Source: Lachnospiraceae bacterium
GTDB lineage: Bacteria > Bacillota > Clostridia > Lachnospirales > Lachnospiraceae
DNA: 64,000 bases
Assembly (NCBI GenBank): GCA_003862155.1
Contig: QOUV01000004.1
Location: forward strand, 1 to 64,000
Direction: 5' to 3'
Within the stretch, counting starts at the first letter, position 1, and each line of letters begins with the position of its first letter. The notes under the pieces were generated by a model that saw nothing but the letters and a program-made list of their open reading frames with translations, searched no databases and was not told the DNA's origin. The translations under genes were made by a program, and so were the position numbers. Shown piece by piece: positions 1 to 64,000 of this stretch.

Positions 1-295
1 CAGCGCGGATCAGGTGTGCTGTCAAGGGTGGCGTCCGGTACTCAAAAGTAAAATATCTGCAGTTTTCAAGGTCCAATGTGGGCCATTTTTTTCGGCCCAG
101 GTTTTTCATAGCTTATTTGACACTACCATTTAGATTATATCAGTAATTTGCGCGCTTGCAAGCCACTTTGTGGGACAGTAGGGACGGTTCTTTCTGTCCC
201 ATTTTTTATATTTTCTGAAAATATACCAGGTAGATGTGTCCCCACTGTCCCATTTTCTGATAATGGGACAGAAAGAACCGTCCCTTGTGTCCCAG
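1..295. other. Gene-free left edge with an inverted pair of 29-bp repeats
   Basis: I see no credible gene here. Positions 172-200 and 265-293 hold two copies, in opposite orientation, of the dispersed repeat that starts GGGACA and ends TGTCCC. A partial copy lies at 236-251. Together they can fold into one long hairpin just past the fruA stop codon, so the pair may act as the 3' end of the fructose operon. A short GGGCC/GGCCC hairpin is at about 83-105. Nothing else is recognisable in the first 170 bases. Confidence 0.6.
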
Positions 296-2359
296 TCAGC
301 GGTCTTCTGCCGGGACGTCTTTTCTGAGTACTCCGAGCATGAATGCGGTCACGAGGGATCCGATCAGCCATGCGAGGAGGAAGAGCGGCCATCTGCCTAT
401 TGTTGCGATTACGAAGACGCCGCCGTGAGGTGCCATCAGTGTGCATCCGAATAACGCTGAGAGGAGGCCTGCTACTGCTGAGCCAACAAATGTTGACGGG
501 ATTACGTGAATCGGGTCAGATGCTGCGAACGGGATTGCGGCCTCTGTGATGAAGCTTGCGCCCATGACTAGATCTGAAACAAAGCCTTCCTTCTCGGTCT
601 TGTTGAATTTTTTAGGGAAGAGCTTTGTGGCGATGGCGATGCCGACTGGCGGGCACATTCCACCGATCATGACTGCTGCCATTGCTATGTAGCAAATCTG
701 TACTTCTGGATCAGAAATTTGTGATCCCTGATGAATAAGCTGATCTGCGGTAGCAAGCATTCCAGTGCCGACCAGATATGCTGCCTTGTTCAGCGGGCCG
801 CCCATATCTACAGCCATCATCGCTGCAAGTACGAGGCCTAAAAGCCATACAAGTCCGGACTTTCCAAGTGCTGTAAGTCCAACTGAAAGAGCGTTATTGA
901 TAAGTCCGATGATCGGGTTGAAGACGAAGCACATGATCACCATGACAAGGAACATGCCGACTACCGGGTAAATAAGCATCGGTCTGATACCCTGTACCGA
1001 CTTCGGAAGATTTTCAGTCGATCTCTCGAGCCAGAGAATAATGTAACCTGCAAGGAAGCCGACCGCAATACCACCGAGGAAACCCGAAACAGTATTACCA
1101 CTCTGCTGGAACGCGAACTTGTCGATAAAGTTCTGGAAACCGCCGAGGTTCTTTGGCCAAATCTTTGCAAAATTTTCGGCGACCGCATTTCCATTCGATG
1201 CGAGAAGTCCGCCGAGGAAGCCGACTGCAAGTCCCGGTTTATCAGCTATCGAGTAAGCGATAAATCCGGCAAGGACTGGAACCATCATGCCCATTGCAAG
1301 TCCGCCGACATATTTGAAAAGTGCTGAAAGCGGTACCATCGAACCGAAGTTGCTGCCGCCTGTCGTGCCGAATCCTAAGATCGTGTCGATAAGGAACGCG
1401 ATGGCTGTAAGGATTCCGCCACCAATAACGAACGGAAGCATTGCCGAAACGCCGGCCATCAGGCTGGTGTAGATCTTGTGGCCTACGCTCTCTTTTTCGC
1501 CCTCATCCTGGGATGAAGTATTAGCGCCTGCTGCCGAGTGAAAAACAGGTGCGTCTCCCTTTACTGCCTTCTGTAAAAGCTCCTCAGGTCTGGAAAAGCC
1601 ATCTGAAACTCTGGTCTGGATGAGCGGCTTTCCATCGAATCTGTCTACAGGAACCTTCGCATCAGCTGCGACAACGATTCCCTTTGCATTCTTTATCTCT
1701 TCAGCTGTAAGGACGTTCTTCGCTCCGCCAGAGCCTCTGGTCTCAACTTTTACCTTGATTCCAAGCTTGTCGCCGGCTTCCTCCAGGGCTTGTGCTGCCA
1801 TATATGTATGCGCGACACCGTTCGGGCAGCTCGTAACTGCGAGGACTTCATAGCCGGTCTCTGTCTTTGCGGCCTCTGCCTTCTTCTTCTCCTCTTCCAA
1901 TTTGCCACTCTCTGCTTTGTCGATGATCGAGAGGAATTCTTCCTTCGACTGCGCTTTTTCAAGTGAATCGACAAAACCCTCGCCCATCAGCATCTCTGAA
2001 AGTCTCGCAAGAACCTCGAGGTGAACGTTGTCCTCTGTGTTCGGCGCTGCAATAAGAAAAATCAGGTGCACCGGCTGTCCGTCGATTGAATCGAACTCAA
2101 CGCCGTCCGGAAGTACCATGGCTGCAAGCCCCGCTTTCTCGACTACGTCAGATTTGCAGTGCGGAATGGCGATTCCGTCGCCAATTCCTGTGGTCGATTC
2201 CTCTTCTCTGGCGAATACACCCTTCTCATACGCGTCGCGGTCTTTGATGTTCCCCTGTTTTACCATCAGGTCTACCATCTGCTTTAATACATCAGATTTG
2301 CCTGTGGCTTTTCCTTTCAGCTCGATACTGTCAGCTGAAAGCAGATCTCTTATTTTCAT
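296..2359 (-). CDS. fruA: PTS fructose transporter subunit IIABC
   Basis: Membrane permease that takes up fructose and phosphorylates it to fructose 1-phosphate, using phosphate passed from HPr. The 687-residue protein has the order IIA-IIB-IIC. The IIA phospho-acceptor is the His of GDGIAIPHCKS (about residue 67). The IIB Cys is in VTSCPNGVAHT (about 178). The hydrophobic IIC domain runs from about 320 to the end and contains the GPxNKAAY-type stretch (GGPLNKAAYL). I chose the ATG at 2359 because it has GGAGGAATCTT directly upstream and overlaps the fruK stop as ATGA. A reading frame extends further upstream but only over fruK. The gene is last in fruR-fruK-fruA, and its stop lies two bases from a dispersed 29-bp repeat. 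Confidence 0.96.
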   Translation of the reverse strand: MKIRDLLSADSIELKGKATGKSDVLKQMVDLMVKQGNIKDRDAYEKGVFAREEESTTGIGDGIAIPHCKSDVVEKAGLAAMVLPDGVEFDSIDGQPVHLIFLIAAPNTEDNVHLEVLARLSEMLMGEGFVDSLEKAQSKEEFLSIIDKAESGKLEEEKKKAEAAKTETGYEVLAVTSCPNGVAHTYMAAQALEEAGDKLGIKVKVETRGSGGAKNVLTAEEIKNAKGIVVAADAKVPVDRFDGKPLIQTRVSDGFSRPEELLQKAVKGDAPVFHSAAGANTSSQDEGEKESVGHKIYTSLMAGVSAMLPFVIGGGILTAIAFLIDTILGFGTTGGSNFGSMVPLSALFKYVGGLAMGMMVPVLAGFIAYSIADKPGLAVGFLGGLLASNGNAVAENFAKIWPKNLGGFQNFIDKFAFQQSGNTVSGFLGGIAVGFLAGYIILWLERSTENLPKSVQGIRPMLIYPVVGMFLVMVIMCFVFNPIIGLINNALSVGLTALGKSGLVWLLGLVLAAMMAVDMGGPLNKAAYLVGTGMLATADQLIHQGSQISDPEVQICYIAMAAVMIGGMCPPVGIAIATKLFPKKFNKTEKEGFVSDLVMGASFITEAAIPFAASDPIHVIPSTFVGSAVAGLLSALFGCTLMAPHGGVFVIATIGRWPLFLLAWLIGSLVTAFMLGVLRKDVPAEDR

Positions 2360-3282
2360 AAGATTCCTCCTTTTCCGATCTGTTCCAATAATGCTTTCAC
2401 CTCGTCCTTTGTAGCGAGGTAATCTGAAAATGCCGACGCACTTCCAGTGCATAACCCCATGTAAAATGCCTTCTCATAATCTCCACTTCCTATATATCCA
2501 TTCAGGAATCCGGCTACCATCGAGTCTCCGGCCCCGACTGAATTCTTAAGTCTGCCCTTCGGTGGCTTCGATGAAATAACGTCGCCGTCTGCCGATACCA
2601 GCAGCGCGCCCTCGCCCGCCATCGAAACGAGCACGTTCTCGGCGCCCATCTCCTGCATTTTCTTAGCGTAAGGTACGACCTCATCCACTGTATTTATCTC
2701 GACCCCGAATATCTCACCAAGCTCGTAATTATTCGGCTTCACGAGGAACGGGTGATACGGCAGCACATCCTTTAACAGGTCTCTCGTCGCATCGACAATG
2801 ATGTGAACTCCTCTGCCTTCCAGATATTTCATAATATCTCTGTACATCGTCTCCGGCATAACTGTCGGGATGCTTCCTGCGAGCACCAGATAGTCGTCTT
2901 TTTTAAGTTCATCGAACTTCTGGTAAAGCGCTTCGATATTCTTCTTCGATATAGCCGGCCCCATTCCATTGATCCCGGTCTCTTCGTCTTTGTCATCCCG
3001 AATTTTTACATTGATTCGGGAAATGCCCTCTTCTACCTCAATGAAATCCGTGTCGATTCCCTTCTCGCTCATCAGTCCCCTGATGGCCTTCCCTGTAAAT
3101 CCAGCCATAAATCCGACTGCTGTGGAATCTGTTCCGAGATTCTTAAGGACCATCGAAACGTTTAAGCCCTTGCCGCCCGGAAGCAGCAGCTCTTTCGATG
3201 TCCTGTTCACAAGTCCCAGCTTGAAATCGTCCACACTGATAATATAGTCAAGTGATGGATTGAACGTGACTGTCATTATCAT
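2356..3282 (-). CDS. fruK: 1-phosphofructokinase (PfkB family)
   Basis: Converts fructose 1-phosphate, the product of FruA, to fructose 1,6-bisphosphate with ATP. The 308-residue length is normal for the PfkB sugar kinase family. The N-terminal TVTFNPSLD is typical of FruK/LacC. The glycine-rich LLPGGKGLNVS sugar-binding signature lies at about 33-43. The C-terminal SVGAGDSMVAGF holds the catalytic Asp and anion hole. Start at 3282 follows AAGGAGG with an 11-base spacer; an ATG two codons later (3276) is also possible. The stop codon overlaps the fruA start by four bases, so the two are likely translationally coupled. Confidence 0.95.
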   Translation of the reverse strand: MIMTVTFNPSLDYIISVDDFKLGLVNRTSKELLLPGGKGLNVSMVLKNLGTDSTAVGFMAGFTGKAIRGLMSEKGIDTDFIEVEEGISRINVKIRDDKDEETGINGMGPAISKKNIEALYQKFDELKKDDYLVLAGSIPTVMPETMYRDIMKYLEGRGVHIIVDATRDLLKDVLPYHPFLVKPNNYELGEIFGVEINTVDEVVPYAKKMQEMGAENVLVSMAGEGALLVSADGDVISSKPPKGRLKNSVGAGDSMVAGFLNGYIGSGDYEKAFYMGLCTGSASAFSDYLATKDEVKALLEQIGKGGIL

Positions 3283-3330
3283 CTTGGTTCGTACCTCCTT
3301 TATTGTTATTTTTTATAAAAATTATCTTAG

Positions 3331-4077
3331 TTATGCTAATTCCTTGATATTTTTAAAGCCTTTGAATCCACGCTTCGTCAGCTTATCTGTAATGATCGTT
3401 GCTCTCTCAAAATCGCCAAACCCGATCGCCGAAACTGTGCCGAACTTCGTGTCATCCGCCAGCACATATCTGTCTTTACATGATAAAAATGCCTGGCGCT
3501 TCACCATCGCTTCCTTTAGCTCCGGCGTCGTGAAGCCTTCTTTTCTGGTGATTCCGTTCGCCCCGAAAAATCCCTTCGTGAAGTTATATTTATTCAGGGA
3601 ATCCAACGCCTCCTCGCCGACAATAGCTTCCGTGATCCGCTTGAACTCGCCGCCAAGGATATACACTTTAAATCCCTCAGACGCCAGCACCATCGCGTGA
3701 TTCACCGCATTCGTAACAAATGTCGCATCATGCTCTGTAATATACGAAAGCATCTGCTCGGTCGTCGTCCCGGCATCAATATATACAAAATCGCCGGGCT
3801 TTATTAGTGACGCCGCATAGCTTCCGATCGTCGCCTTCTCCTTCTGCTTCTGGCCTTTCCTCTTCGAAATCTCCTCATCCTTCGACGTCAGACTGCCGGT
3901 CTTCGAAATAGCTCCTCCTCTGACCCTCGTAATCCGTCCTTCGCTGTCCAGCTCATCCAAATCCCGCCTGACAGTGGATTCGCTGGCGCCGAGGAGCTTC
4001 ATGAGTTCCGCAACTGTGACAGACCCCTTCGAATCCACCGCAGAAATGATCTTCGCAAACCTTTCCTCTGTCAGCAT
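3331..4077 (-). CDS. fruR: DeoR-family regulator of the fructose operon
   Basis: Transcriptional regulator, 248 residues, with a DeoR-type helix-turn-helix at the N-terminus (SVTVAELMKLLGASESTVRR) and a sugar-phosphate-binding DeoRC domain (YIDAGTTTEQM, then FVTNAVN). Members beside fruK-fruA usually respond to fructose 1-phosphate. That role here is inferred from position. I prefer the ATG at 4077 because GGAGGG sits five bases upstream and MLTEERFAKI is the usual family N-terminus; an ATG at 4095 gives six more residues. It is first in the operon, 48 bases ahead of fruK, behind a good promoter at 4120-4148. Confidence 0.9.
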   Translation of the reverse strand: MLTEERFAKIISAVDSKGSVTVAELMKLLGASESTVRRDLDELDSEGRITRVRGGAISKTGSLTSKDEEISKRKGQKQKEKATIGSYAASLIKPGDFVYIDAGTTTEQMLSYITEHDATFVTNAVNHAMVLASEGFKVYILGGEFKRITEAIVGEEALDSLNKYNFTKGFFGANGITRKEGFTTPELKEAMVKRQAFLSCKDRYVLADDTKFGTVSAIGFGDFERATIITDKLTKRGFKGFKNIKELA

Positions 4078-4119
4078 CTTTCCCTCCAATTCCATTCATT
4101 TCCCTTCATGACGGTTCAA

Positions 4120-4148
4120 ATATTACCACCATATTCCGTACTTTTCAA
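4120..4148 (-). promoter_or_regulatory. Promoter of fruR-fruK-fruA
   Basis: On the minus strand TTGAAA (4143-4148) and TAATAT (4120-4125) are separated by exactly 17 bases, about 40 bases before the fruR start. This is a sigma-A type promoter by eye. A 15-bp palindrome lies further upstream at 4193-4207. Confidence 0.65.
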
Positions 4149-4192
4149 TCATTTCCGGTCAGAAATACTTCACAAAATTCCCCTCCCAAATT

Positions 4193-4207
4193 TGTGCAAC
4201 CTGCACA
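4193..4207. promoter_or_regulatory. Palindromic operator TGTGCA-N3-TGCACA upstream of fruR
   Basis: Perfect 6-3-6 inverted repeat TGTGCAACCTGCACA, centred about 87 bases upstream of the predicted fruR start point. The same half-sites with the same spacing recur at 18015-18029 before udp. Size and symmetry suit a Crp/Fnr dimer, and a Crp-like gene lies at 6241-6972. The pairing of protein and site is inference. Confidence 0.5.
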
Positions 4208-4211
4208 ACCT

Positions 4212-4240
4212 GGGACAGTAGGGACGGTTCTTTTTGTCCC
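4212..4240 (+). repeat. Dispersed 29-bp GGGACA...TGTCCC repeat copy
   Basis: Forward copy of the repeat, reading GGGACAGTAGGGACGG then TTCTTTTTGTCCC. It sits between the fruR promoter region and hairpin element A. Its two ends are inverted (GGGACA/TGTCCC). Confidence 0.85.
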
Positions 4241-4277
4241 ATTTTTTAAATTTTCTGATAATTGTGTTTTTTAGACC

Positions 4278-4477
4278 GAAGCAGCGCCGCGGATGGCCGG
4301 GGCTCGCTCCGTAGGATTTTTCTGTTCGCGTGCGCTCGTCTATGTGCCGCCCTCTGACCAATGTATGGTCTTATAATGGTTATGATTTTGGCGGGTGGTC
4401 ACCCGGGCGGCAACATCGCGCACGCTCACAACGAAAAATCCTAAGGTCGCGAGCCTGACCATCTGCGACGCTGCTTC
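4278..4477. repeat. Long hairpin element A (200 bp)
   Basis: The two ends are complementary over about 60 bases with scattered mismatches: the left arm starts GAAGCAGCGCCGCGGATGG and the right arm ends with its complement at GCTGCTTC. The inner left arm has TTTTTCTGTTCGCGTGCGC and GCCCTCTGACCA. The inner right arm has GTGGTCACCCGGGCGGC and CACAACGAAAAATCC. The same pair of non-identical arms occurs in elements C, D and E. No protein is encoded. It may be a structured RNA or a non-autonomous mobile element. Confidence 0.75.
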
Positions 4478-5190
4478 TGGGGTTGAAGTCATTTGTATCT
4501 GCAATAGATTATTTTTCAGGAAGTGCAATGGGACAAAGAATCTCCGCATGGGAGGGATATGGGGTAAGCACACTGAAAGTGAACTGGCGTGGACAAAAGT
4601 TTACTTCCGGCTCCGCGGAAGAGTGGTGGTTTCAATATAGGCTTACATGTAGTTGAAAATCATCAAATGTGCCTGCCTGCTGCACAGTATGGAAGAACTA
4701 ATTTCAATATTGGAATTTGCGGAGCTGGAAATATACAAGCTTCGTTCTCGCAGTTTCAGTATGGATATACATGAGACCAAAAATCTAAAAGGCAAAAAAG
4801 TCAGTCTCGATATAGATTCACGAAGCGTTGAAAATCTTAAACGCTCGAATGTACGCTCTCAATATAGCCTGTCGCGGAGCTGGAAATCTTAAATGCCTTG
4901 TAGAATATTCAGAAGCAATGGACATATATAAAAAGCTTGAAATGTACTGTTTAAGATTTTCGAGCATTATCCCACACATCTTGAGAATGCTTGAAAACTC
5001 TTTAATAATTTGACTTTCTCCCAGATCTATCTTGAGACTGGAAGAAATCCGTTGTATAAATTTCGCCCCGGAATGGGCTATACTGAAAACGTGGCCAACC
5101 AGATATCCAGGCAGAAAAAGGCAGCACTACTGATATGGGCACACTTTAATCAAAAAGCAGCGCCGCAGATACGGGCGCACTTTAACCAAA
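4478..5190. repeat. Degenerate 51-bp, 72-bp and 36-bp repeat region
   Basis: Gene-free. From about 4590 to 4900 there are degenerate repeats of roughly 51 bases (GGAGCTGGAAATCTTAAA, then CTCTCAATATAG). One copy of the 72-base repeat found at 9127 lies near 5052-5120 (TTGTATAAATTTCGCCCCG). A 36-base tandem repeat (AAAAAGCAGCGCCGCAGATA) runs from about 5115 into hairpin B. The order of units parallels the region 8620-9540. I found no open frame with a ribosome site that looks like a gene. Confidence 0.7.
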
Positions 5191-5300
5191 AAGCAGCACC
5201 GCAGATAGAGTCGGGCTCGCGACCTTAGGATTTTTCATAGAGCGCGCACGCGAACAGAAAAATCCTAAGGAGCTAGACCGACCATCCGCGGCGCTGCTTC
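5191..5300. repeat. Short hairpin element B (110 bp, core deleted)
   Basis: The outer stem is nearly the same as in elements A and D: AAGCAGCACCGCAGATAG at the left and CCGCGGCGCTGCTT at the right, plus CCTTAGGATTTTT against AAAAATCCTAAGG. The GC-rich inner part seen in A, C, D and E is missing, leaving only GAGCGCGCACGCGAACAG between the arms. It looks like an internally deleted copy in the same orientation as C and D. Confidence 0.7.
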
Positions 5301-5339
5301 GGACTATAAATACATAATGTGTCAGAAAATTCAAAAAAT

Positions 5340-5406
5340 GGGACAGAAAGAACCGTCCCCAGTGTCCCACAAAAAGTTGGACAGAAAGAACCGTCCCTAG
5401 TGTACC
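5340..5406 (-). repeat. Two tandem 29-bp repeat copies over the punA stop
   Basis: Two reverse-orientation copies at 5340-5368 and 5378-5406. The second is slightly degenerate and contains the punA stop codon (5397-5399), so the last residues of PunA are encoded by repeat sequence. Confidence 0.8.
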
Positions 5407-6221
5407 ACCTGGACGAAGTGCATGACGAGGCGCTCGAACTTGTCTTTGACGGCGTCGGCGGTGGCCTTGACTTCTTCGTGGTTTAGTGGCTGGTCGAGGA
5501 TGCCTGCTGCCATGTTGGTGATGCAGGAGACGCCGGCGACGCGGAGTCCCATGTGGTTGGCCGCGATTGCCTCGACTACTGTGCTCATGCCGGCAGCATC
5601 TGCGCCGAGGGTGCGGAGCATCTTAATCTCAGTCGGAGTCTCGTAGCTTGGTCCGGTGAGCTGGATATAGACGCCCTTTTGGAGGGTGATTCCGGTGGCG
5701 GCGGCCGAGTCCTCAAGCTGGCTGATAAGAGCCTTGTCATAAACTGAGGACATGTCCGGAAAACGAACGCCGAGTTCGTCCGGATTTTGGCCTATAAGCG
5801 GATTCTGAACAAAAACAGAGATGTGATCTCTTATGATCATCAAATCGCCCGGCTTGAAATCAGTATTGATACCGCCTGCTGCATTAGTCAGCAGGATGAT
5901 CTTTGCGCCGAGAAGGCCCATGATGCGGACAGGCATTACGACCTCGGACATTTTGTAGCCCTCGTAAAAGTGCACTCTTCCGCTCATGCATACGACTTTG
6001 CGTCCGGAAAGATTTCCGAAGATAAATTTTCCATCGTGACCGGAAACTGTCGATACCGGGAAGCCCTCGATATCTTTGTATGAAATCTCGCAGACCTTGT
6101 CGATCTTTTCGGAGAGGCCTCCCAGGCCGCTTCCGAGTGTGATGCCGATCTCCGGCACGAAATCAGTTACTTTTCTAATGCTTTTAAGCGCTTTTTGAAG
6201 CTGCTCGTAAATCTCTGACAT
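5397..6221 (-). CDS. punA: Purine-nucleoside phosphorylase, trimeric type
   Basis: Cytosolic enzyme that splits (deoxy)inosine and (deoxy)guanosine with phosphate into base and (deoxy)ribose 1-phosphate. The 274 residues match the trimeric (PunA/PNP) class. Visible motifs: GSGLGGL (phosphate loop), SGHDGKF, RVHFYEGY, TNAAGGIN, GPSYETPTEI and TNMAAG, which carries the purine-contacting Asn. The start is preceded by GGGAGG. It is the last gene of deoC-add-crp-punA, 19 bases after crp. Its stop codon lies inside a dispersed repeat, so the C-terminal VQVVH may have been altered by the repeat's arrival. Confidence 0.94.
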   Translation of the reverse strand: MSEIYEQLQKALKSIRKVTDFVPEIGITLGSGLGGLSEKIDKVCEISYKDIEGFPVSTVSGHDGKFIFGNLSGRKVVCMSGRVHFYEGYKMSEVVMPVRIMGLLGAKIILLTNAAGGINTDFKPGDLMIIRDHISVFVQNPLIGQNPDELGVRFPDMSSVYDKALISQLEDSAAATGITLQKGVYIQLTGPSYETPTEIKMLRTLGADAAGMSTVVEAIAANHMGLRVAGVSCITNMAAGILDQPLNHEEVKATADAVKDKFERLVMHFVQVVH

Positions 6222-6240
6222 AAAAACCTCCCTTTAAAAA

Positions 6241-6972
6241 TCAATCCGAAATGAACCGATTCAGATATTCTCTCATTTTTCTGTATTGCTGTTTGTTTAT
6301 TTTAAAAACGCTGCGGTTGTGATCAAAAAAACCTTCCTCGTCAAGCTGCTGGACCACACGGTTTACAGTGCGGACAGAAAGTCCCGAAAAATCAGCGATC
6401 TGCTGCCTTGTAAACGTCAGCCTGCAGTTCCCCTTCTGGTCTGCGCGGTCCTCGTACTCGAGCGCAAGGAGCATCAGAAGCGAATCTTTGCCGGGCAGGA
6501 ACCTGAAAACCCTGTCGCGCCTGGCCTCTCTCAGGAGATACTCGCAGGTATCCTTCGTCAGAAGTTTCAGGGCGTGCGAGTCCTTGTCCATCCACCTCTC
6601 GTAGGCCGAACGCTCCATCTTGAAAAAAATGCAGTCCGTTTCAGTCTGAAGAGTTGCCGCGTATAGGTCGTAACCAAGCAGGCTCTCCATCGTTCCAAAA
6701 GATTCGAACGCCGAATAAGTCGTGAATTTGTAATTTGTCCCGAGCACCCTGTGCTCAATGGCCGACACTTCTCCTTTTATCAGGAAATATACGCGGCTCG
6801 CAGGGTCATTTTCCCTGACAAAATGCGTGCCGCTCGGTATCTCCCTGATCTCCATCTCCTGAAAAATTCCAAGAGGGGCATTCTTGAAGAGCTCCTTTAG
6901 AACATCCTGGACTGACTCCGGCAATTGCTCCGAATAATCTAAAATTGAATTAACTGCTGCATGTTCGATCAT
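6241..6972 (-). CDS. Crp/Fnr-family transcriptional regulator
   Basis: 243-residue DNA-binding regulator. The N-terminal cyclic-nucleotide-binding-like beta barrel spans about 30-140 (IPSGTHFVRENDPASRVYFL is the roll). A long dimer helix follows, then a Crp-type winged helix with TRQQIADFSGLSVRTVNRVV at about 187-206. No cysteine cluster for an Fe-S centre is visible. The recognition helix SVRTVNR differs from E. coli CRP (SRETVGR), so the site preference should differ. The start overlaps the add stop as ATGA. Its place inside a nucleoside-catabolic operon suggests that it controls nucleoside genes; the TGTGCA-N3-TGCACA palindromes are candidate targets. Confidence 0.85.
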   Translation of the reverse strand: MIEHAAVNSILDYSEQLPESVQDVLKELFKNAPLGIFQEMEIREIPSGTHFVRENDPASRVYFLIKGEVSAIEHRVLGTNYKFTTYSAFESFGTMESLLGYDLYAATLQTETDCIFFKMERSAYERWMDKDSHALKLLTKDTCEYLLREARRDRVFRFLPGKDSLLMLLALEYEDRADQKGNCRLTFTRQQIADFSGLSVRTVNRVVQQLDEEGFFDHNRSVFKINKQQYRKMREYLNRFISD

Positions 6973-7949
6973 AAAAATGCTTCAAGTTCTTTTAATATAT
7001 CATTTTTCGTTGCTTCATCTGCAAATGAGGCGTTAACCGCATTTTTTTCAAGTGAGACGAGCTCAGCGTCAGTCAGGTTGGCAACGCCCTTCGCACTCTC
7101 GAGCTCATCCGTAAGCGTCGTATTTGAAACTGTCCTGTTGTCCGTATTTATCGTGGCCATGATTCCGGCATCGATAAATTCGCGGAGCGGGTAGATCCCG
7201 GTCACTGCCTTCGTTTGAAAATTGCTGGTCGGGCACATTTCAATTGGGATGCCCTTCTCTACAAACTCATTTTCGAGCTCTCTTATGCCCTGCATCCTGA
7301 CTCCGTGGCCAATACGCTTCGCTCCAAATGACAAAGCCGCTCTGATGCTTGATTCTCCGTCAGCCTCACCTGCGTGAATAATGTACGGCACATTTCTGGT
7401 GCGGGCAGCCTTGAAAAGCTCCTTGAATCCACTCGTCGGGTAGACTGCCTCAGCGCCTGCGAGGTCCATGCAGCAGACCCCCTTTCCAAGGTATTTTTCT
7501 ACGAGTGAAAGAGTCCCGAGATTTTTTTCAAGGTCAAAGTGCCTCATGGCGCAGAGGATGATGTTGCCCTTTACGCCATATTTTAAAGTACCGGCGCGAA
7601 GGCCTTCGATCGACGCCGCGACCGCATCGTCGGGAGTCATTGCATTTCCCGCTTCCGCAAGGCAGAACGGGTCAAAACGGATCTCCATGTAGCGGACATT
7701 TTCTGCATCTGCCTGTGCGAGGACATCCATTACACCGTCTCTTACAGCATCAGGCGTAGAGAGCGCCTTGATCTCGGCGTCAAATTTTTCCAGGTATTCG
7801 TTCAGGCTCGCGCACTCTATGGAAACTGAGAGATCTTTGAAATCCAGGCTTCGCCCGAGGTGACTGCTGATAAATTCCGGCGAAAGTGATCCGTCGAGAT
7901 GACAGTGCAGTTCAACTTTCGGCAGCGCTTTTATCTGTTCTCTGTCCAT
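6969..7949 (-). CDS. add: Adenosine deaminase
   Basis: Hydrolyses adenosine or deoxyadenosine to inosine or deoxyinosine plus ammonia, feeding PunA. The 326 residues form the metal-dependent amidohydrolase fold. Zinc ligands are seen in VELHCHLDGS (HxH, about 14-16) and IIHAGEADG; the catalytic Glu/His region follows in RIGHGVRM, and the metal Asp is in TINTDNRTVSNTTL. The start follows TAGGAGCG within the last bases of deoC. The four-base overlap with crp suggests coupled translation. Confidence 0.93.
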   Translation of the reverse strand: MDREQIKALPKVELHCHLDGSLSPEFISSHLGRSLDFKDLSVSIECASLNEYLEKFDAEIKALSTPDAVRDGVMDVLAQADAENVRYMEIRFDPFCLAEAGNAMTPDDAVAASIEGLRAGTLKYGVKGNIILCAMRHFDLEKNLGTLSLVEKYLGKGVCCMDLAGAEAVYPTSGFKELFKAARTRNVPYIIHAGEADGESSIRAALSFGAKRIGHGVRMQGIRELENEFVEKGIPIEMCPTSNFQTKAVTGIYPLREFIDAGIMATINTDNRTVSNTTLTDELESAKGVANLTDAELVSLEKNAVNASFADEATKNDILKELEAFL

Positions 7950-7952
7950 TAA

Positions 7953-8594
7953 TTACGCTCCTATAATTTTTAAAGTAGCCGAAGTTCCAAGTCTTGTAGC
8001 TCCAGCCTTTACCATAGATTCGGCCTCTTCGGCTGAGTGGATTCCGCCGCTGGCCTTAACACCGAGCCTGTCGCCAACTGTCTTTTTCATGATGGCAACA
8101 TCCTCTGCCTTGGCACCGCCTGTTGAAAATCCGGTCGAAGTCTTTACAAAATCAGCACCACCATTTTCAGAGAGCTCACAGGCCTTAACCTTCTCATCGT
8201 CTGTCAAAAGACAACACTCGATAATGACCTTTAAGATCTTGCCCGCGCAGGCATCGCGAACAGCCTTGATGTCATCAAGAACAACGTCGTATTTTTTATC
8301 CTTTAAAGCAGCGACATTAATAACCATGTCGATCTCGTCGGCGCCATCTTCTACAGCTGTCTTTGCCTCGAAGGCCTTAGACTTCGTGCTCATCTGTCCG
8401 AGAGGGAAGCCAACGACAGTAGTAGTGTGGATGCCTGTTCCCTTCAGGGCATCAGCGACATATTTTGTATAGTAAGAGTTGCAGCAGACAGACATGAAAT
8501 CATATTTCTTAGCCTCAGCGATGATCTGATCCATCTGAGCCTGAGTGGCATCTGCTTTTAAAAGTGTATGGTCAAATAACTTGTGATCTAACAT
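7953..8594 (-). CDS. deoC: Deoxyribose-phosphate aldolase
   Basis: Class I aldolase splitting 2-deoxyribose 5-phosphate into glyceraldehyde 3-phosphate and acetaldehyde, the final step of deoxynucleoside breakdown. 213 residues, a usual length. The Schiff-base Lys is in FVKTSTGF, and the second conserved Lys is in VKASGGIHS. The start has AAAAGGAG upstream. It is the first gene of this operon. Directly upstream (from about 8621) begins the 103-bp repeat array, which must either carry the promoter or separate the gene from it. I saw no convincing -35/-10 pair in the 45 bases between. Confidence 0.95.
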
Positions 8595-8638
8595 AATAAT
8601 CTCCTTTTATATAATTTATTGTTCTCAAAATCAGAGTT

Positions 8639-8964
8639 CGCGGCGCCGGAAATCTAAAAGCTCGATTCTCGCGTTTCAATACAGCCTCTTTGATTGCTCA
8701 AAAACTTACACGCCAGGATTATCGTTCTCAATATAGACTTACGCGGAGCCGGAAATCTACAAACACGATTCTCGCGTTTCAATACAGCCTCTTTTTTCGC
8801 CCAAAAACTTACACGCCAGGTTTATCGTTCTCAATATAGACTTACGCGGAGCCGGAAAACTAAAAGCTCGATTCTCGCGTTTCAATACAGCCTCTTTTTT
8901 CGCCCAAAAACTTACACGCCAGGTTTATCGTTCTCAATATAGACTTACGCGGAGCCGGAAAACT
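8639..8964. repeat. Three and a bit tandem 103-bp direct repeats
   Basis: Units begin at 8639, 8742, 8845 and 8948 (partial), spaced exactly 103 bases, starting CGCGGAGCCGGAAA. Each unit is itself two related halves of about 51 bases: one holds CTCGCGTTTCAATACAG, the other ATCGTTCTCAATATAGAC. Units 2 and 3 are nearly identical. Short frames run through but have no ribosome site. Similar 51-base units occur at 4590-4900 and, inverted, at 44090-44215. Confidence 0.85.
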
Positions 8965-9126
8965 TACATGACTTGTAGAAAATCGATGAGTAATGGTCTC
9001 ATTTTGAAACTCAAAAATACAGGCTTTAAGTTTTTCGACTCATTTTGCAAATATATTGAAAATGCCGAAAAGCACTTTAAGTTTTTGACTGCATTCCCTG
9101 TCAATATTGAAAATCCGGAAAGTCGA
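8965..9126. repeat. Linker with degenerate copies between two arrays
   Basis: Contains ACATGACTTGTAGAAAAT and two diverged copies of a segment with CTTTAAGTTTTT and ATTGAAAAT. The same sequence type follows the 51-base repeats at 4890-5000, showing that the two repeat regions share a common origin. Confidence 0.6.
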
Positions 9127-9558
9127 TTGTATAAATTTCGCCCCGCCAGGCTCTTTATTGAAAACCATCCGAACTACGGAGCCGGAAATCTGCAAGTATT
9201 GTATAAACTTCGCCCCGCCAGGCTCTCTATTGAAAACCATCCGAACTACGGAGCCGGAAATCTGCAAGTATTGTATAAACTTCGCCCCGCCAGGCTCTCT
9301 ATTGAAAACCATCCGAACCGCGGGGCCGGAAGTCTGCAAGGATTGTATAATCTTCGCCTCGCCAGGCTCTTTATTGAAAATCTTCCGAACTGCGGAGCCG
9401 GATGTCTGCAAGGTTTGTATAATCTTCGCCCCGCAAGGCTCTTTGTTGAAAATCATCCGAACTGCGGAGCCGGATGTCTGCAAGGATTGTATAATCTTCG
9501 CCCCGCATCGGCCTGTATTGATAAACGTCCGGACTGAGAAGCAGTCCATGGTCCCCTC
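9127..9558. repeat. Six tandem 72-bp direct repeats
   Basis: Units begin TTGTATAA at 9127, 9199, 9271, 9343, 9415 and 9487, spaced exactly 72 bases. The last diverges after about 9535. Each unit holds CTTCGCCCCGCCAGGCTC and, later, CGGAGCC, which can pair with GGCTC across a 25-base loop. The junction CGGAGCCGGAAATCTGCAAG matches the start of the 103-bp unit. As 72 is a multiple of three, several frames on both strands stay open, but none has coding character. Confidence 0.85.
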
Positions 9559-9605
9559 CTCCACGGGGCACAGGGACTTTCAGTGTTGGGATTCGTGGGA
9601 ATCAG

Positions 9606-9837
9606 CCAGAGCGGGTACGAATGAATGGCGTGCGAATGCTCGTTTTCCGTTGTGAAGGAGCGCGCTAGCTGCGGGCCGGTTGACCACCGTTCAAGCGAAA
9701 ACGCAATTGAAAAACGAACCACACTGCCAAAATATATCAAGCGTTTTCGCGCGTTTGGTCAGAGGCCCGCAAATAGGCGCGCGCGACTGAACAGGAAAAC
9801 GAGAACTGAGCACGACATACATTCGTGCCCGCTCCGG
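9606..9837. repeat. Long hairpin element C (232 bp)
   Basis: Same inner arms as A and D, in D's orientation: CGTTGTG then GCGCGCTAGCTGCGGGCC and GTTGACCACC on the left; GGTCAGAGGCCCGC, GGCGCGCGCG and CTGAACAGGAAAACG on the right. The outer stem is different in sequence (CCAGAGCGGGTACGAATG against CATTCGTGCCCGCTCCGG) yet still self-complementary. It lies between the 72-bp array and the 3' end of nupQ. Confidence 0.75.
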
Positions 9838-9888
9838 CATATCTCAGAATTCCTATGGCCCCTCAAATCAAGCGCACCATCCCGATAC

Positions 9889-10827
9889 TTACTTAGACTT
9901 TATATACGGCTTTCCGTTTGCTGCCGGAACACGACCAGCACCTACGAACAGGATCAGTACGAGGATAGTCACGATGTACGGAATCATCGAGAGGATGTTA
10001 GGCGATACAGTCGAACCCATAGCTGAAAGAACGGACTTGAGGCCGTTGCAGAGACCGAACAGAAGGCATCCGAGGAATGCGCCCTGCGGAGTGAATTTAC
10101 CAAAAATTACGGCTGCGATAGCGATAAAGCCCTGTCCTACGATGACAGTCGGACGGAACTGGGAAACAGTAGCTAGAGTTACGAAAGCTCCGCCAAGTCC
10201 AGCTAAAAATCCTGAGAGAAGTACGCAGGCATATCTTACTTTAAATACATCGATTCCGAGAGTCTCGCAGGCCTCCGGATGCTCGCCGGCTGCGCGGAGT
10301 CTCATACCGAAGCTCGTCTTGTAGAATACGAACCAGATAACAGCAACGAGGATAAAGCTTACCCATACTGCGGAATATGTTCCGAAAACGTTGTATCCGA
10401 AAGAACCGGATTTGAAGACACCCTTGAAAAGCTTAGGGATCTTGTACTCTGTCGGAAGTGAAGGTGTATCAGATGAGTTATCAAACATAGCCTTGCAGAG
10501 GAAAAGCGCAAGTCCAGGTCCGATGAAGTTTATTGCTGTACCGGCAATAGTCTGGTCAGCTCCGCAGGTAACGCAGGCAAATGCGTGGACGAGTCCAAGT
10601 ACCATTCCTGCGCATCCGCCGAGCAGGAATCCGATCCAGCCATTGTGAGTGTAGTAAGCTCCGACCGCACCGACAAAGGCGCCGATCGTCATCATTCCTT
10701 CGATACCGATGTTTACAACACCGCTTTTCTCTGAGAAAACTGATCCGAGCGCTGCCAGAAGAAGCGGCGGGGTGGAGATCAGCATACCACTTAAAATAAG
10801 TCCGAGGACATTTACAAATGTATCCAT
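9889..10827 (-). CDS. nupQ: Nucleoside ABC transporter permease NupQ-like
   Basis: Second transmembrane subunit of the nucleoside importer, 312 residues, BPD_transp_2 family with about eight to nine hydrophobic segments. The family motif is GSVFSEKSGVVNIGIEGMM at about 28-46, and a coupling region is near RAAGEHPEACETLGI. The start follows AAAGGAGG, three bases after the nupP stop. It is the last gene of the operon; 50 bases further on lies hairpin element C. Partners are NupP, the ATPase NupO and the binding protein BmpA. Confidence 0.92.
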   Translation of the reverse strand: MDTFVNVLGLILSGMLISTPPLLLAALGSVFSEKSGVVNIGIEGMMTIGAFVGAVGAYYTHNGWIGFLLGGCAGMVLGLVHAFACVTCGADQTIAGTAINFIGPGLALFLCKAMFDNSSDTPSLPTEYKIPKLFKGVFKSGSFGYNVFGTYSAVWVSFILVAVIWFVFYKTSFGMRLRAAGEHPEACETLGIDVFKVRYACVLLSGFLAGLGGAFVTLATVSQFRPTVIVGQGFIAIAAVIFGKFTPQGAFLGCLLFGLCNGLKSVLSAMGSTVSPNILSMIPYIVTILVLILFVGAGRVPAANGKPYIKSK

Positions 10828-10830
10828 TTT

Positions 10831-11925
10831 TCAGGCCTCCTTTGCTTCTGCAAGCTCTTTTGCCTTGTCGAGTTTCTTCTGCTGTACGCCTTTGATGATA
10901 CGTTTGAACAGAAGTGAAATTGCTATGAAGAAGATGATCGTTCCCATGATGATGTTTACGATCTCCTTCGGCGCGTTTACAAGTGTAAGCTTGTTACCGC
11001 CGTACTTCATGGCTCCATAGAAGAGTCCTGCAAAAATACATCCAATCGGGTCAGTTCCACCGATAAGTGCAACCGTGATTCCATCGAATCCGAAACTCTC
11101 CTGACCTGAGAACTGAGGAATACGGCCTGACATACCAAGTGTCTGGATAGCTCCGCCGATTCCAGCGAGCATTCCGGAGATAGCCATACTTGTCATGAAT
11201 ATTCTCGAAGATGAGATACCGCCGTACTCTGAAGCTGTCTTTGAAAGACCAACCGCACGGAGCTGATATCCGAATGTCGTCTTTTTTATTACAAACCAGA
11301 GAAGGATCGCACAGATCGTGGCGATGAAAAATCCTGCGTTTACCTCGGTGCATCCGGTAACCGGGATGAGTCCCTTGATTATCGTGCGTGCTGAGTCTTT
11401 AACGTTCTTTGTGGTCTCTATCGACTGGGCCTTTACACCTTTGTGCATTACTACGTAATTTGAAAGGTAGTAAGCGATCCAGTTGAACATGATGTACGAG
11501 AGGACTTCGTTGATTCCTCTCTTGATCTTCATGAGACCAACGACAGCTCCCCAGGCTGCTCCTGCTGCGGCTGCGGCAACGAAGCAGATCAGAGGGTGGA
11601 TTACAGGTGGGAAATTTCCAAAAATTCCAACGAGTACTGCTGCGAGTGAACCTACTACGAACTGGCCCTCGGCTCCGATATTGAATACGCCTGTCTTGAA
11701 TGAGAAGGCTACCGAAAGTCCTGTCATTATATAAGGTGCCGCATATACGAATGCGTATACTATATATTTCGGTCTTGAAAAAATGCCCTGGAAAAGCGTG
11801 CTGTACGTAAGTCCCGGGTCAATTCCGGCCGATACGAGAAGAATTGCTCCTACGAGGAATCCTACGATGATGGAAAGGATCACATAGATGAAATTTCCAT
11901 CCCAGATACTAACTTTAGTTTTCAT
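10831..11925 (-). CDS. nupP: Nucleoside ABC transporter permease NupP-like
   Basis: First transmembrane subunit of the importer, 364 residues, same family as NupQ. It has an N-terminal membrane segment (FIYVILSIIVGFLVGAILLV), the signature AFSFKTGVFNIGAEGQF and several further hydrophobic helices. The C-terminus is Lys/Glu-rich. The start follows CAGGAGG and overlaps the nupO 3' end by 11 bases, so translation is probably coupled. Confidence 0.92.
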   Translation of the reverse strand: MKTKVSIWDGNFIYVILSIIVGFLVGAILLVSAGIDPGLTYSTLFQGIFSRPKYIVYAFVYAAPYIMTGLSVAFSFKTGVFNIGAEGQFVVGSLAAVLVGIFGNFPPVIHPLICFVAAAAAGAAWGAVVGLMKIKRGINEVLSYIMFNWIAYYLSNYVVMHKGVKAQSIETTKNVKDSARTIIKGLIPVTGCTEVNAGFFIATICAILLWFVIKKTTFGYQLRAVGLSKTASEYGGISSSRIFMTSMAISGMLAGIGGAIQTLGMSGRIPQFSGQESFGFDGITVALIGGTDPIGCIFAGLFYGAMKYGGNKLTLVNAPKEIVNIIMGTIIFFIAISLLFKRIIKGVQQKKLDKAKELAEAKEA

Positions 11926-13462
11926 CTACTTTGCCTCCTGCCATCATAATACCGAGTTCCTTTTCATTGGCCTCGGAGCCCTTTACGGTACCATTTATCC
12001 TTCCGTCGAAGATAACGTCGATCCTGTCGGAAAGCGACATGATCTCGTCGAGCTCGAACGATACCAGAAGTACCGCTCTGCCCTTATTTCTCTGCTCTAC
12101 AAGGTACTTGTGCACGAATTCGATAGCTCCGACATCAAGACCTCTGGTCGGGTTCATTGCTATGAGGAGGTCCTTGTCATTTGTCACCTCACGCGCAATG
12201 ATAACTTTCTGCTGGTTTCCACCTGAAAGCTGTCTGGCAAGTCTCTTGCCGCAGCCCTTCGGCCTGATATCAAATTTATCAATGAGCTTGTCTGTAAACT
12301 TAGCGATGGCGTCTCTGTTCAGGATGCCGTGTTTTGAGAACTCCGGCTTGGCGTAGTTCTGAAGGATCATATTCTCTTCAACTGTGAAATCCATTACGAG
12401 GCCGTGCTTCTGGCGGTCCTCCGGAATAGATGAAACTCCGTCTTCGAAAATTTCCTTAGGTTTTTTATTGAAAATATCCTTGCCTTCGATAGTGATCTTT
12501 CCGGATTCAGCCTTCATAAGTCCTGTCAGTATCTCGACAAGCTCCGACTGTCCGTTTCCATCGACTCCGGCAAGTCCTACGATCTCGCCCTTGTGAACCT
12601 TTAAGTTCAGGCCGTTTAAAATCTCAACGCCTCTGTAGTCCTTGGCTTTGAGGTCCTCTACATCGAGTACGACCTCTCCCGGCTCCTGTTCCTTCTTGTC
12701 GACTTTGAACTGGACGTCTCTGCCGACCATCATCTCAGCGAGCTTGTTCTCATCGACTTTGTCGACCTCTACAGTGTCGACCATTTTACCCTGTCTGATG
12801 ATAGTACAGAAATCAGCTGCCTCTGTGATCTCCTTCAGCTTGTGAGTGATAAGGATAACGCTCTTGCCATCTTTTGTAAGGTTCTTGATGATCTCCATCA
12901 GCTCTGTGATCTCCTGAGGAGTAAGAGATGATGTAGGCTCATCGAGGATCAGATGTCTTGCGCCTCTGTAGAGCACTTTGAGAATCTCGACACGCTGCTG
13001 CATTCCTACAGAAATATCTTCGATCTTCGCATCCGGGTCTACTTTAAGACCGTATTTGTCGGAAAGCTCGACGATCTTCTTTCTGGCGCCGACCTTGTCG
13101 ACTACGATTCCCTTCTTCGGCTCCGCGCCGAGGATGATATTCTCGGTAACTGTAAATGGCTGGATCAGCATGAAGTGCTGGTGCACCATTCCGATTCCAA
13201 GCTTTATGGCTTCCTCAGGTCCATTGATCTTTACCGGCTTTCCGTCGATCTCAATTGATCCCTCATTCGGCTGATAAATTCCGTAGAGGACATTCATCAG
13301 CGTACTCTTTCCTGCTCCGTTCTCACCGAGGATAGCGTGTACCTCGCCCTTGTGAACGCACAGGTTGATGTGGTCGTTCGCCGTGAAATTGCCAAATCGT
13401 TTCACGATCCCTTTCATCCGGATAGCTTCTACGCTCATATCCGCATTACTGTCTTTTTTCAC
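11915..13462 (-). CDS. nupO: Nucleoside ABC transporter ATPase NupO-like
   Basis: Double ATP-binding subunit (515 residues) of the sugar/nucleoside importer class. The first domain has Walker A GENGAGKST, Walker B HLILDEP and the signature SVGMQQRVEI. The second has the typical degenerate Walker A GVDGNGQSE, the signature LSGGNQQKVI and IAMNPTRGLD. I place the start at a GTG (13462), because GAGAGG lies eight bases before it; the first ATG (13438) lacks a ribosome site. It lies 14 bases after yjjW, the point where transport genes meet the glycyl radical pair. Confidence 0.93.
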   Translation of the reverse strand: MKKDSNADMSVEAIRMKGIVKRFGNFTANDHINLCVHKGEVHAILGENGAGKSTLMNVLYGIYQPNEGSIEIDGKPVKINGPEEAIKLGIGMVHQHFMLIQPFTVTENIILGAEPKKGIVVDKVGARKKIVELSDKYGLKVDPDAKIEDISVGMQQRVEILKVLYRGARHLILDEPTSSLTPQEITELMEIIKNLTKDGKSVILITHKLKEITEAADFCTIIRQGKMVDTVEVDKVDENKLAEMMVGRDVQFKVDKKEQEPGEVVLDVEDLKAKDYRGVEILNGLNLKVHKGEIVGLAGVDGNGQSELVEILTGLMKAESGKITIEGKDIFNKKPKEIFEDGVSSIPEDRQKHGLVMDFTVEENMILQNYAKPEFSKHGILNRDAIAKFTDKLIDKFDIRPKGCGKRLARQLSGGNQQKVIIAREVTNDKDLLIAMNPTRGLDVGAIEFVHKYLVEQRNKGRAVLLVSFELDEIMSLSDRIDVIFDGRINGTVKGSEANEKELGIMMAGGKVDEN

Positions 13463-13476
13463 CGCATTTACCTCTC

Positions 13477-14313
13477 TTAGACTAATACAACGGTTTTAAC
13501 TCCAATACTCTCTGCCTTGATCTTCAGTTGATTCATGTAATCCTTCTTCGGAGGATTCATCTCTTTTGCATATTTCTCCCGAACTCCCATCGGCCGGTAC
13601 GTGATGATCTTGTACCTGACTTCCGGAAAATCCTTTATATACTCTGATACCCGGCTTATCGTTCCTTCGACATCAAAAAGCCCCGGAACCACCACAGTCC
13701 TTACTTCGTAGAGCTTGTGACGCTCCGCCAGGAACTTCAGGTTTTTAAGTACCATTTCATTTGAAAAATCTACGACCTTCGCGTGATCTTCCTTTGTCCA
13801 GCTCTTCACGTCGAGCATCACTCCGTCGCAGACTTTAAGAAGCCCCGGATCCTTTGAAAAATCGTAGCTTCCGTTCGAGTCGATAAGCGTCCCGAGCCCT
13901 GCATTTTTGCAAAGTGTAAACAGCTCCCGCAGAAAATCCGGATAAAAGGTGCACTCTCCGCCAGAAGTCGTGACTCCTCTGATATATGGGACCTGTTTTT
14001 TGATCTCTTCAAATGTCTCTTCAGGAGTCATCCACCTGATCCGTGGTGAAGCGTCGTGAGTGCAGGTCTTGATGCAGGTGTCGCAGGCTACACACTTCCT
14101 GTAGTCGAAAACCACCTTCCCATCTTCTATAGAAAGCGCCTTTGCCGGACACTTCGGAACGCAGTCGCCGCAGTCTGTGCAGAGCTTTCTGGTCTCAGGA
14201 TTGTGGCAGTAGCGGCAGTCAAAGTTGCATCCCTGAAGGAAGACTGCCGTCCTGTTGCCCGGCCCGTCGACCGAAGAGAACGGGATGATCTTGTTCACCG
14301 GGTATCTCTCCAT
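13477..14313 (-). CDS. yjjW: YjjW-family glycyl radical enzyme activase
   Basis: Radical SAM protein of 278 residues that should install the glycyl radical on YjjI. The radical-SAM cluster motif is CNFDCRYC (about 30-37). It is followed by a ferredoxin-like insert with two four-Cys clusters (CTDCGDCVPKC and CVACDTCIKTC), as in PflA-type activases of the YjjW group. TSGGE follows, then a SAM-binding C-terminal half. I prefer the ATG at 14313 (AAAGGA about 11 bases upstream); a TTG at 14340 would add nine residues. It lies 28 bases after yjjI. In E. coli the homologous pair sits next to the deo operon, matching the nucleoside context here. Confidence 0.9.
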   Translation of the reverse strand: MERYPVNKIIPFSSVDGPGNRTAVFLQGCNFDCRYCHNPETRKLCTDCGDCVPKCPAKALSIEDGKVVFDYRKCVACDTCIKTCTHDASPRIRWMTPEETFEEIKKQVPYIRGVTTSGGECTFYPDFLRELFTLCKNAGLGTLIDSNGSYDFSKDPGLLKVCDGVMLDVKSWTKEDHAKVVDFSNEMVLKNLKFLAERHKLYEVRTVVVPGLFDVEGTISRVSEYIKDFPEVRYKIITYRPMGVREKYAKEMNPPKKDYMNQLKIKAESIGVKTVVLV

Positions 14314-14341
14314 TTTTCTCACATTCCTTTCGATGGCCAAT

Positions 14342-15889
14342 TTATCTTACTTTCCTCTCGAGAATGTGGCCGTTGTGCTTGGCACCCATTCCAAGTGCTG
14401 TGGTATCCTGCATAACGTTCTCACCGTTCTCAAGCTTTTCGATCTCTGACTTCTTTACGAGATAGCCCGTGATCCTGATGACATCTGAATCCGATGCGTA
14501 GAACGAAAGGTATCTGAGACCGTCCTTGAATGCGCCCTTTATGATGTCAAGCAGATAATCCGTGTTCTTGTGAACTGTCGTATCGATCGGGAAAATGTCT
14601 CCTGTGCCTGCAGGGAAATACTTGTGGAATCTTGAAAGAACCCTCAGGTGATCGATCATCTCATCCGGCTCCTCGCCGATCGGGATTCTGGTTCCAGGTG
14701 TGACATCGATATCCGATGCGATACCGACCTGTGCGTGAAGAAGATAGTGTCCTCCGGTAGCTTCGCAATAAGGCGCCTCGTGGTTGTTGTTGAAATCATT
14801 GATAATATCCATGATCTCGACTCCGAGGTCATCAGCTTCCTTCGAATGTCCGAAGCGGACGCCCTTCTTACCCTCTTTTTCCATAAGGATGTTTACAGCG
14901 TCTGCAAGTCCTACGAGGCCGTACATTCCGGTGAACTTCTCCCTGTGGATCAGGCCTTCCTTCGCGAGGAAGTTGTTCTCGAAGAATCCGCTCTCCTCAA
15001 CGATGAACTTCACTCTGGCATCCATATATCTGGCCTGGATATCGAGCACATATGGAAGGACATTTTTCTTAAAGTCTTCTATGTTTTTCGCTCTCTTGGC
15101 AATATTTCCAAGGATGAGTCTTACAAGTGTGTAGGATCCGCCGCCGTATTTGAGTCCGTTGTAGCAGCTGGCGATAACATAGTCCTCGCCAAGGTCGTTT
15201 ACGAACATCTTGTGATTTGCGAACGAAGGCTTTGCCGACTTAAGTGTCGTCTCGATTCCCTGGATTGCGAAATCGTCCGGTGTAATATCCGGATCGTACT
15301 TCATCGTAACGTTCGGCACTGTATCGCAGGTCTCTGCGACTGCCTTCATAATGATGCGTCCAGCTCTCGTAGCCTCTGGTCCGATATTCGAATGGCAGAA
15401 TGAATCGAGGATCGTTCTGTCCATGTGGATCAGGAACATCTTCGTAAGCTTGAGTGCTGTCTCGTCATCCACATCCTTCATATAAGGATCGAGGAGCTTA
15501 TCAAGTGCTCCGACATATACCGGGAAATTCGTAACTGAAGGTACATTTTTGTAAATAATAAGCAGGTTGTTCATGGCCTCAAGCAGGTCGTGCGCCGGCT
15601 CAAGCCTTAAAAAGCTGCTTCCCTCTCTTAAAAATTTCTCGTAATCCGGGATAATATAACGCGGTCTAAGCGGTGCATGTCCCTCACTCAGGTCGCAGAT
15701 GCACTGTTTGTCGATCGGCGCATTTAATAACTCATCGAGCCCTTCCGGCAGGTCTAATACTTCAAGAAGTGAATCGGCCAGATTTGCCATCGTAGCCACT
15801 TTCTGCTCATGTGTGAGCGTAGGGCTTTTGACCGTCTCAAGCATCTGATCTCTTGTACTGTTCACTCTATCCATGCTGATATCACGCAT
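14342..15889 (-). CDS. yjjI: YjjI-family glycyl radical enzyme
   Basis: Predicted oxygen-sensitive glycyl radical enzyme (DUF3029/YjjI), 515 residues, close to the 516 of E. coli YjjI. The radical Gly is most likely in VIRITGYLV near the C-terminus (about residue 470). The candidate active-site Cys is in IASCYNGLKYGGG. The start at 15889 is chosen for the AGGAG ten bases upstream and for length; the frame extends 24 codons further without support. The substrate of the family is not established as far as I know. Its place between a nucleoside-binding protein gene and the importer genes, with udp first, argues for a nucleoside- or deoxyribose-derived substrate; this is inference. Confidence 0.9.
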   Translation of the reverse strand: MRDISMDRVNSTRDQMLETVKSPTLTHEQKVATMANLADSLLEVLDLPEGLDELLNAPIDKQCICDLSEGHAPLRPRYIIPDYEKFLREGSSFLRLEPAHDLLEAMNNLLIIYKNVPSVTNFPVYVGALDKLLDPYMKDVDDETALKLTKMFLIHMDRTILDSFCHSNIGPEATRAGRIIMKAVAETCDTVPNVTMKYDPDITPDDFAIQGIETTLKSAKPSFANHKMFVNDLGEDYVIASCYNGLKYGGGSYTLVRLILGNIAKRAKNIEDFKKNVLPYVLDIQARYMDARVKFIVEESGFFENNFLAKEGLIHREKFTGMYGLVGLADAVNILMEKEGKKGVRFGHSKEADDLGVEIMDIINDFNNNHEAPYCEATGGHYLLHAQVGIASDIDVTPGTRIPIGEEPDEMIDHLRVLSRFHKYFPAGTGDIFPIDTTVHKNTDYLLDIIKGAFKDGLRYLSFYASDSDVIRITGYLVKKSEIEKLENGENVMQDTTALGMGAKHNGHILERKVR

Positions 15890-15981
15890 ACTATTAAATC
15901 TCCTGTTTTCCCTTTTATAGTGGAAGAGCCCCGAGCCAGGTAATGTGACTCGAGACTCCAAAATAATTTATAGCTTTTTAA

Positions 15982-17061
15982 TTATTTGATGGTGTAAATA
16001 CCCTTGCCGTATTTGCTCTCGAAATCAGATCTGGTCTTTGGAACTGTGATCTTTCCATCGAGGATCTGCTGCTTAACTTCCTTAACCTGCTTTAATACAT
16101 CCGGGTCAAGGTTCTTAGTTGTAGGAGCGATATCAACGCCGCCGTCCTTAAGTGAGAACTTCTCAACGCCGCCCTTTACCTTGCCTTCTACTGTATCCTT
16201 GGCAACTGCGTAAACTGCGTTATCAACTCTCTTCATAGCTGATGTAAGGATGGTCTTTGGTGCGATATGATACTGGTCTGAGTCAACACCGATAGCCCAG
16301 ATTCCTGCTTCCTTGCAGGCATCGATAACACCAAGTCCTGTGCCGCCTGCTGCCTGGAAGATGATATCTGCGCCTGCTGTGATCATAGCGTTGGCATCTG
16401 ACTTTCCGGCTGCTGTATCTGCGAAGCTGTTAGCGTTTGCAAGCTGGATCTTAATCTTCTTTCCTGCTTTCTTTCCAGCATCGAGAACACCTGAGCAGTA
16501 ACCAAATCCGAACTCGTTCATAGTATCTGTAGACTGACCGATAACGAATCCGACGTTATTCTTCTTTGTAGTAAGTCCTGCTGCATAACCTACAAGGTAA
16601 GAAGACTGTGATGCCTCGAAAATAAGTGAGGTAACGTTCTTCATGCTTGCAAGTGATGAATCATCGACAATAGCGAACTTCTGGTCCGGGTTTGCTGTAG
16701 CCTCTTCCTTTAAGGCATTAGCAAGTGCATATCCGATGCAGATGATCATGTCGTAGTTGCCATCGATGAATGTCTCGATGTTTGGCTTGTAGTCTGCATC
16801 TGTCTTAGACTCAAGATACTTGGCCTGGATCCCGAGATCCTTCTGAGCCTTCTGAAGGCCTTCCCAGGCTGACTGGTTGAATGAACCGTCGTTTACGCCG
16901 CCGACATCAGTTACGATACCGACCTTAATGCTCGATGCCTTCTTGGCTGAACCTGATGCTGCTCCGCTTCCGCTCTTGGAAGCTGTTCCTGATCCGCAGG
17001 CTGCAAGTGACAGTGTCATCGCTCCTGCGAGAACAAGTGCTGCAATTCTTTTAAGTTTCAT
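15982..17061 (-). CDS. bmpA: BMP-family nucleoside-binding lipoprotein
   Basis: Substrate-binding lipoprotein of the Nup importer, 359 residues, anchored outside the membrane. The signal peptide ends in the lipobox LAAC, followed by a Gly/Ser/Ala-rich linker. The Bmp/PnrA domain begins IKVGIVTDVGGVNDGSFNQS, with the nucleoside-contacting stretch GVNDGSFNQ, and later has QAAGGTGLG and IGVDSDQYH, all typical of nucleoside-specific members. The start follows AAAGGAGG. It lies 92 bases ahead of yjjI and 28 after udp. Confidence 0.94.
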   Translation of the reverse strand: MKLKRIAALVLAGAMTLSLAACGSGTASKSGSGAASGSAKKASSIKVGIVTDVGGVNDGSFNQSAWEGLQKAQKDLGIQAKYLESKTDADYKPNIETFIDGNYDMIICIGYALANALKEEATANPDQKFAIVDDSSLASMKNVTSLIFEASQSSYLVGYAAGLTTKKNNVGFVIGQSTDTMNEFGFGYCSGVLDAGKKAGKKIKIQLANANSFADTAAGKSDANAMITAGADIIFQAAGGTGLGVIDACKEAGIWAIGVDSDQYHIAPKTILTSAMKRVDNAVYAVAKDTVEGKVKGGVEKFSLKDGGVDIAPTTKNLDPDVLKQVKEVKQQILDGKITVPKTRSDFESKYGKGIYTIK

Positions 17062-17089
17062 CTGACAAATCCTCCTTTATTAATAATTG

Positions 17090-17875
17090 TCAGTTTCTGG
17101 CAGATTTTTCTGCCTGTATCATGAGCCTGATAGCTTCAACAGCTGTACGGATGGCCCCCTCCGTATCATGCACCTGTGTGTTGGAAAGGCCTTTCGCGGC
17201 TCTTTCCTGGTTCGCGATCGCAAGAAAACACGAACCACATCTGACGCCTCTGGCGGCTGCTACTGTAAAAAGCGCCGCCGACTCCATCTCCGATGCCAGA
17301 GTCCCGAGCTTCATCCACGCGTCCCATTTGTTGATCAGCTCATATCCGACCGGCATCTTCTCCGGCTCGTGCTGTCCATAAAACGCGTCCTTGCACTCGA
17401 CAACTCCAAGATGGTATGTCTCTTTGAGGTTCTCTGCTGCCTGCTTCAAGGCTGCCGTCACGTCAAAATCCGCCACTGCCGGGAACTCGATCGGAGCGTA
17501 CTCCTTGCTGGTCCCTTCCATTCTGATGGCGCCGGTCGCAATGACCAAGTCTCCGCCTTTGACGTCGAGCTGCATCCCTCCGCAGGTGCCAACTCTGATA
17601 AAAGTATCTGCTCCACAGTGGATCAGCTCTTCCATAGCTATGGAAGCAGAAGGACCACCAACTCCAGTCGAAGTAACGCTGACCTTCTCACCGTCCAGCG
17701 TTCCAGTATAGGTCGTGAATTCTCTGTTCGACGCTACAAAATGCGCATCATCAAAGTTCTTCGCGATCTTCTCGCATCTTCCCGGATCTCCCGGAAGGAT
17801 AACGTACTTACCGACTTCTCCGGCACCAACGCCTATGTGGTATTCCTTACCTGCACCTTCTGTGTAATCGATCAT
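17090..17875 (-). CDS. udp: Uridine phosphorylase
   Basis: Cytosolic nucleoside phosphorylase of the NP-I hexameric class, 261 residues, splitting uridine (and probably deoxyuridine) with phosphate. Motifs are [13 protein letters not shown] (phosphate site), [20 protein letters not shown], then KDAFYGQ and ASEMESAAL, which holds the ribose-binding Glu-Met-Glu. The start follows AGAGGA. It is first in the seven-gene udp-bmpA-yjjI-yjjW-nupOPQ operon, behind a strong promoter at 17978-18006. Confidence 0.92.
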
Positions 17876-17977
17876 ACACTTCTTCCTCTCGTCTAAAAGT
17901 AGCCTAAGCTTTTCTCTATAAGAGCACTATACTTCTATTGCAGCCGCTCAAAAAGGACATTTGACATCTTTATCGCA

Positions 17978-18006
17978 ATTTTATATAGTCTCCACAAATT
18001 TGTCAA
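17978..18006 (-). promoter_or_regulatory. Promoter of the udp-bmpA-yjjI-yjjW-nup operon
   Basis: On the minus strand TTGACA (18001-18006) and TAAAAT (17978-17983) are 17 bases apart, about 100 bases before udp. A TATA-rich alternative overlaps the -10. The perfect palindrome at 18015-18029 begins nine bases upstream of the -35, a good place for an activator. Confidence 0.7.
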
Positions 18007-18014
18007 TAGTTTTT

Positions 18015-18029
18015 TGTGCATCTTGCACA
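18015..18029. promoter_or_regulatory. Palindromic operator TGTGCA-N3-TGCACA upstream of udp
   Basis: Perfect inverted repeat, TGTGCATCTTGCACA on the plus strand, with half-sites and spacing identical to 4193-4207. It is centred about 51 bases upstream of the predicted start point. Likely bound by a Crp/Fnr-type dimer; the gene at 6241-6972 is the obvious candidate. Confidence 0.55.
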
Positions 18030-18064
18030 GGACAATTGGCACTTTCTCACAAAGTTTCCCAAGT

Positions 18065-18093
18065 GGGACAGTAGGGACGGTTCTTTTTGTCCC
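18065..18093 (+). repeat. Dispersed 29-bp repeat copy
   Basis: Forward copy of the GGGACA...TGTCCC repeat, lying between the udp operator and the divergent Nudix gene promoter. Confidence 0.85.
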
Positions 18094-18116
18094 ACTGTGC
18101 ACAATCGTTTTTCTCC

Positions 18117-18145
18117 GTGACACTCCCCTCCAAATAGGTTATAAT
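18117..18145 (+). promoter_or_regulatory. Promoter of the Nudix gene
   Basis: GTGACA (18117-18122) and TATAAT (18140-18145) with a 17-base spacer, about 35 bases before the Nudix start. Confidence 0.65.
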
Positions 18146-18180
18146 ATCCCGGTAATCACGATCACGAAGACGAGGTTTTT

Positions 18181-18684
18181 ATGGAATTCTGGGATATCTA
18201 TGACAAAGATAAAAAACTGACCGGCCGCACCATGGTGCGAAACGACTGGAACATGGCCGACGGCGACTACCATCTGACCGTTCTCGGTGTCATCCAGCGT
18301 CCGGATGGAAAATATCTGATCACCAGGCGCGTTTCTACTAAGGAATGGGCTGCCGGCTCCTATGAAGTCAGTGGCGGCGGCGTCCGCGCCGGCGAGACTT
18401 CCGAAGAGGCTGTACAGCGTGAAGTAAAAGAAGAGACTGGCCTCGATATAAAAAATGCCGTCTCCGGCGGTTACGAGTTCACCTACAGGAGAGACAATCC
18501 CGAGGAGCGGAACAATTACTTTGTAGATGTATATAAATTTATAATGGATGTCAGGGAAGAGGATGTCCGCCTGCAGGTCGAAGAGACGGCCGGTTTCGAG
18601 TTCGTCGATTCTGACACAATAAAAGCCCTCGCGGCGCAGGGGAAATTCCTGCACTACGAGAGCATCAAACAGGTTCTTGATTGA
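18181..18684 (+). CDS. Nudix hydrolase
   Basis: 167-residue hydrolase of nucleoside diphosphates linked to another group. The Nudix box is complete: a Gly at the start of GVRAGETSEEAVQ, followed by REVKEETGL at about 79-87. The N-terminal EFWDIYDKDKKLTGRTMVR and the following region resemble IPP-isomerase-like or Idi/YfcD-type Nudix proteins, so the substrate is uncertain. The ribosome site GAGG is close to the ATG. It is convergent with the SPL-like gene, whose 3' end is three bases away. Confidence 0.88.
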   Translation: MEFWDIYDKDKKLTGRTMVRNDWNMADGDYHLTVLGVIQRPDGKYLITRRVSTKEWAAGSYEVSGGGVRAGETSEEAVQREVKEETGLDIKNAVSGGYEFTYRRDNPEERNNYFVDVYKFIMDVREEDVRLQVEETAGFEFVDSDTIKALAAQGKFLHYESIKQVLD

Positions 18685-18687
18685 TTT

Positions 18688-19683
18688 TTAACTAATAAAG
18701 ATTTTCCTTTCCGGGACCCCGGCATTCTTTAATTCTTTCATAAGAAAATTTATCATTTCTTCTTTTATCGCCTGCGGATAACCGGCATAGCCGCCCTCCG
18801 TAACAAACGGAAACTGCGCAGCCTCGCTGTCTGGCTCTGCCTCGCGCAGGCGTTTTAGATATTCTTTAGAAATCCTGAATGTCCCGATTCCGAAGTCACG
18901 GACTTTGCTAAGATCTACACATGTGGCAAGCTGCCCCACAAGCTCCGCGTAATCTTTCCGCCAGTTTTTCACATAGATCATCGGATCAATGCAGAGTCTC
19001 ACGGTCGCATTCTTTTCAATCGCAGAATTCGCGGCATTTACTCTCATCTCAAGAGGCGCCGTATGGTGCTCAAATTTCTCAATAATTTCCGTCGGCGAGA
19101 GCGTAAAAGCCATTATAAAATTTGAAGCAGTTGAAAAGTTCTCAAATGCCGGCGCGCCCTTCGTCCTGACTTCTATCTCACACTCGGGATGGTTCGAAGC
19201 AAATTCCTCCCAGAGCCGGCAGTAGCCGGTCAATTTCTCAAATGAGAACAGGTCCGTATCGAATGAGACCGACAGATACATTGTCTGCCGGCCACTGATC
19301 CCGGCAAGCTTTTGTTCTGCGGCCTCAAAAACGTCCTCTATATTTACAAAAATGACCAGATAGCCGCAGTCATACATCCCCTTCAAAAAGCAGTATTCGC
19401 AGTCATAGAGGCAGTTTTTCATCAGTGAAGTGTAGTAGAACTCGCGGCGCCCGTAGTCCTGGCACATCGGCGAGCCGCGGTAGATAAGCTCTCCCGATGC
19501 CTTAGCCAGGATAAGCGAGCGGTGTTCTATTTGAAAATGGATGTCCTGCTTTTTACGCCCGAAGAGCTCCATATACCTGTCTATATAAAAAATACCGTTT
19601 GAGCGGCATTTCTTCAGGATCTCCGCTGTGCGCGGATGATCTTTTATCTCTTTTTCTATATAAATATGATTAAACTGCCACAT
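18688..19683 (-). CDS. SPL-family radical SAM protein
   Basis: 331 residues resembling spore photoproduct lyase. The radical-SAM cluster motif is CLYDCEYCFLKG (CX3CX2C) at about 90-101, with the TRTKGAP-like strand (EVRTKGAP) and the downstream SPL-like barrel. In B. subtilis SplB a catalytic Cys (Cys141) lies in a Ser-Cys-Thr-Ser-Asp stretch; by hand the matching stretch here is LSVSFDTDLF, without Cys. Either the alignment is shifted or this is a paralogue with another job. The ATG overlaps the stop of the LacI gene (TAATG), so the two form one operon. No sporulation genes lie nearby. Confidence 0.75.
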   Translation of the reverse strand: MWQFNHIYIEKEIKDHPRTAEILKKCRSNGIFYIDRYMELFGRKKQDIHFQIEHRSLILAKASGELIYRGSPMCQDYGRREFYYTSLMKNCLYDCEYCFLKGMYDCGYLVIFVNIEDVFEAAEQKLAGISGRQTMYLSVSFDTDLFSFEKLTGYCRLWEEFASNHPECEIEVRTKGAPAFENFSTASNFIMAFTLSPTEIIEKFEHHTAPLEMRVNAANSAIEKNATVRLCIDPMIYVKNWRKDYAELVGQLATCVDLSKVRDFGIGTFRISKEYLKRLREAEPDSEAAQFPFVTEGGYAGYPQAIKEEMINFLMKELKNAGVPERKIFIS

Positions 19684-20675
19684 TATCTGGTACTCTCGCG
19701 AAGCCTGATCTCAAAACCTTCCATCGGAATATCTGAAACACCCACTCCATCTATCATTTTTATCAGAGTTTCCGCTGCTTTTCGCCCCAGACTCTGTCCA
19801 TCGTACCTCACCGCTGAAATCGCAGGAGCAGTCTGCTCCAGAACGGGTGAATCGTAGAAGCTTGCGACAGAGACCTGCCCGGGAATCAAAACATCTTTAG
19901 CTTTGCAGATTTTTAAAGTCCGTTCCGCGATATCATCGTCCATGCACAAAAGACAGTCTGCGCCTGCCGCAAGAGCTGTGGCAATGGCGTCCTCCAGGAC
20001 TTTTTTATCATGCATGTCCATGAAAAGTAGATCCTCATCTATCTCAAGACCATTCTCTCTTAAAGCTGAGTCAAATCCCTCAAGCCTCTGCGCCGTTACA
20101 AAATGCTCGCTCGAACCGCCGAAAAGCGCCGGCTTCTTTACGCCTCTCTTTATAAGTCTTTCGGTCATCTCCCGTGACCCGCCGACATTGTCGTTGTCAA
20201 TCGAAACGACTCCCTCTACCTGTGAGCTTCCGATCACAACACACGGGATATTGTTTTCCGTGAGGTATCCGATCCTTTTGTCGTCAATAAATGTGCGCGC
20301 AAGGATCACACCATCGGCCTTGCCATTACGCACGATCCTCTCGAGCTCATTGACCCGGTTGCCCCTCTCCGCGGTGATCAGAACATCGTAGCCATGTTCC
20401 TCGGTGCCGGAAATTATCCCGACCAGACACCTGTGAAAAAATGCCAGTGCCGTCGTTTCGTTATCATCCGGCGTTACAACAGCGATATTGTAGGTACGCC
20501 TCTGTGCCAGTCCTCTCGCCATGACGTTCGGCTTGTAGTCGTGCTCCGCGGCATATTTTCTGACTTTCTCCTTTGTCGCCTCGCTGATTCTTCCCTTTCC
20601 AGACAGCGCCCTCGAAACCGTCGTCTTTGAAATACCAAGTGCTTCAGCTATATCTTCTATCGTAATCGTGTGCAT
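19683..20675 (-). CDS. LacI-family transcriptional regulator
   Basis: 330-residue repressor: helix-turn-helix ITIEDIAEALGISKTTVSRA at the N-terminus, the hinge helix YKPNVMARGL, then a periplasmic-binding-like sensor domain. The start at 20675 has AGGAGAGG at ideal distance; an upstream GTG (20708) lacks support. It is divergent from cbiM across 194 bases and cotranscribed with the SPL-like gene. The target and inducer are unknown. It need not control the metal transporter. Confidence 0.9.
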   Translation of the reverse strand: MHTITIEDIAEALGISKTTVSRALSGKGRISEATKEKVRKYAAEHDYKPNVMARGLAQRRTYNIAVVTPDDNETTALAFFHRCLVGIISGTEEHGYDVLITAERGNRVNELERIVRNGKADGVILARTFIDDKRIGYLTENNIPCVVIGSSQVEGVVSIDNDNVGGSREMTERLIKRGVKKPALFGGSSEHFVTAQRLEGFDSALRENGLEIDEDLLFMDMHDKKVLEDAIATALAAGADCLLCMDDDIAERTLKICKAKDVLIPGQVSVASFYDSPVLEQTAPAISAVRYDGQSLGRKAAETLIKMIDGVGVSDIPMEGFEIRLRESTR

Positions 20676-20815
20676 TCTGTATTTCCTCTCCTTAAAATAT
20701 TTTCTCACTCAATGAAAATTAGCTCCCGTTTTTTCTGAACATTGTGTTCTCTTTGTACGTTTCCGAACATTTCACTCTATGTATTCTCTTTTATGCATTT
20801 ACATAGTACAATATC

Positions 20816-20824
20816 TGATATAAT
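20816..20824 (+). promoter_or_regulatory. Extended -10 promoter of cbiMQO
   Basis: TGATATAAT is an extended -10 element. A TTTACA 15 bases upstream (20798-20803) could be a weak -35. It lies about 45 bases before the cbiM start. No cobalamin riboswitch fits in the short leader. Confidence 0.55.
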
Positions 20825-20869
20825 TTTACAACGTAGTGAATGTAATATCAATTAATTAGGAGGCTAAAT

Positions 20870-21868
20870 ATGCACATTCCTGACAATTATCTGAGTCCGC
20901 AGACCTGCGCGGTCATGTTTGCGGCTGCAGCACCTGCATGGGTCATTTCCGTAAGGAAGGTAAAAAAGGAACTCCCTCCAGAAAAAGTTGCAATGATGGG
21001 TGTCGGAGCCGCCTTTTCATTTCTCGGCATGATGTTTAATGTCCCGCTTCCTGGAGGTACGACCGGTCACGCGGTTGGAGGAACGCTTATTGCGCTTTTG
21101 CTTGGACCATATGCGTCCTGTATTTCGGTGAGCATTGCCTTGTTGCTGCAGGCTCTGATCTTCGGAGACGGCGGTATCCTCTCGTTCGGCGCGAACTGTT
21201 TTAATATGGCGTTTGTCCTGCCTTTTGTAGGATATGCTATAGCTCATGCCATTTCTCCGAACTGGGGCAAAAACAAAAAACGGGACCTGATTGGCGCCGG
21301 CATCGGTTCCTACATAGGTATAAATGCCGCAGCTTTATGCGCCGCGATCGAGTTCGGCATCCAGACTATGCTGTTTAAAGATGCGTCCGGTAATGCGCTC
21401 TACTGCCCTTACGGCCTGAATGTCTCGATACCGGCTATGATGGCTGGCCACCTTACACTCTTCGGTCTTGCGGAGGTCGTTTTTACCGTTGCTGTCCTTG
21501 CTTTTGTCTGGAAAGCTGCTCCTGATTTTGACAATTCTACTGTCAAGGCAAAGACCGCTCTTCCTGTAAAGATCCTTCTCGGCGTCCTTATCTGCGCTGT
21601 TCCTGTTGGTCTCCTCGCTGAAGGCACTGCCTGGGGTGAGTGGGGCGCAGATGAAATTTCCGGAACCGGCGCTGGATACGTCCCTAAGGGAATTGCCCAC
21701 GGTATCAATTATCCGGCTCTGCTGCCTGACTATTCGTTCAGCGGACTGCCTGACTGGTTCGGATATATCCTCAGCGCAGTCGTTGGTGTCGCGCTCCTCG
21801 TGATAATTTTCAGAATTATTTCTTATATTGCTTCGAAAGGAAGCCGTTATGACAGAGCGGTTGCTTAA
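20870..21868 (+). CDS. cbiM: Cobalt/nickel ECF transporter substrate-binding subunit
   Basis: Membrane S-component of the cobalt/nickel energy-coupling-factor transporter, 332 residues. The N-terminal MHIPDNYLSP is the metal-binding start of CbiM/NikM, where the amino terminus and His2 bind the ion, so the start is fixed. The core has PLPGGTTGHAVGG and GDGGILSFGANCFNMAF. The extra C-terminal part with WGEWGADEI resembles the small CbiN/NikN partner fused on, which explains the absence of a separate cbiN. It overlaps cbiQ by 20 bases. Confidence 0.88.
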   Translation: MHIPDNYLSPQTCAVMFAAAAPAWVISVRKVKKELPPEKVAMMGVGAAFSFLGMMFNVPLPGGTTGHAVGGTLIALLLGPYASCISVSIALLLQALIFGDGGILSFGANCFNMAFVLPFVGYAIAHAISPNWGKNKKRDLIGAGIGSYIGINAAALCAAIEFGIQTMLFKDASGNALYCPYGLNVSIPAMMAGHLTLFGLAEVVFTVAVLAFVWKAAPDFDNSTVKAKTALPVKILLGVLICAVPVGLLAEGTAWGEWGADEISGTGAGYVPKGIAHGINYPALLPDYSFSGLPDWFGYILSAVVGVALLVIIFRIISYIASKGSRYDRAVA

Positions 21869-22586
21869 AGCGATCGCCGCTATCGTTGACAGTGATTCGA
21901 ATTCAGAAAAAAAGCCGTCACGGATGAGCCCCGCTTTGAGGCTCGCCGTGGCGGTCTTTGCTATTGTACTCTGCGCCTGCTCCCGAAACGCTGTCTTTGT
22001 GATAACGGTCCTCACTGTCGAATTGATCCGCATGGCCTTATTAAAGCCTGATCGTATGATCTATGTCCTGAAAAAGCTGGTCCTTCCGATCGTTTTCACC
22101 TTGTTGATAATGCTTCCAGCCGTTTTTTTCGGGCACAGATCGACAATGCTTACTGTCACGATGAAAGTTGCGGAATCCGTACTGATCCTCCTGCTTGTAA
22201 ATGAGGATTTAAGCTGGAAGGAGATCACCGGCGTTTTTTCCGAAATCCACCTGCCTTCGGTCATCACAATGACGCTCGACACTACGGTCCGTTTTCTGGT
22301 GCTCCTCGGGCGGCTCGCCGAGAGGATTCACGAAGCTTACCTGCTCCGCTCCCTCGGCCGCGCTGCTGACCGCAGAAAAATGTCCGCCGCCGGCGGAATC
22401 CTCGGGACTGTTTTCCTGAAGTCGTCTAAAATGTCTCAGGAATCATTTGAAGCTATGCAGTGCCGCGGCTACAACGGCGCCTACAGGCGCCTTTCCCGGC
22501 ACAGATTCTGCATCTGGGACGCCCTGTATCTCTGCGCAGTTCCAATGCTTGTCATTTTTTTCATAATCACTCAGAAGGCTATATGA
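21849..22586 (+). CDS. cbiQ: Cobalt/nickel ECF transporter T-component CbiQ
   Basis: Transmembrane coupling subunit, 245 residues, with about five hydrophobic helices and the cytoplasmic coupling motifs characteristic of EcfT/CbiQ (AYLLRSLGR and AMQCRGYNGAYR, containing Ala-Arg-Gly-like signatures). I chose the ATG at 21849, preceded by AAAGGAAG. The frame opens earlier only at a TTG. It overlaps cbiM by 20 bases and cbiO by four (ATGA). Confidence 0.87.
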   Translation: MTERLLKAIAAIVDSDSNSEKKPSRMSPALRLAVAVFAIVLCACSRNAVFVITVLTVELIRMALLKPDRMIYVLKKLVLPIVFTLLIMLPAVFFGHRSTMLTVTMKVAESVLILLLVNEDLSWKEITGVFSEIHLPSVITMTLDTTVRFLVLLGRLAERIHEAYLLRSLGRAADRRKMSAAGGILGTVFLKSSKMSQESFEAMQCRGYNGAYRRLSRHRFCIWDALYLCAVPMLVIFFIITQKAI

Positions 22587-23257
22587 ACACGATCGAATTA
22601 AAAAATGTCTCTTTCAACTACGATGACGGGACGCCTGCCCTGGAGGACATCAGTCTGTCGCTTGCCAGCGGCAGATGTTACGTCATCAAAGGTCCGAATG
22701 GCTGCGGAAAATCCTCGCTTTTCAGGATTCTAAACGGCCTGTCTTTCCCGACTAAGGGTGAGTATTTTTTCAAAGGTACTGCTGTCACGCCGAAATTTCT
22801 TCATGATAAGAAAAATGCTGCCATTTTTCATTCGAAGATCGGCTTCCTGTTTCAGGACACCGAGGTCATGCTTTTCACTGGCAGCGTCGAAGACGAGATC
22901 GCTTTCGGGCTCTATCAGCTCGGGCTTTCAGACGAGGAAGTGAAAAGCCGCACCGGGCACTACATCTCAGCGCTTTCTCTTGAAGCTCTGCGGCGCCGCG
23001 CTCCGTTCAGCTTGAGCGGCGGCGAAAAAAAGCGTGTCGCCCTCGCCTCGATCCTCGCTATGGAGCCCGAGGTCCTTATTATGGACGAGCCCTTAAGCGG
23101 GCTCGACGAAGACGGGCAGAGCTGGATCACAGACGCGCTTAAATCGTTAAAAAGTCCTGAACGGCTTTTGCTTATCGCCACGCACAACGACCAGCTCGTC
23201 AGGGAAATCTCTGATCAGACTATTCTTATGGACAAATTTCACCATATTGTAAACTAA
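22583..23257 (+). CDS. cbiO: Cobalt/nickel ECF transporter ATPase CbiO
   Basis: ATP-binding subunit powering the CbiMQO importer, 224 residues. Walker A is GPNGCGKSS, the signature is LSGGEKKRVALA, and Walker B is VLIMDEPLSGLD, followed by ATHNDQ with the switch His. Somewhat shorter than typical CbiO (about 270). The start overlaps the cbiQ stop as ATGA. An excellent hairpin follows the stop. A precorrin-2 C20-methyltransferase gene elsewhere in the window (51403-52083) fits a cobalt use in B12 synthesis. Confidence 0.9.
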   Translation: MNTIELKNVSFNYDDGTPALEDISLSLASGRCYVIKGPNGCGKSSLFRILNGLSFPTKGEYFFKGTAVTPKFLHDKKNAAIFHSKIGFLFQDTEVMLFTGSVEDEIAFGLYQLGLSDEEVKSRTGHYISALSLEALRRRAPFSLSGGEKKRVALASILAMEPEVLIMDEPLSGLDEDGQSWITDALKSLKSPERLLLIATHNDQLVREISDQTILMDKFHHIVN

Positions 23258-23284
23258 AAAAACTCCCTGGGAAATCCCAGAGAG
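23256..23284 (-). terminator. Intrinsic terminator between tRNA-Val and cbiO
   Basis: A ten-base stem (CTCCCTGGGA against TCCCAGAGAG, one mismatch) with a two-base loop. On the minus strand it is followed by a run of Ts, ending the tRNA transcript. It may also end cbiMQO in the other direction. Confidence 0.75.
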
Positions 23285-23297
23285 CTTTTCAATTAGT

Positions 23298-23369
23298 GGA
23301 ACGGATGGGGCTCGAACCCATGACAACCAGGTTGTGACCCTGGTGCTCTCCCAGCTGAGCTACCGTTCC
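23298..23369 (-). tRNA. tRNA-Val (CAC)
   Basis: A 72-base cloverleaf on the minus strand: 7-bp acceptor stem (GGAACGG/CCGTTCC), D-arm GCTC/GAGC, anticodon stem CCAGG/CCTGG with loop GTCACAA giving anticodon CAC (Val, codon GUG), and T-arm ATGGG-TTCGAGC-CCCAT. The 3' CCA is not encoded. It is followed at once by a terminator. Confidence 0.9.
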
Positions 23370-23504
23370 AAAAGCCGCCTGCTGCTGACACATCAGTACG
23401 TCTGCCTACGCTAAAGGAAAAAGCTGTTGTCAGCACGGGAGCCGCGCGTAACGACTCCTTACTCCTCGAACAGGTGACTAAATCATATAATAATACTTTT
23501 CTTT

Positions 23505-23879
23505 TTATTTTTCAATAACCGCGATAACTTCAATCTCGCAGAGCATTCCTGCCGGCAGGTCCTTGACTGCGACGCAGCTTCTGGAAGGCTTCGATATGAA
23601 ATATTTCTCATATATTCCATTGAAAGTCTTGAAATCGTCAATATCAGCGAGGAAACATGTCGTCTTCACAACATGCCCATAGTCGGTCCCCGCCTCCTTC
23701 AAGAGCTCTCCGATATTCTTACAAATCTGCTCAGTCTGGGCCTCGATGCCAGAGACAGGCTTCCCAACAGCCGGATCGATCCCGATCTGTCCCGAAAGAT
23801 AAACCGTATCACCCGCAACAATCCCCTGCGAATACGGCCCGATCGCCTGCGGCGCCTTGTCAGTGCTAATGTACTTCAT
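23505..23879 (-). CDS. ridA: RidA-family enamine/imine deaminase
   Basis: 124-residue Rid/YjgF protein that hydrolyses reactive 2-aminoacrylate and related enamines from PLP enzymes. Family motifs are APQAIGPYSQG, YLSGQIGIDP, and PSRSCVAVKDLPAG, which contains the catalytic Arg, followed by EIEVIAVI. The start at 23879 has AAGGAG upstream; the 16-codon upstream extension is unsupported. Between it and tRNA-Val are 135 bases holding an eight-base inverted repeat (TGCTGACA/TGTCAGCA) of unknown meaning. Confidence 0.93.
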   Translation of the reverse strand: MKYISTDKAPQAIGPYSQGIVAGDTVYLSGQIGIDPAVGKPVSGIEAQTEQICKNIGELLKEAGTDYGHVVKTTCFLADIDDFKTFNGIYEKYFISKPSRSCVAVKDLPAGMLCEIEVIAVIEK

Positions 23880-23945
23880 AGATTTTCTCCTTCCAAAACA
23901 AAATTTCCACAAACAGAATAGCACCATCCCCTTCCCCCGTCAACT

Positions 23946-23974
23946 GGGTCAGTAGGGACGGTTCTTTTTGTCCC
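23946..23974 (+). repeat. Dispersed 29-bp repeat copy
   Basis: Forward copy with one change at the start (GGGTCAGTAGGGACGG). It lies between the ridA start and the hsp20 3' end. Confidence 0.8.
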
Positions 23975-24112
23975 ATTTTTAGAATTTTCAGACTTTTTAT
24001 GTCCTGGTAAAAACACTGATAATTGGACAACCGGCGGACCACTCCATACGCAAAAAAAGCGGTGCCTTTCGGCACCGCCAAGGGTTTTCAGGTTATCAGC
24101 TGATATTCGAAA

Positions 24113-24571
24113 TCAGTGAACTTCAATCATGTGTGAAGTGTCTGATTCGATCTTCTTCTGATCCTTCTTTGGGAGCTCAAGTGTAAGAACACCGTTCTTG
24201 TAGCTGGCGTTGATATCCTTCTCGGTAACCTCGTCGCCTACATAGAAGCTTCTGCTCATAGCACCTTCGTATCTCTCTTTTCTCAGGTACTTCTTGTCTT
24301 TCTTGTCCTCTTTGTCAAGTTTCTTATCGGCGCTGATGGTAAGATAACCATCTTCTAGAGAAACCTTCACATCGTTCTTATCGAATCCTGGAAGGTCAAT
24401 GGCAACCTCATACTTGTCGCCGTTCTCTCTGACGTCTGTCTTCATCATGTTTCTGGCATGTCTGCCATAAAGGACTTTGTCAACATCAGGCATCTTCGGC
24501 ATCCTGAAATCAAACCAGTCGTCAAAGTCATCATCAAACAAATTCTCTCCAAAAATACTCGGCATCATCAT
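24113..24571 (-). CDS. hsp20: Small heat-shock protein Hsp20
   Basis: ATP-independent chaperone that holds unfolding proteins, 152 residues. The alpha-crystallin domain begins near residue 43 (KTDVRENGDKYEVAIDLPGF) and includes GYLTISADK and the conserved GVLTLELPK near the end. The short N-terminal arm is rich in Phe and Asp. The start at 24571 follows GGAGG. A CIRCE operator overlaps its promoter. A small open frame with its own ribosome site covers the leader and first codons. Confidence 0.94.
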   Translation of the reverse strand: MMMPSIFGENLFDDDFDDWFDFRMPKMPDVDKVLYGRHARNMMKTDVRENGDKYEVAIDLPGFDKNDVKVSLEDGYLTISADKKLDKEDKKDKKYLRKERYEGAMSRSFYVGDEVTEKDINASYKNGVLTLELPKKDQKKIESDTSHMIEVH

Positions 24572-24662
24572 ACGTCATTCCTCCAATCTGTACGGCACCT
24601 GCGAACTCTTCATCAGGCGCTGCCCAATATTTTTTGAAGCTCTTTGCTTCTCTCTTTCTCAT
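24534..24662 (-). CDS. Possible 42-residue leader ORF overlapping hsp20
   Basis: An ATG at 24662 with AAAGGTGAG just upstream opens a 42-codon frame that begins MRKREAKSFKKYWAAPDEE. It runs through the hsp20 leader and ends 38 bases inside hsp20 in another frame. The start lies about 10 bases after the predicted transcription start, so it would be the first ribosome site on the mRNA. I do not recognise the sequence. It could be a regulatory leader peptide, a real small protein, or chance. Confidence 0.35.
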   Translation of the reverse strand: MRKREAKSFKKYWAAPDEEFAGAVQIGGMTYDDAEYFWREFV

Positions 24663-24680
24663 CTCTCACCTTTCGATTAT

Positions 24681-24709
24681 GTTATACCACGTTTTGTTAG
24701 CACTGTCAA
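24681..24709 (-). promoter_or_regulatory. hsp20 promoter
   Basis: Minus-strand TTGACA (24704-24709) and TATAAC (24681-24686), 17 bases apart. The -35 lies inside the CIRCE element. Confidence 0.75.
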
Positions 24710-24723
24710 TAGGTGAGTGCTAA
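24697..24723. promoter_or_regulatory. CIRCE operator (HrcA site)
   Basis: TTAGCACTG-N9-GAGTGCTAA, which matches the CIRCE consensus (TTAGCACTC-N9-GAGTGCTAA) at 17 of 18 arm positions. The hsp20 -35 falls within its centre, so HrcA bound here would block RNA polymerase. Confidence 0.92.
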
Positions 24724-24786
24724 TTTTTGAAAAATCTTTTTGGGACAGCGTGATATGTACCCAGAATCCTGGACACATATTTATGA

Positions 24787-25608
24787 TCAAGCGGTACAAA
24801 TGGATGCTTCACGATATTGAACAGGAGGCATCCATTTTGTTTTTGCTTGAATTCGTTTATTGTTATAATAATCGATATATTCATCTATTGCAATTGAAAA
24901 AGACTTGAAGCTGCCAAAACTTTTCTCATTGCCATAATACATTTCATTTTTAAGTCGTCCAAAGAAAGTTTCCATTATACAATTATCATAGCAGTTTCCT
25001 TTTCTTGACATAGACTGAATAATTCCATGTTCCTTTAGTCTGGATATATATGTGGCATGCTGGTATTGCCATCCCTGATCAGAATGAAGAATCAGGCCAT
25101 TAAGAGATTTAAACTTGGCAAATGCCCTATCAAGCATGTTGTTTATCTGAGCCATGTTTGGACTGAGTGACAAATCGTAAGATATAATCTCATTTGTGTG
25201 CATATCCAATATTGGAGAAAGATAGCATTTGCCCCATGAAAATTTAAATTGTGTTACATCCGTAGTCCATTTTTCTAGTGGAGCTTTTGTACTGAAATCC
25301 CTGTTTATGATGTTATCAGCGACCTTACCCACTGTGCCTTTATAAGAATTGTATTTTTCTTTAGGGCGTTTGCCTATAAGTCCCTCTTCGTGCATAAGCC
25401 TCTGCACCTTCTTGTGATTGATTTTCATACCAAGGTTACGCAGTTCATGATAGATCCTACGGACACCATAGCGGCCTTTGTTGGCATCGAAGATCTTATT
25501 GATATCATTGACCAGGTCTTTATTTCTGACTGCTACAGCGTCATTCTTGCCTATTTCAAAGTAATACGTAGACCTTGACATACCCATTGATTTTAGCAGG
25601 AGTTTCAA
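24787..25608 (-). CDS. IS3-family transposase OrfB (DDE integrase)
   Basis: Catalytic part of the transposase, 273 residues from the first possible initiator (a TTG). The N-terminus has SMGMSRSTYYF, then HTH_21 (GRYGVRRIYHELRNLG). The integrase core has the DDE residues in WTTDVTQF, ILHSDQGWQYQ and NCYDNCIMETFFGRLKNE. OrfB-like sequence (LREKGYKLKLLLK) continues upstream of the TTG in this frame, so it is probably made as a fusion with OrfA by a -1 frameshift at an AAAAAG run or by coupling through the four-base overlap. It appears intact. Confidence 0.92.
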   Translation of the reverse strand: MKLLLKSMGMSRSTYYFEIGKNDAVAVRNKDLVNDINKIFDANKGRYGVRRIYHELRNLGMKINHKKVQRLMHEEGLIGKRPKEKYNSYKGTVGKVADNIINRDFSTKAPLEKWTTDVTQFKFSWGKCYLSPILDMHTNEIISYDLSLSPNMAQINNMLDRAFAKFKSLNGLILHSDQGWQYQHATYISRLKEHGIIQSMSRKGNCYDNCIMETFFGRLKNEMYYGNEKSFGSFKSFSIAIDEYIDYYNNKRIQAKTKWMPPVQYREASICTA

Positions 25609-26165
25609 TTTGTATCCTTTTTCACGGAGGTCTTTGATGATTGCTGCTTTTTCGCCTTGAGTAGCGCAGCTTCCTTTTCTTCTCTCAAGGCTATCTCTTT
25701 TTTTATTACTTCAATCTGTGTTTTGATAAACTTATTCTCTCTTCTTAAACGGATAAGCTCATCACGTTCTGATTCTGATAATGGTTTAGTTTCTTGAATA
25801 CTTTTTGACACTTGTTCTTGCTTTTTCCCTTTACGTTTATTGACAAGACCATCATAACCATATCTCTTATATTTGTTAACCCAAGAACAAAGTGTTGCAG
25901 TTTCCAGATTTGCTGAAATTGCTACAGACATAGCGGATTCTCCAGCCATAACTCTGGCTACAAGATTAAATTTATCATCAGCTGAAAATTGCCTACTGCA
26001 GCTTTTATGTTTGAGAGCATCGTTCCCACAAGTGTCTGCAAGTCTGTGCCAAAATCGGACTTTACTTTGAAAACTTTCTTTTGACACACCTTCTGGTGTC
26101 TTCGGATATCGTCCTTTACGATGCTCTTCGACACAATGTAGTTTGAATTCATAAGTGTAGTGCAT
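25605..26165 (-). CDS. IS3-family transposase OrfA
   Basis: 186-residue DNA-binding part of the IS3 transposase. There are two helix-turn-helix-like segments (TPEGVSKESFQSKVRFWHR and ESAMSVAISANLETATLCSW), a Lys-rich region, and a C-terminal leucine-zipper-like coiled coil (ELIRLRRENKFIKTQIEVIKK) used for multimerisation. It ends KKDTN over the overlap with OrfB. Confidence 0.9.
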   Translation of the reverse strand: MHYTYEFKLHCVEEHRKGRYPKTPEGVSKESFQSKVRFWHRLADTCGNDALKHKSCSRQFSADDKFNLVARVMAGESAMSVAISANLETATLCSWVNKYKRYGYDGLVNKRKGKKQEQVSKSIQETKPLSESERDELIRLRRENKFIKTQIEVIKKEIALREEKEAALLKAKKQQSSKTSVKKDTN

Positions 26166-26219
26166 GATAAAACCCCTTTCACTGGATGTTTTTTTGTCCA
26201 GTAAAAGGGGTACATATCA

Positions 26220-26293
26220 GTGGGGACGGTTCTAACCGTCCCTTTTTCAGAATTTTCAGATTGTGGGACAAAAAGAACCGTCCCTACTGTCCC
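26220..26293. repeat. Repeat pair at the IS right flank and oatA 3' end
   Basis: A truncated forward copy (about 26222-26242, GGGGACGGTTCTAACCGTCCC) and a full reverse copy at 26265-26293 face each other. The full copy contains the stop codon of the OatA-like gene. The truncated one is the right half of the copy split by the IS. Confidence 0.8.
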
Positions 26294-28146
26294 ACGCTGT
26301 CGAGGATCAGGTCAGCGAAGCCTTTCTGGCCGTCAGTCTTCAAATGTGTGCCGTCGCTGTAAAACCATTCCGGATGTTTGCTGGCGAGTGAAGGCCAGTC
26401 GATCAGCGTGATATTGTTGTGTTTTGTGATATATTTCTTCAGCTCTGAGATTACGGTGTCCTGCCACTGCAGCTGCTTGCCGTACGGGAGGATCCAGTAG
26501 ACCTGCCTGTCTGCGCCGATGGCTCCCATTATCTTTTCGAAAGTATCGCTGCTGAACGCGCCATTTGTTCCAAGTTCGATGATTACGATATTTCCAAGCT
26601 TCCCAGCTTGTTTTTGTTTGATGATCTCGCTTGCAGCGTCCCTCGCCTGGCGCGATACGCTTGCATCGATCACAGCATTTGGAAATTTTTTCCGAAGCAC
26701 GTCATAGGAGCCAAGCATAACAGAGTCACCAAACATCGTAACACTCTTGTTCGCCATTCTCTTTATTTTTTTGGAATTGTCGGCCGGCTTCTTTGCCGGT
26801 TTCTTTTTCTTTGCAGCATTTCCGCTCGCCTTTTTCGCCGCAGCTGGCTTGTCAGGCTTTGATGGAGAAGGCTTCTTTGCCGGCTTGGCCGGTTTAGCAG
26901 GCTGTTCCGCCTGGGTGGCAGATTTTTTGGCATTTGCCTCGAGCTGAGCCTGGAGCTCGGCGGAATCGTCTTTTTTCACGAGTGCCGGAGATATAAAAAT
27001 AATTATGACAGCAACAGCCGAAAGGGCTGCTGTTACAAGATACCCGGTATTTTTTTTGAAGCTCTTTTCCTGAATAGTCCTTGCCAGTCCAATAGGCGTC
27101 AGATATTTTGAAAAAATATGGAGCAGTACGGTGCATGCAACGATAAGAGCCACTTCAAGCACCGCATCCTTATACTGGCTGCCCAGTCTGATCTTCAGTG
27201 ATACGATAAAAATGACCGGATACATCACAAGATAAGTCTCGTAGCTCATCCTCCCGATTATCTGAAGCGGCGCAACATCGAGGATCCGTCCGGCGGTATC
27301 GTTGCCCGAAATCAGCACTATTACAAATGCGCAGATAATCGAAAAGACTGGAAGAATCACGCGGTATGTGACTGCATCCGTTCCATTCGTCGTAATGTAT
27401 AAAATCACCATTGCGGCTATAAGCCCCGCAAGTACCGGAAGCGCTACGATATTATTAAACCTTGGGAGCCTGTTTTTTTCATATAAAAATGCAAGTGCAC
27501 TTCCCAGGAAAAGTGTCCCGATCCTTGTAAATGTTCCGTAATAGACCGGTGTCGGGTCCGTTCCCGGCTTGAAAGCTGCGATTCCCGCAATGATCGACGC
27601 CACTGCAAGTGCAAGCATTATCGGGAAGCCGAGGTCAATGTCCGTCTCCTTCTCTATTTTTTTGATCAGCCAGAAGATGAACGGGAATACAAGGTAAAAC
27701 TGCAGCTCAACGGCAAGAGACCACATATGAATGAAAGCCGAGTGACTTGACACATTTGAAAAATATGAGCCATTCATATGAATCTGCCAGATATTATTGT
27801 ATCCAAAAATAATAGACGCAGCTTCACCCCTGATATTTTTAAGGCTCTCAGGTATAAAAATTGCCAGCAATATCACTGTGACAAAGAGTGTCATAAGCAT
27901 CGCCGGATATATACGTCTTATTCTCTTATAAAAAAATCTGCCGAAATTTATTCTATGGTTTCTTTCGTAGGATTTGCTCTCCGACAGCGTTATCAGAAAT
28001 CCTGACAGCGCGAAAAACATCGAAACTCCTAAAAATCCTCCTGACAGCACATCAGGCAGCATATGATAGATCACGATACCAATGATTGCAATTGCACGAA
28101 GGCCATCCATTCCGGCTATTCTTTTTTTTGAACTAACTGCTGGCAT
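26284..28146 (-). CDS. OatA-like peptidoglycan O-acetyltransferase
   Basis: 620-residue integral membrane acyltransferase. Residues about 10-400 form an acyltransferase-3 domain (MDGLRAIAIIGIVIYHM with the catalytic His, then RRIYP). An Ala/Lys/Pro-rich linker follows at about 400-450. The outer SGNH domain has GDSVMLGS (nucleophile Ser), ELGTNG and DGTHLKTDG (Asp-x-x-His). This is the layout of OatA, which O-acetylates muramic acid outside the cell and gives lysozyme resistance. The start follows TAGGAG. The last residues (SVGQ) and the stop are encoded by a dispersed repeat. Some homologues modify other glycans, so the exact substrate is uncertain. Confidence 0.87.
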   Translation of the reverse strand: MPAVSSKKRIAGMDGLRAIAIIGIVIYHMLPDVLSGGFLGVSMFFALSGFLITLSESKSYERNHRINFGRFFYKRIRRIYPAMLMTLFVTVILLAIFIPESLKNIRGEAASIIFGYNNIWQIHMNGSYFSNVSSHSAFIHMWSLAVELQFYLVFPFIFWLIKKIEKETDIDLGFPIMLALAVASIIAGIAAFKPGTDPTPVYYGTFTRIGTLFLGSALAFLYEKNRLPRFNNIVALPVLAGLIAAMVILYITTNGTDAVTYRVILPVFSIICAFVIVLISGNDTAGRILDVAPLQIIGRMSYETYLVMYPVIFIVSLKIRLGSQYKDAVLEVALIVACTVLLHIFSKYLTPIGLARTIQEKSFKKNTGYLVTAALSAVAVIIIFISPALVKKDDSAELQAQLEANAKKSATQAEQPAKPAKPAKKPSPSKPDKPAAAKKASGNAAKKKKPAKKPADNSKKIKRMANKSVTMFGDSVMLGSYDVLRKKFPNAVIDASVSRQARDAASEIIKQKQAGKLGNIVIIELGTNGAFSSDTFEKIMGAIGADRQVYWILPYGKQLQWQDTVISELKKYITKHNNITLIDWPSLASKHPEWFYSDGTHLKTDGQKGFADLILDSVGQ

Positions 28147-28256
28147 TTTTTCTCCTATAATCTGTTTTCACCATTCACAAGCCGAAATTATATCATGCAA
28201 AAATTATTTTGTACAGTCAAAAGGATGATTTGCCGTCTTTCTCATGCACTAAATTT

Positions 28257-28336
28257 GGGACAGTAGGGACGGTTCTTTTTGTCCCAAAATCAGAATTTTC
28301 TGATTTTGGGACAAAAAGAACCGTCCCTACTGTCCC
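28257..28336. repeat. Perfect 80-bp inverted pair of 29-bp repeats
   Basis: A forward copy (28257-28285) and reverse copy (28308-28336) joined by AAAATCAGAATTTTCTGATTTT, itself palindromic, give one 80-base hairpin. It starts one base past the amidase stop codon, a likely 3' end for the zinc-ribbon/amidase operon. Confidence 0.85.
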
Positions 28337-28337
28337 A

Positions 28338-29450
28338 CTATTTCAGGAAGGCGTCGATTCCGTTTGCTATTCCTGTGACGATTTTGTTTTGGTAGGCTGC
28401 AGTCTCCATCAGCCTGTCTTCTGATGGATTCGTCATATAGCCGACTTCGACGATCGTAGCTGGTACGCTGCACCAGTTGATCCCGCTCATGGTGTCGGTC
28501 TGCCATACATATTGGCGGTGACAGCCTGTCGATGCGACGAGGTTGCTTAGTATATCCGACGAAAGGGCTGCGCTTTTGCTGTGCAGCCTGCCGTTGTATG
28601 GGTTTGACGCTGTCTGGCAGATTGTCATAGCTCCTTTGAGAGAAGAGTTTGGCGAGCCATTCGCATGGATTCTTACAAAAGCAGCCGCATGTGCGTTATT
28701 CGCAATCTTGGCGCGCTGCGAGTTGCTGATATTCACGTCGTTCGAGGTACGGGTCATCACCACTTTGTAACCTCTGCGGGCTAGTTCTGCCTGAAGCTTC
28801 AATGACAGCTGAAGCGTCAGTTTGTATTCAGGAACTCCGGTTGCTACCCCCTGCGTTCCCGATGAAACCTTCGCTTTGGTAGTTCTGGCACCAGGCCCGA
28901 CCGGCTCCTTGGAAGAATCGTCGTGAGCCTGGTGTCCCGCATCGATGGCAACAACCAGGCCGTTGGTCTTCTTCTTATCTGATGAGCTGTCTGTCTGATC
29001 TTTATCAGAAGATGTCTCCACATCCTTTAAGTACTTCCCTGAAACGTACATCACACGGTCATCCATGTAAATTTCGCTCCAGTTCCTGTCGTACTTTACG
29101 ACATCAACTCTGGTATCTGCATCGAGCCTGCAGTAGACCTTTGCTTTAAAGCTTGGTTTTTGTCTGACATTGACAAGCTGCGTTGTTACCATTTCCTTAA
29201 GCTTAGAAGTATCAACCTTTTTTTCAGAATCATTTTCTTTTTTTGAGACTTCAGGCTTTTTCCCTGTCAAAGCAGCATCAGACGAGGCTTTTACTTTGGT
29301 GACAGATTGCCGCTCAGTCTTTTTCTCGGTTGAAATCTCCGCTGACTTCCGGCTGCTGTTTTGTGAGCCGCAGGTACAAAGCCCGATGCACATTGAAAAA
29401 ATGGCCAGCCCTGCTGCCGTTCTTTTAAATTTTTTTAGAAAATCAAACAT
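28338..29450 (-). CDS. N-acetylmuramoyl-L-alanine amidase with SH3 domain
   Basis: 370-residue secreted cell-wall hydrolase. The N-terminal hydrophobic segment ends LCTCGS, a possible weak lipobox. A charged Ser/Lys linker follows, then a bacterial SH3 domain (about 90-140, [17 protein letters not shown]), then an Amidase_3 domain: [11 protein letters not shown] (zinc His), [12 protein letters not shown] (zinc Glu), FVRIHANGS (second His) and [15 protein letters not shown] (catalytic Glu). The ATG at 29450 directly follows the TGA of the upstream gene, so it is coupled to the zinc-ribbon operon. Confidence 0.9.
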
Positions 29451-29451
29451 A

Positions 29452-31152
29452 TCACTTGTCAAATGTAGATACTACTGAATCGCCCTCAAAAGAAGTCCAG
29501 CTTTTCGTCAGGTTTCTGACAGCCTTGTCCAGATCATCCAGTTTTTCATATCCGTAAAAGCTCGTGTTATAATAAGAGTCATCTCTATTATAGTTTACGT
29601 ATCCGTCTGGACCACCTTCCACCTGATATTTCGTGCAGATCGATCCATCTGTACCTATTCCAACATTAGTGATATCAGTATAATAATAAAAGCTTATCTT
29701 ATCGCTGAAATCTTCTGAGCTGTCAAAATCGTCTTTGTGGTTTATTTTTGCAGTAACCTTATATACCATAAATACGCCATTTTCAGAATTGCTGCTGTCT
29801 TCGCCAGGTGCAAGTATATAATACCCTTTGTACTCATACCCGTCGAGTTTGCACTCATCATCCCATTCTGAAGTGGAGTCCTTTATATCCTTAACTGCTT
29901 CCTCTTTAAGTGTTTTCAAAGCAGCATCTGTCATCTGATTTGTGGAGCTCAGCTGTGTACCCAATCCGGAAACTGTATATTCCTTTGAAGATGCTTCAGG
30001 AATATTTCCATGTTCTGATATATATTCTTCTGGATCGAAGTCGATCGTTACAGTAACCTTATCGCCGTTTTTAAGGGATCCATTGTTATCACTCAGTGAA
30101 TACGTAAGGTCTGTCTTTTCATCCTCATAATAATCTTCATCGTCGTCAGTATCAGACGATTGTGTACCAGTAATTACCGCTGTTCCGTGAGAGGAAAGGC
30201 CTGAAAAAACAACCTTAATATTTGCAAATGCATCAAACTTAGTTACTTTTTCAAGTCCTGAAATCTTCTTTGTAACCTTGCCTCCTGTAAATTTGATTCC
30301 ATACTCTTTGATCGAATCATTCAGATTGTTGAACTTTACTGTAACAGTATCTCCATTTGACAGATGCTCTGTCTTGCCAGTCGTCGCATATGAAAATGCA
30401 TCATATATTTTTTCAACTCTGCTTTCTGCGATTTCAGCATCACTCATACTATCAAAGAACAGATTCCAGTCATCAATAGTACTTGCCTGTTTTACTTTTT
30501 GATAAACAGAACGGTCAATTTCCCCTTTCTTTCCGAGGGCTATAATGATATCCTTTGTAAGCTTTTCTTCTCTGACACTCACATCAGCGCTCCCATAACC
30601 GTCGTACTTTCCATCCGTAGTTACAACTATATAGTCGGAGGACTTGAGTGTTACAGGTGCGACTGCTCTATAAACCAGAAATGCTATCAAAGCCGCAACT
30701 GCTGCTGCCGCAATAATTATAATCCGCTTAAGGAGCTTCTTATCCATCGGTTTTTTCGCAACAGCATTCTGGGCATTATACTGCTGCGGACCATTCTGCT
30801 GGTAATACTGCTGCTGGCCGTTCTGCTGGTAATACTGCTGCTGGCCATTCTGCTGGTAATACTGCTGCTGGCCGTTCTGCTGGCAATTCTGCTGACTGTT
30901 CTGCTGGTAATACTGCTGCTGAGCTGTATTTTCCTCTGCCTTCGGAGCTTCATCAGCAGCTGTTTCCTGTTCTGCTGTACTTTCAGACTGTGTCCCGACG
31001 TCTTCGTTTTCGTTCTGAACTGCTTCTTCCGGTCCTTCAGATGCAAGCTTGTCATTGTAAGCCGGTAATGCATCCGTCACGTTTTTTCCACAGTATCCGC
31101 AGAACTTCGCATTGTCATCAATCTCTTTTCCACAATAGGGACAGCGTTTCAT
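29452..31152 (-). CDS. Zinc-ribbon membrane protein with QQYYQQN repeats
   Basis: 566 residues, function unknown. In order: N-terminal zinc ribbon ([19 protein letters not shown]); an acidic stretch; a Gln/Tyr/Asn-rich segment at about 78-125 with tandem nine-residue units GQQQYYQQN; a Lys-rich stop and one membrane helix ([18 protein letters not shown], about 140-160); then about 400 residues predicted outside, with beta-rich repeats resembling bacterial Ig-like folds ([22 protein letters not shown]) and an acidic end. Such proteins are common in gut Clostridia. The start follows GAGGAGG. It lies directly upstream of the amidase. Confidence 0.8.
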
Positions 31153-31173
31153 TTACATTCCTCCTCAAATTTG

Positions 31174-31776
31174 CTATTTATTGTTTTCTGTTCCCTCAGG
31201 TGCACCACCATTTGAATTGACAGCTTCATCACCGGAAGCTTCATTTGTAGTTTCGGTTGCTTCTACATCAGCATCTTTTTTCAGATTGTATCCACAATTT
31301 CCGCAGAAGGCTTCTCCCCCATATAGAGGTGTTCCACAGTTCGGACAGAACATGATTGGCTGCTTTGGCTTCTCTTCTTCTGCATGAGCCTGCTCCTGCT
31401 GTTCCTGCCCTTCCATCTGTGAAGTCGGAACCGGCTTCGGGCATCCGCAGTTTCCACAGAATGACATCTGAGAAGCATTTGACGCTCCGCATCTCGGGCA
31501 TTTCCATGCGTTGTTCAACTTGTTAAGCTGTTCTACCAGATCGGCTTTGTGCTGTATCAGCTGCGCAATATTGTTAAACGCCTCCGTGTATTCCGGCGGT
31601 ACATTCTCCAGATGACTGTTGTAAAACTCATTACCGAGAGACGCAAAAGCCTGCTCAATTTTTTTGTCAGTGTCTCGTATTCCGGCATTGAGCTGATTTG
31701 TCTCTGTAAAATTCTGAGCGCTCTTCTTTACCTTTTCACCATAGTTTTTAAAAGTGTTGCCGATATTCTCAAACAT
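31174..31776 (-). CDS. Cytosolic protein with two zinc ribbons
   Basis: 200 residues, unknown function. The N-terminal half is helical and charged (FENIGNTFKNYGEKVKKSAQ), probably coiled coil. A first zinc ribbon is at about 92-110 (CPRCGASN, CGNCG), a Gln/Glu linker follows, then a second ribbon (CPNCGTPLYGGEAFCGNCG). No signal or membrane segment. The start follows AAGGAG. It is the only soluble member of the zinc-ribbon cluster and could be an adaptor; that is a guess. Confidence 0.75.
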   Translation of the reverse strand: MFENIGNTFKNYGEKVKKSAQNFTETNQLNAGIRDTDKKIEQAFASLGNEFYNSHLENVPPEYTEAFNNIAQLIQHKADLVEQLNKLNNAWKCPRCGASNASQMSFCGNCGCPKPVPTSQMEGQEQQEQAHAEEEKPKQPIMFCPNCGTPLYGGEAFCGNCGYNLKKDADVEATETTNEASGDEAVNSNGGAPEGTENNK

Positions 31777-31794
31777 AATTCGCTCCTTCTGTAT

Positions 31795-32793
31795 TTAATT
31801 TGATTTTGCACGGTACTTTTCGAGCTTCTCCAGATTTTTCTTCTCATATGAATTGAACTGGGAAACCACATCCTGCTGATCATCATTTTCTGATTTATAG
31901 CCCTTCATGTTCTTTTTATAATAATCGTTGAGCTCCTTGCTCTTAGTGAATTTATAATTATGACGGGCATACATCTCATTCAGGGCATCCTGAATTTCAT
32001 CTTTCGACAGATCCTCTAATTCGCTATCGGAAAGTACTCTCTCATCACTGTCCGGGAAAATCTGTCCATCGACTGTATCGTGCCGGCCTTTCGGTGATGG
32101 ATCCGTATCTTTAGTGTTTTTTGTCTTTTTATCTTTGCTGTCTTCAGTTTTCTTTTTGTCTTTGCTGTCAGATGAATTGTCGGAGTCGTCTGCTGACCAT
32201 TTATCGAGATTACTGTCATCTGCTGAAGAGGCTGACTTATCCTGAACTGTTTTATCAGAATCTTTATCAGCACTATCACTTGATCCATCAGAGCTCTGTG
32301 AATTGGCAGCATTAGAATCCACGGCAGAGTCCTTTGGCTTCTGGGCTTCGTCAGACCCACCCGGGTTCTTTGTTTCCTCTGTTTTAGTGCTGTTGGAATT
32401 ATTAAAAATAACTCCCTTCTTATACAGTAAAAATACTGCTGCGGCCGCAGCTGCTATGATCACACATATCAGTATGATAAGTACCAGATGGTTGTTTTTC
32501 TTTGGTGCCCCGCCTCGATTTGAAGGAGCATTTCTATTGTTGTCACGTGGCGGAACCGGCGGAGTCTGCCAGTTCTGCGGTGGCACCTGCTGGTTATTCT
32601 GAAACTGCTGGTTCTGTGGCGGAACCGGTCGCTCATCTCTTGGCTTGAATCCGGAAATATCATTTATGTCCGGTTCGGCATTCGACTGTACATCAGGTTC
32701 TGTATCAGCCTGCACATTGAGTTTCGCTCCGCAATGCGGGCAGAATTTTGCATTGGGATTTTTGATTTCTTTTCCACAATAAGGACAAACCAT
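31795..32793 (-). CDS. Zinc-ribbon membrane protein with YARHG domain
   Basis: 332 residues. N-terminal zinc ribbon ([20 protein letters not shown]), Pro/Gln/Asn-rich linker, one membrane helix (LVLIILICVIIAAAAAAVFLLY, about 105-126), a long Ser/Asp/Lys linker, and a C-terminal YARHG domain at about 255-325 (DALNEMYARHNYKFTKSKEL). YARHG domains are extracellular modules found in Firmicutes, often with zinc-ribbon N-termini. Their ligand is not known to me. Start after AGAGG. Same operon as its neighbours. Confidence 0.82.
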   Translation of the reverse strand: MVCPYCGKEIKNPNAKFCPHCGAKLNVQADTEPDVQSNAEPDINDISGFKPRDERPVPPQNQQFQNNQQVPPQNWQTPPVPPRDNNRNAPSNRGGAPKKNNHLVLIILICVIIAAAAAAVFLLYKKGVIFNNSNSTKTEETKNPGGSDEAQKPKDSAVDSNAANSQSSDGSSDSADKDSDKTVQDKSASSADDSNLDKWSADDSDNSSDSKDKKKTEDSKDKKTKNTKDTDPSPKGRHDTVDGQIFPDSDERVLSDSELEDLSKDEIQDALNEMYARHNYKFTKSKELNDYYKKNMKGYKSENDDQQDVVSQFNSYEKKNLEKLEKYRAKSN

Positions 32794-32825
32794 TTCTTAC
32801 CTCTTTTAACATAAATGTATAAAAA

Positions 32826-33335
32826 TCACTCTATGATATATGCGTCTACGATCTCGCCTATATACGTAATGTGAGTATCATTTTCACTCGTTTTATAGAA
32901 ACTGTCTTTGGCCTCGTCATCATAGAGAGAAAGTTCCTGCTCCTGTCTGTAGCGGAGCCTGCACTCTAATGTCAGAGGATACTCCTTTATTCCCGGAACT
33001 CCGTTTGTCTCAGGCTCTTCAAGTGTAAGGCCCGCCTCTTTTACTTTATCAATATCCCGTCCGCTTTTGCTTCCGCAGACATCGAATATTTTTTTAATCG
33101 AGCCATTCAGCGGGACGCTTACTGTAAACTCCGGGTTCTTGTCCAGCTGCTCTCTCGTGAAGCGGCTTTTGCGGACATAAGCCGTAAAGCATGGAACTCC
33201 CCAGTTTGTGCCAAGAGCTCCCCATCCGATGATCATCGTGTCAAATTTGTCTGCCTTCGTATTCAGAAGAACACCTTCTGGAATTGCTTTAATGATCTGG
33301 TTTGCATACCCGGTAATATTTATTTTTTTCTTCAT
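32826..33335 (-). CDS. Flavin reductase-like FMN-binding protein
   Basis: 169-residue member of the flavin reductase (split-barrel FMN-binding) family. GVLLNTKADKFDTMIIGWGALG is the FMN-contact stretch near residues 21-42, followed by VRKSRFTREQLDKNPEFTVSVP. Such small proteins bind FMN and reduce it with NAD(P)H or act as redox partners. I chose the ATG at 33335 (AAAGGA upstream); the 79-codon upstream extension only overlaps the neighbouring gene in another frame. It is oddly placed between zinc-ribbon genes, 16 bases after the one at 33352. Confidence 0.85.
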   Translation of the reverse strand: MKKKINITGYANQIIKAIPEGVLLNTKADKFDTMIIGWGALGTNWGVPCFTAYVRKSRFTREQLDKNPEFTVSVPLNGSIKKIFDVCGSKSGRDIDKVKEAGLTLEEPETNGVPGIKEYPLTLECRLRYRQEQELSLYDDEAKDSFYKTSENDTHITYIGEIVDAYIIE

Positions 33336-33351
33336 AATATGATCCTTTCTT

Positions 33352-34137
33352 CTATTTTTCCAATGGAGTTCCGCAATGAGTACAGAACTTGGCTCCAGGC
33401 CTGTTCTCTGCCCCACAATTTGTGCAGAAAATCTTCTCAGGCTGCTGTACCTGCTGACCCGCCTGAGGCTGCTGTACCTGCTGACCCGCCTGAGGCTGCT
33501 GTACCTGCTGGCCCGCCTGAGGTTGCTGTGGTTTAGGCTGCGGTGCCGGACCTGCGTTATACTGCTGCCCACCGTAGTTCATTCCATTGTTAAAATTCTG
33601 CTGACCATTCCAGTTCATACTGCCTGGGTTTGTGTATGAAGCGGTAAAATCCTTTTTGCTGTAATACATGACAGCCATGATAATAACCAGGATAAGTCCG
33701 ATTATCGCTGCTGCCGTTATGCTGGCTCCAACTGCCGCATATCCGTAATCTTCATTTCCTACTTCCTTATCAAATGAAATTATCACAAAGATTGCTGCGA
33801 TGAAATTCACTGCATATGCTATAAGATATGGAAGGACAGCCTGCTTTTTGTCGAAGAAAAGAAGAACGAGAGTGATAATGAAGCAGATTATAAGTAGAAT
33901 TCCCATTAAAATAAGGAACGGCGTAAGTGAATTCGCACCATCTGAATTAAGGTCACTAAGTGATTTTATTGTTTTCGCCAGAGAGAAGAAATTATAATTC
34001 CCCTTTCCGAAAACATTCTGCCCGAAAATCTCAACTCTTATGTGAAACCACGGAATAAAGTAAAAAATAAATGACAGGACCGCAACTACAAAAGTTACCA
34101 GTTTTTTAGTCTGTGAAGCAGACTGATAATTGTTCAT
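33352..34137 (-). CDS. Four-helix membrane protein with C-terminal zinc ribbon
   Basis: 261 residues, unknown function. Four hydrophobic helices lie at about 12-30, 73-93, 101-122 and 137-160. Then comes a Gly/Asn/Gln-rich stretch and three tandem nine-residue repeats PQAGQQVQQ, then a C-terminal zinc ribbon (CTNCGAENRPGAKFCTHCG). Topology puts the ribbon in the cytosol, as in the other members. First gene of the cluster, behind the promoter at 34203-34231. The 27-bp DNA repeat behind the linker matches in period the one in the gene at 29452. Confidence 0.8.
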   Translation of the reverse strand: MNNYQSASQTKKLVTFVVAVLSFIFYFIPWFHIRVEIFGQNVFGKGNYNFFSLAKTIKSLSDLNSDGANSLTPFLILMGILLIICFIITLVLLFFDKKQAVLPYLIAYAVNFIAAIFVIISFDKEVGNEDYGYAAVGASITAAAIIGLILVIIMAVMYYSKKDFTASYTNPGSMNWNGQQNFNNGMNYGGQQYNAGPAPQPKPQQPQAGQQVQQPQAGQQVQQPQAGQQVQQPEKIFCTNCGAENRPGAKFCTHCGTPLEK

Positions 34138-34202
34138 TTCTCAAACTCCTTTCTGAAATGTGTCCGACAGAACATCAGACATGATTAAATATTTCGAAAA
34201 TA

Positions 34203-34231
34203 ATTATAATACCGGCTCTTTTTTTTGTAAA
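34203..34231 (-). promoter_or_regulatory. Promoter of the zinc-ribbon operon
   Basis: Minus-strand TTTACA (34226-34231) and TATAAT (34203-34208), 17 bases apart, about 65 bases before the first gene. Confidence 0.65.
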
Positions 34232-34251
34232 GAAAGGTGCCCTTAACTAAT

Positions 34252-34464
34252 TTATACGCACTTTACAATCAGGTTTTCGCTGTCAAAACAGACTGTATCT
34301 CCCTCATTTATATCCTTATCATACAGTTCTTTGTCAGAAACCTTTCTCGCAGTTTCCTGGCCATCTTCAGCTTTTAAAACGACCCGGTCCATAGCAGTCT
34401 GTCCATCCGGTATCCCCTCGCAGCCGAAATCAGGCTCGACGATTTTCTCCACAATATACTTCAA
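34252..34464 (-). CDS. Small unknown protein starting at TTG
   Basis: 70 residues, not recognised. It starts at TTG (34464), with a perfect AAGGAGG seven bases before; no ATG is available. The sequence is acidic with a repeated beta pattern (YIVEKIVEPDFGCEG, RVVLKAEDG, DTVCFDSENLIVKCV), suggesting a small beta-barrel. It is 31 bases after fbp on the same strand, so it is probably cotranscribed. Confidence 0.6.
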   Translation of the reverse strand: MKYIVEKIVEPDFGCEGIPDGQTAMDRVVLKAEDGQETARKVSDKELYDKDINEGDTVCFDSENLIVKCV

Positions 34465-34495
34465 TCAAATGCCTCCTTATGAAATTTCATGCTCT

Positions 34496-36409
34496 TCATT
34501 TGTCTCCCCGGTACCACTTGAGCAGTGCCATAAGATCTTTTATTTTATCCTTGATGGCAGCGCCATTGTCTGCATCACTGACCAGGATTCTGTGCTCATA
34601 TCTGTCAACAAGCTTTGAGTCGGATTCGATGTCAGCATTTTCCATCAGTGCCGATTCAATCCCTCCAAAAGGCTGGTGCGATTTGAGCCTGAGTCCGTGC
34701 GAATTGTAGATCAGAGTGTAGCCGGCCAGGCCTGTCGTCTTGTGCATAGAGTTGGTGAAACCACCGTCTATTACAAAGAGCCTGCCGTCGGCGCGCACCG
34801 GCTGCTCACCCTCCTTGACTTTAACAGGAGTGTGGCCGTTTATGATGTGAGTGTGCTCACCATAGAGTCCAAATTCACGCAGGATCATATCACAGACTCT
34901 CTTGTCCCTGTAAAAAGTATAATATGGGTCCTGCGGCTCTTTCCATGTGCTCTTGTCTGAGATGAATTCTCTCTCAAATGTTTTCAAAATTCTCCCGCAG
35001 AGCGGCGAGAGCGGCGCACCCCAGAGGAACCACATGAAATCCAGATCGGACTGGTGTCTTTCGGTGATATTTTCATTTAAAAAACCTGTATTGTGGGATT
35101 GTGAAAAAGCTCTCCTGGCAATCTCATCTGCGAGATCCAGATATTCCTTTCCCTTGTAGATCCGGTCTCCGTGAGTTATTCCGACAAAATTGCCCTCCGA
35201 ATCCATAGGAATGCAGCCATGGTAGATCAGATTGCCGTTGAATTTTTTGTACATACTGCCCTTTTCATAAAGAAAAGTAACATGATCAGCCAGACGCTTT
35301 GAATTCTTAAAATCATCCGTGAGATCAGATATCAGCTTGTCCTCTTCGGCCGTCAGGGCGAGCGGATCATTTTTATCGATAGTCGGGAACTGGTAAGTGT
35401 TCAGCTCATATTTTTTTCCATCGATCTCAATTGAAAAATTCTTCCAGTCCACGCGTGAGAGCATGTCCCTGTCATCCATCCCGTAATTCGGATGGCGCTT
35501 AATAATCTGCCCTTCCAGTTTAAACGAGATGATTCTTATCGCGCGAAGAGCACTTTTTATTGGGTCCCCCTGATCTGGATAGTATTTCATTCCAAAAAGC
35601 ATCAGATCACGGAGACTTATACCGTAGCCTTTCTCGAGGATATCCGTATTCGAGTACTTTAAATTGTTACAGAGTACATTCGCCACAGATGCCTTGCTGC
35701 CGCAGGCCGCTCCCATCCAGAGAATGTCGTGATTGCCCCACTCGATATCCAGGGAATGGTGATGTATCAGAAGGTCGATTATCTTGTCGGCGCTCGGCCC
35801 CCTGTCAAAAATATCCCCGACTATGTGCAAATGGTCGACCGCGAGCCTCTTGATCAGTGACGCCAGCGCGATTATCAGGTCGTCAGAATCATTCAGGTCT
35901 ATGATCGTATCGATTATTTTCTTATGATAGCGGACCTGATTGTCGTCCTCATCCTTTGGCATATGGATCAGCTCATCGATAATATAGGAAAAATCCTTAG
36001 GCATCGCCTTTCTGACTTTCGATCTGGTATATTTGCTCGAGAGCAGTCTCGCCAGCTGGATCAGCTCATTCAACGTTACTTTGTACCAGCCCTCGTTAAT
36101 CCGTCCCTCCTTCGACAGAAGTCGGATTTTCTCCTCCGGATAGTAAATAAGAGTCGCGAGCTCCATAATCTCCGAATCCGTAAGCTGATTTCCGAAGAGC
36201 AGGCGAATCTTCTCTTTTATTACGCCTGAGCAGCTGTTTAATATATGATAAAATGCTTCAAAGTCGCCATGAAGGTCACTCATGAAATGTTCTGTGCCCT
36301 TCGGCAGGTTCAATATCGCACTCAGATTGATGATCTCCGTGCAGACTGCCTGCTCCGTCTGGTATTCCTTCCGCAGAAGTTCAAAGTATTTCTCGTGTTC
36401 AGTAGACAT
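34496..36409 (-). CDS. fbp: Fructose-1,6-bisphosphatase, class III
   Basis: 637-residue gluconeogenic phosphatase of the Firmicutes-type class III, converting fructose 1,6-bisphosphate to fructose 6-phosphate. It belongs to the metallophosphoesterase fold: metal-binding MSDLHGDFEAF (about 43-53), GDIFDRGPSAD, IEWGNHDILWMG and later INGHTPVK. The length is right for the class. Start after GGAGGGAGG. The FruA-FruK pathway makes its substrate, so this gene allows growth on fructose to feed gluconeogenic needs. Confidence 0.94.
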   Translation of the reverse strand: MSTEHEKYFELLRKEYQTEQAVCTEIINLSAILNLPKGTEHFMSDLHGDFEAFYHILNSCSGVIKEKIRLLFGNQLTDSEIMELATLIYYPEEKIRLLSKEGRINEGWYKVTLNELIQLARLLSSKYTRSKVRKAMPKDFSYIIDELIHMPKDEDDNQVRYHKKIIDTIIDLNDSDDLIIALASLIKRLAVDHLHIVGDIFDRGPSADKIIDLLIHHHSLDIEWGNHDILWMGAACGSKASVANVLCNNLKYSNTDILEKGYGISLRDLMLFGMKYYPDQGDPIKSALRAIRIISFKLEGQIIKRHPNYGMDDRDMLSRVDWKNFSIEIDGKKYELNTYQFPTIDKNDPLALTAEEDKLISDLTDDFKNSKRLADHVTFLYEKGSMYKKFNGNLIYHGCIPMDSEGNFVGITHGDRIYKGKEYLDLADEIARRAFSQSHNTGFLNENITERHQSDLDFMWFLWGAPLSPLCGRILKTFEREFISDKSTWKEPQDPYYTFYRDKRVCDMILREFGLYGEHTHIINGHTPVKVKEGEQPVRADGRLFVIDGGFTNSMHKTTGLAGYTLIYNSHGLRLKSHQPFGGIESALMENADIESDSKLVDRYEHRILVSDADNGAAIKDKIKDLMALLKWYRGDK

Positions 36410-36709
36410 AACTCCTCCCTCCAGTCACAATTAATATTCCTTTGGGTTTTAACTATTGTCCTTTTTATTATATCCTACTGCAGATAACAGTACCATCACT
36501 TTTTCTGATTCACATTCATAATGGCTCCTCCTGAACACAGGTGTTCTGTTTACATCTCTGTTATATCACTATTGTCTGTCAATTTAAACAGCAGGATTAA
36601 TCGTATCCCGAATTGTCATCAATACATCTTGATTCACTTTATCAATGGAATAATCTGTAAATTTCGAGTATAATGGTCTCAAATACTTTTATAAAATTAC
36701 GAGGTATTT
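36410..36709. other. Divergent intergenic region between fbp and moxR
   Basis: No gene. A minus-strand TATAAT (36467-36472) may be the fbp -10, and a plus-strand TATAAT (36669-36674) the moxR -10; neither has a good -35. A 14-base palindrome GAACACAGGTGTTC lies at 36533-36546 and may be an operator. Confidence 0.45.
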
Positions 36710-37669
36710 ATGGAGGGAAATTCTGAACTGTTAAATAAAGCGCGGCAGGTTACCGGGCAGGTCTCTCACGCTGTTTTGGGAAAAGAAAGGGAGATCCGCG
36801 AGGTTTTTCTGACTTTTCTTGCTGGAGGGCATGTGCTTCTGAATGATATTCCCGGAGTCGGAAAGACCACTCTGGCCCTTGCTCTCTCCAAAGCCATGGC
36901 TCTCGAATTCGGCCGTGTGCAGTTTACTCCCGATGTTATGCCGTCGGATCTGACTGGTTTTTCTGTCTTTCACAGGGAGGATTCTCAGTTTGTCTATCAT
37001 CCGGGCTCTGTTTTCTGCAATCTGCTGCTGGCAGACGAGATCAACAGAACTTCTCAGAAGACGCAGTCTGCTCTGCTCGAGGTCATGCAGGAAGGCCGCG
37101 TCACGGTCGACGGTGTCACAAGAGAAGTTCCAAAGCCGTTTCTGGTTATCGCTACACAAAATCCATCCGGAAGTTCCGGGACGCAGATTCTTCCGGATTC
37201 GCAGATGGACCGCTTTATGACCGGACTTTCGATTGGCTACCCGGCTTTTGATGATGAGCTCGAGCTTGTACTAACTACTGGATCTGACAGCCGGCTGGAT
37301 GAGGTTTCCTGCGTTATGAGTCAGGAAGAGCTTATCGAAGCCCAGCATGAAGTTCAGGATGTCTTTCTCAAAGAAACTGTCGCCCGCTATCTGGTGCAGC
37401 TTGTTCGCGCGACCAGAGAAAGTCAGTATCTCGAGCTCGGTGCGAGTCCCCGTGCGGCGATTGCTCTTTCCAGTATGGCAAAGGCTTGCGCCTGGTTCGA
37501 TGGCAGAAATTATGTGACACCTTCAGATGTCGCTGAACAGCTGCCGTATGTCCTGTCTCACAGGATTCGCCTGAACTCCGCTGCAAAAATCGAAAAGCGC
37601 GATCCCAGGAAAATTCTCGAAGATATTTTGAACGCGACAGCCAGGCCGCCTATTGGGATCAGGCGGTGA
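36710..37669 (+). CDS. MoxR-family AAA ATPase
   Basis: 319-residue chaperone-like AAA+ ATPase. Walker A is NDIPGVGKTTLA (about 45-56), Walker B is LLADEINRTSQKTQSALLEVMQE, sensor 1 is VIATQNP, and the Arg-finger region is GASPRAAIAL. It stands ahead of a DUF58 protein and a transglutaminase, the standard three-gene set. Members are thought to assemble or activate partner proteins, often VWA or DUF58 proteins. The start ATG follows ACGAGGT. Confidence 0.92.
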   Translation: MEGNSELLNKARQVTGQVSHAVLGKEREIREVFLTFLAGGHVLLNDIPGVGKTTLALALSKAMALEFGRVQFTPDVMPSDLTGFSVFHREDSQFVYHPGSVFCNLLLADEINRTSQKTQSALLEVMQEGRVTVDGVTREVPKPFLVIATQNPSGSSGTQILPDSQMDRFMTGLSIGYPAFDDELELVLTTGSDSRLDEVSCVMSQEELIEAQHEVQDVFLKETVARYLVQLVRATRESQYLELGASPRAAIALSSMAKACAWFDGRNYVTPSDVAEQLPYVLSHRIRLNSAAKIEKRDPRKILEDILNATARPPIGIRR

Positions 37670-37673
37670 TGAT

Positions 37674-38654
37674 GTGAAAAAAATACTATTTTTTCTATTG
37701 ATAGTTCTGACCTGGTATCTTGCGGGCATGTATCGTTTTTTCCCGCTGCTTCTCCTGTGCATGATCGAGCTTCTGGTGATCCCGGCCGGCCTTATTTTCT
37801 GCCACATCCTGGCATCACACATTTCATGTAGTTTCGCTGCCGAAAAGCTCTGGCTTGAATCCGGAAATCCCGGTACCCTTGAAATTGACATAAAAAATTC
37901 CGGCCGCCTGCCAGTCACACATATTGCCATTTATATTTCTTTTAAATATGCCTTCGATAAAAAGCGCACAAAGCGGATCCTGATCACCAGTGTCGGGAAA
38001 GATTCGCAGCGCGAAACACTGGAGATCAATGCTCCCTATGCCGGTCTAATCAATATTTCTATCAGACGCATCCGTGTCTACGACTGGTTTTCTCTTTTCA
38101 GTGCCAGAAAAAAGACCCCTCAGACGATAGAGGCAGCCATATTTCCTCCCGAGCAGGCAATGGAGGCAGATCTGCCGTCCCATCCTGACAACCAGCTGGA
38201 TTCCGGCGACAACACTTTAGTCAGTAATGGCATCGAAATGAGCCATGAACTCCGCGATATTCACGAATACCGGCCAGGGGATATGGCAAGACATATTCAC
38301 TGGAATCTTAGTGCCCGCTCCGATAAGACCTGGGTCAAAGAATATGAAGCTTATAATGAGGATACGGCGGAAATTTTTCTCGATCCCTCGGAAGAGCCTT
38401 TTGTTAGCGCTGAGGATTTTGAAAGTTTCATCACTTCATTATCTGATACGATTTTTGGACTTCTGCAGCAGTCAGCACGGGTTATCGTGCACTGGCAGGA
38501 ACCGGGAAAAAATGAGCCTGTTGAAATGCAGGCAGACAGCGCAGAAAAGTGCCGCGAAATTTTATACAAACTGTATCAAACACAGCATTTCCATTCAAAA
38601 ATAAGAATCTGGAACAGGAACTATGAAGAAGAAACGTATATCCATACAAATTAA
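37674..38654 (+). CDS. DUF58 domain protein
   Basis: 326 residues. Two N-terminal membrane helices lie at about 1-45. The DUF58 signature EYRPGDMARHIHWNLSARSD is at about 195-215 and precedes WVKEYEAY. Function unknown; DUF58 proteins resemble VWA-type domains and pair with MoxR ATPases. I take the GTG at 37674 as start: it is five bases after the moxR stop and just after AGGCGG. A TTG at 37653 is also in frame. It overlaps the next gene by 32 bases. Confidence 0.88.
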   Translation: MKKILFFLLIVLTWYLAGMYRFFPLLLLCMIELLVIPAGLIFCHILASHISCSFAAEKLWLESGNPGTLEIDIKNSGRLPVTHIAIYISFKYAFDKKRTKRILITSVGKDSQRETLEINAPYAGLINISIRRIRVYDWFSLFSARKKTPQTIEAAIFPPEQAMEADLPSHPDNQLDSGDNTLVSNGIEMSHELRDIHEYRPGDMARHIHWNLSARSDKTWVKEYEAYNEDTAEIFLDPSEEPFVSAEDFESFITSLSDTIFGLLQQSARVIVHWQEPGKNEPVEMQADSAEKCREILYKLYQTQHFHSKIRIWNRNYEEETYIHTN

Positions 38655-40929
38655 AGACAGCAGGCGTTCTTCGGAAAAGTCAGAATCGTCGCCTTTTGTA
38701 CTGCTGTTTCTTCTTTCCGGAGTTCTGGGTATTCTCTCGATTTTTAACTCTATAGATGGAATCTCACTCGGACGCGAAACTTTTATCGCCGCTACTCTTC
38801 TCTGCTCTGCCCTTTGGGCGCTCTGGCGCTTTAAAAGCGATCTCGTCTGGCTGGGGCTTGTCATCTCTGTCTCCGGGACTATCTGCTACAGCTGGTTAAA
38901 ATTATCGAAAACAAAAAAACAGCTCATTCTTCTTGGCGAGCACCTGACAGGTCTTAATACAAATTCCCTGCAATTGACAGAGCTTGGTATTTTTATCGGG
39001 CTTCTTCTTTGCATATTTACATTTGCCATGGAATGCGTCTGGCATCTCCATCTTCCGCTCTACCTGCTGACAACTGCAGTGGTAGCCGTTGCACCGTTTT
39101 TTTCAGTTGATATCAAGGCTCCTGCGCTTCTTTCAGTAATGGTTTTCCAGATTTCGTTCTGGATCTGGAACGCTTCTGTAAAAAGTCACGGCAAAAAGAA
39201 AATTCAGAGCGAAAACACTGCTTCTCTGCGCGGCCGGGTCAGCTTGATCGCTGCTTTTGTGATGGCTGTCGTCTTTATTTTTCTTGGGCCGGCACTCGAA
39301 CTGGTCTCGGTCCCTCTTTACCAGGCGGCCGGCAACGCAGAGGGTCTGATTTACAGGAACTATCGCTCTCTATCCGGCAGCATTTCGAATCAGGAGGCGA
39401 ACGGCCAGGTTTCGTTCGGGAACAATTATCACACCGGTGCAAAGCAGATGGAACTCGTGACAAGTGTCAAGCCGACCCAGCCTCTTTACCTGAGAGGTTT
39501 TACCGGAAGCCTCTACACGGGTGGCAGCTGGAAGCCTGCAGATGAAAAAAAGGTGTTTCACGAAGTCGCAAAGAGCCTCCACTGGGAGAAGTGGGAAGAT
39601 TACATCGGAGAGATGTACTACAGCATGTATTTTATGATCAATGCCGGAATGTACAGCAAGAAAGGCAGCCGGCCAATTTTTCTGACGATTTATCAGCTGA
39701 ACAGCTCAAACGGCAGTTTTTCTCCGTATTACAGTGTTAAAGACCAGTATTCAAAGCGTTACGATTCCATGCAGAGCAAGCCTGACAACAGTTCCAGGCA
39801 GATGTACGTCTTTTACGAGCAGAAGGATATGAATATCAACTGGAAAAAAATGGAGCCGCAATATGCCAATTATTTTAAATGGAATTTATCCCTCCAGCGG
39901 GCTTACAAACAGGCCGCTCAGACGTCCTACACAATGGTTCAGACCGGGCGAGTCCCAAGGCTTGTGAAACTTGTTCACGACAATCCACAGAAGGGGCTTG
40001 ACAACACCACCGCTTTTATCATTCACACGCTTGAGTCCCGCGCATCATACAGCACAACACCCGGCTGGGCGCCGTTTTCTGAAGATATCGTAGAAGATTT
40101 TCTCTTCGACCGCGGCAGCGGCTACTGCGTTCACTTCGCATCAACTGCCACCCTTATGTATCAGCTGTACGGAATACCGGCCCGCTATGTCTCGGGCTTC
40201 AGAGTCGACCCGAACGCTTTTCACAAAGGAAAAGATGGCTTTTGGCATGCCACTGTGACAGATACTCTGGCGCACGCCTGGACCGAAATTTTTGTCGACA
40301 ATTACGGCTGGACCCCGGTAGAAGTGACGCCATCCACCGATGGCAGTATGAGCACCTCCTATCCTGGATTCAACATGAAAAAATTTCATCAGATTCAGAA
40401 GAGACACGCAAGCTGGAAAATCACAAAAACCTCCCGACGCAAAGACAGCAGACAATCTGCGAAGGCCTCCGGCTCTCAGTTCTTCTTAAGCCTTCCATCG
40501 ATCAGTGTGAAAAATGCCCCGGACCTTTTGATCACCTGCATAATCGTCCTTTTATACGCCTGCGCCCTTATCCCTCTGCTTCTTATGTACCGCCGCCAGA
40601 AAAAGCTCTCAAGACTAGACCAGATGAACAGCCGCCAGATTTTCGGCCAGCTGCTATCGCTCTTGGATTTCACAGGAGTTCTCAGCGGATACACTGGAAA
40701 TGAGCCGGATTTCGCAGCGAAGCTGTCTTCTGCAGTCCCACCTCTTTCTGAGTCAGATGCCGCGAAACTGACCCGCATCATACAGGCAGCAGCCTTCGGA
40801 GCAGAACCCGAAACCGCAGAAGATGCTGCATTTGTCAGAAATTTCTACAAAAATGTTTCAACTGCACTGGAAAGCAAGCTAGGCGGATGGAAAAAGTGGG
40901 AAGGAAAATATATTAAAGCATTGTTTTAA
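38623..40929 (+). CDS. Transglutaminase-like membrane protein (TgpA type)
   Basis: 768 residues. About six membrane helices lie in the first 230 residues, then an external transglutaminase core with the catalytic Cys in GSGYCVHFASTAT (about 500) and the His in AHAWTEIFVD (about 545). A further membrane helix (LLITCIIVLLYACALIPLLL) and a cytoplasmic DUF4129-like tail end the protein. The third triad residue is usually Asp in a W-x-P-V-D stretch; here the sequence is WTPVEVTPS, with Glu. Probably acts on the cell envelope with MoxR and DUF58; substrate unknown. Confidence 0.87.
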   Translation: MKKKRISIQIKDSRRSSEKSESSPFVLLFLLSGVLGILSIFNSIDGISLGRETFIAATLLCSALWALWRFKSDLVWLGLVISVSGTICYSWLKLSKTKKQLILLGEHLTGLNTNSLQLTELGIFIGLLLCIFTFAMECVWHLHLPLYLLTTAVVAVAPFFSVDIKAPALLSVMVFQISFWIWNASVKSHGKKKIQSENTASLRGRVSLIAAFVMAVVFIFLGPALELVSVPLYQAAGNAEGLIYRNYRSLSGSISNQEANGQVSFGNNYHTGAKQMELVTSVKPTQPLYLRGFTGSLYTGGSWKPADEKKVFHEVAKSLHWEKWEDYIGEMYYSMYFMINAGMYSKKGSRPIFLTIYQLNSSNGSFSPYYSVKDQYSKRYDSMQSKPDNSSRQMYVFYEQKDMNINWKKMEPQYANYFKWNLSLQRAYKQAAQTSYTMVQTGRVPRLVKLVHDNPQKGLDNTTAFIIHTLESRASYSTTPGWAPFSEDIVEDFLFDRGSGYCVHFASTATLMYQLYGIPARYVSGFRVDPNAFHKGKDGFWHATVTDTLAHAWTEIFVDNYGWTPVEVTPSTDGSMSTSYPGFNMKKFHQIQKRHASWKITKTSRRKDSRQSAKASGSQFFLSLPSISVKNAPDLLITCIIVLLYACALIPLLLMYRRQKKLSRLDQMNSRQIFGQLLSLLDFTGVLSGYTGNEPDFAAKLSSAVPPLSESDAAKLTRIIQAAAFGAEPETAEDAAFVRNFYKNVSTALESKLGGWKKWEGKYIKALF

Positions 40930-40963
40930 GCCACATCTAATCTAATAAAATTACTCTAATTCA

Positions 40964-40992
40964 TTGACTTAGCCATAGCACAAAAATATAAT
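40964..40992 (+). promoter_or_regulatory. Promoter of the AT-rich surface protein gene
   Basis: TTGACT (40964-40969) and TATAAT (40987-40992) with a 17-base spacer. The leader to the next start is long, about 180 bases, AT-rich, and contains an unused AAGGAGGG at about 41090 with no start codon after it. Confidence 0.65.
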
Positions 40993-41181
40993 GGAGTTGT
41001 ATTATTCCCATATAAACAAGGTAATATTTTAATAAGATTGAGGGTGATCACGTACGAAATTAACAATTATTTTTTAAGCATCATAGATAAGGAGGGAACA
41101 ATAAAATAAAGAATAAGATCAACAACTGTAATATTTATAGTGTAATTTTAAATTTATGTATTTTCAAACAGAGGAAAAATA

Positions 41182-42611
41182 ATGAGAAAAAAAATTAAAT
41201 CTTCTTTCATATTAACTTTGGCGATGATAATATCTTTATTCGTCCCGTTTACAACTATTAATGCACACGCTGAGGGCAAGTCTTTATCGGAAGCAGAGGC
41301 CATCAATCTGGATCAAATTGTAAGTTATACCGATCCAACTCCATCCGATTATGAAAATAAAGTTAATTATTACGTCTTTGAAACTACTTCTGCCGGAATT
41401 TATAGCCTTAATTTTATTAATGTAGGATATGGCGGGCAAACGTCAGTACAAGTATTAGACTCAAAATATAAAGAAATCTATAGCAGCGGTTGGCTTTCAT
41501 TTTCCAATGCCGAAAGCAAGAATGTTGATTTAACTTTAAACAAGAATTCCGTTTATTATGTAGAAGCAGAAACAGATGCTTACACAGCAGATGATAATGC
41601 AAGTGCATATATATTTAGAATTTCCAGAGGCTCTTATATTAATAACGTACTTAGCGTTGGCAATGATGGTTCATCATTGGCATCACCAATAGAAATTGAT
41701 ACAGATGACAAGATTTCTTACGCCGATCCTACACCGGAGGATTACATTAATAAATATAGGTTCTATACTTTCAAAACATCAAATAATCCCGGATCCAAAT
41801 ATAATTTTAATTTTATCAATACCAATCATGATGGAGAAACAGCAGCCTGGATATTAGATCAATCATACGACAGTCTCTATTCGTCTGACTGGCTTGATTC
41901 TTCAAATGAGGGTTTTAATATCGATCTTACATTAAGTCCAAATTCCAGATATTATATAGTAGGAGAGACTGATTGTTACGCAGGAGATGACACTGCAAGC
42001 TCCTATCAATTTACCGTAACAGAAAAAATCAATACCCAAAATCCGGGCAAACCTATTATTTCTTCACTTACATCAGGCACAAAACAGTTTACTGTAAAAT
42101 ATGGTACTGCAGCAATGGCGTCTCAAATTATCAAATTTCTTATAAGCAAACAGGTTCAAACGACTGGAGCCAGATTTCAGTACCCGCCAATACTCTAAAG
42201 AAAATAATTAGCGTATCAAATGCTGGTGCTTATCAGGTCAGAGTTCGTGGCGTTAAGACTGTTAATGGTACTACTTATACAGGCAATTGGAGCAACACCA
42301 AAACCGTAAACGTTAAGAGCCCTGTTAAAAAGCCTGGTAAATCTTCTATTTCATCACTTAAAGGTGGGAAGAAGAAATTTACTATAAAATATAAAAAAGC
42401 TTCGAATTCTCCTTCAAAATATCAAATTTCTTACAAAAAGAAAGGAGCAAATAATTGGAAGCAGGTTACCGTTTCTTCGAAGAAATTAAAGTTAACTATT
42501 AAAGTTTCCAAGAAAGGTACTTATCAGGTCAGAGTTCGTGGCGTAAAATATGTCAGTCAAAAAACATATGCGGGAGCATGGAGCAAGGCTAAAACTGTAA
42601 AAGTAAAATAA
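41182..42611 (+). pseudogene. Secreted repeat protein with a frameshift
   Basis: A signal peptide (MRKKIKSSFILTLAMIISLF...NAHA) is followed by two related domains of about 115-120 residues (SYTDPTPSDYENK and SYADPTPEDYINK), each resembling pre-peptidase C-type or jelly-roll surface modules, then two fibronectin-III-like repeats. The frame breaks near 42124: the first frame stops at 42198, but in the -1 frame the FN3 sequence resumes (YQISYKQTGSNDW) and runs to TAA at 42609-42611. Comparison with the second FN3 copy indicates loss of one A from a run of four. The gene is far AT-richer than its neighbours, suggesting transfer. It could also be a sequencing error or a phase-variable run. Confidence 0.8.
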
Positions 42612-42633
42612 CACAATTTAAATTTTTCCTACT

Positions 42634-42671
42634 AAAAAGGGGTGCAACGTTAAAAAGCGCTGCTCCCTTTT
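42634..42671 (+). terminator. Hairpin after the surface protein gene
   Basis: AAAAAGGGGTGCA can pair with TGCTCCCTTTT around a loop, followed by AT-rich sequence with a T run (TTTATATTTTTTC). It lies between two convergent genes and may serve both. Confidence 0.5.
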
Positions 42672-42696
42672 AATTTAAATTTATATTTTTTCAAAA

Positions 42697-42999
42697 TCAG
42701 CTCTCAAAATTAAAGCACACTCTGCTCGATACATTCGGACGGACTTTTCCGTCAGCCACTGCCAAATGCGCCGGGTTTACCGAATAGCCTTTCAGTGCCT
42801 CTTCATTTTCAAAAGTCGAATCCAGCATCAGGTCACAGTTTGAACCCTCAAGGCCCTCGGTTATCACATGAATTTCAACGATTCCCGGAACTTTGCCTTT
42901 CAGCCCTTCAAGACCTGCTTTTATCTCTGCTTTTATAGATTCCTTCTCAGCTGCAGAATATTCATCTTTCAAAGTCCACAGAATTACATGTCTTACCAT
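42697..42999 (-). CDS. Dabb (stress-responsive A/B barrel) protein
   Basis: 100-residue ferredoxin-like barrel protein: VRHVILWTLKDE at the start, GLEGLKGKVPGI and the conserved YSVNPAHLAVADG near residue 75. Such proteins form dimers; enzymatic roles vary. The start at 42999 follows AAAGGAG. It is 13 bases downstream of a truncated dehydrogenase gene and cotranscribed with it. Confidence 0.85.
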   Translation of the reverse strand: MVRHVILWTLKDEYSAAEKESIKAEIKAGLEGLKGKVPGIVEIHVITEGLEGSNCDLMLDSTFENEEALKGYSVNPAHLAVADGKVRPNVSSRVCFNFES

Positions 43000-43012
43000 T
43001 AGTTTTCTCCTT

Positions 43013-43762
43013 TCATATCGCGTATCCCGCGCTGCGGTCTTTTTCGTCCACTGCACTGCCTCTTCCTGCATTCAGGAAATATGCACCTTTTTTACAGTGA
43101 AGAAGCATCTCTCTATCAAAAATATGGTATGTCTGTTCTGTACCTGGCAGTGTAGCAGCGACCACATCTGCTTTCTCAAGTTCAGCCGCCAACTCACTCG
43201 TCGGATGTATTTCATTCAGCGGTTCTGGGCAGAAATCCGCCCGTCTCCTGATCCCCGACAGGGTGATCCTGTTATCCGGAAGTTCAAATGCCTTGATCCG
43301 TCTCGCAAATGCAAGTCCGGCATCCCCGGTTCCAACGATCAGGATGCGCTTTCCGGCAGGAGAGGCCACCGGTCCCTCATCTTTCCAGTCGCGGTTCTTC
43401 TGATCATCCATATACATTGGGATTTTTTTCATCATAACAAGAAGCATCGCGACCATATACTCTGAAAGTGCTGTTCCGTAAGCACCTGTTGCAGATGTAA
43501 TAACAGCCTCTTCCGGCACCACGCCGTCCTTCACATACGCATCCACACCCGAAGAATTCAACTGCAGCCAGGAAAGTCTTGAAGAAGCCTTTAGGACATC
43601 CGGCTCTACATTTCCTATCACCGCATCTGCATCGCAGATATCCCCCTCTGTCACTGCTTCGCTCGTAATAAAACTAATTTCATCCCCGTAACTTTCAGCG
43701 GTCTTCTTAAGCCTTGCCTTCTGCGATTCACTGAAAGGGACCGCCACAACCACTTTCTTCAT
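43013..43762 (-). pseudogene. D-2-hydroxyacid dehydrogenase, C-terminally truncated
   Basis: 249 residues, against about 310-330 for the family. The catalytic-domain N-terminus, the NAD-binding GTGDAGLAFARRI and the NAGRGSAVDE stretch with the substrate Arg are present. After VDEK the sequence turns to DRSAGYAI and stops. The missing end would carry the catalytic Glu and His and the last helices of the fold, so activity is unlikely. A deletion joining the break to the Dabb gene leader is the simplest explanation. Start after AAGGAGGG. Confidence 0.75.
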
Positions 43763-43882
43763 CTTTAAGCCCTCCTTGGATTAATATAAACTCATTATAC
43801 ACCTTTAGACAGCTTATGAATTCCAACTTTTCTTATTAAAAGCCAAGAACAGGGCGAAATTTCAGCAATTATTGACTGGCAT

Positions 43883-44076
43883 TTACGGACTATGGCGTGA
43901 TTTCCTTCTACAATCCGTAATTCCCGGCGCTCTTTTACGGACTGCAGTGTAGTCTTCATATACAGTCCGTAATCCTTGGCGTGATTTTACGGACTGCAGT
44001 GTAGTCTTCATATACAGTCCGTAATCCTTGGCGTGCTTTTACGGACTCAGAATATAGTCTCCGTTTACAATCGTAA
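43883..44076. repeat. Array of four 52-bp palindromic repeats
   Basis: Units start at 43883, 43935, 43987 and 44039, exactly 52 bases apart. Each is a 38-base palindromic block beginning TTACGGACT and ending (A)GTCCGTAA, followed by a 14-base link (TCCTTGGCGTGATT type). The same unit forms a longer array at 61758-62263. It lies upstream of the truncated dehydrogenase gene. Confidence 0.9.
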
Positions 44077-44084
44077 GAGCCAAA

Positions 44085-44226
44085 TCGCCTCCTCGCGAAG
44101 CTCTATTGATAATTTCCTGCTCCGCAGAACTTGAAGCCATTGCGATTTGAAGCGTTCGAACATACGAAAGCCTTATCGAAAAAATTTCCAGCTCCGCGGA
44201 GCCGGTGACATGGTTCTTTATATCAA
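44085..44226. repeat. Degenerate inverted 51-bp repeats beside hairpin D
   Basis: On the minus strand this stretch contains GCGGAGCTGGAAATTTTTTC and GCGGAGCAGGAAATTATC about 65 bases apart, the same units as at 4590-4900 and 8639-8964. It directly abuts hairpin element D. Confidence 0.5.
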
Positions 44227-44428
44227 GAAGCAGCGCCACAGATAGGAACGGACTCGCGACCTTAGGATTTTTCGTCGTGAGCGTGTGCGCTAGCTGCGGC
44301 CTGGGTGGCCACCCGCCTGAACCACAAACGTATGAAAACCATACATTGGCCAGAAGGCCGCAATTAGGCGCGCGCACGCGAACAGAAAAATCCTACGGAG
44401 CGAGACCGGTCATCTGTGGCGCTGTTTC
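44227..44428. repeat. Long hairpin element D (202 bp)
   Basis: Inverted relative to A. Left: GAAGCAGCGCCACAGATAGG, CCTTAGGATTTTTCGTCGTG, GCGCTAGCTGCGGCC, GGGTGGCCACCC. Right: ATTGGCCAGAAGGCCGC, GCGCGCGCACGCGAACAG, AAAAATCCTACGG, and the complement of the left end. The apex holds GTATG-AAAA-CCATAC. It lies between the palindrome array and the lysS 3' end. Confidence 0.75.
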
Positions 44429-44469
44429 GAGCTTAAAAAGGGCATATTGTGTCTGAATAATCTATAAGT

Positions 44470-44498
44470 GGGACAAAAAGAACCGTCCCTACTGTCCC
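44470..44498 (-). repeat. Dispersed 29-bp repeat copy downstream of lysS
   Basis: Reverse copy starting 17 bases past the lysS stop codon, in the same orientation relative to its gene as the copies after fruA, punA, oatA and the amidase gene. Confidence 0.85.
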
Positions 44499-44515
44499 AC
44501 TGCTTCAGGCGAACA

Positions 44516-46528
44516 TCAGCACATCTTCGCGCCGGCTGGGATGTGGTTGTCGAGCATCACGACGTGGAGTTCTTCCTCGCCGTTTTTCTCGTCGACAGCG
44601 CTGATGATCATGCCGCAGCTGTCGATCCCCATCATCTTGCGCGGTGGAAGATTTACGATGGCAAGAAGTGTCTTGCCGACGAGCTCTTCCGGCTCGTAAT
44701 ATTTGTGAATACCGCTCAGGATAGTACGGTCAGTGCCCGAACCATCGTCGAGGGTAAACTGCAGAAGCTTCTTTGACTTCGGAACAGCTTCGCAGGCCTT
44801 GACCTTTACAGCACGGAAATCCGACTTGCAGAACGTGTCGAAATCGACCTGATCTGCGAGGAAATCCTCTACCTTTACGCCGCTGAAATCGATCTTCGAA
44901 TTCGGTGTAAAGAAGCCGTTGTTGTCGCCAGAAGCTGTTGATGCCGGTTTGCTTTCTGAATCTGCATCGAGCGACTTAAGAGTCGGGAACAGGATCACAT
45001 CCCTGATGGCTTCTGAATTCGTAAGCAGCATGCAGAGACGGTCGATTCCGTAACCGATACCACCTGTCGGTGGCATGCCGACTTCCATAGCGTTCAGGAA
45101 GTCTTCATCGGTGTGGTTGGCCTCTTCGTCGCCTGCTGCAGCGAGTCTGTCCTGCTCGGCGAAACGCTCTCTCTGATCGATAGGATCGTTCAGCTCAGAA
45201 TAAGCGTTGCACATCTCCCAGCCATTGATATAGAGTTCGAAACGCTCAACCTTTGAAGGGTCGTCCGGCTTTTTCTTGGTGAGAGGTGAGATCTCGATCG
45301 GGTGATCCATGATAAATGTAGGCTGGATCATCTTCGCTTCGCAATATTCATCGAAGAAGAGGTTTACGATGTCGCCCTTCTTGTGGCGCTCCTCGTAAGC
45401 AATGTGGTGCTCATCGGCAATCTTTTTGGCCTCTTCATCCGTCTGTACCTGGTCAAAGTCGATTCCGGTCTGCTCCTTGATGGCTTCAACCATCGTAAGT
45501 CTTCTGAAAGGCTTGCCGAGATCGATCTCGTGACCTGTGCCATCCTCTTTGCTGCCATAGTAGATCTTCGTGCTGCCGCAGACTTTCTCGGCAAGATCAC
45601 GGAACATGCTCTCTGTCAGTTCCATCATACCGTTGTAATCTGTGTAGGCCTGATACAGCTCCATCAGAGTGAATTCAGGGTTGTGCTTTGTATCAACGCC
45701 CTCATTTCTGAATACTCGTCCGATCTCATAGACTCTCTCAAGTCCGCCTACTATAAGTCTCTTCAGATAGAGCTCAAGTGAAATGCGCAGCTTTACATCC
45801 TCATCGAGTGAATTGTAATGCGTCTCGAACGGTCTCGCTGCGGCGCCGCCGGCGTTATGAACGAGCATCGGAGTCTCGACTTCCATGAAGTTCCTGCCTG
45901 CGAGAAATCTTCTGATCTCGGCGATGATCTGGGATCTCTTTACGAAGGTGTCCTTCACCTCAGGATTCATGATCAGATCCAGGTATCTCTGACGATATCT
46001 GATATCTGTATCTGTGAGTCCGTGGAATTTCTCAGGAAGGATCTGCAGACTCTTCGAGAGAAGTGTGACTTCCTTCGCGTGAATCGAAATCTCACCAGTC
46101 TTTGTCTTGAAGGCAAAACCCTTTACTCCGATGATATCGCCTACATCGTATTTTTTAAAATATGCGTATTCGTCGTCGCCTATATCATTTCTGGTGACAT
46201 AGATCTGAATGTCGCCCTTGAGATCGCGGATATTTGCGAATGATGCCTTGCCCATGACACGCTTGAACATCATACGTCCTGCGACAGATACGACTTTCTC
46301 AGCCGGAATCTCATCGAGCGGAACTACTTTATTCTTTCCATCCTCATCGACTGGAGGCTTAAACTCAAGCTCATCAAAATGCTCTTTGACATCTGTAGAA
46401 TGGTGGGTCTGGTCGTACTTTGTGATCTTGAACGGATCGCGGCCTGCTTCCTGAAGAGCCTTCAGCTTATCTCTTCTAATCTGTAAAAGACTGTTTGTAT
46501 CCTGTGAATTGTTATTCTTTGCTGGCAT
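44516..46528 (-). CDS. lysS: Lysyl-tRNA synthetase with C-terminal tRNA-binding domain
   Basis: Class II LysRS, 670 residues against about 490-500 for the standard enzyme. The N-terminal OB-fold anticodon domain spans about 75-190. The catalytic core has motif 2 ([22 protein letters not shown]) and motif 3 (GYGIDRLCM). From about 565 to the end there is an added EMAP/Trbp111-like tRNA-binding domain ([38 protein letters not shown]), which in other bacteria is usually on MetRS. It should raise tRNA affinity. Start after AAAGGG, 25 bases downstream of greA. Confidence 0.94.
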
Positions 46529-46553
46529 GTTATCCCTTTCAAAAACCGATCAG

Positions 46554-47045
46554 TTATTTCCTAGTTCTGTGAGCTTCAAGAATCTTGTACTCGAAGCTTC
46601 CTGCTTCGGTCTCTACAGTAACTGTCTGTCCAGGCTCATGGCCAATGACAGCTGCGCCAACAGGGGACTCATTTGAAATCCTGTTATTTAAGATATCGAC
46701 CTCGTTTGAACCAACGATATCGAAAGTCTCCTCTTCTTTCAGTTCAACATCTAAGAGCTTAACTGTGTATCCGATGTTGATCTTGCCTGTATCCTGCCCG
46801 TCATCATCTGCGACAACCGCGTACTTTAATATCTCCTCGATATCGGTGATACGATCCTCGATCTTACCCTGCTCATCCTTCGCTGCATCGTACTCAGCGT
46901 TCTCTGAAAGATCTCCCTGCTCTCTGGCTTCGCCGATCTTCTTCGCGATAGCCGGACGTTGTACAAGTTTTAAATCCTGCAGCTCATCCTCCAGCTTTTT
47001 CTTACCTTCTTTGGTCATCAGATTTACTTTTTTCTCTTCGTCCAT
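46554..47045 (-). CDS. greA: Transcription elongation factor GreA
   Basis: 163-residue factor that rescues backtracked RNA polymerase by stimulating transcript cleavage. The N-terminal coiled coil has EAREQGDLSENAEYDAAKDEQ with the two acidic tip residues. The C-terminal FKBP-like domain has VGSNEVDILNNRISNESPVGAAVIG. Start after AAAGGA. It is first of the greA-lysS pair. Confidence 0.96.
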   Translation of the reverse strand: MDEEKKVNLMTKEGKKKLEDELQDLKLVQRPAIAKKIGEAREQGDLSENAEYDAAKDEQGKIEDRITDIEEILKYAVVADDDGQDTGKINIGYTVKLLDVELKEEETFDIVGSNEVDILNNRISNESPVGAAVIGHEPGQTVTVETEAGSFEYKILEAHRTRK

Positions 47046-47108
47046 GACAACGTCCTTTCTTATGAAAAAATATACGAAAAATATTTATTAAGCCTTTTTT
47101 GCTAAAAT

Positions 47109-47137
47109 AGTATAAATGTAAAAGAATTGAAAGTCAA
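47109..47137 (-). promoter_or_regulatory. Promoter of greA-lysS
   Basis: Minus-strand TTGACT (47132-47137) and TATACT (47109-47114), 17 bases apart, about 60 bases before greA. Confidence 0.7.
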
Positions 47138-47147
47138 GAATTTACCC

Positions 47148-47885
47148 TCAGAAGAACTCATCCTCGTCTTCCTCGTAAATACTGACCGGTCCCCAGTACG
47201 GTTCAAAGTCTTTGCTGTGGAAGAAATATTTTCTCTCCTCTTCCTGCATCTTCTTATAGTGGTCTTCCAGCGTGATATCGCTGTAGATGATCGGCTCGTG
47301 ATTCTCTGTCTCATCACCGGGTTCGCGGAACGGTCCGATATGATCGCACTTCATCTGCTGGTAAGCCGCAAGTCCCGCTTTTCTGCCGAATTCGTGAAGA
47401 AGGTCCTGATAGAGCTTCTTCACATCGTTCTGACCTGTCCTGTAAACCCTGACTAGTTTTTCGAGATCAAGTGAATATTTTTCAGCGATCCGATAGACAG
47501 ATGTCTTTTTTTTAAGTTCATCCTCAAGTCCACTGATACTTTCCGGCAGGTCCGCATCTTTGATGCAGCCCGCATAGAGAGAGGCCATTATCGTATCGAA
47601 ACACATTACGCCAGGCGCTCTGTGATGCCCAATATACTGGATCTTTGCGTTAGGATGACGCGCAGAAAATTCGCTGATACTTTTTTCAATATCTAAAGGA
47701 GCGCCGTCCGTCTCACACAAAAAGACTTCAGCGTCTGTCCTCCTCAAGACCTCATAGTACAGCTTTGGAATCGTGCCGGAGGTATTGTGATGATAGATGC
47801 AGATGATGTTATCCTGCTGCAAAAAATCCGCACCCTCCACACCATGGTAGTCTTCGCCTTCCACTTCTACGATGTAAATATTCAT
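47148..47885 (-). CDS. Unknown protein, possibly PIN-like
   Basis: 245 residues, not firmly recognised. The N-terminus (MNIYIVEVEGEDYHGVEGA, then ICIYHHNTSGTIP) has the rhythm of PIN-like nuclease domains that begin with D-x-E-N-V-G, but the key acidic motif is altered. A helical middle (KYSLDLEKLVRVYRTGQNDV) and an acidic tail follow. It is the last gene after the alarmone synthetase, response regulator and kinase, 32 bases after the kinase, so it may belong to that regulatory operon. The PIN suggestion is weak. Confidence 0.55.
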   Translation of the reverse strand: MNIYIVEVEGEDYHGVEGADFLQQDNIICIYHHNTSGTIPKLYYEVLRRTDAEVFLCETDGAPLDIEKSISEFSARHPNAKIQYIGHHRAPGVMCFDTIMASLYAGCIKDADLPESISGLEDELKKKTSVYRIAEKYSLDLEKLVRVYRTGQNDVKKLYQDLLHEFGRKAGLAAYQQMKCDHIGPFREPGDETENHEPIIYSDITLEDHYKKMQEEERKYFFHSKDFEPYWGPVSIYEEDEDEFF

Positions 47886-47917
47886 TTGTTCCCTCTCTTA
47901 TAAAAAACGCCCCGTTA

Positions 47918-49267
47918 TTACCCCTTCAGAATGCAGTCAAATGTGATGATACCGTCCTTCCAGGATACATTTATAGTACCATTATACTGTTTCACCAGAC
48001 TCTCGGCAATAGAAAGCCCGATGCCATAGCCTCCTTTATCCACGTTGTGTGACTCGTCCGCTCTGTAGAATCTCTCGAAAAATTTGGAATAATCGACATT
48101 TTTTCCATTTGCGTATGAATTCGACACCTGAAGCCTGATGCCCTTGCCCTTCTGGAGGAGGACAACATCGATGGTTCCGTGATCATCACAGTATTTGATG
48201 GCATTGTCGATAAGAAGTGTCGCGAGCTGCCTGATCTGGCTTTCCACGGCTTTCATATAGATCCCGTCACCGATATTCTGATTCAGGGTCTCTCCTGCAT
48301 TCTCAGCTACCGGCAGGTAGCTCTTTACCGTATCCCTTATGGCTGCTGAGATATCTGTATCTATCCTGTCTCCAGTGTCTTCCTTCTCTTCGGCCCGGAC
48401 TATCGTCACAAGGTTCTGGATAAGTCCTGTCATCCTGTCGACCTGTCTCATGGTCGACTCAGTCCATTCGTCCTTTCCGCCGATCATCTCCTGAACCTGG
48501 GTGTTTGCTTTAATTACAGCCAGGGGCGTCTTCAGCTCATGGCTCGCGTTCGTGATGAACTGTTTCTGCTGCTCGACATTTTTTATCTCAGGAGCTATCG
48601 CCCTGTAGGAAAATGCTCTGAGTACCAGGAACGAGACGATTGATCCGAATCCCAGCAAAATAAGAGCCATATACAGGATCCTGTTCGTAAGTCCTATCTG
48701 CTGCGTGCAATCCACAAACACCACAAGGGTCCTGTGCTTCTGCTTCTCAACCTGGTAATAGTAATTTCCGACGCTGCCAAATTTGAAAGCATTGTCAGAC
48801 ACCATTTTGGCATACTGCTTCGCCTGCCCCATATCGATCGATGCTATCCTGTCGGCCTTCACCTGAATGAAATTGTCATTATTATCCAGAATAACAGAGA
48901 AATATCTCGTAGCGTACCACTGGTCTTTATTTGTGAGTACGTTTCTTCTGGTGCCAAACATCGTCTTAAGGAAATAGTTGATATTATCCTGAGGGGAATC
49001 GCTTACCACCGTGGAACTGTCATCATTTGAATTGCCAGAAGCAGTCGTGTTGTTCGCTTTCTGGTCATTTTTTATAACGGTCTTTACCGACGGGAGCGAA
49101 CCTCCATTGTCGACGATAGTCTGTGTGACCTCGTGCGCTTCCCGTCTCGATACAACGAGTGTCCCTACATAGATCAGGCCACCGACGACAACCATTACCG
49201 TGATAAAAGACAACATGGAGATGACAAGGAATTTGTTTTTAAGATTTCTGATGCTCTGTTCATTCAT
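47918..49267 (-). CDS. Sensor histidine kinase
   Basis: 449-residue membrane kinase. Two membrane helices (about 14-39 and 205-226) flank an external sensor region of about 165 residues. The HisKA domain has FITNASHELKTPLAVIKANT with the phospho-His. The catalytic domain has the N-box LLIDNAIKYCDD and the G-box GGYGIGLSIAESL. Start after TGGAGG. The signal sensed is unknown. It pairs with the regulator upstream, 26 bases away. Confidence 0.93.
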   Translation of the reverse strand: MNEQSIRNLKNKFLVISMLSFITVMVVVGGLIYVGTLVVSRREAHEVTQTIVDNGGSLPSVKTVIKNDQKANNTTASGNSNDDSSTVVSDSPQDNINYFLKTMFGTRRNVLTNKDQWYATRYFSVILDNNDNFIQVKADRIASIDMGQAKQYAKMVSDNAFKFGSVGNYYYQVEKQKHRTLVVFVDCTQQIGLTNRILYMALILLGFGSIVSFLVLRAFSYRAIAPEIKNVEQQKQFITNASHELKTPLAVIKANTQVQEMIGGKDEWTESTMRQVDRMTGLIQNLVTIVRAEEKEDTGDRIDTDISAAIRDTVKSYLPVAENAGETLNQNIGDGIYMKAVESQIRQLATLLIDNAIKYCDDHGTIDVVLLQKGKGIRLQVSNSYANGKNVDYSKFFERFYRADESHNVDKGGYGIGLSIAESLVKQYNGTINVSWKDGIITFDCILKG

Positions 49268-49293
49268 TTGATCACCTCCATGTGTTTAAAAAA

Positions 49294-49971
49294 TCAAGCT
49301 GCCTGCGAATTGATAAGTCTGAAGCTTCCGCCCTTCTCTCCTTCGATAGTGATTCCGGATGCTATAGCCGAGAGTTTTCTCTTCAAATATGAAATATAAA
49401 GCCAGACCGTATCCTCGTTTGCGTCCGGCTCACTGGCCCAGATCTTCTGCAGGATATCATCCGTCGAGATCCCGCCTTCCGAATGTGTCATAAGCATCTG
49501 CATCAGCTCGAACTCCCTGATCGAGAGCCTTACGGAGTTCTCACATGAAAGTTCCATATCCTCTGCTTTAAGCGAGACGTCTCCAAAGCTCATATCCTGC
49601 GGATTGTACTCTCTTCCCCTTCTGACAAGGGCCCTGACTCTGGCCAGGAGTTCTCTCATGTCAAAAGGCTTTGCCAGATAGTCATCTGCCCCTGCATCGA
49701 GTCCTGCCACCCTGTCATCGACTTCTGTCTTTGCGGTGAGAAGCAGTACCGGTGTCAGGATATTGTCCTCGCGCATCGATTTCAAGACCCCGAGTCCATC
49801 CACCTTCGGCATCATTATGTCGAGAATCACCGCATCAAAGCTGTCCTTTGAAAGGTAGTCAAGTGCCTCCTGTCCATCGTAGGCACTTGTCACATCATAT
49901 CCCTCGTGCTTTAAAATAGCCGACTCTGCCCTGTTTAAATCCCTTGTGTCTTCTGCCAGTAATAACTTCAT
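49294..49971 (-). CDS. OmpR-family response regulator
   Basis: 225 residues: receiver domain with LLLAEDTRDLNR, phospho-Asp in VILDIMMPKVDG (about 51), TAK and YLAKPFD; then a Trans_reg_C winged helix with SIREFELMQMLMTHSEG and TVWLYISYLKRKL. It overlaps the alarmone synthetase stop by four bases (ATGA), so the two are made together. Targets unknown. Confidence 0.94.
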   Translation of the reverse strand: MKLLLAEDTRDLNRAESAILKHEGYDVTSAYDGQEALDYLSKDSFDAVILDIMMPKVDGLGVLKSMREDNILTPVLLLTAKTEVDDRVAGLDAGADDYLAKPFDMRELLARVRALVRRGREYNPQDMSFGDVSLKAEDMELSCENSVRLSIREFELMQMLMTHSEGGISTDDILQKIWASEPDANEDTVWLYISYLKRKLSAIASGITIEGEKGGSFRLINSQAA

Positions 49972-50855
49972 TCTGATTCACTCCCTTTTATATCACTTGT
50001 CTCTTCAAAGATCAGATCCCTTATCGTCTGCATCGAAATATCTGTAGAAGCCAGCTCATCAGCGCATCTCTTGAGCTCCGATGTGACAAGCTCCTCATTC
50101 GTCCCGCTCAGATCATGCTTGTATTTGATCTGATGCTCGAGTGCCGCCCAGGTATCCTGCGAGATCGTCCTGAGCTGTATCTCTGCATAAAATTTCCCAT
50201 GCATCCGAAGTATCATGTGATAGCTTCTATAGCCGTTCGGCTTCGCATGCTTGTATTTGATCTGATGCTCGAGTGCCGCCCAGGTATCCTGCGAGATCGT
50301 CCTGAGCTGTATCTCTGCATAAAATTTCCCATGCATCCGAAGTATCATGTGATAGCTTCTATAGCCGTTCGGCTTCGCATGCTTGTATTTGATCTGATGC
50401 TCGAGTGCCGCCCAGGTATCCTGCGAGATCGTCCTGAGCTGTATCTCTGCATAAAATTTCCCATGCATCCGAAGTATCATGTGATAGCTTCTATAGCCGT
50501 TCGGCTTCGCATGCTTGATGTAGTCCTTCTCTTCTATCACCTCTGCTCCCGGGAGCGCCACCAGATGTTCCCGGAACTTGTACACGTCGTCTAAAAATGC
50601 GCAGACTACTCTGATACCAACCGCATCGTAGATCTTCGTAAGCGCCGACTCTGTCGTGACCGGCAGCCCCTTTCTGACGCACTTCTCTCTCATACTGTCC
50701 TCATCCTTAATCCTCGAAAGGCAGTGCTCGACAGGATCCATACCATTTTTTTCTTTGAGTTCGTTTCTAAGCGACTCGATATCATCTAAAAGTTCTTTTT
50801 GTATTTTTTCAAGCTCGGGCCTGTAAGGTCCGTAGATGCTCTCTGTTTCTTCCAT
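49968..50855 (-). CDS. Small alarmone synthetase with triplicated core segment
   Basis: GTP pyrophosphokinase of the single-domain RelP/RelQ type, making (p)ppGpp. Normal length would be about 207 residues; here it is 295 because a 44-residue block (HAKPNGYRSYHMILRMHGKF through EHQIKYK) is present three times in a row, residues 115-158, 159-202 and 203-246. The block holds part of the synthetase site (NGYRSYH and EIQLRT), so the fold must either use one copy or be disrupted. The DNA repeats are identical. Start after CAGGAG. It leads the operon with the two-component system. Confidence 0.85.
   Translation of the reverse strand: MEETESIYGPYRPELEKIQKELLDDIESLRNELKEKNGMDPVEHCLSRIKDEDSMREKCVRKGLPVTTESALTKIYDAVGIRVVCAFLDDVYKFREHLVALPGAEVIEEKDYIKHAKPNGYRSYHMILRMHGKFYAEIQLRTISQDTWAALEHQIKYKHAKPNGYRSYHMILRMHGKFYAEIQLRTISQDTWAALEHQIKYKHAKPNGYRSYHMILRMHGKFYAEIQLRTISQDTWAALEHQIKYKHDLSGTNEELVTSELKRCADELASTDISMQTIRDLIFEETSDIKGSESE
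50115..50510. repeat. Three identical tandem 132-bp repeats inside the synthetase gene
   Basis: Units 50115-50246, 50247-50378 and 50379-50510 read identically by eye. 132 is 44 codons, so the frame is kept. Lack of any difference points to recent expansion or an assembly artefact. Confidence 0.95.
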
Positions 50856-50913
50856 AAAAGTATACTCCTGAGTCTATTCTGTATCATTATACCGCAAATA
50901 TTTAAAAAATTTG

Positions 50914-50942
50914 TTAAAGTTTGATGAATGATGTGCTAAAAT
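50914..50942 (+). promoter_or_regulatory. Possible promoter of cdd-cbiL
   Basis: TTAAAG (50914-50919) and TAAAAT (50937-50942), 17 bases apart; a weak match. A minus-strand TATAAT at 50886-50891 is the likely -10 of the divergent synthetase operon. Confidence 0.4.
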
Positions 50943-50976
50943 AGATAAACTATCTTATATTTTGGAGGAAATGATT

Positions 50977-51393
50977 ATGGTCAGTAATAGTGAGTTAGTA
51001 GAAAAAGCAAGGGAAGCTATGAATATGTCTTACACGCCATATTCACATTTTACTGTTGGAGCAGCTCTGCTCTGCGATGACGGTACGATCTACCAGGGGG
51101 GAAACATTGAAAACGCATCGTACGGTGCCGCAAACTGCGCCGAGAGAACCGCTTTTTTCAAAGCTGTTTCAGAGGGAAAGCGCGATTTCACAGCTATTGC
51201 GATCTGCGGCGGCCCGAATAAAGACGACACGGATTTCTGCCCTCCATGTGGCATATGCAGACAGGTAATGCGCGAATTCTGCGATCCAGGCAGGTTCAGG
51301 ATCCTGCTCTCCGCCGATCATGGAAATCAGATAAGAGAATACACTCTCGAGCAGATCCTGCCTGTATCGTTCGGCCCAGACGATCTCAACTAA
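50977..51393 (+). CDS. cdd: Cytidine deaminase
   Basis: 138-residue enzyme converting cytidine and deoxycytidine to uridine and deoxyuridine, which feed Udp. The zinc site is seen in NCAERTAF (Cys and catalytic Glu) and PPCGICRQ (two Cys), the homotetrameric three-Cys type. The ATG at 50977 is chosen because GGAGG lies nine bases upstream; earlier in-frame TTG and ATG are too close to or before it. Confidence 0.94.
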   Translation: MVSNSELVEKAREAMNMSYTPYSHFTVGAALLCDDGTIYQGGNIENASYGAANCAERTAFFKAVSEGKRDFTAIAICGGPNKDDTDFCPPCGICRQVMREFCDPGRFRILLSADHGNQIREYTLEQILPVSFGPDDLN

Positions 51394-51402
51394 GGAGCCC
51401 AT

Positions 51403-52083
51403 ATGGACAAAAATACCGGAATTCTCTTTGGCGTCGGCGCGGGCTGCGGCGACCCGGGCGATGTCACGATAAACGCCATCAAAACACTTGAAAACTGCGA
51501 TGTGATAGTTTTTCCATCTGGAAAGCGGGCCTACGATATCATAAAAGTTTCGATGCCCGAAATCAGTTCGAAAGACTTGAAATTCTACAATTTTCCTATG
51601 ATCCACGACGCTTCAGCGCTCACCGCCCGAAGGAAAAAAATATACTCGGAAGTCAGGGATTATCTGTCTGACGGAAAAAATGTCGGTTTTGTAACCATTG
51701 GCGATGTTTTAGTATATTCGACTTTTTCCTATATCAGAGATCTCGCAGTGGGTGACGGGTTTCCGGTAAAGATAATAAACGGCATCCCTTCGTTTCTTTC
51801 GTGTGCCGGGAGGCTTGGCCTGATCCTCGGACAAAATGACGAGGAAGTCCATATAATCCCTGGCTCTGCCGATATTTCCAGTGCTCTGGACCTTCCAGGC
51901 ATGAAGATTTTCATGAAACTCGGGAAGCACCTTCCTGAACTAAAAAATGCCCTGGCCAAAAAGCCAGAGCATGAGTTCCTTGGTGCTGTAAACAGATGCG
52001 GAATGTCTGATGAAGAGATCTTTACCGACATCTCCGAACTGCCTCTTGAGAAATCGTATCTTATGACTGTTTTCGTCAGGTGA
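51403..52083 (+). CDS. cbiL: Precorrin-2/cobalt-factor-2 C20-methyltransferase
   Basis: 226-residue SAM-dependent tetrapyrrole methyltransferase. The N-terminal GVGAGCGDPGDVTINAI is the family's variant of GVGPGDPE. Later GDVLVYSTF and NGIPSFLSCAGRLGL match the CbiL/CobI subgroup. It adds the C20 methyl in cobalamin synthesis. It stands alone here, nine bases after cdd, without other cob genes. Start after AAGGAG. Genome context outside the window would show whether a full pathway exists. Confidence 0.85.
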   Translation: MDKNTGILFGVGAGCGDPGDVTINAIKTLENCDVIVFPSGKRAYDIIKVSMPEISSKDLKFYNFPMIHDASALTARRKKIYSEVRDYLSDGKNVGFVTIGDVLVYSTFSYIRDLAVGDGFPVKIINGIPSFLSCAGRLGLILGQNDEEVHIIPGSADISSALDLPGMKIFMKLGKHLPELKNALAKKPEHEFLGAVNRCGMSDEEIFTDISELPLEKSYLMTVFVR

Positions 52084-52091
52084 GAGAGGTC

Positions 52092-52196
52092 CTCTGTCCC
52101 GCCCGTATCTTCATGTAATCACGATTCTCTGTCCCGCCTGTATCTTCATGTAGTCCCGATTCTCTGTGCCGCCCGTATCTTCATCTGATCACGATC
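52092..52196. repeat. Three tandem 35-bp repeats
   Basis: Units start CTCTGTCCCGCC (or CTCTGTGCCGCC) at 52092, 52127 and 52162. They fill the gap between convergent cbiL and coaX and enter the last codons of coaX. No hairpin with a T run is evident. Confidence 0.85.
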
Positions 52197-52968
52197 TCCT
52201 GTGATCCTGTTTTTCGAAGATAAAGCGCATTCCCTGAAGAGTTAGATCAGGGTTATATTTGTCAATGACTGATGTCTCTCTCGAGATCATCTTCCCAAGA
52301 CCTCCGGTTGCGATGACTTTTACGTCCTTGCAGCCGGTTTCTTTTATCATATTTCTGACTATATACTCGGTCGCACCGATCTGGCCATAGACAAGTCCCG
52401 CCTGCATAGAGGAGATCGTCTCGCGCGCAAGTATGGACTTAGGCTTTCTGATCTCGACTTCCGGAAGTTTGGCGGCATCTTCCCAGAGCGCCTTCGCGCT
52501 GATCCTGATTCCAGGGGCTGTGACGCCATATTTGAACGAGCCGTTTTTGTCTACAAAATCATAAGTCGTGGCCGTCCCAAAATCTATAACGATCAGCGGT
52601 CCACCGTAGAGCTCATATGCGCCTGCTGCATCGACGATCCTGTCCGCACCGATCTGGCCCGGTGTTTCAGTCTGGATATTGATCCCGGTCTTGATGCCTG
52701 CTGCCACTATGATCGGCTTCGTGTTGAAATACTTTATAATTCCACTGGTCAGCGAATGCATCAGCGCCGGCACTACCGATGCTATGATGCAGTCTTTAAT
52801 CTCTTTGTGGTCAAGGCCATTGTTATAGAGAATATTTCTGATAGTGATGCCGTACTCGTCCGATGTCCTCGAAATACCGGTATTCAGCCTGAAATTGCCG
52901 ATCAAAACACTGTCTCTGAATACTCCCAGCGTAATATTTGTGTTTCCTACATCTACTGCTAATAACAT
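52189..52968 (-). CDS. coaX: Type III pantothenate kinase
   Basis: 259-residue kinase for the first step of coenzyme A synthesis. Acetate/sugar-kinase fold motifs: LLAVDVGNTNITLG (phosphate 1), PGQIGADRIVDAAGAYELYG, VIDFGTATTYD (phosphate 2) and IATGGLGK. Start at 52968 after GAGGAG; an upstream TTG/ATG extension is not needed. The last codons overlap the 35-bp tandem repeats. Confidence 0.94.
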   Translation of the reverse strand: MLLAVDVGNTNITLGVFRDSVLIGNFRLNTGISRTSDEYGITIRNILYNNGLDHKEIKDCIIASVVPALMHSLTSGIIKYFNTKPIIVAAGIKTGINIQTETPGQIGADRIVDAAGAYELYGGPLIVIDFGTATTYDFVDKNGSFKYGVTAPGIRISAKALWEDAAKLPEVEIRKPKSILARETISSMQAGLVYGQIGATEYIVRNMIKETGCKDVKVIATGGLGKMISRETSVIDKYNPDLTLQGMRFIFEKQDHRRS

Positions 52969-53037
52969 TTTGTCTCCTCGGCAGATCTTTTTATCCATAT
53001 TAAGAAAATTTCACGGAAATATTTTATTTCTCTGATC

Positions 53038-53352
53038 TCAGAAAAACTCGCGGAAATATTCTTCCAGTTCCCTGAACAGCTCTCTCTGGTCCTTCTGAAT
53101 CTGCTTGATCTTAAGCGGCGCTCCAATATTGTCGTACGTCAGGTCGCCCTCCTCTGAATCCGTCATCAGATGGAGGCTGCCCTCATCGTCGAAATAAAGC
53201 TCGATGATCCCACCGATATCCTCAGTAAAGAGCACGCACATGATCTGAAGCTCTTTCTTGACCTCCTCCGGAAGTCCGTCAAAATCCGGATTGAGGTAAT
53301 ATTTTTTATTGTATGCGCTCGCTGCGCAAAGTACTATTTTATCCTGATACAT
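53038..53352 (-). CDS. Small unknown protein coupled to argF
   Basis: 104 residues. The sequence ([42 protein letters not shown]) resembles a small Lachnospiraceae family that I recall as DUF6145, though I am not sure. It has no signal or membrane segment and ends in a charged helix (RELFRELEEYFREFF). Its ATG overlaps the argF stop (TAATG). Function unknown. Confidence 0.65.
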   Translation of the reverse strand: MYQDKIVLCAASAYNKKYYLNPDFDGLPEEVKKELQIMCVLFTEDIGGIIELYFDDEGSLHLMTDSEEGDLTYDNIGAPLKIKQIQKDQRELFRELEEYFREFF

Positions 53353-54344
53353 TATTTTACCATTGTCGCATAGATGACTGCTTTGATCGAGTGCATGCGG
53401 TTCTCCGCCTCGTCAAAGACCACCGAATGAGGTCCTTCGAAAACTTCATCCGTAACTTCCATCTCTGACAGGCCGTACTTCTCATTTATCTCGCGGCCTA
53501 TCTTCGTGTCGAGATCGTGGAATGATGGAAGGCAGTGCATGAAGATCACTGAGTCCTTCGCATAGGAAAGTGCCTTCGAATTCACCTGATATGGGAGAAG
53601 ATCGTGAATACGCTCCTTCCAGGCGCTGTCCGGCTCGCCCATAGATACCCAGACATCTGTATAAATAACATCCGCATCTCTGCATGCCTCTTCGACACTC
53701 TCTGTAAGCGTGATGCTTCCACCGCTCTTTGCAGCTTCTTTCTTCGAATACTCCACGAGCTGTGTCTCCGGGAAATATTTCTTATTCGTGCATGCGACGA
53801 AATCCATGCCGAGCTTAGCGCAGGTAACCATCAGGGAATTGCCCATATTGTATCTGGCATCGCCCATGTATACGAACTTCACACCCTTCAGTTTTCCGAG
53901 CTTTTCTTTTACAGTCAGCATATCGGCTATCATCTGCGTCGGATGGCTCTCGTTAGTGAGGCCGTTCCAGACCGGAACTCCCGCATACTCTGCCAGCTGC
54001 TCGACTATCTCCTGGCCGAATCCCCTGTACTCTATGCCGTCGAACATTCTGCCGAGAACTCTCGCTGTATCCTTAATGCTCTCTTTCTTTCCGATCTGTG
54101 AGCCCGATGGGTCGAGATAAGTCGTGGTCATTCCCATGTCGTGCGCGGCTACCTCGAACGAGCATCTCGTTCTGGTGCTTGTCTTTTCAAAAATAAGCGC
54201 TATATTTTTGCCTCTCAGGTAATCGAGCTGTGAAACTCCCTTTTTCTTTTCATCTTTGAGTCGGGCAGACAGGTCGATAAGTCCCGTGATTTCATCAGCC
54301 GACAGGTCAGTCATTTTTAAGAAACTTTTTCCGTAAAGATCCAT
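53352..54344 (-). CDS. argF: Ornithine carbamoyltransferase
   Basis: 330 residues. Transfers the carbamoyl group to ornithine to give citrulline in arginine synthesis, or runs in reverse in the arginine deiminase pathway. Carbamoyl-phosphate site [13 protein letters not shown] (about 50-62), NESHPTQM, ornithine-site DVWVSMGE and MHCLPSFHD. The start at 54344 follows AAGGAG. The lone location, without arcA/arcC or other arg genes, leaves the direction open. Confidence 0.94.
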
Positions 54345-54372
54345 ATGAACTCCTTTTTCAAACATTTTTATC

Positions 54373-54401
54373 ATTATATGATATAAGGGTCATTAAGTCA
54401 C
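54373..54401 (-). promoter_or_regulatory. Promoter of argF
   Basis: Minus-strand GTGACT (54396-54401) and TATAAT (54373-54378), 17 bases apart. The -35 lies inside the first perfect hairpin (54387-54444). I see no ArgR box. Confidence 0.5.
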
Positions 54402-54595
54402 GCTTTTTGACCGCTTGCGGTCAAAAAGCGTGACTTAATGACCCGCCCCACAGCTCCAGAAAAGCTAAAAATATAGTAAAATAAGATTTATATGTAATCA
54501 GCTTTTCTGGAGCTTGGGGTTTTGTGAGTGTGAAACACTCACAAAACTATATAATGATTTGGTGGTCAACCTTTTGACCACCAAATCATTATATA
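54387..54595. repeat. Four consecutive long hairpins
   Basis: Hairpin 1: 54387-54444, 28-bp perfect stem, two-base loop (GGGTCATTAAGTCACGC outward). Hairpin 2: 54446-54519, stem AGCTCCAGAAAAGCT with its complement plus CCCC/GGGG, about 39-base loop. Hairpin 3: 54520-54546, 12-bp stem TTTTGTGAGTGT, three-base loop. Hairpin 4: 54548-54595, 22-bp stem TATATAATGATTTGGTGG outward, four-base loop. Stems are unrelated to each other. None is followed by a T run. Confidence 0.9.
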
Positions 54596-54630
54596 CCATT
54601 TCTGTCAAATCGGGCAATTTTTTTGGCATC

Positions 54631-54660
54631 TTGACAAGAATGTCATAATAGTAATATAAT
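54631..54660 (+). promoter_or_regulatory. Promoter and palindrome before the PF11449-like exporter gene
   Basis: TTGACA (54631-54636) and TATAAT (54655-54660), 18 bases apart. The -35 overlaps the inverted repeat TGACA-AGAA-TGTCA (54632-54645), a candidate operator for a metal-responsive repressor. Confidence 0.65.
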
Positions 54661-54705
54661 TTATGGAATTTTTGCGCTGAATTTATTCTGAAAGGAGATG
54701 TTTAC

Positions 54706-55584
54706 ATGAGCCTGTTCACTGACGCTTTAATCGACGCTACAATTGACACCCTTAAACTCATACCTTTTCTATATATTACATACCTTCTTATGGAGATCCT
54801 CGAGAGGCACACCTCTGACAAACAGGTCCAGTTGATGGCGAAAGTCGATAAGTTCGGCCCGGCTATCGGAGCTGCTGTCGGAGCCGTCCCACAGTGCGGT
54901 TTTTCCGCTGCTGCCGCAAGCCTCTATTCCGGTGGAGTCATCTCCGTTGGAACGCTGATCGCAGTTTTTGCCTCGACTTCCGATGAGATGCTGCCACTTT
55001 TCATATCGCAGCATGTCGCTTTGGGAAAAATGCTCTCGATCCTTGTGACCAAGGCATTCCTCGGCATGATCAGCGGTTTCGGCATCGACTTTATCGTCCG
55101 CCACACGAAATACCACATCAAGTCAGAAAAGCACATCCGCGACATCTGCGAGCGCGAGCACTGCGGCACTGCCGAAGACGAGCACACAAATGTATTCCTG
55201 GCCGCCCTGAAGCACACACTTCAGATCGTGATATTCATCTTCATTATTTCTGTTGTGCTGACCCTTGTCGTAGACGGTGTCGGAAAAAATGCAGTAGCTT
55301 CTGTCATCGCTGGAAATCCAGTCCTTGGCGTCCTGCTTTCGACCCTTATCGGCCTGATTCCAAACTGCGCAGCATCCGTTATGATAACCCAGCTCTATAT
55401 CGACGGACTTATGAGTGCCGGCCAGATGATCGCCGGTCTCGTAGTTGGGGCAGGCGTTGGTCTGATGGTCCTCTTCAGGACAAACGACAACCACATGAAG
55501 GAGAATATAGTGATCACCATAATGCTCTACTGTGTCGGAGTATTCTGGGGACTCATTTTTGAAGGATTGGGGATTGTTTTCTGA
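54706..55584 (+). CDS. Putative 10-TM heavy-metal exporter (PF11449-like)
   Basis: 292-residue membrane protein with two homologous halves, each with a conserved Pro-x-Cys motif: GAVPQCGFSAAAASLYSGG (about 59-77) and GLIPNCAASVMITQLY (about 223-238). This matches the family called putative 10TM heavy-metal exporter, also annotated as arsenic efflux or manganese transporter. A His/Glu/Asp-rich middle loop (REHCGTAEDEHTN) may bind metal. The ATG follows AAAGGAGATG. It overlaps dusB as TGATG. The transported ion is unproven. Confidence 0.82.
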   Translation: MSLFTDALIDATIDTLKLIPFLYITYLLMEILERHTSDKQVQLMAKVDKFGPAIGAAVGAVPQCGFSAAAASLYSGGVISVGTLIAVFASTSDEMLPLFISQHVALGKMLSILVTKAFLGMISGFGIDFIVRHTKYHIKSEKHIRDICEREHCGTAEDEHTNVFLAALKHTLQIVIFIFIISVVLTLVVDGVGKNAVASVIAGNPVLGVLLSTLIGLIPNCAASVMITQLYIDGLMSAGQMIAGLVVGAGVGLMVLFRTNDNHMKENIVITIMLYCVGVFWGLIFEGLGIVF

Positions 55585-56552
55585 TGAAGCCTCTTTTTAT
55601 AGGAAATGTCAAAATAGAAAATCCGCTTATCCTGGCTCCGATGGCGGGAGTTACCGACCAGCCGTTCAGGAGAATCTGCCACGAAGAGGGCGCGGGTCTT
55701 GTCTGCATGGAAATGGTCAGTGCCAAGGCGATCTGCTACCACAACAAAAACACCGCGGAACTTTTAAGGATCGCAGACGATGAGCATCCGGTTTCACTCC
55801 AGCTTTTTGGTTCTGATGTGGATGCGATGGTTGAAGCGGCAGAAATTATCGAAGATATACCTTACGACATCCTCGATATCAATATGGGCTGCCCGGTCCC
55901 GAAGGTCTATAACAACGGCGACGGTTCTGCTCTTATGAAAAATCCCATTCTCGCCGGAAAAATTGTCTCTGCCCTTGTAAAAACGACCGACCGGCCAGTG
56001 ACTGTAAAAATCCGCACCGGTGTCGATTCCGAACACATCAACGCTCCGGAGATCGCCCACATTCTCGAGGAATCCGGTGCTTCTGCGATCGCAGTCCACG
56101 GCAGGACCAGGGAGCAGTACTACAGCGGAAACGCCGACTGGGATATAATCCGCGCTGTCAAAGAAAAAGTCTCCATCCCGGTTATCGGGAATGGAGACCT
56201 GACTTGTGCTTCTGATATTAAAAAAATGTACGAGATTACCGGCTGCGACGGATTTATGATCGGGCGCGCCGCGAGAGGCAATCCGTGGATTTTTTCACAG
56301 ATCCTGTCTGAACTCGATACGGGCGTGACAGTCCCAGAGCCCTCTAAAGAAGAAGTCATGGCTATGCTTTTAAAGCACGCCAGACTCGAGGTTGAGCTCA
56401 AAGGCGAAGACCGCGCGATCCGCGAGATGCGAAAGCACGCCGGATGGTATACTGCCGGGCGGCGCAATGGTATCCGCTTCAGGCGCGTTGTAAATGAGAT
56501 TCACACATATAAGGAGCTCGAGAAGGTGTGTCGGGAGTTTATGCTTTCCTGA
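55584..56552 (+). CDS. dusB: tRNA-dihydrouridine synthase (DusB type)
   Basis: 322-residue FMN enzyme reducing uridines in the tRNA D-loop. LAPMAGVTDQPFR is at the N-terminus, the catalytic Cys is in INMGCPVPKVYNNGDGSALMK, FMN/tRNA contacts are in KIRTGVD and VHGRTREQYYSG, then IGNGDL and GRAARGNPWIF. The start shares a base with the upstream stop (TGATG). The C-terminal helical tRNA-binding domain is complete. Confidence 0.94.
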   Translation: MKPLFIGNVKIENPLILAPMAGVTDQPFRRICHEEGAGLVCMEMVSAKAICYHNKNTAELLRIADDEHPVSLQLFGSDVDAMVEAAEIIEDIPYDILDINMGCPVPKVYNNGDGSALMKNPILAGKIVSALVKTTDRPVTVKIRTGVDSEHINAPEIAHILEESGASAIAVHGRTREQYYSGNADWDIIRAVKEKVSIPVIGNGDLTCASDIKKMYEITGCDGFMIGRAARGNPWIFSQILSELDTGVTVPEPSKEEVMAMLLKHARLEVELKGEDRAIREMRKHAGWYTAGRRNGIRFRRVVNEIHTYKELEKVCREFMLS

Positions 56553-56561
56553 AGCTTGGAA

Positions 56562-56782
56562 CAACAGCTTCCACGGCAACGGCTCTCCAGGTCATGTTTT
56601 TCTGTTCGCTCGCGCGCGCTTATTAGCGGCCCTCTGACAAAACGCACAGAATTGCTTAAAAAATTGCTGTCGCAATTTTTTAAGCAATTCTGTTTGAACG
56701 GTTGTCACCCGGGCCGCAGCTAGCGCGCTCGTTCACGACGAAAAACACGACAATCGTTTGCCGTTTACCGTGGCAGCTGTTG
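56562..56782. repeat. Long hairpin element E (221 bp) with a nested perfect palindrome
   Basis: Same orientation as A. Left inner arm TTTTTCTGTTCGCTCGCGC, GCGGCCCTCTGAC. Right inner arm GTCACCCGGGCCGCAGCTAG, CGCGCTCGTTCACGACG. The outer stem (CAACAGCTTCCACGG against CCGTGGCAGCTGTTG) differs from the other copies but is self-complementary. The apex carries a separate perfect palindrome at 56647-56692 (21-bp stem CAGAATTGCTTAAAAAATTG outward, four-base loop). It lies between convergent dusB and the GH42 gene. Confidence 0.75.
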
Positions 56783-56843
56783 CATCGAAAATTCAATCTC
56801 ACAAACTAACAGGCTGACATAGATTGCAAAAATTCAAAAAGCA

Positions 56844-58862
56844 TTACGCCTTCTTTACTTCTACTGTATTGTTTTTATGGTCGAGATAGAAAAGGAACTT
56901 TCCGTTTTCGTTTTCTCTGACGGCGACTTCGACTCCTTTTTTCACTCCCTCTGCGGCTGGCTTTATGCCGGCCTTTTTTGTTACCTGCTTCATGAAGTCC
57001 TTGTAGAAATCTGGGGTGGATTGGGTGCCGATGTAGTAGGCGCGGCCCTTTCCATAAGAGTTCTCTGTGATGACCGGGGTTCCCTTGTAGAAATCGTCTG
57101 CGTAGGTTCCGTCGACTGTCATATCTCCTGCGTCTTCGGATATCTGATAGGCCGGGCTCTTGAAGTAGTCCAGTTCGCCGAGCTCTTTCTTGTTCTCTTC
57201 TATCAGCTTTTTAAGCTCTGAGAGTGGCCTTATCTGGTCACAGATCAGCTGCGCCTCGTACTCCTGTCCATCCCACTCGAAGTGGTCTGGCGCGTCTGGC
57301 GCGAGCGCATCCTGCTCCTCGACCCATAGTCCGAACAGTTCCTTGAACGGGCCCGGGTAACCGCCCTGATAGAACAGGTAGTCCTTGTCCACATATCCGG
57401 TCAATGCCGAAGCGATAAATGCGCCGCCGTTCCTTACAAAATCTTCTATTTTTTCTGCATAGTCCTTTGATGCCATGAAAAGCATCGGTGCGACTACGAC
57501 CTTGTATTTCGAAAGGTCGTCATCGAGTCCTATCACATCTACCGGGATGTGATTCTCAAAAAATCCCCTGTAATAGTTCAGGCATTCATTCTTGTAGTCT
57601 ATAAGCTCGTTCGGGCCCTGGAGCGCGTCGACTGCCCACCAGTTTTCCCAGTCAAATACGACTGCTGCCTGGGATGGTACAGTGCTTCCGAGGATCTCGT
57701 TCATTTTTTCAAGGCGTGCTCCGAGCTTTTCGACCTCGTCAAAAACCCTTGTGCCTGCGAGTCCGACATGCTCGATAACCGCTCCATGCATAGCCTCGGC
57801 AGCACCTCTGGACCTTCTCATCTGGAAAAACTGTACAGTATCTGCGCCATGTGCCACAGCCTCAAGACTGTAGAGCGTCATCTGGCCCGGCCTCTTAAGT
57901 GGGTTTATGTGCTGCCAGTTCGTAACTGACGGTGAAGACTCCATCAGTGCAAATGGCTTCTGGCCGCCGACTCCGCGTATCAGGTCATGTGCCATTGCAA
58001 GCTCTGCCGGCTCCGTGTCCATATGCGGGTAGCAGTCCCATGATACGAAATCCATGTATTTGGCCCACTCGCGGTAGTTTAAGCCATAGAAGAACCACAT
58101 GAAGTTCGTTGTGATCGGGATGTCCGGGGTTATTTTTTTAATAGCATCCCTTTCTATCCTGTACTCATCGAGCATGATATCAGAATTAAAGCGCATATAG
58201 TCCAGGAACTGGCCCTGGACCTGCGTTATTTTCTTTCCGCCCTCTGATACGAAGTTCTCACTTCTCTCATCAGGTATCTGGATTTCGTCCCAGTCATAGT
58301 AGGTATGGCTCCAGAATGAGGTGTTCCACGCGCGGTTCAGCTCGTCAAGAGTACCATATTTTTTCTTAAGCCACTCGCGGTAGTTTTTCTGGCAGTTGTC
58401 GCAGTGGCACTCGCCGCCATACTCGTTTCCGATGTGCCAGGCTACGATGTTGTCGTAGTCCTTGTATCTCTCTGCCAGTTTCTGAGCAAGGAGCGGCGCG
58501 TATTTTCTCATAGTCGGCGACGACGGGCAGAAGTTATGCCTTGCGCCGTACTTTCTCTTCATGCCGTTTCCGTCCGTTCGCAGGATATCAGGATGCCTCT
58601 TTGCCATCCATGGCGGAGTTGCAGCTGTCGATGTCGCAAGAATGACTTTGAAACCGTTGGCTCTGACGAGCTCCATGATTTTATCAAGCTTTGAAAAATC
58701 GTAAGTCTCCTCCGATGGCTGCAGTGCCGCCCAGGAAAATACATTCAGGGTAAGCTCATTTATGTGCGCTTTCCTGAACATCTTCATATCCGCTTCCCAG
58801 ACTTCCTCCGGCCACTGCTCCGGATTGTAATCCCCACCGTATAAAAATTCCTTAACCTTCAT
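56844..58862 (-). CDS. GH42 beta-galactosidase
   Basis: 672-residue cytosolic glycosidase releasing galactose from beta-galactosides. TIM-barrel start FLYGGDYNPEQWPEEVW; acid/base Glu in WHIGNEYGGECHCDNC (about 150), whose Cys residues form the zinc cluster of GH42; nucleophile Glu in ALMESSPSVTNWQ (about 310). The C-terminal trimerisation and beta domains are present. The ATG at 58862 is eight bases after AAAGGG; the in-frame ATG at 58868 is too close to it. A promoter with a palindromic operator lies upstream. Confidence 0.93.
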   Translation of the reverse strand: MKVKEFLYGGDYNPEQWPEEVWEADMKMFRKAHINELTLNVFSWAALQPSEETYDFSKLDKIMELVRANGFKVILATSTAATPPWMAKRHPDILRTDGNGMKRKYGARHNFCPSSPTMRKYAPLLAQKLAERYKDYDNIVAWHIGNEYGGECHCDNCQKNYREWLKKKYGTLDELNRAWNTSFWSHTYYDWDEIQIPDERSENFVSEGGKKITQVQGQFLDYMRFNSDIMLDEYRIERDAIKKITPDIPITTNFMWFFYGLNYREWAKYMDFVSWDCYPHMDTEPAELAMAHDLIRGVGGQKPFALMESSPSVTNWQHINPLKRPGQMTLYSLEAVAHGADTVQFFQMRRSRGAAEAMHGAVIEHVGLAGTRVFDEVEKLGARLEKMNEILGSTVPSQAAVVFDWENWWAVDALQGPNELIDYKNECLNYYRGFFENHIPVDVIGLDDDLSKYKVVVAPMLFMASKDYAEKIEDFVRNGGAFIASALTGYVDKDYLFYQGGYPGPFKELFGLWVEEQDALAPDAPDHFEWDGQEYEAQLICDQIRPLSELKKLIEENKKELGELDYFKSPAYQISEDAGDMTVDGTYADDFYKGTPVITENSYGKGRAYYIGTQSTPDFYKDFMKQVTKKAGIKPAAEGVKKGVEVAVRENENGKFLFYLDHKNNTVEVKKA

Positions 58863-58898
58863 GTACATTTCCCTTTCTGAGTTTTCTCTGTAGTACCG

Positions 58899-58962
58899 GC
58901 GCAGCATTAGTTCCACTCTGAAGCACTTTAGCGCAGCATCAGTTCCACTCTGAGGCGTTTAA
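58899..58962. repeat. Two tandem 32-bp repeats in the GH42 leader
   Basis: Copies at 58899-58930 and 58931-58962 share GCGCAGCATNAGTTCCACTC followed by TGA(A/G)GC and TTTA. They lie between the promoter and start codon of the GH42 gene. Confidence 0.8.
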
Positions 58963-58965
58963 GCG

Positions 58966-58975
58966 CAACCGGTTG
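58966..58975. promoter_or_regulatory. Palindromic operator CAACCGGTTG
   Basis: Perfect ten-base palindrome just downstream of the GH42 start point (about +7 to +16). The AACCGGTT core with central CG is typical of LacI-family repressor sites. Which repressor binds is unknown; one LacI member is encoded at 19683-20675, but nothing ties the two together. Confidence 0.5.
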
Positions 58976-58988
58976 TTCTTATAATGAC

Positions 58989-59017
58989 ACTATACACTCT
59001 TTGAGCAAATTTTGCAA
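58989..59017 (-). promoter_or_regulatory. Promoter of the GH42 gene
   Basis: Minus-strand TTGCAA (59012-59017) and TATAGT (58989-58994), 17 bases apart. The rest of the gap up to the next gene (59018-59223) is AT-rich, with no further feature recognised. Confidence 0.55.
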
Positions 59018-59223
59018 CAGAAAAAATAAAATAATTTAAATCGAATAATGGAGGCAGTAATCAAAGCCAATCCTTAAAAATTTTGTGTCTGCCTGACTCC
59101 CAAGCACACTGCATATCTGCGATGTTCTTTGCAGAGTTTTGGAAAAATGTCAAAATCCATATGAATTTCCCATGTAAAAAAGTCAAAATCATGCTCTAAT
59201 TACTATGGAAAAGTGTCATTTTA

Positions 59224-59232
59224 TGCTATAAT
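59224..59232 (+). promoter_or_regulatory. Extended -10 promoter of the DUF4143 ATPase gene
   Basis: TGCTATAAT, an extended -10, about 35 bases before the start codon. No good -35. Confidence 0.5.
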
Positions 59233-59272
59233 TTTATGTGTAAAACGCACAAACGCAATGGAGGTACAGCTG

Positions 59273-60616
59273 ATGCTGAATCGTAAGATTGAAAAAGACA
59301 TAAAACACTGGATTCAAAACAGCGATAAGGCTCTGCTCATTTATGGTGTCCGTCAGTCTGGAAAGACCTATATCATCAGGAAATGTCTAAAGGATGCCGA
59401 CTGTGATTTTGTCGAGTTCAATCTGATTGAACAGCCGGATATCGTTCAGATTCTTGATGGCGCAACGAGTATCGACGACATGATCCTAAAGCTTTCTCTT
59501 TACACCAGCCAGAGAATCACACCTGGGAAAACCATATTTTTCTTTGATGAGATTCAGAGATATAAAGAAATCGTCACAAAAATCAAGTTTCTTGTGGAGG
59601 ATAAGCGGTTCAGGTATATTTTGTCAGGCTCCCTGCTCGGTGTTGAGCTCGTAAATCTGAAGTCAGCTCCTGTCGGATATCTGCAGACTCTTACACTTTA
59701 TCCGCTGGATTTTGAGGAATTTCTTCAGGTATTTAATGTAGAAAATCCTGTCATAGAACAGCTTAAGGACGCTTATTTTTCAAAAAAACCGGTTGATGAA
59801 GTAATTCATAAAAGGCTTATGGAAATTTTTAATCTGTATCTGATCATCGGTGGTATGCCTGCTGCAGTTGAAAAATACCGTACCACCGGCAATATCGACG
59901 ATGTTATGGATGAACACAGAGCAATTATGGAATTGTATAAGCTTGACTTTACTCAATACGAGGCTGAGAACCGCAGACTTATTCTCACTCATATCTACGA
60001 GCTTATTCCGGCAGAACTTAATGAGAAAAATAAACGCTTTAAAATAGCTGATATCAGAAAAAATCTGCGATATGACCGAATTGAAGATAGTTTCACCTGG
60101 CTGTGGAAGGCCGGCGTTGCCCTGGGCGTATTCAATACATCAGAGCCGACTGTGCCTCTGAAGCTGAATGAAAAAAGCACCCTCTTTAAAATGTTTATAT
60201 CTGATGTCGGTCTTCTTACCACAGTTTATGGCAAAAGCTGCAAGCTTAAGATCATCAGTAATGACACCGATTTAAATAAAGGTGCCGTTTATGAAAATGT
60301 CGTAGCTCAGGAGCTTCACGCCCATGGTTATCCACTTTACTACTACAACAGCAAGAAGCTTGGTGAGCTTGATTTTGTTGTTGAACACGATGGCCAGATA
60401 CTCCCTATCGAGGTAAAGAGCGGAAAAGACTATACCAGACATTCCGCCCTGGATAACGTTTGTGCTATTCCAGAATATGGCATCAGGCAGGCTTTTGTCT
60501 TTTCAAATGATAATGTAAAAACAGATGGTAATCTGGTGTATTACCCTATCTACATGGTTATGTTCCTGAAGGAAAACTCGGGTGAATTTCCTGATATTTC
60601 TGTGAGCAGATATTAA
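59273..60616 (+). CDS. AAA ATPase with DUF4143 domain
   Basis: 447 residues. N-terminal AAA_14 domain: Walker A IYGVRQSGKTYI (about 26-37), Walker B IFFFDEIQRYKE, sensor YILSGSLLG. DUF4143 follows at about 200-330. The C-terminus has a PD-(D/E)xK-like nuclease fold signature (GELDFVVEHDGQILPIEVKSGK). Very common in gut anaerobes, usually as a lone gene with many paralogues; role unknown. Start at 59273 after GGAGG; earlier in-frame starts lack a ribosome site. It is somewhat AT-richer than its neighbours, consistent with mobility. Confidence 0.88.
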   Translation: MLNRKIEKDIKHWIQNSDKALLIYGVRQSGKTYIIRKCLKDADCDFVEFNLIEQPDIVQILDGATSIDDMILKLSLYTSQRITPGKTIFFFDEIQRYKEIVTKIKFLVEDKRFRYILSGSLLGVELVNLKSAPVGYLQTLTLYPLDFEEFLQVFNVENPVIEQLKDAYFSKKPVDEVIHKRLMEIFNLYLIIGGMPAAVEKYRTTGNIDDVMDEHRAIMELYKLDFTQYEAENRRLILTHIYELIPAELNEKNKRFKIADIRKNLRYDRIEDSFTWLWKAGVALGVFNTSEPTVPLKLNEKSTLFKMFISDVGLLTTVYGKSCKLKIISNDTDLNKGAVYENVVAQELHAHGYPLYYYNSKKLGELDFVVEHDGQILPIEVKSGKDYTRHSALDNVCAIPEYGIRQAFVFSNDNVKTDGNLVYYPIYMVMFLKENSGEFPDISVSRY

Positions 60617-60630
60617 AAAATATAATATTT

Positions 60631-60672
60631 GTGGCCGGCAGTCTGATATTTTGCATATTCACTGCCGGCCAC
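60631..60672 (-). terminator. Hairpin between DUF4143 gene and birA
   Basis: A perfect 12-bp stem, GTGGCCGGCAGT with its complement, around an 18-base loop. On the minus strand it is followed by AT-rich sequence ending in six Ts, so it may end the birA transcript. Confidence 0.5.
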
Positions 60673-60705
60673 TACCAGATTAATTTCTGACTTTAATGAC
60701 TTACC

Positions 60706-61605
60706 TCAGGCGTAGCCATAGAGTCCACGGACGTGGACCTCGCCTGAGTCTACTGCTGTTATGGTTCCGTCATCTTTTTTTATCAGGAGGCGGCCGTTTG
60801 GATCCATTTCAAGGGCTATTCCTTCGAAGTCGTGTACCTGGTGGACGACGCGAACGCGCTTGTTTTTATTGGCGAGGCGGCTGTTGTAGCTGTCTAAAAT
60901 TCCTTCAAGACTTCCGCCGTTAGCTTTGAAAATCTCGTAATGCTTTAAAAAATGCTGCCAGATGGCCTCAGTTATCGCTTTTCTGGAGGCTCGCTGGATT
61001 TCTGAGTCTTCTACAGATTCTGAAGTCTGCTGCGTTTCATTTTCAAAATTGAATGAATTTGATCGCAGATCAGAATTCCTTGTTATAGTCTGGCGTTTTC
61101 CTGTCACTTCACTCACACCTTTTTGTTTTGCCAGTTCCAGATCCAGAGAGGTTGCCATATCCCTGATTTCTGGCGCGAAATCCTCCTTTTTCTGATGGAC
61201 GTTCACTCCGATGCCGCAGACTACCTGCTTCGCGTGTCCATTCTCAGCCTCCATCTCTGTGAGTATTCCACAGATCTTCCTGGAATCTATAAGCACATCG
61301 TTCGGCCACTTGATCTGAGTATGCAGCGGGTAAAGTTCCTCAACTGCCTCTGCTACTGCCACTCCGGCTACGATTGTAAGCCTAGGCAGGTGCTCCATTG
61401 GTATTTCCTTCGGATATATCAGCATACTTGTAGCTACTGAAATCTTTTCGGGAGATATCCAGGTATGACCGCTGCGGCCACGGCCTGCTGTCTGTGTTCC
61501 TGCCGAAATAACAGTAAATTCCGGCGCACCAGCCTCACCCTCGCGCTTTGCTTCCAGATTTGTGGAGTCTATTTCTTCAAAATATTTAAATATTGGTTCT
61601 ATCAT
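60706..61605 (-). CDS. birA: Biotin-protein ligase with an internal insert
   Basis: 299-residue biotin-[acetyl-CoA-carboxylase] ligase. Biotin-AMP site GTQTAGRGRSGHTW (about 36-49), QIKWPNDVLID with the catalytic Lys region, KICGILTE, GIGVNVH. There is no N-terminal helix-turn-helix, so it is the monofunctional type. Residues about 162-204 are a hydrophilic Ser/Gln/Asn/Glu-rich insert (KRQTITRNSDLRSN and so on) before the C-terminal SH3-like domain, lengthening it relative to the usual 230-260. The ATG at 61605 follows GAGGA; a TTG at 61611 is also in frame. Confidence 0.91.
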   Translation of the reverse strand: MIEPIFKYFEEIDSTNLEAKREGEAGAPEFTVISAGTQTAGRGRSGHTWISPEKISVATSMLIYPKEIPMEHLPRLTIVAGVAVAEAVEELYPLHTQIKWPNDVLIDSRKICGILTEMEAENGHAKQVVCGIGVNVHQKKEDFAPEIRDMATSLDLELAKQKGVSEVTGKRQTITRNSDLRSNSFNFENETQQTSESVEDSEIQRASRKAITEAIWQHFLKHYEIFKANGGSLEGILDSYNSRLANKNKRVRVVHQVHDFEGIALEMDPNGRLLIKKDDGTITAVDSGEVHVRGLYGYA

Positions 61606-61618
61606 AATCAATCCTCAG

Positions 61619-61726
61619 TCAAATCGTGTTAACAAAATTTCTGCGTTCAACCTCATCTTTTCTTAAAAGCTCTGCCGCATCGATTTCAACTTTTATAACG
61701 ATATCATCAATACTCTGGTTTTGCAA
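61619..61726 (-). pseudogene. Short coding-like remnant upstream of birA
   Basis: A 35-codon frame on the minus strand (LQNQSIDDIVIKVEIDAAEL, ending RRNFVNTI) has coding-like composition. It can start only at a TTG with a poor ribosome site, just after an in-frame stop. It ends 13 bases before birA. It may be the tail of a lost gene or a tiny leader; I do not recognise it. Confidence 0.3.
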
Positions 61727-61757
61727 GAAGTTATCCTATGCCTTCCACTTATCTTGA

Positions 61758-62263
61758 TTACGGACTCAGACCAATTTTCTCCTCTGAGTCCGTAATTCTG
61801 GCTGGGATTTTACGGACTAACACCAGCTTTTCCCTCTAAGTCCGTAATCATGACTGGGATTTTACGGACTCACACTAATTTTCTCCTCTAAGTCCGTAAT
61901 CATGACTGGAATTTTACGGACTCACACTAGTTTTCTCCTCTGAGTCCGTAATCTTGATAGCTTCTTTACGGACTCACGCCGAGTTCTCCATCTCAGTCCG
62001 TAACTCTGTTAGCTTCTTTACGGACTCGCACCAGCTTTTCCATCTGAGTCCGTAATCCATAACACAATTTTACGGACTCAGATCAAGTTTTCCTTTTCAG
62101 TCCGTAATTATATTAGCTTTCTTACGGACTCGCACCAGCTTTTCCATCTGAGTCCGTAATCCATAACACAATTTTACGGACTCTGATCAAGTTTTCCTTC
62201 TCAGTCTGTAATTATATTAGCTTCTTTACGGACTCGCACCAGCTTTTCCATCTGAGTCCGTAA
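61758..62263. repeat. Array of ten 52-bp palindromic repeats
   Basis: Units start TTACGGACT at 61758 and then every 52 bases to 62226. Each has a 38-base block (TTACGGACTCAGAC, a pyrimidine-rich centre such as CAGCTTTTCCATC, then TGAGTCCGTAA) and a 14-base link. The palindromic ends are nearly invariant; the centres and links fall into two or three alternating types. Same family as 43883-44076. There are no cas genes and no unrelated spacers. Confidence 0.93.
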
Positions 62264-62272
62264 CCAGTGCAC

Positions 62273-62314
62273 AAAAAAGGGTGCCGGGATTCGCGATTGC
62301 GAATCCCGGCACCC
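62273..62314 (-). terminator. Intrinsic terminator of hflX
   Basis: A perfect 16-bp stem (GGGTGCCGGGATTCGC with its complement) and four-base loop at 62279-62314. On the minus strand it is followed by six Ts, 27 bases past the hflX stop. Confidence 0.85.
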
Positions 62315-62340
62315 TGGGCTTAATTCCTTAATTGATAGTC

Positions 62341-63573
62341 TTATGAAAAAGCTCGATTGACATACGCCTCTACATATACTCCATCCGGACGGTACTCCTC
62401 TTTTATGATATGACCGTATTCGTGAAGTCTTTCGAGGCGGGAGCCCTCGGTGTATGGGATTACCTCGTTTATTTGCTTCATGCCTGACATCAGAAGCTTT
62501 TTCATGGCACGTTTTAAGTCTTCAAGTCCCTGACCTGTCTTTGCGGATATATGCACCGCAATGTCTGCGTGTCCGTCAAAGAGAGGGCGGGCATTTTCAG
62601 CCTTGTCGCCCTTGTTAAAGACTGTAAGTATCGGCTTTCCGCTGATATGCAGCTCGCTCAAGGTCTGGTACACGACGTCCATATTTCTCTCAAGCGCAGG
62701 ATCCGCTGAATCGACCACATGGATTATATAATCGGCGTACTTTGCCTCCTCGAGTGTCGAGTGGAACGCATCAATCAGGTTATGCGGGAGCTTGCTGATA
62801 AATCCGACCGTATCTGTAAGCAGAACCTGCCAGCCGTCGCCCAGGTCCATCCTCCTTGTTGTCGGATCTAGTGTCGCAAAAAGCGCATCCTCCTCTAATA
62901 CGGATGAGCCTGTCAGCGCATTCAAAAGCGTTGATTTGCCTGCATTAGTGTAACCCACGATTGCAAAAACAGGTATCTGGTTCTTTGAACGGGATTTTCT
63001 CGTGTTTTCGCGATTTTTCTCCATTTCTTTGAGCTGGCGGCGGAGAGATGAGATTCTGTCCCTGATCCGGCGTCTGTCGGTCTCAAGCTTTGTCTCACCT
63101 GGTCCTCTGGTGCCGATTCCTCCGCCGAGTCTCGACATCGCGATTCCCGCGCTTCCAGAAAGGCGGCTCGATTTGTACTGAAGCTGCGCCATCTCGACCT
63201 GGATCTGTCCTTCCTTCGTGGTGGCGTGCTGCGCAAAAATATCCAGTATCAGCATAGTGCGGTCTATGACCTTCACATCGAGCGCTGCCTCAAGATTTCC
63301 CATCTGCGCAGGCGTCAGCTCGTCGTCACTTATCACGCCGTCTGCATCAAAAGCATCGATAAACTCCCGAAGCTCTTCTATTTTTCCCTTGCCAATATAT
63401 GTTCCAGGCGACGGTGCTTCCATGGTCTGCGTTACCTGATAGACGCACTCGGCGCCCGCTGTGTCGAGAAGGCGCGCGAGCTCGGCGAGAGAGCTTTTCG
63501 TGCCATCCATGTCACGGCCGTCAGTCACGGCGATTTCTATGTATTTTTCTTTTTTCTCTGCTGTTAGTATCAT
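62341..63573 (-). CDS. hflX: GTPase HflX
   Basis: 410-residue ribosome-binding GTPase that splits or rescues stalled ribosomes under stress. The N-terminal HflX domain has PSPGTYIGKGKIEEL and ATTKEGQIQVEMAQLQY, then the glycine-rich RLGGGIGTRGPGETKLETDR. The G domain has G1 VGYTNAGKSTL, G3 DTVGF and G4 NKGD. The ATG at 63573 has no clear ribosome site; the promoter -10 ends only six bases before it, so the mRNA may be leaderless. Confidence 0.94.
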   Translation of the reverse strand: MILTAEKKEKYIEIAVTDGRDMDGTKSSLAELARLLDTAGAECVYQVTQTMEAPSPGTYIGKGKIEELREFIDAFDADGVISDDELTPAQMGNLEAALDVKVIDRTMLILDIFAQHATTKEGQIQVEMAQLQYKSSRLSGSAGIAMSRLGGGIGTRGPGETKLETDRRRIRDRISSLRRQLKEMEKNRENTRKSRSKNQIPVFAIVGYTNAGKSTLLNALTGSSVLEEDALFATLDPTTRRMDLGDGWQVLLTDTVGFISKLPHNLIDAFHSTLEEAKYADYIIHVVDSADPALERNMDVVYQTLSELHISGKPILTVFNKGDKAENARPLFDGHADIAVHISAKTGQGLEDLKRAMKKLLMSGMKQINEVIPYTEGSRLERLHEYGHIIKEEYRPDGVYVEAYVNRAFS

Positions 63574-63579
63574 GCGGTG

Positions 63580-63608
63580 ATAATACCACTATTTTGCTAT
63601 AAACTCAA
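63580..63608 (-). promoter_or_regulatory. hflX promoter abutting the start codon
   Basis: Minus-strand TTGAGT (63603-63608) and TATTAT (63580-63585), 17 bases apart. Transcription would begin at or within a base or two of the ATG. Confidence 0.55.
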
Positions 63609-63663
63609 ACGCTTTGACGCAGGCGGTTTTTAAGTTATAATCTGCATTAGAAAATTTAAAAAA

Positions 63664-63692
63664 TTGCTTTTGTTGCTTCTACAACATAAAAT
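63664..63692 (+). promoter_or_regulatory. Possible promoter of the DUF1858 gene
   Basis: TTGCTT (63664-63669) and TAAAAT (63687-63692), 17 bases apart, about 50 bases before the start. Confidence 0.4.
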
Positions 63693-63743
63693 AACCCGGT
63701 TTCGTATTATCCTATTATCATATCAAATGAAAGGAGATCACAA

Positions 63744-64000
63744 ATGTCTAAGAAAATTGACCTGAATAAAACAGTATTCGAACTCACAAAACAGTATCCT
63801 GAGCTTATTGATATAATGGCAAAACTCGGTTTCACCGAGATCACAAAGAAACCCGTATTAAATTCTGTGGGAAAACTCATGACGATCCCTAAGGGAGCAA
63901 AGATGAAGAACATCTCCATGATGGATGTTGTGTCTGCCCTTATGGCAAACGGTTTTGAACTTGAGGGAAAAATGCCTGAGATAAAAATCCCTGACGCATC
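63744..64000 (+). CDS. DUF1858 domain protein (5' part)
   Basis: The ATG at 63744 follows AAAGGAG and the frame is open to the window edge (85 codons). The sequence (IDLNKTVFELTKQYPELIDI, MAKLGFTEITKKPVL, MDVVSALMANGFELEG) is a DUF1858 domain, a small helical module often joined to DUF438 and PAS or hemerythrin-like domains. The rest lies outside the window, so the full product is unknown. Confidence 0.75.
   Translation, partial: MSKKIDLNKTVFELTKQYPELIDIMAKLGFTEITKKPVLNSVGKLMTIPKGAKMKNISMMDVVSALMANGFELEGKMPEIKIPDA

Follow-up and report, generated by a model that had tools for sequence, protein, structure and literature searches.

A perfect in-frame tandem repeat in the catalytic core of a RelP-type alarmone synthetase gene from Lachnospiraceae

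Introduction

How does a conserved enzyme gene come to carry a perfect repeat in the middle of its catalytic core, and what could such a repeat do there? The question is raised by a 64,000-nucleotide stretch of a Lachnospiraceae genome (assembly GCA_003862155.1, contig QOUV01000004.1, positions 1 to 64,000), referred to here as the window. A sequence-only reading of this stretch had pointed to a perfect in-frame triplication in an alarmone synthetase gene and had gone on to propose that changes in repeat number might switch the enzyme on and off. The nearest relatives of the source organism are uncultured Lachnospiraceae, mostly derived from the rumen.

The synthetase gene and its neighbours

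The minus-strand open reading frame at 49968-50855 (295 codons) is, by its domain and structure matches, a RelP-type small alarmone synthetase of the RelA/SpoT synthetase family with a repeated core, and it is predicted to synthesize (p)ppGpp. It matches the Pfam domain PF04607 (RelA_SpoT) with an E-value of 7e-52 and 174.8 bits against a cut-off of 27, and the closest PDB sequences are the RelP of Staphylococcus aureus (6ewz) and YwaC/RelP of Bacillus subtilis (6fgk); the assignment to the alarmone synthetases made from the letters is thus borne out. The domain match falls into three stretches, a first that is nearly complete (residues 47-160 against domain positions 1-111 of 113) and two others that represent the repeated second half. 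PF04607 is the sole Pfam domain above cut-off in the reading frame, and a hydrolase domain is absent. Matches to DUF5007 and SNRNP200_wHTH were weak, below their cut-offs, and were discarded. The protein resembles RelP (also SAS2 or YwaC) of S. aureus and B. subtilis in core sequence and in fold, but differs in that a 44-residue unit is present three times in the assembled sequence.

Which catalytic residues are repeated? In S. aureus RelP, Asp107 and Glu174 bind magnesium and Tyr151, in the G-loop, contacts GDP/GTP (PMC5794853). Asp107 aligns with D77, which occurs once and lies outside the repeated unit. Tyr151, of the G-loop sequence NGYRS, aligns with Y121 and is repeated as Y165 and Y209; Glu174 aligns with E137 and is repeated as E181 and E225. 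The unit thus holds the G-loop and the magnesium-binding Glu, although not the magnesium-binding Asp, and it lies in the catalytic core as had been stated. The G-loop Pro146 of the S. aureus enzyme, which has been linked to high RelP activity (PMC5794853), is replaced in the window protein by A116. All residues that are invariant among the aligned relatives are kept in the 295-residue form, and the gene carries no stop, frameshift or catalytic substitution.

Downstream on the same strand lie a RelR-like response regulator gene (49294-49971), whose start overlaps the synthetase stop in a 4-bp ATGA, and, 3' of it, a RelS-like sensor histidine kinase gene (47918-49267). The synthetase gene is, judged by this arrangement, the first gene of a relP-relR-relS operon, with co-transcription putative. 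In Streptococcus mutans, relP is in an operon with relRS (PMC4963387), and the order of synthetase, response regulator and histidine kinase genes is the same; the window locus differs in its host family, Lachnospiraceae, and in its ATGA overlap and internal repeat. The gene order and the 4-bp overlap between synthetase and regulator are also present in congeners (loci L006-L010), and numerous relatives at a greater distance, Streptococcus equinus (L045) among them, have the order as well. As an observation in its own right, this order (seen at 47918-50855 in the window and in relatives L006-L050) occurs widely across Lachnospiraceae and their neighbours, beyond the streptococci in which it was originally described.

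The array

The repeat occupies positions 50114-50517 of the minus strand and consists, as assembled, of three identical 132-bp units (100% identity) and an 8-bp remainder, CATGCTTG. In gene order, the first unit lies at 50386-50517 (residues ~114-157; the array starts at offset 338 of the reading frame), the second at 50254-50385 and the third at 50122-50253. The junction between units reads ATACAAGCATGCGAAG in gene sense. This is the perfect repeat that had been placed at 50115-50510, a span a few bases short, and it is read in frame within the 295-codon reading frame, as claimed. The array matches itself over 272 consecutive bases, and so long an uninterrupted match dismisses a chance origin. 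A second copy of the array was not found elsewhere in the genome, where the best match is one of 80% to 54 bases of a paralogue. An antisense reading frame at 50115-50594 (159 aa) was rejected as a gene, as it mirrors the repeat.

With two units removed, the gene is an ordinary relP of 207 codons. The normal length of about 207 residues that had been supposed agrees well with the relatives: a relP orthologue is present in 5 of 12 congeneric genomes, and all five encode proteins of 204-206 aa with one copy of the unit. At the DNA level, these orthologues share 78-81% identity with the collapsed window gene. One NGY motif and a protein of ordinary length (~205 aa) are likewise found in the more distant relatives that were examined. 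One relative (L054) has two NGY strings, but at just 198 residues it was rejected as a duplicated form.

Is the array found in other genomes of the family? A search for the unit-to-unit junction as a DNA pattern (encoding EHxxxYKxxKxNGY), which detects just this breakpoint and motif spacing and not other synthetase duplications, found it in the source genome, twice, and in none of the other 396 of 397 family genomes. A literature search for in-frame duplication in connection with small alarmone synthetases or ppGpp returned no report of a duplicated synthetase. A recent origin had been argued from the identity of the units. The distribution of the array supports recency, with one copy in the five congeneric orthologues and the junction in a single genome; the identity argument is weaker, as recombination can also keep copies identical.

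Probable origin at an 8-bp direct repeat

The array is probably a recent tandem duplication, which the assembly presents as a triplication, in an otherwise ordinary relP gene. What could have given rise to it? In the collapsed gene, the octamer CAAGCATG occurs at offsets 338 and 470, a spacing of 132 bp, and flanks the single unit; the end of the array coincides exactly with it. In the window, the first copy of this ancestral direct repeat lies at 50510-50517 (minus strand), where it encodes the Lys-His of IKHA, and the last at 50114-50121 (minus strand), where it encodes the Lys-His of YKHD. CAAGCATG is one of just two 8-mers that the collapsed gene contains twice. Among random 132-bp duplications within the window, a junction homology of at least 8 bp is seen in 0.55%.

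The simplest account of these sequence features would be slippage or misalignment at the octamer, followed by expansion. The strands would misalign at the 8-bp repeat during replication or repair, duplicating 132 bp in frame; the long perfect repeat could then expand through more slippage or recombination, and the same route would allow contraction. The two octamers share a reading frame, each encoding Lys-His, and the 132-bp step is in frame for this reason, with selection for a 44-codon step not required. With the frame kept, translational coupling to the overlapping response regulator gene would be kept as well. In two congeners, the same pair of Lys-His codons gives a repeat of 7-8 bp at the corresponding two places.

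Spontaneous duplications at short homologies are known from Salmonella (PMC3411829), where verification failed for junctions sharing 7 and 9 bp and succeeded for most of those sharing 11 bp or more. The window array resembles them in having its junction at a short direct repeat; they differ in that the Salmonella cases come from chemostat populations and are confirmed from 11 bp upward, whereas here the homology is 8 bp, in an assembled genome. By this analogy, the window junction would lie at the weak end of the confirmed homologies. A further precedent is the Escherichia coli rpoC allele K370_A396dup, an in-frame duplication of 84 bp that confers a phenotype (PMC5615307). There too, tens of codons are duplicated in frame inside a conserved gene, with a product that still functions, but the allele has two copies, was selected in the laboratory and was reconstructed and its phenotype shown. 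The size of the step also differs between the two cases, at 84 and 132 bp. Studies of tandem duplications in T4 lysozyme are reportedly another precedent, and are not used as evidence here.

Fold and activity of the predicted protein

Can a synthetase with 88 additional residues beside its active site still fold and work? Structure prediction, which had been suggested as a check across copy numbers, was run for the 295-residue form and for a one-copy congener, and both models have a confident core. The AlphaFold2 model of the long form, built with 41 relatives, has pLDDT values mostly of 90 or above over residues 11-130 and 220-280, and ~88 residues of low confidence between these two parts. 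Its core superimposes on S. aureus RelP (6ewz_B) with a Z score of 23.9 and an rmsd of 2.5, all 200 residues being aligned. The one-copy congener is predicted as a confident fold with the tip of a beta-hairpin at 131-133, and the extra residues of the long form are placed exactly at this tip, although the bulge follows the gap of the input alignment and so illustrates a possible arrangement rather than the one adopted. The hairpin differs in length among relatives, in which its two flanking motifs are separated by 10 to 26 residues.

In outline, a single synthetase core might be put together from the N-terminal part and the C-terminal helices plus one composite unit; the excess 88 residues (44 per extra copy) would bulge at the hairpin tip or between the last two helices. 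As the units are identical, the excess could branch off from the core anywhere within the unit; its most probable exit sites would be the hairpin tip and the linker that precedes the last helix. The sequence-only reading had implied a disruption of the catalytic core. The repeat does lie in the core, but the core itself may survive, with the excess forming an 88-residue excursion at the hairpin tip.

From the models, the 295-residue enzyme may be active, impaired or dead; our guess is that its activity or stability is reduced and that no new function has been gained. A more specific version of the tandem duplication explanation, and one compatible with it, is that the duplication inactivated a dispensable relP on its way to being lost, the loss being tolerated through Rel and a second small alarmone synthetase. 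Two near-complete congeners (G001 and G006) are without an orthologue, which makes relP dispensable in the genus, and the additional residues, close to the active site, may prevent folding or assembly of the tetramer. Yet the gene has kept its invariant residues and accumulated none of the lesions of a decaying gene (stop, frameshift or catalytic substitution), and a complete core is feasible according to the model. Given a real repeat, inactivity is a tentative possibility, rather less probable than not.

Copy number and the assembly

Is the number of copies, or the repeat itself, a product of the assembly? Many contig ends of the source genome share exactly 127 bases, and these overlaps identify a de Bruijn assembly of short reads with k=127. 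The set of 127-mers is identical for two, three and four copies of the unit, so at least two copies are supported and three are not established. The triplication that had been claimed is therefore exact as assembled sequence, and a duplication is the part of it that the assembly upholds.

A stronger form of this doubt is that most cells carry one copy, and that chimeric molecules formed at the 8-bp repeat created a loop in the assembly graph, which the assembler then output as additional copies. A survey for perfect tandem arrays in 1.27 Mb, about 60% of the genome, lends this some weight along with the type of assembly: all other arrays have match runs shorter than 127 save one, which consists of a 127-bp block of two spacers in the CRISPR array of contig 43. 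This block, the sole other sequence to loop at k=127, likewise appears in about three copies (3.25). The two cases hint that copy number three is a habit of the assembler. The other loop, however, sits in a CRISPR array, where duplication of a spacer block is plausible. Moreover, an 8-bp repeat alone cannot form a loop at k=127; the repeated form requires 118 127-mers that are absent from the one-copy sequence, so reads that carry the unit-to-unit junction must have existed. In assemblers of this kind, loop-specific k-mers need junction reads deep enough to survive error pruning. An artefact of this kind appears improbable, and a recent tandem duplication remains the preferred reading, at a copy number of two or more.

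Other repeats in the genome

The CRISPR array on contig 43 (C43, locus L154, ~2741-8100) has the repeat GATCCCGCTCGTAAGAGCGGGTGGATAGAAAT; one of its spacers occurs twice at 3015-3172, and the two-spacer 127-bp block lies at 7492-7904, where it is present 3.25 times without a difference. The period of this block equals the k of the assembly, which makes its copy number doubtful. In the window, hairpin-forming repeats of the form TTACGGACT...AGTCCGTAA occur between genes with a spacing of 52 bp, at 61758-62263 (~10 copies) and 43883-44047 (~4). Two adjoining arrays at 8615-8968 and 9125-9506 have periods of 103 bp and 72 bp and common segments similar to GGAGCCGGAA; they lie between genes at 7953-8594 and 9889-10827, with no clear conserved gene there.

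A repeat-number switch?

Does the array act as a contingency locus, in which frequent slippage or recombination in 44-codon steps toggles RelP between active and inactive states? Every step would be in frame, the unit contains the G-loop and the magnesium-binding Glu, and perfect direct repeats of 132 bp are generally expected to be unstable; however, the array is confined to one species of the genus, with the five congeneric orthologues at one copy, in-frame steps cannot give the frameshift on/off typical of phase-variable genes, and the octamer stems from conserved Lys-His codons rather than from a maintained repeat, all of which makes such a locus very unlikely. The proposal of an evolved slippage switch is not supported: the array is not conserved among relatives, and the Lys-His octamers explain the in-frame step.

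The suggestion that the stringent response is modulated in this way fares no better. Two further PF04607 genes are present in the genome, one a 793-residue frame typical of the long Rel enzymes and the other a second small alarmone synthetase; with these, and with relP missing from some near-complete congeners (G001 and G006), the stringent response would not depend on relP alone, and the two further genes would lessen the consequence of any switch. It is hardly to be expected that, in the source species, alarmone synthesis is tuned or switched by variation in unit number, one 44-residue step at a time.

Significance

The array at 50114-50517 offers a clean case of a familiar type of mutation in an equally familiar type of gene; the copy number is uncertain, and the repeat allele is most likely selectively neutral or transient. 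It also carries a caution: a perfect triplication in an active site, however striking, can originate at a short direct repeat, and the number of copies can reflect the estimate of an assembler. A true switch would matter much more; it would be a coding-repeat switch that controls the stringent response instead of a surface structure. Should the repeat be confirmed, its protein would provide a natural test of how large a load of duplicated core a compact enzyme fold tolerates while working.
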